From NCBI GenBank assembly GCA_017434295.1, contig JAFRFO010000085.1, forward strand, positions 1 through 39,349: a stretch of DNA of 39,349 nucleotides. Reading direction: 5' to 3'. The notes under the pieces are model-generated. The model made no database searches and had not been told where the DNA came from. It saw only the letters and a program-made list of their open reading frames with translations. The stretch's first letter is position 1, and each line of letters begins with the position of its first letter. Position numbers and translations under genes: made by a program. This document shows, piece by piece, positions 1 to 39,349 of this stretch. This DNA comes from Clostridia bacterium (GTDB lineage Bacteria; Bacillota; Clostridia; TANB77; CAG-508).

Positions 1-12
1 TACAGTGGAAGC
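1..12 (-). terminator. partial terminator hairpin at window edge
   Basis: The first 12 bases match the distal arm of the terminator hairpin at 6743-6766 (TACAGTGGAAGC on the plus strand). The other arm would lie outside the window. It sits just downstream of the MNT gene, so it is probably that operon's terminator. Confidence 0.4.
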
Positions 13-19
13 ACTTATT

Positions 20-337
20 TTATGCCACTTTTAATCCAGTAGTTTTTATTTCATGTACAAATGGATTTCCTTCTTCAAAATCATTAACTTTAATTGGGTG
101 TGGCTCTATTCTTAAATCTATATTTTGTGTTAACATCATTAAATCAACCATTAAATCTAGAGTATCAATATCACTATCTAAAACAATTGCAATATCAATA
201 TCACTATCTTGATTATTAGTTCCTTTTGCATAAGAACCAAAAACATATACAGCTTTTATTTGAAATTGCTTCGAAATTTCTTCTATATATCTTTTTACAA
301 TATTCATTATATCTATATCAATTGTTCTTTTAGCCAT
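20..337 (-). CDS. MNT-type nucleotidyltransferase (antitoxin-like partner of HEPN)
   Basis: A 105-residue minimal nucleotidyltransferase of the DNA polymerase beta superfamily. The signature GSYAKGTNNQDSDID (residues 34-48) fits GS-x10-D-x-D with D46 and D48, and a third acidic residue lies at D74 (NIDLRIEP). In characterised HEPN-MNT systems this enzyme adenylylates the HEPN toxin on a tyrosine. The start has a strong site (AAAGGAGG, 7 bases upstream). It overlaps the end of the HEPN gene by 25 bases, so the two are translationally coupled, HEPN first. The family call is firm; the toxin-antitoxin role is inferred from pairing. Confidence 0.88.
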   Translation of the reverse strand: MAKRTIDIDIMNIVKRYIEEISKQFQIKAVYVFGSYAKGTNNQDSDIDIAIVLDSDIDTLDLMVDLMMLTQNIDLRIEPHPIKVNDFEEGNPFVHEIKTTGLKVA

Positions 338-708
338 GCTTGTACCTCCTTTATATTATTTATTTGTTCTGATGTATATTCTTTTGTGCATTTTTTATAA
401 AATTCATCTTTGTAATCTTCATATCTAGCACTAATATTAAAAGTATTGCAAGTAAATAGAATCCTTTTATACTTTTCATTTAATTCTAATCCACATTTTT
501 CTGCAAGTATATTCAAATTATGAATTTTAGGTGGATATGGATTAGCTTCATTAACTTTTGCATAAATACCTTTTAATAGTTTTTCTAATGATAAATGTCC
601 AATAAACAATGCCCATGTGTATTGTTTTGCTTCAAAATTTTTTATCATTGATTCTAAGTCTCTGTCCGAACTTTCCAACCAATATTTAATCAAGTCTTGT
701 GAATTCAT
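313..708 (-). CDS. HEPN domain protein (toxin-like partner of MNT)
   Basis: A 131-residue all-helical HEPN protein of the PF05168 type: early WLESSDRDLESM helix, central LSLEKLLKGIY helix, and a late ISARYEDYKDEF segment where many HEPN nucleases carry R-x4-6-H. Here no histidine follows the arginine at that spacing, so RNase activity is uncertain. Tyrosines next to the arginine could be targets for the adjacent MNT enzyme. Start ATG at 708 has GAGGT upstream. A TATAAT box lies in the upstream intergenic region (around 745-755) without a convincing -35. The function as a toxin or abortive-infection module is inferred. Confidence 0.82.
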   Translation of the reverse strand: MNSQDLIKYWLESSDRDLESMIKNFEAKQYTWALFIGHLSLEKLLKGIYAKVNEANPYPPKIHNLNILAEKCGLELNEKYKRILFTCNTFNISARYEDYKDEFYKKCTKEYTSEQINNIKEVQAWLKEQLI

Positions 709-880
709 TTTATACCTCTTTTCTTAATATTATTATGCTCCTATTTATTATAACATATAATAAAAAAAAGTGTTACTCTTTTTAAAAATTATTTATAAAA
801 AATAGATATTACATTTCTGCTAATTTCATTAAATCTGCACCTCACTATACTTGTAGTTTTTTCTCATATTTTTAAAAAAG

Positions 881-1417
881 TTATATATAAATCTCTAAAA
901 TCTTCTTAAGGAAATTCCATACTCCAGTTTTTACAGTTAATCCATCATAATTATTATCAATTCTTCTCAATAATTCTTCTTTAGAAAAAAATTTAACTTC
1001 TGAAACCTCATTTTCTTGTATTGTTATATCTTCAATGTCGATATTCTTTGTAATTAAGTAACATTCGTTATAATGTTTATTTATAATATCCCCTTGCTCA
1101 TTGATTGATGTTGAACCAACCAAATATTTTATGTCATCATCATTTATATCTAAACCTAGTTCTTCTTTTGTCTCTCTTATTAATGCTTGTCTTCCAAATT
1201 CTCCGCTATCTACATGTCCACCAACAGTTACATCCCACTTATTAGGCCATAGTTTTTTATTTGCACTTCTTTTTTGTAATAGTACATTTTGATTTTCATC
1301 TATAATAAAAGCATAAACCGCTCTATGCCATAACCCTTGTTTATGGCATTCTTCCCTTGTTGCAGTTTTGCCAGTAAATTCTCCTAATTCATTTAGTACA
1401 TCAAATCTTTCTTCCAT
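881..1417 (-). CDS. Nudix hydrolase, IPP-isomerase-like/YfcD-like
   Basis: A 178-residue Nudix protein. The Nudix box spans residues 67-89 (GHVDSGE...RETKEELGL) with catalytic-type R81, E82, E85, E86 and G88. The N-terminus (EERFDVLNE...HRAVYAFI) and the layout resemble YfcD/isopentenyl-diphosphate isomerase-like Nudix hydrolases, which act on nucleoside or prenyl diphosphates. Substrate cannot be read from sequence. The start at 1417 has AAGGAGATGAGGGT upstream. It appears monocistronic, preceded by the hairpin terminator at 1495-1526. Confidence 0.85.
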   Translation of the reverse strand: MEERFDVLNELGEFTGKTATREECHKQGLWHRAVYAFIIDENQNVLLQKRSANKKLWPNKWDVTVGGHVDSGEFGRQALIRETKEELGLDINDDDIKYLVGSTSINEQGDIINKHYNECYLITKNIDIEDITIQENEVSEVKFFSKEELLRRIDNNYDGLTVKTGVWNFLKKILEIYI

Positions 1418-1494
1418 ACCCTCATCTCCTTTTTCTAAATAGAATTATAACAAATAAAAAAATGAATTTCAACATATTATATTATATTATTTAT

Positions 1495-1526
1495 AAAAAA
1501 TAGCAGTAGACTAAACTACTGCTATT
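1495..1526 (-). terminator. Rho-independent terminator
   Basis: Perfect 11-bp inverted repeat AATAGCAGTAG (1499-1509) and CTACTGCTATT (1516-1526) with a 6-base loop. A T-run follows on the minus strand. It lies 16 bases below the stop of the gene at 1542-2000. The plus-strand side also has several Ts, so it could work in both directions. Confidence 0.85.
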
Positions 1527-1541
1527 TTGCCAGATAATAAA

Positions 1542-2000
1542 TTACTCATTTTTGTTTACTAATACAATTACATAGATAACTACAATTATACATGATGTAA
1601 CCACTGTTATTAATATTACAAAATCAGTATTTGATATCCTTTTGATTTCATCAAATTGCACATATTGTGTACCTATATTTAATGTATCATTTTCTATCCG
1701 AATTGGATATATGGCTTTTAGCATTTCATCTCGCATTAATATTTCTATCGAAATACGTCCATTATCATTTTTTAACTTCAAAGTCGAATTATCATCAATT
1801 TCTAGTATCAGTTCCTCATTGTGATATTTCATTCCTTGGTAATCAGAAATGATATCCTTATACCTTTCTTGAACCTCAGCTAGATGTTCTTTAGAAAAGT
1901 CTGGTTCTACCTGATTCATCATTTCATGAAACGCCAGTACTTCTAATACTATTAACAACAATAGCACCAATATAAGTACAATATTTTTAAAAATTCTCAT
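1542..2000 (-). CDS. hypothetical protein with two membrane segments
   Basis: I do not recognise this gene. From ATG at 2000, which has a good AGGAGG site 6 bases upstream, it encodes 152 residues. The frame extends upstream to 2111, but that part has no ribosome site. There is an N-terminal hydrophobic helix (about residues 5-24), a roughly 100-residue charged region rich in acidic residues and beta-like stretches (EELILEIDDNSTLKLKND...), and a second hydrophobic helix near the C-terminus (about 128-146). Two anchors with a soluble middle suggest an extracytoplasmic domain. It is followed by its own terminator. Confidence 0.6.
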   Translation of the reverse strand: MRIFKNIVLILVLLLLIVLEVLAFHEMMNQVEPDFSKEHLAEVQERYKDIISDYQGMKYHNEELILEIDDNSTLKLKNDNGRISIEILMRDEMLKAIYPIRIENDTLNIGTQYVQFDEIKRISNTDFVILITVVTSCIIVVIYVIVLVNKNE

Positions 2001-2142
2001 ATAGCACCTCCTAGATGTCTTAACAAAATCCTTTTTCAACTTATTAAAGTATATATAAATATCAATCTCTGGCAAAATTGATATTAGAAAAATATAAAAA
2101 ATAATCAGCACATAGCTGTTATTTAATATATTATATCATGTT

Positions 2143-2499
2143 TTACATAAAGTTGTCAACTTTATATGGTAAATAATTTTCGTTATAAGGTTTACTCGGC
2201 AGTTCGAATCCCAATTCTTTATATTCCTTTTCATATTTTTGTTTATTTGCATTTAGAAAAATTATTTTATAATTTGTCTCAATTTGATTAAAAAAACGTT
2301 TTTTGTCATAAATGCTAGACATTTTCTCCAAGGCTACTTGGTATGCATTACAAGGAATTGCCAAACCAACTACCTTTTTGGCTTCTATATCTTCTTTTAA
2401 GATATTTTTTGCCGAATCAATAAAATTACGAACCATTATTTTGCCTTCATCATTATCAAGACTATCAGCAAAACACCTTAATTCTTCTGCTTTATTCAT
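2143..2499 (-). CDS. hypothetical protein, 118 aa
   Basis: Not recognised. A soluble, lysine- and glutamate-rich, mostly helical protein with no signal peptide or membrane segment. The ATG at 2499 has a clean AGGAGG 9 bases upstream. It is preceded by an unusually GC-rich, repeat-containing leader (2520-2592) unlike its surroundings. It stands alone: the upstream beta-lactamase-like gene ends in a terminator, and the next gene downstream has its own ribosome site. Confidence 0.55.
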   Translation of the reverse strand: MNKAEELRCFADSLDNDEGKIMVRNFIDSAKNILKEDIEAKKVVGLAIPCNAYQVALEKMSSIYDKKRFFNQIETNYKIIFLNANKQKYEKEYKELGFELPSKPYNENYLPYKVDNFM

Positions 2500-2519
2500 A
2501 ATGTATTTCCTCCTAGAAT

Positions 2520-2592
2520 TATCTCAGGACTCAACTAGCGCTGACCTTCACTAGCTGATAGGCGAATGATATAATAACAGGTACTTGACCTG
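2520..2592 (-). promoter_or_regulatory. structured leader upstream of the 118-aa gene
   Basis: This stretch is more GC-rich than its flanks and holds several repeats: CAGGT-caagt-ACCTG, two CTAG tetramers 12 bases apart, TATC/GATA ends that can pair, and a near-direct repeat ACTAGCGCTGA / ACTAGCTGA. A TATAAT box lies at 2593-2598 with no clear -35. It could be an RNA leader or an operator; the sequence does not decide. Confidence 0.3.
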
Positions 2593-2668
2593 ATTATAAA
2601 TTAATGTCTAAAGTATATCACACATTTACATAAAAGTAAATACTAAAACATAATATTTTTAACCCATA

Positions 2669-2703
2669 ATAAAAAAGACCTACTCTAATCATAAGAGTAA
2701 GTC
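2669..2703 (-). terminator. Rho-independent terminator
   Basis: Arms GACCTACTCT (2677-2686) and AGAGTAAGTC (2694-2703) pair with a single G:U, loop 7 bases. Six Ts follow on the minus strand. It lies 13 bases below the stop of the beta-lactamase-like gene and closes the four-gene cassette. Confidence 0.88.
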
Positions 2704-2715
2704 CATAAAATCAAG

Positions 2716-3501
2716 CTATTTAATTTCACTTAAATAATCAAATATTATTCTTCCTAAATTTCCTATTAAGGCTTTATTTCCTTCAATATTTTTTGCATTA
2801 TAAATTGAAATACCAATATAATATAGTTTATTATTTATATTCATAACTCCTACATCATGATTTATATAATCTAAAATTCCAGTTTTATGTGCATATTTTA
2901 CTGGTTGATAAATATGTCTCATAACTAGGTTTTGACATCTTTGATTATAAAGAATTTCTATAGCCTTATTACATAATTCTTCATTTAATATTTGCTTATT
3001 AAATAATTTTTCAAAAACAATAAGCATATCTTCTTGACTAGTATAGTTATTAAATCCATTTTTTATTGCATTTTCATCTAACATATATCTTTGTAGATTA
3101 GTATGTTGTAGTTTTAAAACATTAGTGAAATAATTATTTACATTTTGCATTCCAAATTTTTTTATAATTACATTTGTAGCAGTATTATCTGATTCTGTTA
3201 TCATCCAATTTATTAATTCTTCTAGTGTATAATGGTTTTCTCCATTTTCAAAAACCTCTGTATCCTCTAATATATCTTCTTTTTCTACAAGTATATTGTC
3301 ATTTAAACTTATTTTTTTATTATATACTTCTTCTAATACTGCAAGCATTATAGGTACTTTTATAATAGACGCTGATATCATTTTAATTTTTGTATTATAA
3401 TTATATATATATTCGTTTTTATTTAATTCCTTTATTAAAATAGAGACTTCTTCTCCTGAATTTTTAATTGTTTGTTCTAGTATTTTTTGTAATTTTTCCA
3501 T
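2716..3501 (-). CDS. class A beta-lactamase-like serine hydrolase
   Basis: A 261-residue protein of the serine beta-lactamase/transpeptidase superfamily. The three active-site elements are visible: S-x-x-K at S45-I-I-K48, S-D-N at 104-106 (ITESDNTATN), and K-T-G at 206-208. The omega-loop region (RYMLDENAIKNG, about 139-149) lacks a clean class A ExxxN pattern, with E143 a possible substitute. No signal peptide is seen, so it is probably cytoplasmic, unlike resistance beta-lactamases. It is the last gene of the MFS/C45/methyltransferase cassette, 41 bases from the preceding gene, with a GGAGG site. It may be an amidase or esterase rather than a resistance enzyme. Confidence 0.85.
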   Translation of the reverse strand: MEKLQKILEQTIKNSGEEVSILIKELNKNEYIYNYNTKIKMISASIIKVPIMLAVLEEVYNKKISLNDNILVEKEDILEDTEVFENGENHYTLEELINWMITESDNTATNVIIKKFGMQNVNNYFTNVLKLQHTNLQRYMLDENAIKNGFNNYTSQEDMLIVFEKLFNKQILNEELCNKAIEILYNQRCQNLVMRHIYQPVKYAHKTGILDYINHDVGVMNINNKLYYIGISIYNAKNIEGNKALIGNLGRIIFDYLSEIK

Positions 3502-3542
3502 ACTTCCTCCAATTATTAATTATATAATATATTCTATCTTAC

Positions 3543-4355
3543 TTATTTTCCTGCAATATAATACAAAACTGACATTGTATAATAAAAATTATCATCTTCA
3601 AATTTTTCACTCATCTTATTTAAAAAATTTTCCATTTCTAACTTTACACTTTCATCTACATTACTTTTATTACTTGCTGTTCTAAAATATATTGATGATT
3701 TAAATAGTTTTCTTCTATCCTCCAATGACTTATTTAAGGTGTTTGTTATATTATGATAAAGTTTTATATTGTTATATCCTGTCTCTTTTAAATAGCTATA
3801 CACCTTTTTTCCGATATGCCTATCTGTATATTTTGTTGTAACTTGTTTTGGCATAATTTTATTTTCATATAATGTAAATATTTTATTTAATAAATTTTCT
3901 TCATCAGGATAACATAGTTTAAAACTATCATCTGGAACTTTTATTATCAAAACTCCTCTATCTGTAAGTAAATTTCTCAATTTGCTTACAATCTGTTTTG
4001 GATTTCTTAGATGCTGTAAAACATATGACAAACAAATAACATCATATTTTTGTTTTAAATCTAAATCATCTATGTTTTTTAATTCAAATACATATTTATT
4101 ATTATTTACAAATTTTTCTTTTGCTTCATTAATTGCATTTTCATCAATATCAATACCTACTATTTTTTCAATATTATTGTATTTATCAAAAAGCATTTCA
4201 GTTTTAAATCCATTTGAACAGCCAACATCAAGAATTATTAATTCGTTGTAATTTAGTATCCCTGATTGATTTAATACAAAATCATCAAAATCTTGGCTAG
4301 ATAATGCTTGTCTTTCTAATTTTTCTAAATTCCAATTGTTATTTTGTTTTTCCAT
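3543..4355 (-). CDS. class I SAM-dependent methyltransferase
   Basis: A 270-residue Rossmann-fold methyltransferase. Motif I is LDVGCSNGFKTEML (about residues 42-55), the acidic end of strand 2 is VGIDIDENAI, and motif post-I/II follows as YDVICLSYVLQHLRNP with a later GVLIIKVPDD. The C-terminal 90 residues are less typical and may hold the substrate site. Start ATG at 4355 has GGAGG upstream. It lies 15 bases after the C45-type gene and 41 before the beta-lactamase-like gene, so it is probably part of the same small-molecule or peptide pathway. The methyl acceptor is unknown. Confidence 0.85.
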   Translation of the reverse strand: MEKQNNNWNLEKLERQALSSQDFDDFVLNQSGILNYNELIILDVGCSNGFKTEMLFDKYNNIEKIVGIDIDENAINEAKEKFVNNNKYVFELKNIDDLDLKQKYDVICLSYVLQHLRNPKQIVSKLRNLLTDRGVLIIKVPDDSFKLCYPDEENLLNKIFTLYENKIMPKQVTTKYTDRHIGKKVYSYLKETGYNNIKLYHNITNTLNKSLEDRRKLFKSSIYFRTASNKSNVDESVKLEMENFLNKMSEKFEDDNFYYTMSVLYYIAGK

Positions 4356-4370
4356 AAAACCTCCGATTTT

Positions 4371-5375
4371 CTATTTTAAATTATACCTAAACACATAATC
4401 ACCTAAATAATCCATTATGCAAATGTTTTTCAAATCATTATCAAAAGAAAAATTTGCTACTGTGATACTTTTATCATTATATTTATTTGAATCTTTAAAA
4501 ATTGATTCATTATAATCATCAGTTTCATAATTCAAAACATTTATTAAATCTTCTATTTTAGCATTCTTACTATCTACTAGCTTTATTAGTTCGTTTGATT
4601 TTTCATCTCTAAATTTTGTACTTTTTCTATCTTCTGGAAGTATGTATTCCTTTGAAGTAAAATGATTTGCTCTTGCATATCTATCTTCTATATTTGTAAC
4701 ATAAATTTCATCTATATCTTTTTCTACATTAATAGCAACATTTTTCTTGGTATCTAAAATATTTAAACTAAAAGCTGATGCTACTTTACTATTATTTAAT
4801 TTTTCAATGGTTTCTTCTATACTTTTAGAATTCATAACATCTCTTACCATTATATATCTAGATATATTGTTTAAATCAATTTTTGTATCAAATATATAAT
4901 TACTTGAAAAAACTAAACCATAACTATTAAAAGCAAAAGAACTTCCTGTTAGTTTTTCTGCCATTGTATAGCCTACAATCCAATAATTTGAATACTTATA
5001 TTTTACTAACGCTACATTATCAGTAGTGTAATTTTTATCATCTTCATTGTGTGAAAATAAAAAGTTTCCATTTTCTTTTTTTAATATTACTGTTGTACAA
5101 CCATCAATTTTTCTAAATATCTCTGGAAAAAACATAAGTAGTGTAGCATCTCTTGAAATATTTGCTCCATCCGCCCTTCCATATATTTCTTCTAAACATT
5201 TTGGAAATTGTATTTTTAATTTTTCTTCCATGTTTTTTACTTTTTTATAAACATTTTTTATTTTTAATTTTTCTTCATATTTTTCTATACTTTTTTGCAA
5301 ATAGTCTTTAAATTCTCTTCCTACAACATATCCCATGTCATATTCTGTTCCACTTACTTCAAAATTTTTTATCAT
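4371..5375 (-). CDS. C45-type Ntn hydrolase/acyltransferase-like protein
   Basis: A 334-residue protein resembling the peptidase C45 / acyl-CoA:6-aminopenicillanate acyltransferase-like group of N-terminal-nucleophile hydrolases. The expected nucleophile is C93 in DGCTTVIL, reached by self-cleavage in family members, followed by LFSHNEDD (108-113), where family members have N-x-D-like residues. Early GxxxG residues (YDMGYVVGREF) and the NSYGLVFSSN segment also fit. Such enzymes break or form linear amide bonds. A start at 5375 has AAAGGA upstream. It is second in the cassette, 15 bases behind the MFS gene. Confidence 0.75.
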   Translation of the reverse strand: MIKNFEVSGTEYDMGYVVGREFKDYLQKSIEKYEEKLKIKNVYKKVKNMEEKLKIQFPKCLEEIYGRADGANISRDATLLMFFPEIFRKIDGCTTVILKKENGNFLFSHNEDDKNYTTDNVALVKYKYSNYWIVGYTMAEKLTGSSFAFNSYGLVFSSNYIFDTKIDLNNISRYIMVRDVMNSKSIEETIEKLNNSKVASAFSLNILDTKKNVAINVEKDIDEIYVTNIEDRYARANHFTSKEYILPEDRKSTKFRDEKSNELIKLVDSKNAKIEDLINVLNYETDDYNESIFKDSNKYNDKSITVANFSFDNDLKNICIMDYLGDYVFRYNLK

Positions 5376-5390
5376 AATTATATCCTTTTT

Positions 5391-6608
5391 TTAACTATTT
5401 AACTTAACTAATCTATTATACATTTTTTTATTCAATAATATTTCCATTGTAGATAATATACACAAAATAATTATTACAACAGAAAGGTCGAATTTGGTTA
5501 ATATCAAAGTAAATATTCCGCTAAATATTAATTGTAATACTTTTCTATATACTTCTATATTTATCATAACTTTTTGATGTACTTCTTTTCCTGATATTTT
5601 TAATGCCACATCTTCAATATATATTTGGAACGAATCCCTTATTGCAAGTATTAAGCAAAAACCTGTTGCCATTATTATAACTTTCAGCCAAAAATTGAAA
5701 TCTATGTAATGTCCAATAATAAGCAATGAAAAAGCTAATAGTTCCATTATTGTTAGTATAATACTCATTTTATCTTTTATTTTCTTGTATAGTTTCCCAA
5801 AAATGATATTTCCTATAATTCTTGCAACTCTAGAAATAAGAACTATTGTAGTTATCATTATTGTTACATTTTCTACAGATAGCACATTGCTAAAATCATA
5901 TTGCATAAATAATTTACTATTATTCTGCCCTAGTTTTATAATTCCATAAAATAGAGCATTTGACAGTATTACAAGTACTACTAGAGATGATAATTTTATA
6001 TTTTTAATTGGCTTTTTTGTTTTCTCTTCTTCTACATTTTTTGCTTCACAGAAGCTAAATGACATTGATAAAAGCACAATATATAAAGCTATTGAAATAT
6101 ATAATGGTAGATATACATTTATATTAAATAAATACCCACTTATTAATGCTGTTATCATTGTTGATATTCCATACATTACTTTTGCTTTGTTCCTTATTGA
6201 AAAATATTCATCTTTTCTATTCATAGCTGTTAAGTTGTTTCTAAGTATTATATTTGACATTATCCAAAACATATAAGCATATTCTAATATTATTTTATAT
6301 GCTATTATTGATACTATAGATGTACCAAAAGTTAATATAATAGTTGATATCAATAACAATAAGCACCCTAATTTTACTGAATTTGCATTGCCTATCTTTC
6401 TTGCTGCTTTTTCTATTAAGTTTCTCGATAATATGCACACAAGCAGACTTATCATCGTTGTTGCTGATATTTCGCTTGCACTTAAATGTTTTACAAGTGA
6501 TAAATATAATGTATCTATTGGCACAAAAAATATTGTGTCTGCTGATAATGCGTAAAATATTGGGTACAATTTTACTATTTTATTAATCTTGTTTGATTCT
6601 TCTTTCAT
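5391..6608 (-). CDS. MFS-type transporter
   Basis: A 405-residue polytopic membrane protein with about 12 predicted helices and a central charged loop (EAKNVEEEKTKKPIKN, around residue 190), the usual major facilitator layout. Weak A-motif-like basic loops occur (RNLIEKAARKIG, FGKLYKKIKDK). It is first in a four-gene cassette with a near-consensus promoter at 6652-6680 and an AGGAG site before ATG at 6608. The context suggests export or uptake of whatever the C45-like, methyltransferase and beta-lactamase-like proteins act upon. Direction of transport is unknown. Confidence 0.8.
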   Translation of the reverse strand: MKEESNKINKIVKLYPIFYALSADTIFFVPIDTLYLSLVKHLSASEISATTMISLLVCILSRNLIEKAARKIGNANSVKLGCLLLLISTIILTFGTSIVSIIAYKIILEYAYMFWIMSNIILRNNLTAMNRKDEYFSIRNKAKVMYGISTMITALISGYLFNINVYLPLYISIALYIVLLSMSFSFCEAKNVEEEKTKKPIKNIKLSSLVVLVILSNALFYGIIKLGQNNSKLFMQYDFSNVLSVENVTIMITTIVLISRVARIIGNIIFGKLYKKIKDKMSIILTIMELLAFSLLIIGHYIDFNFWLKVIIMATGFCLILAIRDSFQIYIEDVALKISGKEVHQKVMINIEVYRKVLQLIFSGIFTLILTKFDLSVVIIILCILSTMEILLNKKMYNRLVKLNS

Positions 6609-6651
6609 TTGTTCTCCTGATTATTTTTCTTTTTTTTATTTTCTACGACAA

Positions 6652-6680
6652 ATTATAACAAAAGAGTCCATAAATTACAA
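6652..6680 (-). promoter_or_regulatory. sigma-A promoter of the four-gene cassette
   Basis: On the minus strand, TTGTAA (6675-6680) and TATAAT (6652-6657) are separated by 17 bases, about 45 bases above the MFS start. Confidence 0.7.
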
Positions 6681-6742
6681 TAGAATAATTGTATTAAATA
6701 GTATTTATATTTGTTTTGGAATATCTTATAAAATAAAATGGA

Positions 6743-6766
6743 GCCTCCACCTGTTACAGTGGAAGC
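6743..6766 (-). terminator. terminator hairpin, GTGGAAGC family
   Basis: Arms GCCTCCAC (6743-6750) and GTGGAAGC (6759-6766) pair with one G:U over an 8-base loop, followed by an interrupted T-run. It lies below the BRO-N gene. Near-identical stems occur at 7546-7565 and, in part, at 1-12. Confidence 0.75.
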
Positions 6767-6789
6767 CCTTATAATGTGCAAAATTAATT

Positions 6790-7386
6790 TTAAACTAATT
6801 TATTATTATTATTATTTAATCTTTTATTCTTTCTAAAATCATTTGCATTCTTGGAAGTCACAACTGGTTTTCCAAGTTGCTTTTCTATGTTTTTTCTAGT
6901 TACACCAGCAATGCCTCCTCCTTTTTTGGCATCACTTTGTAATTCAACAACTCCCTGAGAATTATTAGTTTTATGTATTTCTGTGGTAGTAACTTCAGCC
7001 AAAGTCATTAAGGCTAATTCCATAGCTGACATATTATCTCTTAAATTTTGTCTATCTAAGCTTTTTATATCTTTATGTTGTTGAGTTGTAATTCCAAATG
7101 TCCCTTTGCTTATTTCATCAGTTAGAATAGCATAATCTGTTGTTCTTAATTTGCCGTCTTTTGCAATCATTTTCAACCCGTGACAATTTGTCACGCTTTC
7201 ATTTCCTTCTTTATTTAATCTTTCTTTTAATTTTCTCCAATATGCATTGGGATCTTTACTATCTGTTAATATTTCAATAATATCAGCTATTGCATAATTC
7301 CATTCTCCATTATACATTTGTCTTCTAATTTTATTGTTTTCAAATAAAACCATTTCTTTATTATCTTTAATTTCATTTTTTCTCAT
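6790..7386 (-). CDS. BRO-N/DinD-like protein with internal deletion
   Basis: A 198-residue protein that starts with a BRO-N domain (FENNKIRRQMYNGEWNYAIADIIEILTD) and ends like DNA-damage-inducible protein D and phage antirepressor relatives (ENLRDNM-type helix, then KKGGGIAGVTRKNIEKQLGK). From memory, full-length relatives are about 270-280 residues and carry roughly 90 more between KDGKLRTTD and YAILTDEI. Those segments abut here at residues 84/85 (nt 7134/7135), so an in-frame internal deletion is likely. The start has AAAGGAG upstream. It is probably a cargo or phage remnant gene; whether the short form works is unknown. Confidence 0.78.
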   Translation of the reverse strand: MRKNEIKDNKEMVLFENNKIRRQMYNGEWNYAIADIIEILTDSKDPNAYWRKLKERLNKEGNESVTNCHGLKMIAKDGKLRTTDYAILTDEISKGTFGITTQQHKDIKSLDRQNLRDNMSAMELALMTLAEVTTTEIHKTNNSQGVVELQSDAKKGGGIAGVTRKNIEKQLGKPVVTSKNANDFRKNKRLNNNNNKLV

Positions 7387-7540
7387 AATTTGTTCTCCTT
7401 TAAAAAATGCTTATAATATTAGAAAGTTTCTCTTTTATTGTTAATATATATATTAACATATTTTTGAAATAATTCAAGCTTTTTACGAAAATTTGTACGA
7501 TATTTTCGAAAAAATATTTATTTGAAAAATCTAAAGTAAA

Positions 7541-7565
7541 AAAGAGCCTCCACCGAAGTGGAAGC
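7541..7565 (-). terminator. Rho-independent terminator with UUCG loop
   Basis: On the minus strand, GCTTCCAC-TTCG-GTGGAGGC (7565-7546) is followed by a T-rich run. The tetraloop is the very stable UUCG. It lies 28 bases below the cotJB stop. Confidence 0.92.
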
Positions 7566-7592
7566 AATTAATGTCGGTCAGTTTAATTTTAA

Positions 7593-7976
7593 TCAAACAT
7601 TAATTGATATAGTTTCTCCCAAAACAAACGAAAGCCATGGTTCTTCAAGCCATCTCCATTTATTACATGGATATTCAATAGTTAATGGTCCATAAATTTT
7701 TTGATATTTATCTTTTAATTCTTTACACTCTTTGCAATATCTATTATGAAGACAAAGTGCTTTTTCATCATCTGAATGAGTATCTAAATAAAGAGCAAGT
7801 TCATTTATTGCAAAATCATATGCCATAATTTGGTGCAACAATTTTTCTCTTTTTTCACAATTATTTCTATCATTATCCATTACATCCATTACAGGCATAT
7901 TCCCTGTAACATAATTTTCACTTTCATAATTGTTGTTATCATTGCAAGGGCAATTATTATTATTCATATTCATCAT
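7593..7976 (-). CDS. cotJB: spore coat protein CotJB
   Basis: A 127-residue CotJB family protein. The conserved part begins near residue 43 (REKLLHQIMAYDFAINELALYLDTH) and runs through YCKECKELKDKYQKIYGPLTIEYP to the tryptophan-rich end (KWRWLEEPW). The first 40 residues are an unusual Asn/Asp-rich extension with Cys-Pro-Cys. It overlaps cotJA by the ATGA arrangement and ends in UGA. In Bacillus, cotJA-B-C are made in the mother cell and assembled in the inner coat. Here a terminator follows directly and no cotJC (manganese catalase) is present. Confidence 0.9.
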   Translation of the reverse strand: MMNMNNNNCPCNDNNNYESENYVTGNMPVMDVMDNDRNNCEKREKLLHQIMAYDFAINELALYLDTHSDDEKALCLHNRYCKECKELKDKYQKIYGPLTIEYPCNKWRWLEEPWLSFVLGETISINV

Positions 7977-8329
7977 TTGTTACACCCCTCTCCTATTTTA
8001 TTTGTTGCCTCTAAATATCTGTTTACTTCCATAGATTGACATGGTCTGTAAGGACTAACTAATTCAGGGAATATTGTTCCCATTTTTAATCCAACATCTG
8101 GTTTAAATGTTTTATCCATATATTGAATAGGAACATAACTTTGAGCTAACATTGGATCTTCTGGAAATACACTATTATATTCATCATTAAAGCCACAACT
8201 ACAGTTTTCATTATACATATCATTATTGCATTGATTTATATTTTGACATGCAGTTTCTAATACATCATTTTGCATATCATTATCACAATTATTATTCATA
8301 CAATAACATTTTTGGTATCTTCCAAACAT
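7973..8329 (-). CDS. cotJA: spore coat-associated protein CotJA
   Basis: A 118-residue CotJA family protein. The C-terminal half is the conserved part: LAQSYVPIQYMDKTFKP, then GLKMGTIFPELVSPYRP, then EVNRYLEATNKIGEGC. The N-terminal 55 residues are a Cys- and Asn-rich extension (about 8 cysteines), longer than in Bacillus CotJA and possibly suited to cross-linking. Start ATG at 8329 has AAAAAGGAGG upstream. A mother-cell type -10 lies at 8357-8367. The gene ends in UGA, overlapping cotJB. Confidence 0.9.
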   Translation of the reverse strand: MFGRYQKCYCMNNNCDNDMQNDVLETACQNINQCNNDMYNENCSCGFNDEYNSVFPEDPMLAQSYVPIQYMDKTFKPDVGLKMGTIFPELVSPYRPCQSMEVNRYLEATNKIGEGCNK

Positions 8330-8356
8330 ACAAATTTCCTCCTTTTTGCATTTTAC

Positions 8357-8367
8357 TATATTGTATG
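8357..8367 (-). promoter_or_regulatory. possible mother-cell sigma (E/K) promoter of cotJ
   Basis: The minus strand reads CATACAATATA, fitting both the sigma-E -10 (CATACAAT) and the sigma-K -10 (CATAnnnTA). An AC dinucleotide 17 bases upstream fits the sigma-K -35. No sigma-E -35 is clear. Confidence 0.45.
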
Positions 8368-8413
8368 AATAGTTAATATAATAAGTTACAATAATAGATT
8401 TATTTGTTTTTCA

Positions 8414-8508
8414 AAAAGGAAAAGTATTAATTTCAAAATCCGAGTAATCGACCAAACGAACGACAAGTTGCAACACCAAGGCTTTTAGAAATTAATACTT
8501 TTCCTTTT
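8414..8508 (-). ncRNA. long perfect hairpin with GC-rich loop below pyk
   Basis: Arms of 21 bp pair without mismatch (8414-8434 with 8488-8508), enclosing a 53-base loop whose core of about 43 bases is near 50 percent GC in an AT-rich window. On the minus strand the distal arm runs into five Ts, so it can act as the pyk terminator. The loop is too long and compositionally too different to be only that. Read in one minus-strand frame the loop encodes SLGVATCRSFGRLLGF followed by UGA, but no start with a ribosome site is seen. It may be a small RNA, an attenuator or a small dispersed repeat. Confidence 0.5.
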
Positions 8509-8533
8509 ATAAATTATTTAAATATGAAATTAA

Positions 8534-9979
8534 CTAAATTTTTAACATTCCGCAGAATATTTTATTTTGTGAATTATTTTCTAATATTTTAGCTCCTCCA
8601 GAGATTACAACTAAATCTCCTTCTTCTACTAAACAATCAGCTTTAATTTTTTCAATTCCTTTTTGAATTGTTTCTTCAATTGAAGATGCACCTTCAACTA
8701 AAATTGGGCAAACATTAACAGATACTGATAATTGGTTAAATGTTTTCTCATCATCTGTTATAGCAAATATTGGGCATTTGCAAGGGAAACCTGCTAATTT
8801 TCTAATTGAATCTCCACTTTTTGTATATGCTACAATTCCAGCTGCATCCATATGTTGAGCTGTAGAAATTGTTGTATAAGCTATATTAGCTTCTATATCT
8901 TTTAAATCATAAGCACTAGCATATCTATTAAATCTTCTCCAATAGTTTGTTTCTGCTTCAATTGCTTTAGATATTCTAGACATTACGTTTACACATTCAA
9001 CTGGATAATTTCCCATTGCACATTCTCCAGAAAGCATTATTGCACCTGTTTTGTCATATACTGCATTTGCAACGTCACTAACTTCAGCTCTTGTAGGTCT
9101 TGGGTTAGTTGTCATTGATTCTAACATTTGTGTAGCTGTTATAACTGGTTTACCTACTTGATTACATCTTTTTATAAATCTTTTTTGAACAATTGGAACT
9201 TGTTCCATTGGAATTTCAACACCCATATCTCCACGAGCTACCATTATACCATCTGATAATTCAAGTATTTCTTCAAAATTATCTATACCTTCTTGGTTTT
9301 CTATTTTAGAAATAATTTTTACTCTTTCTCCACCATTTTCGTTTAATAATTTTCTTAATGCTTGTACATCTGATGCTTTTCTTACGAAAGATGCTGCAAT
9401 GTAGTCAAATCCTCTTTTAATACCTTCTGTTATATCATCTATATCTTTTTGAGTTAAAGCTGGTAAATCTACTTTTACTCCAGGAACGTTAACTGTTTTT
9501 CTACTTCCTAATCTTCCTGTATTTAATGCTTTACAAACAATGTCTTTATCTTTTATTTCTGTAATTTCAAATTCTAAAGCTCCATCATCTACTAATAATT
9601 TTCCACCTACAGAAACATCTTTATATAATTCTTTATAACTAATTGATACTTTTGTATTATCTCCTGTTATTTCGTCATTTACAAATGTAAATTCCTGTCC
9701 TTCTTCTATTGTCATTTTTTCATTTTTACCTGTAATTAGCATTCCTGTTCTAATTTCAGGTCCTTTTGTGTCTAATAATAAAGCAACTGGTCTATTTAAT
9801 TTTTTTCTAACATTTTTAATGTTTTCGATTTTTTGACCATTTTCTTCATATCCTCCATGAGAAAAATTGATTCTTGTTACATTTAGCCCTGCATTCATTA
9901 ATTTCTCTAGCATTTCTTCACTTTCACTTGCAGGTCCTATTGTTCCTACTATTTTTGTTTTTCTTAGTACTTTTTTCAT
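8534..9979 (-). CDS. pyk: pyruvate kinase
   Basis: Converts phosphoenolpyruvate and ADP to pyruvate and ATP in glycolysis. The 481-residue protein begins KKVLRKTKIVGTIGPASES and has the kinase signature region IISKIENQEGIDNFEEIL with the active-site lysine, the MVARGDMGVE metal-binding stretch, and KPVITATQMLESM. It is the short form, lacking the extra C-terminal PEP-utiliser domain found in many Firmicutes. ATG at 9979 is chosen over an in-frame TTG at 10003 because GGGAGG lies just before it and the -10 box lies 33 bases upstream. It is monocistronic. Confidence 0.96.
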   Translation of the reverse strand: MKKVLRKTKIVGTIGPASESEEMLEKLMNAGLNVTRINFSHGGYEENGQKIENIKNVRKKLNRPVALLLDTKGPEIRTGMLITGKNEKMTIEEGQEFTFVNDEITGDNTKVSISYKELYKDVSVGGKLLVDDGALEFEITEIKDKDIVCKALNTGRLGSRKTVNVPGVKVDLPALTQKDIDDITEGIKRGFDYIAASFVRKASDVQALRKLLNENGGERVKIISKIENQEGIDNFEEILELSDGIMVARGDMGVEIPMEQVPIVQKRFIKRCNQVGKPVITATQMLESMTTNPRPTRAEVSDVANAVYDKTGAIMLSGECAMGNYPVECVNVMSRISKAIEAETNYWRRFNRYASAYDLKDIEANIAYTTISTAQHMDAAGIVAYTKSGDSIRKLAGFPCKCPIFAITDDEKTFNQLSVSVNVCPILVEGASSIEETIQKGIEKIKADCLVEEGDLVVISGGAKILENNSQNKIFCGMLKI

Positions 9980-10011
9980 TTTAAAATTCCTCCCTTTTTT
10001 CAACAGATAAT

Positions 10012-10041
10012 ATTATACCACATATTTATGTAAAAATTCAA
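10012..10041 (-). promoter_or_regulatory. pyk promoter
   Basis: TTGAAT (10036-10041) and TATAAT (10012-10017) are 18 bases apart on the minus strand. The -10 is of the extended TGG-TATAAT kind. Confidence 0.72.
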
Positions 10042-10133
10042 CTGTTTTTTCAAATATTTTTATTCACATAATATTTTTTAGTTACAATTCACAGCAATAT
10101 ATTTAAAGACCGCGCCGGGAAAAGATATTTATT

Positions 10134-10173
10134 TTTAAAAAAGAACTAGCATATTTTCATACACTAGTTCTTT
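10134..10173 (-). terminator. Rho-independent terminator
   Basis: Arms AAAGAACTAG (10140-10149) and CTAGTTCTTT (10164-10173) with a T-run on the minus strand. It lies 10 bases below the stop of the 63-aa membrane protein gene. Confidence 0.85.
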
Positions 10174-10182
10174 TAGTCAGTT

Positions 10183-10374
10183 CTATCCATCATAGTCTCT
10201 GTTAATAACATCTCTTGTGACAATAATAGCTAACAATGACATAATCGGGAAAGTAATTCTAACAAGAATATTTCCTGTAAAGTCATCAAGGTTTTTAGAG
10301 CCATTAACTGTCAAAATGCTTAACGCAACTAACAAGAGACCATTGCAGATAGTTTGTATTATGTTTTTATACAC
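10183..10374 (-). CDS. small hypothetical membrane protein, GTG start
   Basis: A 63-residue protein with two hydrophobic helices (about residues 5-23 and 34-53) joined by a short polar turn (NGSKNLDDF). I do not recognise the family. The start is GTG at 10374, with GAGGAGGG 7-8 bases upstream; the nearby ATG is out of frame and stops at once. It has its own promoter (10455-10483), a leader of about 75 bases with two small hairpins, and its own terminator. That dedicated expression argues it is a real gene. Confidence 0.65.
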   Translation of the reverse strand: MYKNIIQTICNGLLLVALSILTVNGSKNLDDFTGNILVRITFPIMSLLAIIVTRDVINRDYDG

Positions 10375-10379
10375 AATAC

Positions 10380-10429
10380 ATCCCTCCTCAGATTGAATTT
10401 AGGGATTTTCTGCTACCTGACCTATAGCA
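10380..10429 (-). promoter_or_regulatory. leader hairpins before the 63-aa gene
   Basis: TGCTA (10429-10425 on minus) pairs with TAGCA (10415-10411), and ATCCCT (10406-10401) pairs with AGGGAT (10385-10380). The second covers the end of the GAGGAGGG ribosome site, so it could limit translation. Confidence 0.35.
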
Positions 10430-10454
10430 TTTCATAATTCTATAAACAATTTTT

Positions 10455-10483
10455 ATTATAACACTAATATCCTGGCTTTTCAA
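10455..10483 (-). promoter_or_regulatory. promoter within the 3' end of pgi
   Basis: TTGAAA (10478-10483) and TATAAT (10455-10460), spacing 17, overlap the last codons of pgi and face the 63-aa membrane protein gene. Confidence 0.6.
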
Positions 10484-11771
10484 GTAATTTAAACATATTT
10501 TTTTTGTATTTTTCTACACCTGGTTGATTAAATGGATTTACTCCTAAAAGCATTCCAGACATCGAACACGCAAGTTCAAAAAAGTATATTAATTCTCCTA
10601 AGCATTCTGCGTTTAAATCTTCAATCTCTATTTTTACATTTGGCACATCTCCATCTACATGAGCTTTTATTGTACCCTCCATAGCCTTTTTATTTACAAA
10701 ATCTAATCCTTTTCCAACTAGATAATTTAAGCCATCTAAGTCATCTTCATCTAAATTAATAGATATATCAGATTCAGGATTTTTTATGCTTAAAACTGTT
10801 TCAAATAGATTTCTTCTACCTTCTTGTATATATTGTCACATTGAATGTAAATCTGTTGTAAAATCAACACCTGCTGGAAATATTCCTAAATTATCCTTCC
10901 CTTCACTTTCTCCATAAAGTTGTTTCCACCATTCAGTAAAATAGTGTAGCTTTGGCTCATAGTTAACCAATATTTCTATGTTTTTATCGTTTTTATATAA
11001 AATATTTCTTAAAACAGCATATTTGTAGCAATCATTATATTTTAAATCAGCATCATTATATCTTTCTTGTGCCGTTCTAGCTCCTTCCATTAATTTATCT
11101 ATGTCAATTCCAGCAGTTGCAATTGGAAGTAATCCTACTGCAGTTAATACAGAATATCTTCCACCAACATTATCAGGTATTACAAATCTTTCATATCCTT
11201 CACTGTCAGATAATGTTTTTAATGCACCTTTTGCTTTATCTGTTGTAACATATATTCTGCTTCTTGCTTCTTCTATACCATATTTATTTTCTAACATTTC
11301 TCTAAAAATTCTAAATGTAATTCCGGGTTCTGTTGTAGTGCCAGATTTAGATATAACGTTTACTGAAAAGTCTTTATCTCCTATATAACTAATTAAATCA
11401 TTTATATAGTTTGGACTTAAGTTATTTCCAGCATAAAGAATTTGTGGGAATTTTCTTTCTTTTTCTGGAAGCATATTATAAAATGTATTGGTTAAAGCTT
11501 CTATAACAGCTCTTGCACCTAAATATGAACCACCAATTCCAATAACCACTAAAATATCAGATTCCTTTTTAATTTTTTTAGCAGCTTTTTTAATTCTTGC
11601 AAATTCTTTTTTGTCGTAATTTGTAGGTAATTCTAACCAACCAACAAAATCTTTTTCATCATTTGCTCTTTTATGTAGTTCATTATGAATTTTCTTAACC
11701 TTATCTTTATATTCTGTAACATCTTTACTTAAAACTTTTGTATTTTTAAAATCAATATTAATATTTTTCAT
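10464..11771 (-). pseudogene. pgi: glucose-6-phosphate isomerase, interrupted by UGA
   Basis: Interconverts glucose-6-phosphate and fructose-6-phosphate. The frame from 11771 reads to FTTDLHSM, stops at UGA (10836-10838), then continues unchanged as [12 protein letters not shown] to a UAG at 10464. Family members read [14 protein letters not shown], so a GGA glycine codon has become TGA by one base change; the rest of the frame (435 codons) is intact, of normal length and well conserved. Sugar-binding signatures [11 protein letters not shown] and SKSGTTTEP are present. Loss of this enzyme would be unexpected, so sequencing error or a mixed population is likely. UGA is a normal stop in cotJA and cotJB, so recoding is unlikely. 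Confidence 0.9.
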
Positions 11772-11921
11772 ATGTTCTACCTCTTTTCTTATTAAGCAAA
11801 GCTTATATAATACTAATATTAAAGCTTCACGATTACTTCACTACTTTTTGTAATAGCTAAATAATGTATCTATTTGATTTTTATTATATAAAAAGATAAA
11901 ACATTATGCAATATTTTTCAT

Positions 11922-11960
11922 AAAAAAAACTAGTGTTTTAATAAAAATATGACACTAGTT
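11922..11960 (-). terminator. Rho-independent terminator below spoIIP
   Basis: Arms AACTAGTGT (11928-11936) and ACACTAGTT (11952-11960) pair perfectly, followed by eight Ts on the minus strand. It lies downstream of the tandem repeat at 11980-12048. Confidence 0.85.
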
Positions 11961-11979
11961 CTGGGTTTAGGAATTATTA

Positions 11980-12048
11980 TTGCCAATTGAACCCGGTCCC
12001 TTTGTCAACTTTGGCAATATAGCCAATTGAACCCGGACCCTTTGGCAA
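11980..12048 (-). repeat. two 40-base tandem repeats with inverted arms
   Basis: Two copies of a GC-richer unit begin GCCAATTGAACCCGG at 11982 and at 12022, 40 bases apart, and differ at one base over the first 23 (GGT versus GGA). Each is flanked by TTGCCAA-type and TTGGCAA-type arms, so each can fold, with the outer 8-bp stem ATTGCCAA/TTGGCAAT. It fills the gap between the spoIIP stop and its terminator and is transcribed with spoIIP. Confidence 0.7.
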
Positions 12049-13218
12049 TTATTTCATTACCTCATCAATTACTTTGGCTAAGTATTTCATACTATTATTG
12101 CATTGTTCTAAAGTATTTCCAGTAGCCCCAACTTCAATAATGCTAGCATATTTACCAGCATGTTGGTTATATCTATATTTTGTAAGCAATAATGGTTTAA
12201 ATAGTCCAGGATACATTTCTTCTGCTTTTGCTTGAACTTTTGCAGCAAAAATTAAATTTTGTTGCCAGTTTGGATGCCAAAGTCCGCCTTCGTCAGATCC
12301 TATAACAAACATTATTTGGGCACACTCGTCTTCACCAATTCTCACCGATGGTGCATAATCGCTTCTGCTTCCTATTGCATCTCTATGTACATCAAAAATA
12401 ATATCTGTTGGATTTCCTTCTAATATATTCTGTACAGTTTCTAATGAACGAGTATACGATCCATTATATTCAGGATAGTCATGGTATGTTTTATCATGTA
12501 TTACATTAAATCCATATTGTTTTAAATGGTTTTCTAATTCATCACCTACTCTTGCAACTGTGTAATTTAAATCTGTGGTTCTAAAATTTCCAGTTTCTTC
12601 ATAATAATACTTTTCGCTTGGTGTATAGCTTTCGCATGTATGTGTATGAAACAATATAACGTTCCTATTATCTTTAGAAATATCTGAATTTAATATGTCA
12701 TTTGACACTTCATGAGAAGTATTATTTTTAATTTTTACTGCTCCAATTTCTTCACTATAACTTAATGGAATAGGATTTGGAGTTATTATTTCTGTTGATA
12801 AACCTGTTGAAGCAAGCTTGGTTTCTTCGGCTTGACCTTCTTGATTATTACTAGTTGTTTGATTATTATTGGTTTCCTCATTATTAGAATTTTGGGCAAT
12901 CTCATTATTTAATGTAGTATTTGAATCATTTTCATAATCTTCTATTGAACCAATTTGACTTCTTAATATTTCTTCAAAAAAATCATTTTTATATGCTTTA
13001 ATGTTTTCCTTATTTTCATTTGCTTGGTTTCCATTATCAAATATATCATTATCCATTATTACTGAACTTGTTTTTAAACAATGGATTAAATCAAAATCAA
13101 AATCAAATTTAAAATTTGGTATTATTCTAATTACAAATGTAATTAAAATAATTGCTAAAATCAAAATAACAAAATATTTTAATAAATCTTTTGCTCTTAA
13201 AACTGTAATATTAAACAT
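12049..13218 (-). CDS. spoIIP: stage II sporulation protein P
   Basis: A peptidoglycan amidase/endopeptidase that, with SpoIID and SpoIIM, drives membrane migration during engulfment. The 389 residues hold an N-terminal membrane anchor (about 12-33), a long Asn/Gln/Glu-rich low-complexity linker (about 60-140), and the catalytic SpoIIP domain. Metal-ligand candidates are H191/H193 in HTHTCESY, H278 in FDVHRD and E362 in IIEVGATGNT. The linker is polar and unusually poly-Asn-like. Start ATG at 13218 has AAGGAG upstream. It is monocistronic, and a weak sigma-E-like promoter lies at 13235-13260. Confidence 0.93.
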   Translation of the reverse strand: MFNITVLRAKDLLKYFVILILAIILITFVIRIIPNFKFDFDFDLIHCLKTSSVIMDNDIFDNGNQANENKENIKAYKNDFFEEILRSQIGSIEDYENDSNTTLNNEIAQNSNNEETNNNQTTSNNQEGQAEETKLASTGLSTEIITPNPIPLSYSEEIGAVKIKNNTSHEVSNDILNSDISKDNRNVILFHTHTCESYTPSEKYYYEETGNFRTTDLNYTVARVGDELENHLKQYGFNVIHDKTYHDYPEYNGSYTRSLETVQNILEGNPTDIIFDVHRDAIGSRSDYAPSVRIGEDECAQIMFVIGSDEGGLWHPNWQQNLIFAAKVQAKAEEMYPGLFKPLLLTKYRYNQHAGKYASIIEVGATGNTLEQCNNSMKYLAKVIDEVMK

Positions 13219-13234
13219 TATAGTTTCTCCTTAT

Positions 13235-13260
13235 ATCATATGTATCTTATATATAAATAT
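13235..13260 (-). promoter_or_regulatory. possible sigma-E promoter of spoIIP
   Basis: The minus strand has ATATT (13260-13256), a 13-base spacer and CATATGAT (13242-13235), close to the sigma-E pattern. The region is AT-rich, so chance matches are likely. Confidence 0.35.
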
Positions 13261-13382
13261 ATTTTAAAAATATAATAATATGATATAAAGTTGTTAAAAA
13301 ATTAAATATAAAATTATAAAAAATCTAATAAAAAAAGTATAATTTGATTAGTAAATATATTTATATCTTTTTACTTTTATAT

Positions 13383-13421
13383 AAAAAAATACATAGCAAC
13401 TATATTGCAAGTTACTATGTA
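13383..13421 (-). terminator. Rho-independent terminator
   Basis: TACATAGCAACT (13390-13401) and AGTTACTATGTA (13410-13421) form a 12-bp stem with one G:U, followed by a T-run on the minus strand. It lies 38 bases below the stop of the 112-aa membrane protein gene. Confidence 0.85.
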
Positions 13422-13458
13422 CGTAAACCAAAGAGTTTTAAAAAAACGAAAACAAAAA

Positions 13459-13797
13459 TTATACCTTTTTCCAAAACCAATCTAGACTATTGTTTATACT
13501 TTTTTTATTATTTGCTTTTGCTTCAATGTCGTCAACCCATAAGTAAGCAAAAAATACAACTAATATAAATCCGAAATCTATAGCAATACATCTAGAAAGC
13601 ACTCCTGTTAAATATCTATATTCTTCAGATATAGAAACTAACTGAGCTACATGAAATATCAAAATGCCTAAAAAACCTAATAATGTAATTCCAGCTACTG
13701 CACTCTTCTTAACTTCTTGTGCTAAAAATATTAGTAAAACTGATGCAGCTATCATTAATACTAATGTTAATGGACTTGATATATCAAATACAAACAT
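13459..13797 (-). CDS. hypothetical membrane protein, 112 aa
   Basis: Not recognised. Three to four hydrophobic helices (about residues 8-27, 32-53 and 67-87), then a polar, tryptophan-containing C-terminal tail (SLDWFWKKV). AGGAGG precedes the ATG at 13797. It has its own promoter (13838-13865) and terminator, so it is a single-gene unit between glmM and spoIIP. No catalytic motif is visible. Confidence 0.65.
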   Translation of the reverse strand: MFVFDISSPLTLVLMIAASVLLIFLAQEVKKSAVAGITLLGFLGILIFHVAQLVSISEEYRYLTGVLSRCIAIDFGFILVVFFAYLWVDDIEAKANNKKSINNSLDWFWKKV

Positions 13798-13837
13798 AAT
13801 TATTCCTCCTATTTTTCTTTTGTTTTTATATGGTTAA

Positions 13838-13865
13838 ATTATATCATTAAAAAATGAAAAATCAA
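13838..13865 (-). promoter_or_regulatory. promoter of the 112-aa membrane protein gene
   Basis: TTGATT (13860-13865) and TATAAT (13838-13843), spacing 16, on the minus strand. Confidence 0.6.
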
Positions 13866-13902
13866 TTAAGATTATATGACTTTTATGTTACAAATATATT
13901 AC

Positions 13903-13924
13903 AAAAAAGAATATATTAATTCTT
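13903..13924 (-). terminator. probable glmM terminator
   Basis: A short stem AAGAAT/ATTCTT (13907-13912 and 13919-13924) is followed by six Ts on the minus strand, 16 bases below the glmM stop. The stem is weak. Confidence 0.5.
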
Positions 13925-13939
13925 AAAACTCTTCTTTTA

Positions 13940-15304
13940 TTATTTTAATTTTTTCTCAATTATATCTGCTACTTCTTGTGCTTTTTTCTTAATATATTCT
14001 TGGTCTTCTCCCTCAATCATAACTCTAACTAATGGTTCAGTTCCAGATGGTCTAATTAAAACTCTACCATTTCCTGCAAATTCTTTTTCCAAATTATCAA
14101 TAGCTTGTTTTATTTCTTCATCTTTTTCATAATCATATTTTTTATCAGAGTTTACTTTTGCATTTACAAGAACTTGAGGATATAGTTTTACAATAGATGC
14201 AACTTCTGACGCTTTTTTATTTTCTTCTAAAATAGATTTAATTAGCATAAGAGAAGTTAAAATTCCATCTCCTGTTGGATTATAATCTAGCATAATAACA
14301 TGACCAGATTGTTCTCCTCCTAAGTTATATCCATTTTTTAGCATTTCTTCTAAAACATATCTATCCCCAACTTTTGTTTGAATTAGATTAACATTATTTG
14401 TTTCAGCATATTTTTTTAATCCTAAATTGCTCATAACTGTTGCAACAATAGTATCTTTGTTTAGCTTATTTTTCTTTCTTAATGAATTACCTACTATAGC
14501 CATTATTTTATCTCCGTCAATTTCATTACCATTTTCATCTACAGCTAAACATCTATCTCCATCACCATCAAAAGCAACTCCAAGGCTTAGTTTATTTTCT
14601 ACAACAAACTTCTTTAATCCTTCTAAATGAGTTGAACCACAGTTTTCATTTATATTAATTCCATCAGGATTATTGTTAATTATTTTATAATTTATTCCTA
14701 ATGCTTTAAATACTTTTTCTGCAACTTGATATGTAGCACCATTTGCTGTATCAATACCTACAATAAAATCTTTTTTTAATACTTTTTCGATTTCATCATC
14801 AAAATTTTTTCTAAAGAAATATACATATTCATCTAGTAAATCCATACAATACTCAGATGTACCTATTTTTTCGTTTACAGCTGTTAATTCATCTAATTTA
14901 CCAGATTCCATTACTTCTTCTATTTCTTCTTCTAATGTATCTGGAATTTTCATACCCTTGTTACTAAAATATTTAATTCCATTAAATTCAAAAGTGTTAT
15001 GAGATGCAGATATAACAACACTTGCATCTGCATTTAATTTTCTAGTTAAATATGCAACTCCAGGTGTTGGTATTACACCTAATATTTTTACATTAGCACC
15101 ATAGCTTAAAAATCCAGCTAACATAGCACTTTCTATTAAAGTACCAGAAATTCTAGTATCACGTCCAATTAATATTGTAGGTGTACCTTCACAATGTTTT
15201 GATAATACATAAGCTCCAGCTTTAGCTACTTTATATACTAATTTTGGTGTTAATTCTGTATTTGCAATTCTTCTAATTCCATCAGTTCCAAAATATTTAC
15301 GCAT
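13940..15304 (-). CDS. glmM: phosphoglucosamine mutase
   Basis: Converts glucosamine-6-phosphate to glucosamine-1-phosphate for UDP-GlcNAc, the precursor of peptidoglycan and of the amino-sugars made by this locus. The 454 residues show the full alpha-D-phosphohexomutase layout: YFGTDGIRR start, phosphoserine S101 in ISASHN, metal loop DGDGDR (246-251), the GGEQSGH sugar loop, and RPSGTEPLVRV phosphate-binding end. Length is normal. ATG at 15304 has AAAGGAT upstream. It follows cpsB by 92 bases holding a perfect inverted repeat, so it may be co-transcribed with the chain-length genes or attenuated from them. Confidence 0.96.
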   Translation of the reverse strand: MRKYFGTDGIRRIANTELTPKLVYKVAKAGAYVLSKHCEGTPTILIGRDTRISGTLIESAMLAGFLSYGANVKILGVIPTPGVAYLTRKLNADASVVISASHNTFEFNGIKYFSNKGMKIPDTLEEEIEEVMESGKLDELTAVNEKIGTSEYCMDLLDEYVYFFRKNFDDEIEKVLKKDFIVGIDTANGATYQVAEKVFKALGINYKIINNNPDGININENCGSTHLEGLKKFVVENKLSLGVAFDGDGDRCLAVDENGNEIDGDKIMAIVGNSLRKKNKLNKDTIVATVMSNLGLKKYAETNNVNLIQTKVGDRYVLEEMLKNGYNLGGEQSGHVIMLDYNPTGDGILTSLMLIKSILEENKKASEVASIVKLYPQVLVNAKVNSDKKYDYEKDEEIKQAIDNLEKEFAGNGRVLIRPSGTEPLVRVMIEGEDQEYIKKKAQEVADIIEKKLK

Positions 15305-15332
15305 TTAAAAATCATCCTTTCGAATATAAACT

Positions 15333-15369
15333 AATGATATTCATTAATTAAAAATCAATGAATATCATT
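15333..15369. repeat. perfect 13-bp inverted repeat between cpsB and glmM
   Basis: AATGATATTCATT (15333-15345) and AATGAATATCATT (15357-15369) with an 11-base spacer. No proper T-run follows on the minus strand, so it may be an operator or an mRNA-processing hairpin rather than a terminator. Confidence 0.55.
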
Positions 15370-15396
15370 TAAATTAAATTATTAAATATATATAAT

Positions 15397-16185
15397 TTAT
15401 TTTACAAATCCCAAATTCATTATTAATTTATCTTTAAAATCAAATTTTATATGTTTAGGAGCTCTTGTATCAATTCTTTTATTAGATAATGCTAACTCAG
15501 GGTTTATTTCAGTAATTTCATTTAAATAATCTTTGGTAATTATAGTTCTCATTTCTCTTAAACATTCTTTAACTTTTGGATAAATTGTTTTTTCTCTCTG
15601 TACATCAGTGCCCATAAAATGAACTAATTTACATTCTAGCATTTTTTTAACCAAAACTTTTGCTTTATTTCCATACTGTCCAATTATACTACCATAGTTT
15701 GATTGTAACAAAACCCCTTTATTTACTAAATCATATAGTAATTCTGGATCTTTTTGCACGAAAGAATATCTTTCTGGATGTGCTAGAACTGGTACAATTT
15801 TATTTTTTTCCATTTCATATATTATATTATATAAATTTAGTGGTTCTGCATTTAATGGTAGTTCAAACAAAACATAGCTTGTATTATTAATTGTAGACGC
15901 TTTAGCATTTTCTAATAAAGATATTAAATTGTCTGACATATATATTTCATTACCTAAATATAAAGTTCCATTAAATTTTTTTATAAATAAATTTTTAGAA
16001 ATAGCTTCTAGCCATGCTTCACGTTCTGCAACATCAGTTTCATAATAGCCTTCCATATAATGAGGAGTTAAAACTATTTTATCAAATCCAGCTTCTTTAG
16101 CTTCTTCAATAAGATTAAATGTTTCTTCTATACTCCTTGATCCATCATCAATGTTTGGTAATATATGTGTATGAAAATCTATCAT
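15397..16185 (-). CDS. cpsB: CpsB/CapC-type tyrosine-protein phosphatase (PHP)
   Basis: A metal-dependent phosphatase that dephosphorylates the BY-kinase and so tunes capsule or exopolysaccharide length. The 262 residues form a PHP domain: MIDFHTHILPNIDDGS with H5 and H7 as ligands, H42 in LTPHYMEGYY, VPVLAHPERY, and HFMGTDVQRE in place of the more usual SDAH-type end. It lies directly below cpsC and cpsD, the standard arrangement. The ribosome site (GAAGGGA) is rather far from the ATG at 16185. It could also act on other phosphotyrosine proteins. Confidence 0.92.
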   Translation of the reverse strand: MIDFHTHILPNIDDGSRSIEETFNLIEEAKEAGFDKIVLTPHYMEGYYETDVAEREAWLEAISKNLFIKKFNGTLYLGNEIYMSDNLISLLENAKASTINNTSYVLFELPLNAEPLNLYNIIYEMEKNKIVPVLAHPERYSFVQKDPELLYDLVNKGVLLQSNYGSIIGQYGNKAKVLVKKMLECKLVHFMGTDVQREKTIYPKVKECLREMRTIITKDYLNEITEINPELALSNKRIDTRAPKHIKFDFKDKLIMNLGFVK

Positions 16186-16203
16186 TTTTTAGTACATCCC
16201 TTC

Positions 16204-16432
16204 TTAGTTATGTTTATTTAATTCTTTTCTTATATAATTACTTACTATATTATTTATTTCATCTATTTTTTCTTTTTGCATTTCTTCTTGTGTTTTTTGA
16301 ATTTCTTCAACTACAGCTGGCATCTCAACTGTTGCCTGTTGTTCCTTAACAGGTTCAACATTATATATTTGTTGTTCCTTAACATGTTCAACGTTATATG
16401 TTTGCTCAGGTTGATAATTTCCGTTCCTGTTC
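16204..16432 (-). other. out-of-frame continuation of the cpsD C-terminal tail
   Basis: The cpsD frame stops at UGA (16406). The +1 frame has protein-like sequence to a UAA at 16204, 18 bases before cpsB: NGNYQPEQTYNVEHVKEQQ, an 11-residue tandem repeat (NVEHVKEQQIY/NVEPVKEQQAT), then EINNIVSNYIRKELNKHN. EINNIVSNY echoes EIENIVSNY within the main cpsD tail. Removing one base near 16426 joins the frames as HTYEQNGNYQPEQ. This part has no ribosome site of its own. It is probably the true C-terminus of CpsD, separated by a frameshift or sequencing error. Confidence 0.7.
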
Positions 16433-17887
16433 ATATGTATGTACTTTATAAATATTTGATTCTTGAAAATTATTGTTTTCTGTATGTATATCATTATATT
16501 GATATATGCCTAGATTGCTAGCATTTTCTTGAACTTTTTCTTCATGTATCTCAATAGAATTATTCTTTTCTTCTTTTGGGCTTTCAATAATATTTGATTT
16601 ATCTTCAATATTGCTTATATCAACTGGTTTATTTGCTACAACATCTATTTTTGTTTCTATGTTATTACTATTCAACTTATTATTATCTTTAGTTTCAATA
16701 TTATTATTATCTATGTATTGCTCTTGTACATAATTGAATTGTTTATGCTTCTTATTTTTTTTGTTCTTTTTATTATGCCTATGTTCATAATTATTATCAT
16801 TATGATTATAATTTTGATTTAATTGAACATTATTTTCATCATGATTTTGTGCTACATAATTAGAAACAATATTTTCTATTTCATTATTTGCACGACTTTG
16901 TTCTTCTGCTTCTCTTTTTTCCTCTTCTTCAATTGATTTTACCAATTTTTCAATTTCTAGATCTCTTTCTGTTTTAGCATTATTATCTTCATCATAAAGA
17001 TATTCTCTTGTCTCATTTTCATCTAATTCTTCTATATTATCATTTTTTTCAGATTCTATTATTCTTTCACTTTCATCATCGGTTTCAATATCAGAATAAT
17101 CTTTTTCATCATCAGAGCCTTTGAATATATTTCCAAAAGAAAACTCTTTTTTATGTTTTTTATCATCTTTGTTATTTAGGCTTCTACCAGAAATAGAACC
17201 ATAATAGTATGATTGTTTATACTTTTTAGATGACATATCAACCTTATTTACAACTACTCCAGCTATTCTACCACCAACATTTTGTATATTTTTAGTTATT
17301 CTTTGTAAGGCTTCCTTTTTAGTTTCCTTTTGAGCTGTAACAATTATTGTTGAATCAACAAATCTTGATAAGATTATAGAGTCAGTTACAAGATCACAAG
17401 GAGTACCATCTATTATAACAATATCACACATTTCTTTTAATTCTCTTAGCAAATCTCTCATCTTAGAAGAAACTAATAATTCAGAAGGATTTGGTGGAAC
17501 ATTTCCAGCAACCAAAACATGTAGATTTTCTACACCTGTAGCCTGAATATAGTTAGCAATATTTACATCATTTACTTCTTCATCTTCTGCACCAATACTA
17601 GAAAGATAATTAGATAAACCTGGTTTTGGTAAAACATCAAATATTTTGTATTGTCTTCCTTTTCTCATATCAGCATCTATTAATAAAACATTTTTACCTG
17701 CTTGTGCAAATGTAACAGCTAAATTTGCTGTGACCCAACTTTTTCCTTCTTCAGGAAAAGTAGATGTAACTAATAAAGTTTTTAGTTTTTTATTAGTACT
17801 CATAAATTGTATATTAGTTCTTAATGTTCTAAATACTTCAGAAACAGGTGATTTTGGATCTTTATATGTTAATAATTCTTTTCTCAT
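16406..17887 (-). CDS. cpsD: CpsD-type BY-kinase with very long disordered tail
   Basis: A bacterial tyrosine kinase that pairs with the CpsC/Wzz membrane activator to control polysaccharide export. The kinase domain (residues 1-225) has Walker A STFPEEGKS (42-50), Walker A' LLIDADMRKG (69-77) and Walker B IVIIDGTPC. A tyrosine cluster (YYY 227-229) follows, as in other BY-kinases. Usual proteins end here, but this one runs on for about 260 acidic, Asn-rich, coiled-coil-prone residues and, past a likely frameshift, about 70 more. ATG at 17887 is chosen (AAGGAGG upstream); the frame extends to 17920 over the wzz end. One base separates it from wzz. Confidence 0.92.
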   Translation of the reverse strand: MRKELLTYKDPKSPVSEVFRTLRTNIQFMSTNKKLKTLLVTSTFPEEGKSWVTANLAVTFAQAGKNVLLIDADMRKGRQYKIFDVLPKPGLSNYLSSIGAEDEEVNDVNIANYIQATGVENLHVLVAGNVPPNPSELLVSSKMRDLLRELKEMCDIVIIDGTPCDLVTDSIILSRFVDSTIIVTAQKETKKEALQRITKNIQNVGGRIAGVVVNKVDMSSKKYKQSYYYGSISGRSLNNKDDKKHKKEFSFGNIFKGSDDEKDYSDIETDDESERIIESEKNDNIEELDENETREYLYDEDNNAKTERDLEIEKLVKSIEEEEKREAEEQSRANNEIENIVSNYVAQNHDENNVQLNQNYNHNDNNYEHRHNKKNKKNKKHKQFNYVQEQYIDNNNIETKDNNKLNSNNIETKIDVVANKPVDISNIEDKSNIIESPKEEKNNSIEIHEEKVQENASNLGIYQYNDIHTENNNFQESNIYKVHTYEQERKLST

Positions 17888-17888
17888 A

Positions 17889-18602
17889 TTATCTTTCCTC
17901 CTTCTTTGCTTCAAAATCATATATTGGCACAGATGCTAATACTGGTAAATCTAGCAATTTTTCTACATCTTCTGCTGATTTTACAGTTGTATCTAACATA
18001 TTTAATACCAATACATAAACTATAGCAACTACTAAACCAATAAAACCAAATATAATTATATTTCTTATATGATGAATATTTGAAGGAGAATCGGCAGGTT
18101 CAGCTTTATCTACTACATGCACGTTATTTAAATTATATATTTCTTTAACATTGTCAATAAATACATTTGCAATCTCATTTGCAACTTTTGCAGCTACTGC
18201 AGGATCTCTATTTGTAACTTTTATCTCAATTAATTCTGTATCTTTTACAGAACTAACACTTACATTTTTTCTCAAATCATCTTCATCTAATTTAATTGCT
18301 AAATTTGAAATAACTGCTCTTAAAACTTTTTTACTTTTTACTAATTCACTATAAGTTGAAACTAACTTTGAGTTTAATGTTACATCATTAGTTGTCATTC
18401 CAGCATCAGTATTATTTACAGTATTATTATTACTGTTATCCATTTTTGCTAGTACTAATGTAGTATTTGAAGTATATACAGGTTTTACAAACCCCATTGT
18501 ATATATTGCTCCAATTACAACAAAAACAGCTACAATTAAAATAATTCTTAGCTTTTTGTTCCAAAATAAATTAAAAATTTCTTTTAAATCTAGTTCTTCC
18601 AT
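17889..18602 (-). CDS. cpsC: Wzz/CpsC-type chain-length regulator
   Basis: Polysaccharide co-polymerase and activator of the BY-kinase. The 237 residues contain a cytoplasmic start (MEELDLKEIFNLFWNKK), a first membrane helix (about 19-37), an extracellular domain with the Wzz signature (VYTSNTTLVL), a second helix (about 183-203) and a cytoplasmic tail. The Pro/Ser segment DKAEPADSPSNIHH before the second helix fits the family. It is the first gene of the module, with its own promoter at 18704-18732 and about 95 bases of leader. Confidence 0.92.
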   Translation of the reverse strand: MEELDLKEIFNLFWNKKLRIILIVAVFVVIGAIYTMGFVKPVYTSNTTLVLAKMDNSNNNTVNNTDAGMTTNDVTLNSKLVSTYSELVKSKKVLRAVISNLAIKLDEDDLRKNVSVSSVKDTELIEIKVTNRDPAVAAKVANEIANVFIDNVKEIYNLNNVHVVDKAEPADSPSNIHHIRNIIIFGFIGLVVAIVYVLVLNMLDTTVKSAEDVEKLLDLPVLASVPIYDFEAKKEER

Positions 18603-18703
18603 TTAAAATTTTCCTTTCTTTTAAAGGTACAAAATTTGATTGAAAATTGTATTTAAAATTTTTCAAACTTTATCCTTTGTATTTATATTTTTCACACTTT
18701 TAT

Positions 18704-18742
18704 AGTATATATTTAATATAAAAATTTTGCAAGATTTTTGTC
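18704..18742 (-). promoter_or_regulatory. promoter of the cpsC-cpsD-cpsB module
   Basis: TTGCAA (18727-18732) and TATACT (18704-18709), spacing 17. The -35 lies in GACAAAAATCTTGCA (18742-18728 on the minus strand), a 15-mer repeated exactly at the promoter of the polysaccharide operon (38270-38256). Confidence 0.72.
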
Positions 18743-18765
18743 TAAATTTGTATAAATTTTTTTTA

Positions 18766-19569
18766 TCATTCCACTAAATATTTTTTATTTTTAATATATG
18801 TATGAATTGCAGTTGGAATAAGAATAAATAATAATCCAACAATTAGTAACAAAATTCCTTTTTGGCTTATTACATTTAATATTGTTTCTATTACCTCTCT
18901 TAAAGTAAATGAAAACGCTTCGTTTAAAACTGTTATTGCTTGTACATTTATTTTAATGTTTATAAAAATATTTATAAATGTAAAGAATATTCCAGATGCA
19001 AGCATTGAAACTCCAGTAAATACGAAGAATTTATATGGTCTATTTTTACATATTGCAATTAATAATACTATACAAACTACTAAACCTATTAAAGCCACTT
19101 TATTTAATACTTCTATAACATTTTGAATTGTATTAAATGTATTATAAAAACCTTTTTCTATATTAAAATGAGCTATTCCAACCAAATATTCATTACATAT
19201 ATCATCTATAAATTTATTAATTTCTTCTTTTTGATTTGTAGTTACTAACATTCCTCTTGTTTGCTCTTCTATTCTCTTTGTAAGCTTTTCTTTTATTTCA
19301 GCAGTAGATACTTCTTCATGAACATTGTTGTATGCATTTGTTATTATTTTATTTGTATCTTGAATAACTTGTTCTTGTGAAATTAAATCTTCTAAAATAC
19401 TTTCATCTAAACCAGATTGTTGTATGTGGTTTTTAAAATTTTCTGTTACAAATGAATATATTTTTACATAGTAACCAGTTTTCTCTATCTTGTTCAATAC
19501 ATAGTTTTTATCTAAAATAGTTGTTTTTGAAATGTTAACAGCTATTAAAGATATCAAGCAAAATGCCAA
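18766..19569 (-). CDS. hypothetical multi-pass membrane protein, frameshifted start
   Basis: Not recognised. At least 267 residues: an N-terminal hydrophobic segment, a 130-residue helical, charged region likely outside the membrane (NKIEKTGYYVKIYSFV...), then three hydrophobic helices (about 155-175, 180-205 and 232-255). The open frame begins at a TTG (19569) without a ribosome site. A GTG at 19616 with AAGGAG gives MNKKIK and then falls out of frame in an A-run; one extra A would join it to VLRYITSIILAFCL. The gene therefore probably starts at 19616 and carries a -1 error. It follows the sortase gene and may belong to that unit. Confidence 0.6.
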   Translation of the reverse strand: MAFCLISLIAVNISKTTILDKNYVLNKIEKTGYYVKIYSFVTENFKNHIQQSGLDESILEDLISQEQVIQDTNKIITNAYNNVHEEVSTAEIKEKLTKRIEEQTRGMLVTTNQKEEINKFIDDICNEYLVGIAHFNIEKGFYNTFNTIQNVIEVLNKVALIGLVVCIVLLIAICKNRPYKFFVFTGVSMLASGIFFTFINIFINIKINVQAITVLNEAFSFTLREVIETILNVISQKGILLLIVGLLFILIPTAIHTYIKNKKYLVE

Positions 19570-19695
19570 AATTATACTGGTTATATATCTTAAAACATTT
19601 TTATTTTTTTATTCACGTTAAAACTCCTTAAATTTATTATATTTCTAAAATATTTATTTAACTTTATAATATCAAAACAGATTTTAATTAAAAAT

Positions 19696-20316
19696 CTATT
19701 GTAATTCAGCAAATACAACATATCTTTGTGTTGCATGACCTATATTTACAAAAGGATAGCAAGTATAAAGCATTAAAAGCTCTTTGTCTTTTTGTATTGG
19801 TAACTTCTCTCCTTCTTTTTCACTTATTAATTGGAAATCTGTTATTTTATATTTAAATTCACCATAATTTGCTTTTATAGTTATTTCATCACCTAGTTGA
19901 AGTTCTCCAAATCTTCTAAAAATGTTAGAACTGTTATGTCCCATCATTATTATAGAGCCACCTTCACCAGGAAAATAACTTCCACTATCATGTCCTACAC
20001 CTTTTTTTAATATTTCTAATGTATTACCAAAATAAATAGGTAAATCTAAATCAATTGAAGGAATCTCTATTGTTGCATATTGTGTTCCATAATCTGGATA
20101 GTTTTGCAACATTTTTGTTTCTAAATTTAAAGTTGTTTCTTTTATTTCTTGTTTTTGTGATGTTTCTATTGTTACTAAATTTGCTAAAGTAATGGTATCA
20201 TCTATTTGTGCCCCAGCAAATAGTTTTATACCTAGTAAAAAGCCACCACTAATAAATAAAGCAACTATTATATATATAATAGTTGCTTTTAGTGTTTTTA
20301 AAATTATTTTACGCAT
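19696..20316 (-). CDS. class D-like sortase
   Basis: A membrane-anchored transpeptidase that joins a surface protein to the cell wall. The 206 residues have an N-terminal anchor (about 9-32) and the sortase beta-barrel: H127 in MMGHNSS, C186 in MLYTCYP, and R198 in ATQRYVVFAE. The LYTCYP and QRYVV forms and the size fit class D. Its start overlaps the end of the preceding gene by 8 bases, and that gene encodes a signal-peptide protein with a sorting-like C-terminus, so the two are an enzyme-substrate pair. The role next to polysaccharide genes is inferred to be surface assembly. Confidence 0.9.
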   Translation of the reverse strand: MRKIILKTLKATIIYIIVALFISGGFLLGIKLFAGAQIDDTITLANLVTIETSQKQEIKETTLNLETKMLQNYPDYGTQYATIEIPSIDLDLPIYFGNTLEILKKGVGHDSGSYFPGEGGSIIMMGHNSSNIFRRFGELQLGDEITIKANYGEFKYKITDFQLISEKEGEKLPIQKDKELLMLYTCYPFVNIGHATQRYVVFAELQ

Positions 20317-20827
20317 TAACTATTTTCTTTCTAATTACAAGTCCAGCAGCTAGGGCTACAACTGCAACTGAAGAAACAACTAAAGCAATGTTTGTTTCAT
20401 CTCCTGTATTTGTCATGTTTTTGCTAAAAGATAGAGTATCTTCAACTTTACCATTGTAATAAATGTCTACTGTTGAACCTCTCCATACAATTTTAACATT
20501 AACAATTGCAGCAGCTTCTGTAGATAAATCTTGAACTTTCTTTAAATCAGCTGAAGATAAATCTGCAATATTTGTTACGCCAGCTTTTTCTAATACAGCT
20601 ACAACTTCGTCAACTTTAGCCATAACTTGGTTTGCTTGTTCATCTGTTACAGGATGTTTAGCAACATATCTTTCCATTTTTACTTTATGGCTTTGTGTAA
20701 CTCCATATTTTGAACCTTTATTATAAATTGCTTCTGGTAACTCAGCACCTGTGGTTGCGTTTACCATTGTTGTAGCAAATAGAGCTACGATAACAAATAA
20801 AATTACTGATAATAATGTTTTTTTCAT
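20309..20827 (-). CDS. secreted sortase-substrate candidate
   Basis: A 172-residue exported protein I do not assign to a named family. It has a signal peptide (about 1-24, cleavage near VNA-TT), a helical domain (50-110), a short beta segment (VKIVWRGSTVDIYYNGK) and a classic sorting tail: TNTGDE (139-144), hydrophobic helix (147-164), RKK. The motif has the T-G of LPxTG but no LP, so the sortase would have an altered specificity. GGGAGG precedes the ATG at 20827, and the promoter is at 20861-20889. Translation is coupled to the sortase gene. Confidence 0.82.
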   Translation of the reverse strand: MKKTLLSVILFVIVALFATTMVNATTGAELPEAIYNKGSKYGVTQSHKVKMERYVAKHPVTDEQANQVMAKVDEVVAVLEKAGVTNIADLSSADLKKVQDLSTEAAAIVNVKIVWRGSTVDIYYNGKVEDTLSFSKNMTNTGDETNIALVVSSVAVVALAAGLVIRKKIVNA

Positions 20828-20860
20828 CTTTAAAATTCCTCCCTTGTTTTAACTTTTTAA

Positions 20861-20889
20861 ATTATAACATTTATATTTTATAAATGCAA
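20861..20889 (-). promoter_or_regulatory. promoter of the sortase-substrate unit
   Basis: TTGCAT (20884-20889) and TATAAT (20861-20866), spacing 17, on the minus strand, about 34 bases above the start codon. Confidence 0.72.
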
Positions 20890-20956
20890 GTATTTTTTAA
20901 AATTTTTATATTAAATTTATGTTACAAAATTTTACATTTTTGTAATATTAATTCTA

Positions 20957-21979
20957 TTAATACATTTTATATTTATTATATAAATCACTATCATACTTAA
21001 TTACTTTAAATTTCGCTAATCTACCAACAATAAAGCTCATTGGAATTATATACTTTTTTGAAATTTGTAAACAATTATTTTCACTCACATTTGTTACAAT
21101 ATCATTCCAAACATCATTAGAAATCATTGTTTTTAATGCAAAATCATCTGCTCTGTTTTCTATTAAATCTGTCCCTTCTACTATTACTTTATTTTTAGCT
21201 TCATTAAAATCGCTCTTACAATGTCCTAATTCATGAAATAATTCAAAATAAAATGAATCTTTACTTGAATAATTTTGAGTCAAATAAATGGCGGGATTCT
21301 TGCCTTTTACTCTAAAACATCCTCTTACTTTTGTACCAGATAATGCTTTTTCAACTATAAAATAAATTCCATAATTATTTAATAATTTTGTAACTTTTTC
21401 TAAGTCAATTCCTTTATTATAACTTTCTTTTTTTAAATCATCAATTAAAAATAAAAAATTATCTTTATCATATGCAGATACTGTTTGATTTTCTGTCATT
21501 TCATTGCATCGTGCAATCCATAAATTTAATTTATTTAAATCATTTCCTGTTTTTTTAAATAAAGTCTTCTCTTTAACTTTTTCAAGAGCTTCAAAATCTC
21601 TTACTTTTAAAAAATCCATTAAATCTATATAGTTTTGAACTGCATTTGTTTTATTATTAAACTTTATCCAATTTCGTTCTTCTAACTCTTTTAAATAAAA
21701 ATTCTTTTTTAAATATTTATTTAATTCATCAAGTGTTTTATATTTTTCGATAAGTTTATCTGTAATGTATTTTCTACACTCTGATTTAATTATAAATTCA
21801 ATTGGTATACCAGTTAAATGATATATACTAACTGCCATTTCTAAAGTTATAGTTTGTTTTCCATTTAATATTTCATTCATATGCTTTTGAGAAATATTAA
21901 GTCTATTTGCAAATTCTGTTTGCGAAATGTTATGAAATTCTAAATAATCTTTTAAATAACTTCCAAAACCAATACTCAT
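20957..21979 (-). CDS. XRE regulator fused to ImmA/IrrE peptidase (HigA-like antitoxin)
   Basis: A 340-residue two-domain protein. Residues 1-65 form a HigA/XRE helix-turn-helix (ISQTEFANRLNISQKHMNEILNG). The C-terminal part is an ImmA/IrrE zinc peptidase with HELGH at 249-253 and a downstream acidic ligand in LIENRADDFA (E274). Simple HigA antitoxins lack the peptidase. ATG at 21979 is chosen because AGGTGA lies before it; a GTG at 21988 is in the same frame. The upstream toxin gene ends 10 bases away, the toxin-first order of higBA. It probably represses the promoter/operator at 22333-22363. Confidence 0.85.
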   Translation of the reverse strand: MSIGFGSYLKDYLEFHNISQTEFANRLNISQKHMNEILNGKQTITLEMAVSIYHLTGIPIEFIIKSECRKYITDKLIEKYKTLDELNKYLKKNFYLKELEERNWIKFNNKTNAVQNYIDLMDFLKVRDFEALEKVKEKTLFKKTGNDLNKLNLWIARCNEMTENQTVSAYDKDNFLFLIDDLKKESYNKGIDLEKVTKLLNNYGIYFIVEKALSGTKVRGCFRVKGKNPAIYLTQNYSSKDSFYFELFHELGHCKSDFNEAKNKVIVEGTDLIENRADDFALKTMISNDVWNDIVTNVSENNCLQISKKYIIPMSFIVGRLAKFKVIKYDSDLYNKYKMY

Positions 21980-21988
21980 TGTAATCAC

Positions 21989-22315
21989 CTACCCCTCTCC
22001 ATAATGCTTATCATCAATTTTTAAAAATTCAATTTCTGTTATTTCAATACTATTATATGGATATTCACCATCGGGCTTCATATATAATCTAATTTTCCCA
22101 TCTAATTTAGCAGTATATATTTCTTTTAGATTTCCCTCTTTTTTCTCTATGTCATATATTAAACGCAAAGGGTTTAATAGTAAAGATTGTAAATTTTCCG
22201 AATCATTTATTAAAGACTCTATTTTAGACATTTTGTCTATTATCTGTGTTTTGTGTTTATATTCAATTTTTTTCTTATACTCTTTTAAAAATTGTTTTGA
22301 TTTTATAATTCTCAT
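21989..22315 (-). CDS. HigB/RelE-superfamily toxin-like protein
   Basis: A 108-residue basic protein. The MRIIKSKQFLKEYKKK start, the LRLIYDIEKKEGNLKEIYTAKLDGKIRLYMKP core and the following beta strand fit the HigB/RelE ribosome-dependent RNase fold. ATG at 22315 is chosen because AAGGTGA precedes it; the open frame runs to 22363, but that covers the promoter. It is paired with the XRE/ImmA-type gene. The RNase role is known for the family and inferred here. Confidence 0.75.
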   Translation of the reverse strand: MRIIKSKQFLKEYKKKIEYKHKTQIIDKMSKIESLINDSENLQSLLLNPLRLIYDIEKKEGNLKEIYTAKLDGKIRLYMKPDGEYPYNSIEITEIEFLKIDDKHYGEG

Positions 22316-22332
22316 TGTCTCACCTTGTGAAG

Positions 22333-22363
22333 TATTATAACATATCGGGTTATAATATGTCAA
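22333..22363 (-). promoter_or_regulatory. consensus promoter with embedded operator for the toxin-antitoxin pair
   Basis: TTGACA (22358-22363) and TATAAT (22334-22339), spacing 18. A perfect 9-bp inverted repeat, TATTATAAC (22333-22341) and GTTATAATA (22349-22357), covers the -10 and spacer, placing a dimeric repressor site where polymerase binds. It is the strongest promoter in the window and probably autoregulated. Confidence 0.78.
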
Positions 22364-22388
22364 TATATTTTTATTATTAATTTATTAA

Positions 22389-22413
22389 AACTGGTAACAA
22401 ATTGTTACCAGTT
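22389..22413 (-). terminator. terminator of the polysaccharide operon
   Basis: Arms AACTGGTAACAA (22389-22400) and TTGTTACCAGTT (22402-22413), with part forming the loop, then a short T-run on the minus strand. It lies 5 bases below the ugd stop and separates the operon from the toxin-antitoxin pair. Confidence 0.8.
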
Positions 22414-22417
22414 CTTT

Positions 22418-23584
22418 CTAATCCCTACTATATAAATCTCTAGTATAAACCTTATTCTTTACTTGATCAAGTGTATCTTCCCACCTATTTGCAAGAATAA
22501 CATCACTCATTTTTGAAAATTTATCAAAATCATTTACAACCATGCATCCAGCAAATTCTTCTGCTTTTAAAGTAGGCTCATAAATAATTACATCTACATC
22601 TTCTTCTTTTAATCTTTCAATAATACCTTGAATAGCACTAGATCTAAAATTATCAGAATCGGCTTTCATAGTTAAACGATAAACTCCAACAACATCTGGG
22701 TTTCTTCTCATAACCATTTCTGTAATATGTTTTTTTCTAGTTCTATTAGAACGAACAATTGCCCTAATTAGGTTTTGAGGTACATTATCAAAATTTGCAA
22801 GAAGTTGTTTTGTATCTTTTGGTAAGCAGTATCCTCCATAACCAAATGATGGGTTGTTGTAATGTGTTCCAATACGAGGATCTAGTCCTACACCTTCTAT
22901 TATATCTTGTGTATTTAATCCTTTTATTTCTGCATAAGTGTCAAGCTCATTAAAATATGCAACACGAAGTGCAAGATATGTATTTGCAAATAGTTTTACT
23001 GCTTCTGCTTCTGTACTATCCATAAATTTAACAACAACATCTTTTTTAATTGCACCTTCTTTTAAAAGTTCAGCAAATTTCTCTGCTCTAGCGCTTTTTT
23101 CACCAACAATTATTCTAGAAGGATATAGGTTATCATATAAAGCTTTTCCCTCTCTTAAAAATTCTGGTGAGAAAAGGATGTTATCTATACCATATTTTTC
23201 TTTCATGTTCTTAATAAAACCAACAGGAATAGTTGATTTAACAACCATTGTTGTATTTATTCCTAATTGTTTTACTTTTTGAATTATATCTTCAACACTA
23301 GATGTATCAAAATGATTTTTTTCATCATCGTAATTTGTAGGTGTGCTTATTACAATATATTCTGCACCAACAAATGCATCTTTATAATCTAATGTTGCTC
23401 TTAAATTTAATTTCTTAGTTTGTAGAAATTCTTCTATTTCTTTATCTCTTATTGGAGATTTTTTGTTATTTATCATTTCTACTTTTTCTGGGACTATATC
23501 TAATGCAACTACTTCATTGTTTTGACTTAGTAGTGTTGCTATTGATAGTCCAACATATCCTGTTCCTGCTACTGCGATTTTCAT
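22418..23584 (-). CDS. ugd: UDP-glucose 6-dehydrogenase
   Basis: Oxidises UDP-glucose to UDP-glucuronate with two NAD+. The 388 residues fit the short HasB/Ugd form: NAD-binding GTGYVGLS (7-14), STPTNYDDE, the hexose-binding [24 protein letters not shown], and catalytic C253 in [11 protein letters not shown]. Last gene of the polysaccharide operon, 34 bases below the epimerase-like gene, which would use its product to make UDP-galacturonate. A terminator follows. Confidence 0.95.
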
Positions 23585-23618
23585 TTTAATTTATGCTCCT
23601 TTATTTTCATATGTTATA

Positions 23619-24592
23619 TTATTTATAAAGTTCAATATTTTGTTTATACCAATTTACAAAGTTTTGAATTCCTTGTTCAAATGATGTTTTAGGTTCATAT
23701 CCAATTAATTTTTTAGCTTTAGATACATCAGCAAAAGTTCTATCAACATCACCTGGTTGCATTGGATATTGTTTTATATTAGGTTCTACTCCTAATGTTT
23801 TTGCAATTGTATTTATCATCTCTTTTAATGATACTGGAGATGAATTACCTAAATTTAATATTTCATAAACATTTTATTATTTAAAGTATAATTACATGAC
23901 TTGATAATTCCATCTACTATATCATCTATATATGTATAATCTCTTGATGTACTTCCATCTCCAAACATTGGTATTTCTTCATTATTAAGCATTAATCTTG
24001 TGAATTTATTTATAGCTAAATCTGGTCTTTGTTTTGGTCCATATACTGTAAAGAATCTAAGCATTATAACATTAAAATCAAATAATTTATGATATACATG
24101 TGTCATAACTTCATTTGCTTTTTTAGTTGCTGCATAAGGACTAATAGCAAAATCTACTATCATATCTTCTCTAAATGGAACTTCTTTACAATTTCCATAA
24201 ACACTACTAGAAGAAGCCATAACAAGATTTTTAACATTATGAGCTTTCATTTCTTCTAATAAATTTTGTGTTCCCATACAATTTACTTCTTGATATAATA
24301 CAGGATTTTCAATTGATGGTCTAACACCAGCCATGGCAGCCAAATGCATTACTATATCAATATTATTTTCTTCAAATATAGTTTTTAATGCTTGTCTATC
24401 TCTTATATCTGCTCTATATAGTTTGAAATTATCAATTTGTTCTAGTTCTTTTACATTGTTATCTTTTATTTTTGGATTATAGAAGTCACAGAAATTGTCT
24501 ATTGCTATTACTTTGTTTCCTTCTTCTAATAATCTTTTACTTAATGATGAGCCTATAAAGCCGGCTCCGCCTGTAATAAAATAATTATGCAT
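23619..24592 (-). pseudogene. UDP-glucuronate 4-epimerase-like SDR, frameshifted
   Basis: An extended short-chain dehydrogenase acting on a nucleotide sugar. NAD-binding TGGAGFIGSSL, Y-x3-K in SPYAATKKANE, and YGPKQRPDLAINKF...GDGSTSRDYTYIDDI are as in UDP-glucuronate 4-epimerase relatives. The frame from ATG 24592 stops at 23855. One missing T in a T-run at 23867-23869 would restore FYEILNLGNSSPVSLKEMI and continue to 23619 (MQPGDVDRTFADVSKAK, the normal family end). The lesion may be an assembly error. Two bases separate it from the stop of the ATP-grasp gene. The substrate call leans on the neighbouring ugd. Confidence 0.85.
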
Positions 24593-24593
24593 T

Positions 24594-25760
24594 TTATTTT
24601 TCTCCTTTAATATTTCCAAATGAATATTTAGGTATATCTTCTACTTTTATATGTTTCATATAATTAATCCATCTTAATATTTCAGCTGTCTTATCTCCAA
24701 AAGGCCCCTTTCCCCACGCCATTTCAAAAAGCCAAATACTACCAGCTTTTAAATTAGCTTCAATTAAAACAGGTTCTCCATTTTCATCAATTGTAAAATC
24801 CCAGTTTACAATTCCTACTTGTGGAATTAATGAATGCATTTTAATAGCAGTTTCTAATACCTTTGGAAAGAGTTCTATTTTATAGTTTTTATAAATCAAT
24901 TTTCTATCTGGATGCATTTTATACTCAGTTTTAAACTCAGTAAAAGCTGTTTCGTGAAGCGTTCCATCATTTTCTATTGCTATAAACATTCCGCCAGCAT
25001 GTGCATTGTCAACATAATTACCGCCTTGTCCAATTCTCATAATAGCAGGTACATATATAATTTCATCTTTCCACCTATATGTCATTACTCTAAATGTATT
25101 TACGCTTTTCTCATATATTTTTGTAATTGATTCATGACATTTTAAACGTTCTTGTACTACAAAATTCAAACCTAAAGAATCAAATATGTTTTCAAGTGGT
25201 TCGTTTGTTTTTTGGTCTATTTTTTCAATTATATTTAATAATAGGCATCCACGTCCACTACTAGATCCTTTTGTTGGCTTAACAAAACATTCTCCAATAT
25301 TTTGTATTAATTCAATTGCTTTTTCCTTTTTTATAATCTTATAATTACCATCTCTATAAATACCTTCGGTACAAGAAAGGATTGTTTTGGGCATTTTAAC
25401 GTTTGCATTACTAGCAATTAATGGCAAAAGATTTTTATCTGATAATGATTTACAATAATATTTTTCAAAATTCATAAAAAACTCAAATTCAGGAATATAT
25501 AGTAACTCTGGAAAATAGTTTTTATCAAAATTATTAGTAAAAGCAGTATAATGTCTATGCCATGTGTAAGGTATTTTTTTTCCATAGTTTTCCAAATATA
25601 AATCATCAATTTCTTTTTTTTGTTTTTTGGTTAATACTATTTGATTATAAATTTTTTTTCTTCTTTTAGCTTTAAACTTTCTTATTTCAAGCTTTCTTAA
25701 TATTATTCTAAAAAAACGATTATATATACTAAAAAAGAAATTTACTATTTTTCTTCTCAT
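24594..25760 (-). CDS. sugar-transfer-associated ATP-grasp protein
   Basis: A 388-residue protein like the ATP-grasp group found in polysaccharide clusters (PF14397 type). The basic N-terminus (about 1-45) may lie against the membrane. The ATP-grasp core includes CFVKPTKGSSSGRGCLLL (about 158-175), the NTFRVMTY strand, and metal-binding VNWDFTIDENGEPVLIEANLKAG. These proteins are thought to form a carboxylate-amine or related bond on a glycan; the reaction of this group is not settled. It lies between the flippase and the epimerase. Confidence 0.82.
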   Translation of the reverse strand: MRRKIVNFFFSIYNRFFRIILRKLEIRKFKAKRRKKIYNQIVLTKKQKKEIDDLYLENYGKKIPYTWHRHYTAFTNNFDKNYFPELLYIPEFEFFMNFEKYYCKSLSDKNLLPLIASNANVKMPKTILSCTEGIYRDGNYKIIKKEKAIELIQNIGECFVKPTKGSSSGRGCLLLNIIEKIDQKTNEPLENIFDSLGLNFVVQERLKCHESITKIYEKSVNTFRVMTYRWKDEIIYVPAIMRIGQGGNYVDNAHAGGMFIAIENDGTLHETAFTEFKTEYKMHPDRKLIYKNYKIELFPKVLETAIKMHSLIPQVGIVNWDFTIDENGEPVLIEANLKAGSIWLFEMAWGKGPFGDKTAEILRWINYMKHIKVEDIPKYSFGNIKGEK

Positions 25761-25841
25761 TTTTGTTTTTTCCTTCCTTTTCTTTCAAATTTATCACTTC
25801 AAGAATTTTAAATTATTCATATTGCATTGTTCCTATAGTTT

Positions 25842-27290
25842 TTATCCATTAAGTTTTTTTTTATTTAAAAAAACTTTAATTCTATCAACAATATATTTAA
25901 AGAATTCATCTTTTAATATAGTTAACATAAGCAAATATGTAACTAGCCCCGCTAAGAATTGTACTATACAATTAACTATTAAGTTAGAACTAATATTTTT
26001 TAAAAAGAAAATGACAATAAACATAACTGCAGACGAAATAATGTAGTTTAAAGAGTTTCTTATCATAATCTTAAAATTAAATTGTTTTTTTACAAAACAA
26101 ATCTCTACTAGTAAAACTACTATTTCTGAAATTATTGTGGCTATAGCAGCACCATAACTGCTTAACACTCTAATTAAAATAAAATTTAATGCAAAATTAA
26201 CAATCGTACCTATAATAACTGCAATTGTATATTTTTTTTGTTGTCCAGTAGGTAAAAGATACTGATTTCCTATAATATTATTTAGACCAATAATCAGTAT
26301 GATTGGCGCAAGAACTTGTATCAATATAATTGATTTTTCATATCCACTTCCTAAATAAATAGGTATAATATTAGGAGCAATAGCAATTAATCCAAATATT
26401 AATGGAAATGCGCAAAAGCATACATATCGTACACTCTTAACCATCAGGCTATTTATCTTTTCTTTATCCTTCTTAGCAAAATAGTTAGCAATTCTAGGCA
26501 TTATAACAGTACCTAATGCTGTAATTACAGTTATCCAAATCTTTACAATTTTATCTGACTGCTCATAATAACCTGTTTCTGCAATATTAGGAATCATCAT
26601 TCCCAACATCGTTTTATCAATTATAGCATATAATTTATTTGCAATTTGTGGTATAAGGAAAAGAATAACATACTTTAAATTTTTAAATACTTTAACATTT
26701 TTTAATGAGATTTTACATAATTCATTTTTTAAATGTAACCATAAAGTTAGATTACCTATAAGTGTAGATCCACCATATATTAGCAAATAAATATTCAAAT
26801 CATTAGATGTTTTAACAAATATAAATATACATAACAAACTTAAAAGTTTAATAATTAAATTTTTTATTACTGTTACTTTAAAATTTTCTATTCCCTGAAA
26901 AAACCAACTTATATCAAATACATTTGCTACCAATTCAAATATTAGCACTTTATAATAAACTTCGTATTCAGTATTACTTATAAAAATAAAGTATATAATA
27001 ATAGTAATAATCATAAAGAAAGTTTTCAAAGCAAATAATTCTACAAATTTTGCTGTCTTTTTTTCTTTATCATCTTGAACATAAGCAATCTCCCTTTGTC
27101 CATATATTGACATTCCTAAACTTCCAAATAAAATGAAATACGTAACAATTGTTATTGTATATGCCGATATTCCAACTCCGCTAGGTCCTAGTACTCTGGC
27201 TAAGTATGGAGTCGTTACTAATGGAATTAATAATGCTAAAACTTGATACGACATATTATATATATATTTTTTAATTAAGTTCTTTTTCAT
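25842..27290 (-). CDS. wzx: Wzx-type oligosaccharide flippase
   Basis: A 482-residue MOP-superfamily membrane protein with about 14 helices. The start YIYNMSYQVLALLIPLVTTPYLARVLGPSGVGIS is typical of RfbX/Wzx exporters, as is the mid-protein QIANKLYAIIDKTMLGMM and the C-terminal pair of helices. It moves the lipid-linked repeat unit across the membrane for Wzy. It overlaps the Wzy gene by 20 bases. Confidence 0.93.
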   Translation of the reverse strand: MKKNLIKKYIYNMSYQVLALLIPLVTTPYLARVLGPSGVGISAYTITIVTYFILFGSLGMSIYGQREIAYVQDDKEKKTAKFVELFALKTFFMIITIIIYFIFISNTEYEVYYKVLIFELVANVFDISWFFQGIENFKVTVIKNLIIKLLSLLCIFIFVKTSNDLNIYLLIYGGSTLIGNLTLWLHLKNELCKISLKNVKVFKNLKYVILFLIPQIANKLYAIIDKTMLGMMIPNIAETGYYEQSDKIVKIWITVITALGTVIMPRIANYFAKKDKEKINSLMVKSVRYVCFCAFPLIFGLIAIAPNIIPIYLGSGYEKSIILIQVLAPIILIIGLNNIIGNQYLLPTGQQKKYTIAVIIGTIVNFALNFILIRVLSSYGAAIATIISEIVVLLVEICFVKKQFNFKIMIRNSLNYIISSAVMFIVIFFLKNISSNLIVNCIVQFLAGLVTYLLMLTILKDEFFKYIVDRIKVFLNKKKLNG

Positions 27291-28686
27291 TTACTGGCTT
27301 CTCCTTTTTTATTAAAAGCTTATTATTTAATTTTATTAAAATAATAGGCACTAATAAATCATAAGATAACCTATTAAATAATATAGTTCCATTTAAACAT
27401 TGCATCATAGCAAGTCTCAAAATAGAAATTAACATAAAATACTTGATTTTTATATCTTTTTCCTTAAAATAGCGTTTCTCTAATTTTATGGCAATATATA
27501 CAAATAATATTTCTATTAAATAAAATCCATAAATATCAAAATAATAATATCCTTGTCCACTCATAGGAATAATTTGTGATGATATTGTGCTATATGGTCC
27601 AAAGAATGAATAGTTAAATAATCTACTAGTTAAAATATTATCGTCATTTTTAACTAATGAACCAACTACCATAATTCCTCTTGTCATATCATATAAAAAA
27701 TTAGTAAAATTCCTATAATTTGTGTAAGTTTTTGCAGTTTCAATGGATAAAGCTACATTATCTATTCCAGACATATATGAATTTCCAGCTTCTGATAATT
27801 GTTTTGCATTTAAATCTTCTCCAACAATGTTTGATTTTCTAAAACTAGAAATCATAGGTATAATTATAATAGCAAGAATAGTTCCTCCAATAAGAATTAT
27901 TTTTTTAAATTTAGGAAATAACTCAAATACTATTAAACCAGTTGCAATTATAGTAATAATAAATTCGGCTCTATTGGTTCCTGTATATACTAAAATATTA
28001 AAAACAATAAATACTAATGCTATCAAAAAAAATTTTTTTTCAGGTGTTTCACTATACTTTTTAGAAAATTTTTCTAAAGCTATTAAAAATAAAAATTGTT
28101 TAGCTATATTAAACAAATATACTATTAATTGTCCTATATCACTTAGACGATTAAATCGTACTGATACCGACTCTGTAGGTGCTATAAAATATATTGAATT
28201 CCAAAAACTTCTATTTATAATAAAAAGTCCAAACACTAGTAATATAAATACCCAAATTACAAAATTACTATTATTTTTATTTTCAATAATATTCAATTGT
28301 TTTTGTTTATTGTTTTTGCTTTTAACTACTGAATACAATACTAAAAAAATATTTACGGCTACTAATTCAAAAATCGTTATAATAGAAGCTATAAGATAAC
28401 TATCACTATCTCCTGCATTCTTTGAAAAACTTACATTTCCATAAATACAATTGCTTATAGGAAGAATCACATAACGTAAATATAATAAAATACAAAAAAA
28501 CAACTTAAATGGTGTTATTTCTTTTTTAAAGCATGGCATAAAATATGTAGTATATATAATTATAAATGGAATTGGAAATAAACAGCAATAATTGTAATTA
28601 GCATTATTATTAAAAGCAATGCATAATATAATAGATATAAAACATGTTAAAACTACTGAAATGTTTATTAGAATTCTTTTATTCAT
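27271..28686 (-). CDS. wzy: Wzy-type polysaccharide polymerase
   Basis: A 471-residue integral membrane protein with about 11-12 helices and a large loop between late helices (SFRKSNIVGEDLNAKQLSEAGNSYMSG..., about 285-365). This topology is that of O-antigen or capsule polymerases. Sequence-level family signatures are weak, as is normal for Wzy, so the call rests on topology and on position next to wzx. It would join undecaprenyl-linked repeat units outside the membrane. Confidence 0.82.
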   Translation of the reverse strand: MNKRILINISVVLTCFISIILCIAFNNNANYNYCCLFPIPFIIIYTTYFMPCFKKEITPFKLFFCILLYLRYVILPISNCIYGNVSFSKNAGDSDSYLIASIITIFELVAVNIFLVLYSVVKSKNNKQKQLNIIENKNNSNFVIWVFILLVFGLFIINRSFWNSIYFIAPTESVSVRFNRLSDIGQLIVYLFNIAKQFLFLIALEKFSKKYSETPEKKFFLIALVFIVFNILVYTGTNRAEFIITIIATGLIVFELFPKFKKIILIGGTILAIIIIPMISSFRKSNIVGEDLNAKQLSEAGNSYMSGIDNVALSIETAKTYTNYRNFTNFLYDMTRGIMVVGSLVKNDDNILTSRLFNYSFFGPYSTISSQIIPMSGQGYYYFDIYGFYLIEILFVYIAIKLEKRYFKEKDIKIKYFMLISILRLAMMQCLNGTILFNRLSYDLLVPIILIKLNNKLLIKKEKPVNEKELN

Positions 28687-28715
28687 TATATTTTCCTCCT
28701 AAGTACCAAAAACAA

Positions 28716-29888
28716 TTAATTAATTATTTTATTATAAAAATCTCTTCTTTTTTTGTCTAATACATCTGTAGCAAACTCCTTAGCTTTTTCGAAATTTTTT
28801 TCACATTCTATTAGCATATTTTCATTCGTTGATGTTATACATAAAATTTTATTTACAATTTCATGAACATCTTTCTTTTTAAATACATACTTTTCATTAA
28901 TAAGTTCAGGATTTCCACCCGCATTGCTTGCAATACAAGGGCACCCCCTACTCATAGCCTCAACTAAAGCTCTAGATAGTCCTTCTTGATTGCTTGGTTG
29001 TATATAAATATCAATACTATCTAGCCAATCAAAGATTTTATCATGAGGCAATGAACCAATAATTTTAATATTATCAGATACACCATATTTTTTAGCAATA
29101 TTTAGTAATCTATTTGGATTTCCTCCCCCAACTAATTTATATTCAAAAATGTTATACCCTTTTTTCTTTAAATGTGCTATTGCTTTAATAACATATTCTT
29201 GTCCTTTATAATTGACATCTATTGCAGCCAAAGTTCCTATAATTATTTTTCCTTTATTATCTAAATTGACTATCTTATTTTTTCTATTTATCAATACATT
29301 ATTGTCAATTTCTTTTAATTCAACATCAGAGCATCCTATAGAATATCCTTTTGTTGGGTATCTATTTTGTAGATATTTATTGGATACGTATTGAACATTT
29401 TTAGCTTTTAATAATGCTTTTTTTGTTTTTATATACATTATTGGAGCAATTAATTTGCCTTTGATTCCATAATTCCAATAAGAATCAAATGGATCTCCAA
29501 CCATCTCCACAACATATTTGATACTATTTTTATTGCATATTTCTAAAGCTTTTCTTCCTAAAAAACTAGGTAATCTTATGATACAAAAATCAGCATCCTT
29601 TACTTCTTTTTCTATTACAGTTTTAGTAAATTTTCTATTATTATATAGTAAGCCTTTAATAGATAAAAAATTAGGACATTTAATAATAGCTATCTTTTTT
29701 TGCATCTCATCTGACAATCTACTAGTGCTTTTAGGATTTTCTTCAACATTTTTTTTTCTACAAAATATGCTTATGCTATCACCAAAAAACAAGTAACGAT
29801 TTAAAACTTTTTCTGTTAATGCTTGCGGATATATATTACCTTTAGCATCTATTTTCATTTTTCCTTCATAGCAAAATAATACTTTCAT
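28716..29888 (-). CDS. GT4 family glycosyltransferase
   Basis: A 390-residue GT-B enzyme. The C-terminal domain has the nucleotide-sugar site IYIQPSNQEGLSRALVEAMSRGCPCIAS with the E-x7-E pair, preceded by IIIGTLAAIDVNYKGQEYVIKAIA and GSLPHDKIFDWL. The N-terminal half is diverged. It adds a sugar to the lipid-linked repeat unit on the cytoplasmic face. Donor and acceptor cannot be told. It lies between the TupA-like gene (10 bases away) and wzy. Confidence 0.9.
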   Translation of the reverse strand: MKVLFCYEGKMKIDAKGNIYPQALTEKVLNRYLFFGDSISIFCRKKNVEENPKSTSRLSDEMQKKIAIIKCPNFLSIKGLLYNNRKFTKTVIEKEVKDADFCIIRLPSFLGRKALEICNKNSIKYVVEMVGDPFDSYWNYGIKGKLIAPIMYIKTKKALLKAKNVQYVSNKYLQNRYPTKGYSIGCSDVELKEIDNNVLINRKNKIVNLDNKGKIIIGTLAAIDVNYKGQEYVIKAIAHLKKKGYNIFEYKLVGGGNPNRLLNIAKKYGVSDNIKIIGSLPHDKIFDWLDSIDIYIQPSNQEGLSRALVEAMSRGCPCIASNAGGNPELINEKYVFKKKDVHEIVNKILCITSTNENMLIECEKNFEKAKEFATDVLDKKRRDFYNKIIN

Positions 29889-29898
29889 TGTTTTCCTC

Positions 29899-30801
29899 CT
29901 AAAAATACTTCTTTAAATAAAACTTTTCTCCTAATTCCAAATCAAATCCATCTGGTGAAATTTTTTCTAAATATCCACTTGCAGGATAAAAAGTTAATTC
30001 ACCAAATATTATCTTTCCATTAGTGTTATATAAATCCACTCTTACAAATGGAAAATCCTTTGACAGTTCAGCAGCAATTTTTACCATTTCATTATAATTA
30101 TCAGGCTTTCTTACATCATTAATTCTATCATAATCATCATATTTATATTTTAGGAGATTAAAATCTATATCATAAATACTTTTTTTCTTTTTGGATTCTC
30201 TACCATTAATAAGTAATAAATATTGTGGAAGACCATTAAAGCAATAAAATTTGTAGTCAGTAAGAGATTCTTCATTACTACTATGTTCAATAAATCTTTC
30301 TGCAATAATTCTAGGTTGAATTTTTTTATATGGCCACTCTCTTCCACTACTAATTAGTTTATTTTTTTGTGCTTTACTAAGTTCTTTTTTTACTTTTTCA
30401 AAATCAAATTTACTTTTATCTTTACATATAAATACATTTAATCCCCCGCCACCATTTGTGGTCTTTAATACAAATTTATCAGGCAATTTATCTATATTTA
30501 TATCTTCAGGCTTATCAAAAACGCCATATAATTCATTTAATATATTTCCTAGTTTTTTATTTTTCACATATTCTCTTACTTCATATTTGTCAACGCAAGT
30601 AGGTAATATTGGATTTTTGTAATTCAACTTATACCATTGAATTTTTTCTGTAAACTTTTTTGGTTCTTTTAAATTTAGTTTTTTCCCAGTCTTTATACTA
30701 TATTGTATTTTAAGCATTGGCTTGTCTGGGATAAAACGTAAAAGATGTAATATCTTTAATCTTAATTTTTGATTTCTGATTATTTTTTTGTAAAAATCCA
30801 T
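29899..30801 (-). CDS. TupA-like ATP-grasp protein
   Basis: A 300-residue protein of the TupA-like ATP-grasp group (PF14305 type). Recognisable segments are PKKFTEKIQWYKL, CVDKYEVREYV, LPDKFVLKTTNGGGGLNVFICKD, then RIIAERFIEH and the metal-binding DLYNTNGKIIFGELTFYPASG. The name comes from TupA of the alkaliphile teichuronopeptide locus, which links amino acids with uronic acids. With ugd in the same operon, uronic acid amidation is a reasonable hypothesis. It follows the GT4 gene at 30814 with 12 bases between. Confidence 0.85.
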   Translation of the reverse strand: MDFYKKIIRNQKLRLKILHLLRFIPDKPMLKIQYSIKTGKKLNLKEPKKFTEKIQWYKLNYKNPILPTCVDKYEVREYVKNKKLGNILNELYGVFDKPEDINIDKLPDKFVLKTTNGGGGLNVFICKDKSKFDFEKVKKELSKAQKNKLISSGREWPYKKIQPRIIAERFIEHSSNEESLTDYKFYCFNGLPQYLLLINGRESKKKKSIYDIDFNLLKYKYDDYDRINDVRKPDNYNEMVKIAAELSKDFPFVRVDLYNTNGKIIFGELTFYPASGYLEKISPDGFDLELGEKFYLKKYF

Positions 30802-30813
30802 TGTAAACTCCTT

Positions 30814-31902
30814 CTATATATTGCTTATTTCTTGCACATATTCTTTTATTACAATATTTCTATCAAATTCTTTTTCAACTTTTTTTCTAGCATTTAATCC
30901 CATTTCTTTCTTTTGGGTATATTCTAAATTTATAAATTTTTCAACTTTTTCAATAAGTTTTTCTGTATCTTTTATTGGTACAATAAAACCACTTTTCTCA
31001 TCATCTACCACTTCCCTACAACCACTTCTATTAGTAGTTATAACCGGTCTTCCAGACGCACTTGCTTCTTGTAAAACATTTGACATTCCTTCTGGATAAT
31101 AAGATGGATGAATTAAACACCAACATTCATTTATATATGGTTGTACATTTTTTTGCATACCATGATAAATAATAGTGTTCTCTTCTTGCATTTTTTCTAA
31201 TTTTTCCCTATATGCTTCTTCACAAGCACCTAATACGTGAAATTCAACATTAGTATACTTATTTTTGATATATTTTGCTGTCTCTAAATATTGTTCTATT
31301 CCTTTTTCCTTCATTATTCTACTCATAAATAGAAATTTTATATTTTCATTCTCATTTGGATAATCTAAAAATGTATATTTCTTTAAGTTTACTCCAGAAC
31401 CTGGAATCAATTTGTATTTATCTGTTGTATTAATATGTTCTTTTACAAATTTTAAATTTTCTTCATTTTGAATAAAACAACATCTCACTTTTTTAAAAGC
31501 AATTTTATATAAAAATATTAATATTTTTTGCATTAATCCTTTATTTTCTAATGCTGTACCAAGTCCAGTTATATTAGCAATATATGGTACATTATTCTTT
31601 TTACATGCTATTCCACCATATATATTGGGCTTAATTGTATAAGTTAATACAACATCTGGCTTAATACTTTTTATTAGCTTATTGTAAAATTTCATTAATT
31701 TAAAATCTTTAATAATATTTGTACTTCTTCTCTCTAAAGAAGTTTCTATATATTCACATCCTAAATTTTTAAAATCTTCTATTCTTTCTCCATTAGGAAC
31801 AGATATATATATCTGATAATTCTTTTCTAGTAATTTTTCTAATAGTTCTTTTCTAAAATTATATAACCCCTTATCACTATTGGATAATACTAATACTTTC
31901 AT
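30814..31902 (-). CDS. GT4 family glycosyltransferase, PglA/CapM-like
   Basis: A 362-residue GT-B glycosyltransferase. MKVLVLSNSDKGLYNFRKELLEKL and the PDVVLTYTIKPNIYGGIAC...ITGLGTA segment are typical of the PglA/CapM/WcfA-like group that adds the second sugar. The donor site is LIHPSYYPEGMSNVLQEASASGRPVITT with an E-x7-E pair. With the bacillosamine-type genes in the operon, it probably extends the priming amino-sugar. The start overlaps the ATP-grasp gene above by 4 bases. Confidence 0.92.
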   Translation of the reverse strand: MKVLVLSNSDKGLYNFRKELLEKLLEKNYQIYISVPNGERIEDFKNLGCEYIETSLERRSTNIIKDFKLMKFYNKLIKSIKPDVVLTYTIKPNIYGGIACKKNNVPYIANITGLGTALENKGLMQKILIFLYKIAFKKVRCCFIQNEENLKFVKEHINTTDKYKLIPGSGVNLKKYTFLDYPNENENIKFLFMSRIMKEKGIEQYLETAKYIKNKYTNVEFHVLGACEEAYREKLEKMQEENTIIYHGMQKNVQPYINECWCLIHPSYYPEGMSNVLQEASASGRPVITTNRSGCREVVDDEKSGFIVPIKDTEKLIEKVEKFINLEYTQKKEMGLNARKKVEKEFDRNIVIKEYVQEISNI

Positions 31903-32867
31903 AATTCCCTCTTTATAATCTTTATTTCATTATATTTCATCATATATATTCCTTCATCATATTTTCCTATTTGTTCTACATTTTCAATTCCATTTATATT
32001 GTTTATTATCATCTTTGGAACATTAATGCCACTTTCATAAGCATGTGGGTACCCACCACCAAATCTAGGATTAACTTCAGAAATATAATATTCTCCATTT
32101 ACTTCAAAGATATCTATATCAATTATACCTTTAAATTCTGCTTTTTTAACAAAAACTTTTATTAATTCAAATAATTTATCATCTTTAAAAGATACTGATT
32201 TATCTGTTTCTCCAGCTCTCATTTTTATTTTCTTCTTTACAAAAATCAAAACTGGTTCTTTTGAAATCATATCTATGTATACATCTGCCCCATATTCTTG
32301 TCCATTCATAAATTCCTGAATCATTAAGTCATCTGCTTGTTTCCATATAACATCTAATTCTTCTTTAGAATTCACTTTATTTATATTTAAACTTGCACTT
32401 CCTTTTACTGGTTTTACAAATACTGGAAATGTAATTTTATTTTCTTCTAAGTCATTGTAAAATAGTTCTTTATCTGTATAACTTTTGGCTGTTTTGAAAT
32501 TATTTTCTTTAAGAAAATTGTACATCTTGTATTTATCAAAACACATTTCAACTTTATCATAATCTGAAACAATTGGATTAACTACAATTTCTTTAAATTT
32601 TTCAATATTTTTTGATATCAAGCTTATTTCAGGATCTATTAATGTAAATAAAGTATCTATGTTTTCATTTTTACAAATATCTAATATATCTTCTAAATAA
32701 CCATTTTCTGTAATTCTTTTTGTTATATAATATTTATCAGCTTCATAAATAGCTGGTGCTAAGTTTGAGCAATCTGTTGCAATAACTTTTCCTGTTCCAT
32801 TTAATTCTTTTTTGAAATATTGTACTATTTTATTTCTTGTTCCAGCACTAAGTATTAAAATATTCAT
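31899..32867 (-). CDS. ATP-grasp protein, CarB/PylC-like
   Basis: A 322-residue three-domain ATP-grasp enzyme. The N-terminal pre-ATP domain starts MNILILSAGTRNKIVQYFK, the ATP site is FPVFVKPVKGSASLNINKV (about 136-154) and IQEFMNGQEYGADVYIDM, and the metal site is IDIDIFEVNGEYYISEVNPRFGGGYPHAYESG. Relatives ligate an amino acid or similar carboxylate to an amine. It sits one base off the PLP-enzyme gene (TAATG overlap), which might supply or modify the amino acid it uses. This pairing is inference. Confidence 0.85.
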   Translation of the reverse strand: MNILILSAGTRNKIVQYFKKELNGTGKVIATDCSNLAPAIYEADKYYITKRITENGYLEDILDICKNENIDTLFTLIDPEISLISKNIEKFKEIVVNPIVSDYDKVEMCFDKYKMYNFLKENNFKTAKSYTDKELFYNDLEENKITFPVFVKPVKGSASLNINKVNSKEELDVIWKQADDLMIQEFMNGQEYGADVYIDMISKEPVLIFVKKKIKMRAGETDKSVSFKDDKLFELIKVFVKKAEFKGIIDIDIFEVNGEYYISEVNPRFGGGYPHAYESGINVPKMIINNINGIENVEQIGKYDEGIYMMKYNEIKIIKREL

Positions 32868-33817
32868 TAATCTAACTCCTTTAAAACATCAAAAAATAAT
32901 GGTGTTCCACCTGTATGTATAAATAACACATTTTTATTTTTAATTTTTTCTTTGTTTAAATATTCTGTCATTCCCCAAAAAGCTTTTCCAGTATATGTTG
33001 TATCTAATGGAATTCCAAAATTATTCATCATATATTTTATTTGTTCTAAAATTTCTTTATTATACTTGCTATATCCATCTAAAATATACTCATCATTAAA
33101 AATAACATCATTTTCATTTAAATCAATATCTAATTTGTTCTCTTTAATGTAATCATTTATACTTTCAATAACAACATCTTTGCCTCTAGGTAATTTTCTA
33201 GCAACACTAATTCCAATAATTTTGCTATTAGATTTATTTATCAATTTACCTAAAACTAAACCAGCTTGTGTAGTTCCAGTTCCTGTTGCATGAAATATAT
33301 AATCAAATTTTATATTATTTTGTTTTTCATAATCTAAAATTTCATTATATGCATCTATATATGCTTTTGTACCTAAATTTCCATGTCCTCCACCTTGAAT
33401 AAAATAAGGTTTATAATTTAAACATTCCTTTAATTCAATTTGTTTATTTATTGTATCCTTTACCTCATCTATGTTACAGTAGATAAATTCAACTCCAAAT
33501 AATTCACACAAATTCTTATTAGCTGTTTCTTTTTCTTTTTCAGTAGAAATAATTGTACAAGGAAAACCATACCTTTTTGCCAAATTTGCAATTATTCTGC
33601 AGTGATTTGAGCTTGCGCTTCCATAAGTTATAACATAATCATAGTTATTTTCTAATATGTCCTTAAAAAAATTATATGCTTTTCTTGCTTTATTTCCACC
33701 AAATGAAAATGGGATTAAGTCATCTCTCATTATATATAAATTATTATTGTCTTTTTTTTCTATAAAATAAATAGGACTTTTAAATTTATTTATTCCATTC
33801 ATTTCTAAAAATTGCAT
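32867..33817 (-). CDS. fold-type-II PLP enzyme, D-cysteine desulfhydrase/ACC deaminase-like
   Basis: Related to D-cysteine desulfhydrase and 1-aminocyclopropane-1-carboxylate deaminase. The PLP lysine is K43 in FGGNKARKAYNF, with YGSASSNHCRIIANLAKRYG and FHATGTGTTQAGLVLGKL (phosphate-binding) in the expected order, and a late TGGTPLFF. ATG at 33817 is preferred because AAAGGA lies 11 bases upstream. An in-frame ATG at 33841 has no good site, and another lies at 33802. It overlaps the GNAT gene by 32 bases. A desulfhydrase is out of place in a glycan operon, so an amino-acid substrate for glycan decoration (racemase, deaminase or lyase) is possible. Confidence 0.85.
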   Translation of the reverse strand: MQFLEMNGINKFKSPIYFIEKKDNNNLYIMRDDLIPFSFGGNKARKAYNFFKDILENNYDYVITYGSASSNHCRIIANLAKRYGFPCTIISTEKEKETANKNLCELFGVEFIYCNIDEVKDTINKQIELKECLNYKPYFIQGGGHGNLGTKAYIDAYNEILDYEKQNNIKFDYIFHATGTGTTQAGLVLGKLINKSNSKIIGISVARKLPRGKDVVIESINDYIKENKLDIDLNENDVIFNDEYILDGYSKYNKEILEQIKYMMNNFGIPLDTTYTGKAFWGMTEYLNKEKIKNKNVLFIHTGGTPLFFDVLKELD

Positions 33818-34301
33818 AAATATATCTATCCTTTTTTTCATTATTTATTATTAAATCTTCTTTTAGTGTTCCTTCTTTTATAAATCCTAGCTTATCAAAT
33901 AATCTTTGAGCAATTATATTTTCAACCTCCGTATATAAATAAACTTTATTAAGTTTTAGTTCATTAAAAGCATATTTTAAAAGTTCTTTACTTGATTGAT
34001 ATGCTATTCCTTTACCTTTATATTGATGTTCTCCCATAGTAATATAGTACTCTGCTTTTTTATTTTTATAATCTATATTAAGCAATCCAATAACTCCAAC
34101 CGGAATATTATTAAATTCTATAATTGCATCATATCTATTTTCATTATTTTTGTTGTTATTGAACCAATTTAAAGTTTTTTCATATTCCAATGGTAAATCA
34201 TAATGCAAATATTTATTATTATTTGAATCATTAATCCACTTAATTTTGTTATCTATATCATGTTCTTCAAATTTTCTAATTATAATCCTATCTTCCTGCA
34301 T
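33786..34301 (-). CDS. GNAT family N-acetyltransferase
   Basis: A 171-residue GNAT enzyme of the RimJ/PseH-like group: start IIIRKFEEHDIDNKIKWINDSNNNKYL, the coenzyme A-binding pattern QYKGKGIAYQSSKELLKYAF (about 110-130), and NIIAQRLFDKLGFIKEGTLKED. The YLHYDLPL...TLNWF stretch is close to the amino-sugar acetyltransferases (PseH/WeeI-like). Placed after the dehydratase and aminotransferase, it would N-acetylate the new 4-amino group of the UDP-sugar. Overlaps neighbours on both sides (14 and 32 bases). Confidence 0.9.
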   Translation of the reverse strand: MQEDRIIIRKFEEHDIDNKIKWINDSNNNKYLHYDLPLEYEKTLNWFNNNKNNENRYDAIIEFNNIPVGVIGLLNIDYKNKKAEYYITMGEHQYKGKGIAYQSSKELLKYAFNELKLNKVYLYTEVENIIAQRLFDKLGFIKEGTLKEDLIINNEKKDRYIYAIFRNEWNK

Positions 34302-34941
34302 TTACCTTCTCCTTTATTTCTGCTTCATTAATTGTAGATTCGTTTTGTGCTGGTTCTGGTTTTTTATAAATGTTTTCTTTTTTTATAGTTTTAACAACTG
34401 TATCGATTAGAATTTTAAAATCCTCTGCAAATGTAATTTTTTCTATGTACTCTAAATCTATTTCAATTCTCTCGTCCCATGTTGCATTATTTCTAACTCT
34501 AACTTGTGCTAATCCTGTAATTCCAGGTCTTACATAAAATCTTAGTTTTTGATGTTCTGGATAATCTGCAAATTTATGTGGGTGATATGTAACAGGAGGC
34601 CTTGGTCCAATTAAAGCCATTTCTCCTTTTATAACATTTATTAATTGTGGCAATTCGTCAAGACTTGTTTTTCTAAGTACATTTCCAAATTTAGTAATTC
34701 TATTGTCATTTTCACCTTTTAATTTTAGTCCAGTTTGTTCTGCATTAACAATCATAGTTCTAAACTTAATTATTTTGAATACTTTTCCATTTCTGCCTAA
34801 TCTTTCTTGTAGAAAAAATATTGGGCCTTTTGAATCTATTTTAATACAAATTGCTAAAATAAGCATTGTCGGACTTAATACTATAAACGCCAACAGACTC
34901 AATGTAAAGTCTAATATTCTTTTTACATATTTTGCATACAT
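34288..34941 (-). CDS. initiating phosphoglycosyl transferase (PglC-like)
   Basis: Moves a sugar-1-phosphate from a UDP-sugar to undecaprenyl phosphate, the first committed step of the repeat unit. The 217 residues fit the small monotopic phosphoglycosyl transferases: one re-entrant helix (about 8-30), FFLQERLGRNGKVFKIIKFRTM, the catalytic acidic TSLDELPQLINVIKGEMALIGPRPP, and YVRPGITGLAQV. No long N-terminal domain, so PglC-like rather than WbaP-like. The charged 25-residue C-terminal tail is extra. The aminotransferase gene ends 22 bases upstream. Confidence 0.94.
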   Translation of the reverse strand: MYAKYVKRILDFTLSLLAFIVLSPTMLILAICIKIDSKGPIFFLQERLGRNGKVFKIIKFRTMIVNAEQTGLKLKGENDNRITKFGNVLRKTSLDELPQLINVIKGEMALIGPRPPVTYHPHKFADYPEHQKLRFYVRPGITGLAQVRVRNNATWDERIEIDLEYIEKITFAEDFKILIDTVVKTIKKENIYKKPEPAQNESTINEAEIKEKVNAGR

Positions 34942-34963
34942 TGGAAATTCCCCTTTCTAAGTT

Positions 34964-36262
34964 TTATTTAAAACAATTTTTAATTACTTCTATTATTCTG
35001 TCTTGTTCTTCTTCAGTCATTTTATTGTCACTTGGTAAGCATAACCCTCTTTCAAAAATGTCTTCGCCAACATCTGCTCCTTCACCTGCTATATATGCAT
35101 TTGAATTTGCTCTACCATTTCCATTTACTGTTATAAATGGATTTTCTCTGTATAATGGTTGCATGTGCATTGGTTTCCATATTGGTCTTCCTTCTGCATT
35201 TATGCTTGATATTTTTTCTAGTATTTCCGTAGGAGTTGTTTTTCCTTGTTCTGTTTTGTATAGTGCTTGTTTTTCTCCTCTTACTTGTTCTCCCATTGCC
35301 TTTTTATCTATAATCATAGCAGATAGCCAATAGTTTGGCTCTACTTTTTTACTATCAAATGGATTCATTATTACTGGTAAAACTTTAAATCCTTCTTTGT
35401 ATCTTTCATATATTGCCTTTTTTTGTGCAATATGTTCATCAATATGTAGCATATTTCCTCTTGCTATCCCTGCTATTATATTGCTCATTCTGTAATTATA
35501 GCCTAATTCTTCGTGTTGATACCATGGTGCGTTTTCTCTTGCTTGTGTTGACCATTTTCTTACTTTGTTTGCATCTTCTATGCTGTCTGTTAAGAACATT
35601 CCACCACTTGAACCTGTTACGATTTTGTTTCCATTAAATGATATTGCATTATAATCTCCAAGTGCTCCAGCCATTTTCTTTTTACCATCTATATAACAAT
35701 ATGCTCCTAATGCTTCCGCTGCGTCTTCTACTATCAAGATATTATGCTTTTTGCATATTTTTACTATTTGTTCCATATCTGCTGGAACACCATATAAATG
35801 TGCAATAACAAGTATTTTAACTTCTGGATACATTTCTATTGCTTTTTCTAATGCTTTTGGGGCCATGTTCCAGTCTTCTTTATTTGTATCTATAAATATT
35901 GGAGTTCCACCTTCATACACAACTGGGTTTACTGTTGCATCAAACGTCATATCTGAACAAAATACTTTTTTACCATAAAGTGAACCGCCTTTTCCATCTC
36001 CAGTACCTGTCATTGTGTTATATGCTTTTAAAGCTGCTAATTTGACAGCCATATGAATAGCAGATGTTCCAGAAGATAATGCAACTGCTTCTTTTACTCC
36101 TACATAATTAGCTACCATTTTTTCAAGTTCATTAATGTTTTTTCCAACTGTAGAAACCCAGTTTGTTTCTATTGCTTCTTTTACAAATTGCAGTTCTTCT
36201 CCATGCATTGTTGGAGAAGAAAGCCACACTTTATTTTCAAATGGTTTAACATTTTGTCCCAT
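34964..36262 (-). CDS. DegT/DnrJ/EryC1-family aminotransferase (PglE-like)
   Basis: A PLP sugar aminotransferase that adds an amino group to a 4-keto-6-deoxy UDP-sugar. The 432 residues show NWVSTVGKNINELEKMVANYVGVKEAVALSSGTSAIHMAVK, the VEDAAEALGA PLP-binding segment, Schiff-base lysine K213 in SFNGNKIVTGSSGG, and a late RPIWKPMHMQPLY. An extra glycine-rich insert (about 82-97, TMTGTGDGKGGS) is longer than in PglE relatives. It lies 27 bases below the 4,6-dehydratase, which makes its likely substrate. Confidence 0.94.
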   Translation of the reverse strand: MGQNVKPFENKVWLSSPTMHGEELQFVKEAIETNWVSTVGKNINELEKMVANYVGVKEAVALSSGTSAIHMAVKLAALKAYNTMTGTGDGKGGSLYGKKVFCSDMTFDATVNPVVYEGGTPIFIDTNKEDWNMAPKALEKAIEMYPEVKILVIAHLYGVPADMEQIVKICKKHNILIVEDAAEALGAYCYIDGKKKMAGALGDYNAISFNGNKIVTGSSGGMFLTDSIEDANKVRKWSTQARENAPWYQHEELGYNYRMSNIIAGIARGNMLHIDEHIAQKKAIYERYKEGFKVLPVIMNPFDSKKVEPNYWLSAMIIDKKAMGEQVRGEKQALYKTEQGKTTPTEILEKISSINAEGRPIWKPMHMQPLYRENPFITVNGNGRANSNAYIAGEGADVGEDIFERGLCLPSDNKMTEEEQDRIIEVIKNCFK

Positions 36263-36289
36263 TATTTTTTTCCTTCTTTCGATTATTTC

Positions 36290-38179
36290 TTATTGTTTTT
36301 TTTCTTCAATTTCTTTAATTTTCTTTTCATTAACTTCAGAATTATCCTTATATGTAGGAACTAATTCTTTCATTACTGATTTAATTCTATCTTTATTTTC
36401 ATTGTCATTTTCTTTAAGTAATTCTCTTAAAGTAGTTAGTTTTTTACCAACCATAGACATATTTATTTCCATAGGTGGTGCAACATGAATTTTTTCATGT
36501 TTTGTTTCCATTAGGACTTCTTCATTCATTAATATTTCTTCATAAAGTTTTTCGCCTGGTCGTAAACCTGTTACTTTTATTTGCATATCTACATTTGGTT
36601 CATAACCCATTAATCTAATTAATTTTTCTGCCATATCATAAATTTTAATAGGTTCACCCATATCAAGCACAAATATTTCTCCACCTTCTGCATAACTCAT
36701 AGCTTGTAAAACAAGTGATACAGCTTCTGGTATTGTCATAAAAAATCTTGTTATGTCTTTATGTGTTACAGTTACAGGCCCTCCATTTGCTATTTGTTTT
36801 TTGAATAATGGTATAACAGATCCATTACTTCCTAAAACATTTCCAAATCTTACTGCTGCAAATTCTGTTTTGCTAACTTTGTTTTTTGCTTGAACTATCA
36901 TTTCACATAATCTTTTTGTTGCACCCATTATATTAGTTGGATTTACAGCTTTGTCAGTTGAAATTAATATAAACCTTTTTACATTGTATTCATCTGCACA
37001 ATTAACTACATTAAATGTACCAAAAACATTGTTTTTAATTGCTTCTAATGGACTTACTTCCATTAATGGAACATGTTTATGTGCTGCAGCATGAAATACT
37101 AAATATGGTGTATATCTTGCAAATATTTCATTTAGTCTATCTTTTTCCCTAACATTTGCAACAATTGCAGAAATTGTTGCTTTTGGATAATTAAATCTTA
37201 ATTCTTGTTCTATATCATATAAGTTGTTTTCGTAATTATCTACTATAATTAAGTTACTTGGATTAAACTTAATAATTTGACGGCATAGTTCAGAACCGAT
37301 TGATCCTCCACCACCAGTTACTAAAACAGGTTTATTTTTTATTAATTCTCCTATTTTTTTATTATCTAGCTTTATTGGATCTCTTCCAAGTAAATCTTCT
37401 ATTTCAACATCTCTAAAGTTTTCCATTAAGTTTTTGCTTTTTATTAAATCTTTAGTTCCTGGTAAAATTCTTACCTTACATCCAGTTTCTTGGCAAATAT
37501 TCAAAATTTGTTTTCTTTGATTACTTTCTATATTAGATATTGTAAATAATATTAATTCAATATTTTTTTGTTGACAAATTCTAGGTATATCATATCTTGT
37601 TCCTAATATTTGCTTTCCTGAAATTGCATAATTAACTTTATAAGTATTGTCATCTATTAAACCTACCACATTATATGTATCATTCATGAATTTTTTTAAA
37701 GTGTCTAATAAAATTCTTGTTGCATCTCCAGCACCAATTATTAAAACATTCTTTTTTTGATAATTGCTGTGACCAATTTTATTATGCCCTTGGCTTAAAA
37801 TAAGTCTAAGCATAACTCTATATCCAATAATACCAGTAATTATAATTAAAGCTGCAACTGTTGTAATTCTTAATGGTGCAAATATTGTTGGAAATACTAA
37901 TCCTAAAGCTGTTACTAAAATATATGATATTAAACAAGCTAATACATATACTAAATAATCATTTCCATTTTCATATCTAGTTATATTTTTATATGTTTTA
38001 AAGATATGTAGCATTGAAGAGTAAATAACAATAGATACTAAAATAGTATATAATATTATTTGCTTTGATGTGTCATTTACTTGAATAACTATTACTTTTG
38101 CTACAATGTAAGCAAATGCAATAATTAGAACATCCAAAAGTCTTAATACTACATTTCTGTATTTCTTAATTTTTTTCAA
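36290..38179 (-). CDS. nucleotide-sugar 4,6-dehydratase, PglF/CapD-like, TTG start
   Basis: Converts UDP-GlcNAc to its 4-keto-6-deoxy derivative. The 629-residue protein has four N-terminal membrane helices (10-130), a first Rossmann domain (NVLIIGAGDATRIL, 144-157), and the catalytic extended SDR domain (VLVTGGGGSIGSEL, 285-298) with STDK (407-410) and MGATK (418-422), then GLRPGEKLYEEIL. It resembles PglF/FlaA1-type retaining dehydratases. The start is TTG at 38179 with AAGGAG nine bases upstream. First gene of the polysaccharide operon behind the 38232-38260 promoter. The C-terminal 30 residues are charged and repetitive. Confidence 0.94.
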   Translation of the reverse strand: MKKIKKYRNVVLRLLDVLIIAFAYIVAKVIVIQVNDTSKQIILYTILVSIVIYSSMLHIFKTYKNITRYENGNDYLVYVLACLISYILVTALGLVFPTIFAPLRITTVAALIIITGIIGYRVMLRLILSQGHNKIGHSNYQKKNVLIIGAGDATRILLDTLKKFMNDTYNVVGLIDDNTYKVNYAISGKQILGTRYDIPRICQQKNIELILFTISNIESNQRKQILNICQETGCKVRILPGTKDLIKSKNLMENFRDVEIEDLLGRDPIKLDNKKIGELIKNKPVLVTGGGGSIGSELCRQIIKFNPSNLIIVDNYENNLYDIEQELRFNYPKATISAIVANVREKDRLNEIFARYTPYLVFHAAAHKHVPLMEVSPLEAIKNNVFGTFNVVNCADEYNVKRFILISTDKAVNPTNIMGATKRLCEMIVQAKNKVSKTEFAAVRFGNVLGSNGSVIPLFKKQIANGGPVTVTHKDITRFFMTIPEAVSLVLQAMSYAEGGEIFVLDMGEPIKIYDMAEKLIRLMGYEPNVDMQIKVTGLRPGEKLYEEILMNEEVLMETKHEKIHVAPPMEINMSMVGKKLTTLRELLKENDNENKDRIKSVMKELVPTYKDNSEVNEKKIKEIEEKKQ

Positions 38180-38206
38180 AGATTTTTCTCCTTAATCAAT
38201 AATAAT

Positions 38207-38229
38207 AAGTGGTGCGACAAACACCACTT
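38207..38229 (-). promoter_or_regulatory. 5' hairpin of the polysaccharide mRNA
   Basis: AAGTGGTG (38229-38222 on minus) pairs with CACCACTT (38214-38207) around a 7-base loop. Counting from the -10 at 38232-38237, the transcript should begin within a few bases of this stem. There is no T-run, so a terminator role is unlikely; transcript stabilisation or an early attenuator is more plausible. Confidence 0.6.
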
Positions 38230-38231
38230 GT

Positions 38232-38270
38232 ATTATAACTCTATAAAAAAATTAATGCAAGATTTTTGTC
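38232..38270 (-). promoter_or_regulatory. promoter of the polysaccharide operon
   Basis: TTGCAT (38255-38260) and TATAAT (38232-38237), spacing 17, overlapping the end of the vanZ-like gene. GACAAAAATCTTGCA (38270-38256 on minus) is identical to the sequence over the cpsC -35 (18742-18728). Confidence 0.75.
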
Positions 38271-38753
38271 AAATTTTCTGAAGTTTTTTTATGGAATTTA
38301 TTCCAAATCCTTCTAAATAGGTAAACTAAGCCAATTCCAACAATCACTCCAGAAGTATCTATAAGTACATCTCTAACTTCACCGCTTCTTCCGATTAACA
38401 AACATCTGATGAATTTCATCAGAACATGCATACACAATTCCAATTGTAATACAAATAAGTATCTTTTTCTTATTATCTAAATTATAAGTATTAAATAAAC
38501 AAATAAGTAAAACTCCAACAACCATGTAAATAGAAAAATGTGCACACTTTCTAATTACAGGTTCTAGTTGTTTTATCCTCTGTGTTTTACTTTTTTCACT
38601 ATCCTTCTTGTGAAAAGTATTAACAATATTTTTAGTAACCTCTTTGCTAATGCTACTAGACTTTGGAGCATCTTGACTACTAAAGCCAAAAATTAGCCAA
38701 AAGGTACAAATTAAAAGTACAATTAATACTCCTCTAAGTATATTTATTTTCAT
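38252..38753 (-). pseudogene. VanZ-like membrane protein, frameshifted
   Basis: A VanZ-family protein with four membrane helices, the first of which lies at residues 4-24. The first frame (38753 down to 38379) reads IRKCAHFSIYMVVGVLL then YACSDEIHQMFV, both VanZ hallmarks, and breaks off. The next frame supplies GRSGEVRDVLIDTSGVIVGIGLVYLF to a stop at 38252. Family members read DEIHQxFVxGRSGxVRDVxID, so one extra base in AATC (38393-38396) explains the break. Start ATG at 38753 has AGGAG and follows argS by 9 bases. The polysaccharide promoter overlaps its end. Its role is unknown; VanZ itself gives low-level teicoplanin resistance. Confidence 0.85.
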
Positions 38754-38762
38754 TCTTTTCTC

Positions 38763-39349
38763 CTACATTTTTTCTGGCATTTCCATACCAAGAAGCTCAG
38801 CCCCAACTTTTAAAGTATTGCCAACACACATAGTTAAATAAACTCTAGAATCTTGTAGCTCTTGTGGGCCTCCTATAATTTGGTCTTCGTTATAAAACAC
38901 ACTAAATGCCTTAGCTAAATCAATTAAATATTTTGCTAAAATTGAAGGCTCTTCTTTTTGTGTTACTTGAACTAACATATCTTCAAAGTTAGCAATTAAC
39001 TTAATTAAATTCATAGCATATAAATCATTTATTAAATTAACAGATACATTTTCGAAGCTTGGTAACTTAACTAATTTTCTTAATATACTTTGTGTTCTTA
39101 CATAAGTATATTGAATATATGGACCTGTTTCCCCTTGGAAATTTAGCATTTCGTTTATATCAAATATTTCGTCTTTGTTTCTGTTTGTTGCTAAATTGTT
39201 AAATAAAACAGCTCCAACACCAACTCTTTTTGAAACTTCTTCTTTGTCTTCTAGGTTTGGATTCTTTTCTTCTATAATTTTTTTAGCTTCTTCTATTGTA
39301 TCATCTAATAAATCTTTAATTTTTACAAATTTTCCTTTTCTTGTAGACA
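38763..39349 (-). CDS. argS: arginyl-tRNA synthetase, C-terminal part, cut by window edge
   Basis: Charges tRNA-Arg. Only the last 195 or so residues lie in the window. The frame is open to the edge and begins with the KMSKS-equivalent STRKGKFVKIKDLLDD, followed by GVGAVLFNNLATNRNKDEIFDINEMLNFQGETGPYIQYTYVRTQSIL, then the DALR anticodon-binding domain ending AKAFSVFYNEDQIIGG...LLGMEMPEKM. All fit ArgRS. It is followed 9 bases on by vanZ, with no terminator between. Confidence 0.95.
   Translation of the reverse strand, partial: STRKGKFVKIKDLLDDTIEEAKKIIEEKNPNLEDKEEVSKRVGVGAVLFNNLATNRNKDEIFDINEMLNFQGETGPYIQYTYVRTQSILRKLVKLPSFENVSVNLINDLYAMNLIKLIANFEDMLVQVTQKEEPSILAKYLIDLAKAFSVFYNEDQIIGGPQELQDSRVYLTMCVGNTLKVGAELLGMEMPEKM

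Follow-up and report, generated by a model that had tools for sequence, protein, structure and literature searches.

The hairpin at positions 8414-8508 of the window (the whole 39,349-nucleotide stretch of Clostridia bacterium DNA that was analysed) belongs to a hitherto uncatalogued family of small, mobile hairpins in DNA, found in the genomes of a single taxonomic family of uncultured Clostridia, often in dozens of copies. The window copy is a relic of this family, degenerate and internally deleted, with a stem that is still perfect. We consider it likely that it derives from non-autonomous, MITE-like elements that are linked in part to IS66. Computational comparisons establish the family, its structure, the transposon-type ends with target duplications of the relatives and the IS66 transposons with the same ends. 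In the architecture that we propose, a full member would consist of a conserved cloverleaf core within a long palindromic stem rich in AT, with terminal inverted repeats of the transposon type on the outside.

The window hairpin and its family

The two arms of the outer stem (8414-8434 and 8488-8508, + strand) are exact reverse complements at 21 of 21 positions, in agreement with the perfect 21-bp hairpin claimed by an earlier note made from the sequence, and the RNA fold of 8405-8515 (-28.2 kcal/mol, z -6.4) was equalled or bettered by none of 200 shuffles. The same note described the stem as AT-only, which is slightly off (AAAAGGAAAAGTATTAATTTC has 4 G/C among its 21 bases, 19%), and the loop as 53 bases long with a core near 50% GC, which holds: the loop (8435-8487, + strand) has 53 nt and 41.5% GC, and its core (8440-8482) reaches 51% in a window of 25.8% GC. 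The core can indeed be read as a peptide in one frame (KSLGVATCRSFGRLLGF*, - strand). This frame stays open in full copies (ILGVATSRFKKLVCKLLQSHSLRSFGRLRGF), making annotated spurious peptides plausible, such as the similar ones that the note suggests for other clostridial genomes; tblastn returned none in phage and plasmid records and the exact core peptide had no match in the literature searched. On one side of the hairpin lies pyk (PK domain; 8534-10003, - strand) and on the other cotJA (7973-8329, - strand). The spore-coat genes cotJA and cotJB (7593-8329, - strand) are directly downstream of the element.

The window loop matches full family copies as a shortened version of their core. Read against the family alignment A3 (below), it begins with the P2 mini-hairpin (8442-8449, + strand), which is GA-GTAA-TC in the window copy versus GC-GTAA-GC in most other copies, a double change that keeps the pair. 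There follows the 5′ half of P3 (ACCAAACGAACGA; 8451-8463, + strand), the 3′ half of which is deleted by comparison with L002 and L028. The internal deletion junction (8463-8464), placed by comparison with full copies and by the partial model match, is succeeded by what sequence comparison identifies as the remaining 3′ arm of P4 and the conserved 3′ linker (AAGTTGC..ACACCAAGG; 8464-8481, + strand). Relative to full copies, about 45 nt of the core are missing, namely the 3′ half of P3 and the 5′ arm and loop of P4, and the family model matches only 83 bases of the window copy for its 127 positions (42.2 bits).

A search of the window's own genome with the hairpin recovered further copies of the left arm and loop, and full copies proved longer than the window copy, running from the stem through AAATCCGCGTAAGCGACCAAACGAACGAAGTGAGTGCGATTGGAGCAAC..GTTGCGACACCAAGGATTT to the other stem arm. 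A covariance model built from 12 copies (core model of 127 positions) has 30 matches in this genome at E<1e-5, with five weaker matches at E<=1 set aside, and matches 108 of 210 genomes of the same genus at E<=0.001; at most 16 candidates were scored per genome in this survey, and the per-genome copy numbers are lower bounds. Matches were also obtained in 89 of 287 genomes of an order sample and 7 of 391 of a class sample, and all matching genomes of the genus, order and class samples fall within the window's taxonomic family. An exact pattern search returned nine contigs, all of them from MAGs named uncultured Clostridium, Clostridia or Eubacteriales, and three core patterns found no match in IMG/VR. 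Rfam has no match in the window, none above the gathering threshold in sets of nine and six loci and nothing credible at relaxed thresholds; a hit of MIR7993 to an AT palindrome (47.6 of 100 bits) was taken as chance. Among the open-licence papers listed in literature searches, we recognised no IS66 MITE or cloverleaf repeat comparable to this family. Full elements measure 167-252 bp between their ends, carry no gene of their own and are multi-copy, as is typical of MITEs. The earlier note had named such an outcome beforehand, and its suggestion of a small mobile repeat is supported: the element recurs in many copies, in which the loop is conserved and the stems vary. Two of the analyses that it proposed, a search for copies and a covariance analysis of them, yielded the counts given here and the conserved cloverleaf core of 86 copies, respectively.

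Transposon-type ends and the link to IS66

The arms of copies in relatives continue outwards into ends of the transposon type. Flanking direct repeats of at least 8 bp accompany 24 of 59 copies outside the window's genome, versus about 19% with swapped flanks. The corresponding figures are 4/11 versus about 27% in genome G363, where the test is limited by unequal arm lengths, and 0/11 versus about 13% in G107; inspection of the G363 flanks by eye suggests more duplications, and the exact test identifies those of L115 and L118. Exact 8-bp duplications adjoin GTTAC/GTAAC ends at 7 of 23 element loci tested (L057, L062, L066, L073, L266, L115 and L118), i.e., the terminal inverted repeats and target-site duplications that characterise MITEs are present together in relatives.

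A search of six genomes for GTTAC-end patterns uncovered in G024 a 1,544-bp element with GTTACTGTTCAGCCTA at both ends and an 8-bp duplication, the interrupted gene of which is assigned by Pfam to the IS66 transposase family and also matches the NCBIfam IS66 model, below its cut-off. In this copy (L261), the gene consists of two open pieces. This IS66-family element and the MITE copy L266 have GTTACTGTTCAGCCT in common, each with its own 8-bp duplication. Across the sample, 11 of 31 IS66 loci (10 distinct, L294 repeating L261) display an 8-bp duplication together with inverted repeats that match at 14 or more of 16 positions, in every case with ends that start in GTTAC; among 59 control loci there was one comparable pair, not of the GTTAC type. 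Members with GTTAC-type ends, such as L266, accordingly have the ends and 8-bp duplications of IS66-derived elements, and we predict that the IS66 transposase moves these elements in trans in genomes that use IS66.

Other members end in TTCAAGTTTCGA (L064, L078 and L097) or CAATGCTGTCAAC (L077 and L109), with 9-12-bp repeats; given members with these ends or with GGGGTCGGTCC arrays, IS66 is not the sole mover. The cores of L073 (GTTAC ends) and L078 (TTCAAGTTTCGA ends) are 96% identical, and the core therefore crosses end types. Genome G166 offers several related configurations: palindromes of 62-64 bp that consist of two GTTAC ends only, without the long stem or core (L262 and L263); a GTTAC-ended element with a similar stem and an unrelated core (GAAAAGACCC..; L264, contig G166:C75), which suggests core replacement; and a TTCAAGTTTCGACTTTTTGC end near a GTTAC end (L267, contig G166:C8), which places both end types in one genome. 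At three places in G363 (L116, L120 and L124), a second repeat (TCGCTAAGCTACCTGAGGAAATGATTTTAA..) adjoins the element ends.

In the window's own genome, flanking duplications of at least 8 bp occur in 2 of 25 copies versus about 14% of swapped controls, which is no excess over chance, and the window copy has no recognisable transposon end. L040 alone retains the eroded remains of a GTTAC-type end, beside a duplication that agrees at 7 of 8 positions (by eye), such that a transposon origin of the copies in this genome would follow from their family membership and this one eroded copy. The genome has no IS66 match, and we posit that its family members could be an old, largely immobile residue. 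In the genus, IS66 was found in 35 of 204 genomes, including G024. As a predictor of the element, its presence shows no association (18 of the 35 IS66-positive genomes carry the element versus 108/210 overall), and because draft assemblies may lose repeated elements, both the absence and the non-association weigh little either way.

The cloverleaf core and the matched stem

Alignment A3 comprises 86 full copies. It omits the shortened copies L001 and L055, the weak copies L138 and L139, copies that are long or bear inserts in the P4 loop (L050, L053, L054, L094, L144 and L244), repeats of the same locus or genome (L086-L092), the broken L072, the second copy in L147 and most of the near-identical copies of G363 and G107. 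Extra nested hairpins lie within the P4 loop of L050, L053, L054 and L244. With P2, P3 and P4 as drawn, 95.6% of the cells in A3 are paired, double changes occur in 12 of 20 pairs, and the covariation score is 0.255 versus 0.133 for shuffled alignments, none of 500 of which attained it, and no more than 0.057 with partners slid. This covariation shows that the conserved core is a cloverleaf with a four-way junction. An alternative pairing of P3 is weaker (10 pairs with double changes and a score of 0.219); the double-change counts of the chosen and alternative pairings both still count column 27 as a P2 pair. Within P3, two nearly invariant G-A oppositions (82/86 and 80/86 copies) stand amid covarying pairs. 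The pairing of column 27 within P2 was dropped, as the C/T change at this column goes together with a G/A change in the stem (most copies have C-G, and 17 have T-A), which makes P2 a two-pair GC hairpin. Its loops are GTAA in 61 copies, GCA in 12, GAAA in 4, and GGTA, GTA and ATAA in 3 each. P2 is of the GNA/GNNA-loop type, and DNA mini-hairpins with at least two G-C pairs and such loops are described as exceptionally stable (PMC4686876).

The arms of the stem are matched within a copy and differ between copies. A copy's own right arm is the best partner of its left arm in 76 of the 86 cases, with a mean local arm score of 48.8 versus 18.8 for swapped arms, and in the window's genome, arm identity is 95% within copies (25 copies) and 81% between them (300 pairs). 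The arm pairs of the 86 copies comprise 2323 Watson-Crick, 14 G-T, 19 A-C and 51 other combinations; complementarity has therefore been kept while the sequence drifted, without a wobble bias. Related copies (L062/L066/L080 and L064/L086/L087) have arm sequences in common that drift with compensation, and the inner stem is therefore part of the element. In a yeast study with much shorter spacers, template switching is described as homogenising the arms of inverted repeats and inverting the spacer between them (PMC8604942). We posit that template switching between the arms during replication could likewise keep these stems perfect despite drift and now and then invert the core. The core is inverted at an orthologous site between G107 and G087 (L128 versus L224), and at the L033 site between the window's genome and G154.

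An RNA helix is expected to favour G-T over A-C. Core mismatches comprise 23 G-T and 25 A-C, and we read the lack of a G-T excess in core or arms, with moderate weight, as pointing to DNA rather than RNA. A more far-reaching proposal, to which we give a low probability, sees in the core a module of single-stranded DNA with a function of its own, which would move from one transposon or palindrome chassis to another, swap, invert and re-enter them by template switching, and promote the copying of whichever palindrome carries it.

Conversely, the cloverleaf might act as RNA, i.e., the family might be a structured non-coding RNA, regulatory or self-processing, the gene of which became a dispersed repeat. 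Such an RNA would be compatible with the strong covariation of P3 and P4, the conserved single-stranded linkers, GTAA loops that fit the RNA GNRA class and the proximity of most copies to genes. We nevertheless consider it unlikely, given the G-T/A-C balance of core and arms, the core inversions at two orthologous sites, the three-base GCA loops (12/86 copies) that fit stable DNA mini-hairpins, the want of any Rfam match and a mixed orientation to neighbouring genes. Sixty-seven copies (one locus entered twice, as L064 and L091) were placed against open frames, which are mechanical predictions: where both neighbours point the same way, 29 copies oppose them and 17 follow them; convergent frames flank 9 copies and divergent frames 4, and the other 8 are found at the end of a contig.

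Insertion sites and comparison with known repeats

Nine other sites in the window's genome were compared with 24 orthologous loci. The element is clearly absent in G062 and G151 at L033, in G023 at L031 and L042, in G062 and G154 at L034, in G151 at L048 and L051 and in G154 at L029; the remaining loci are partial, hold other sequence or are uninformative. At three sites, relatives have a hairpin that is related but differs in its core or carries it inverted: at L033 in G154 (inverted) and in G023, at L042 in G062, and at L034 in G023. This suggests that cores may be exchanged at old sites or that these are insertion hot spots.

At the pyk 3′ end, too, all seven relatives examined lack the element; most of them have terminator-like hairpins there (read by eye), and the hairpin of G062 (AAAAAAGAAAAATGTTAAC..) resembles the window arms and their right flank. 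In the window, the start of a short T-run (TTTTT; 8409-8413, - strand), read off the sequence as a candidate terminator tail, directly follows the stem in the direction of pyk transcription. These features would also suit a bidirectional terminator maintained by the host, with a foreign core inserted in its loop and with the variable stems of the family being pre-existing terminators. We deem this improbable in view of the common, compensating drift of related arms, by which the inner stem belongs to the element, the arms of relatives that end in transposon ends with target duplications, and the clean empty sites at which no terminator was disrupted (L033 in G062 and L042 in G023). A scan of 8250-8700 found no canonical intrinsic terminator (short GC-containing stem, loop of 3-8 and T-run), and the window loop has 53 nt as opposed to 3-8, although the T-run is present. 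On the preferred reading of a mobile-element relic, it is plausible that the window copy is a candidate pyk terminator or 3′-end hairpin where relatives have an ordinary terminator, a role that it may have acquired secondarily. The small RNA that the earlier note had envisaged at the pyk 3′ end fares less well: the core is oriented opposite to pyk, neighbour orientation is mixed across the family, the seven relatives lack the element at this site and G-T does not exceed A-C.

It is very improbable that these are REPIN-like elements moved by a Y1 (RAYT) transposase, for although Y1 transposases occur in 178 of 204 genomes of the genus and mirrored GGGGTCGGTCC arrays, which we take to resemble REP sequences, surround the core in G107 and G087, most copies are without mirrored arrays, and the window's genome (30 copies, no Y1 match) as well as G177, G062, G202 and G172 carry the element without a Y1 match, ruling out Y1 as a universal mover. 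At L126-L134 of G107 and at L105 and L224 of G087, mirrored tandem GGGGTCGGTCCCTTTTT arrays lengthen the palindrome on both sides of the core and differ between these close genomes.

The family is thus large, with matches in 108 of the 210 genomes sampled from the window's genus and none in Rfam, and its structured core persists beyond any one transposon type and passes between types. Should this core work as single-stranded DNA in folded form, it would provide a natural system for the copying, correction and inversion of palindromes in bacteria. Spurious short peptides in the genomes that carry the family, and some of the breaks in their assemblies, may also be due to it.

Among known systems, the family resembles IS66-derived MITEs in being short and gene-less, with GTTAC-type inverted repeats like those of the IS66 elements of the genus and with 8-bp duplications, the length reported for IS66 elements (PMC3281130); it departs from them in its interior, an unrelated palindrome with a conserved cloverleaf, and in that this core is also found inside other ends. 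With REPINs, i.e., paired REP sequences moved by RAYT (treated in PMC3116915), it shares the inverted REP-like units around a loop in G107 and G087, whereas most family copies are devoid of such units and several carrier genomes of a Y1 match. By description, it can be likened to ERIC, which is grouped with small mobile repeats (PMC2229807), and to similar intergenic palindromes, as a small repeat between genes. The pneumococcal BOX, RUP and SPRITE repeats are described as small and intergenic, typically below 200 bp and with MITE features, SPRITE being terminator-like with an 18-bp stem near gene 3′ ends (PMC3049150). As far as that description goes, they differ in genus and structure from the present family, which is set apart by a stem sequence particular to each copy and a core that forms a four-way junction.
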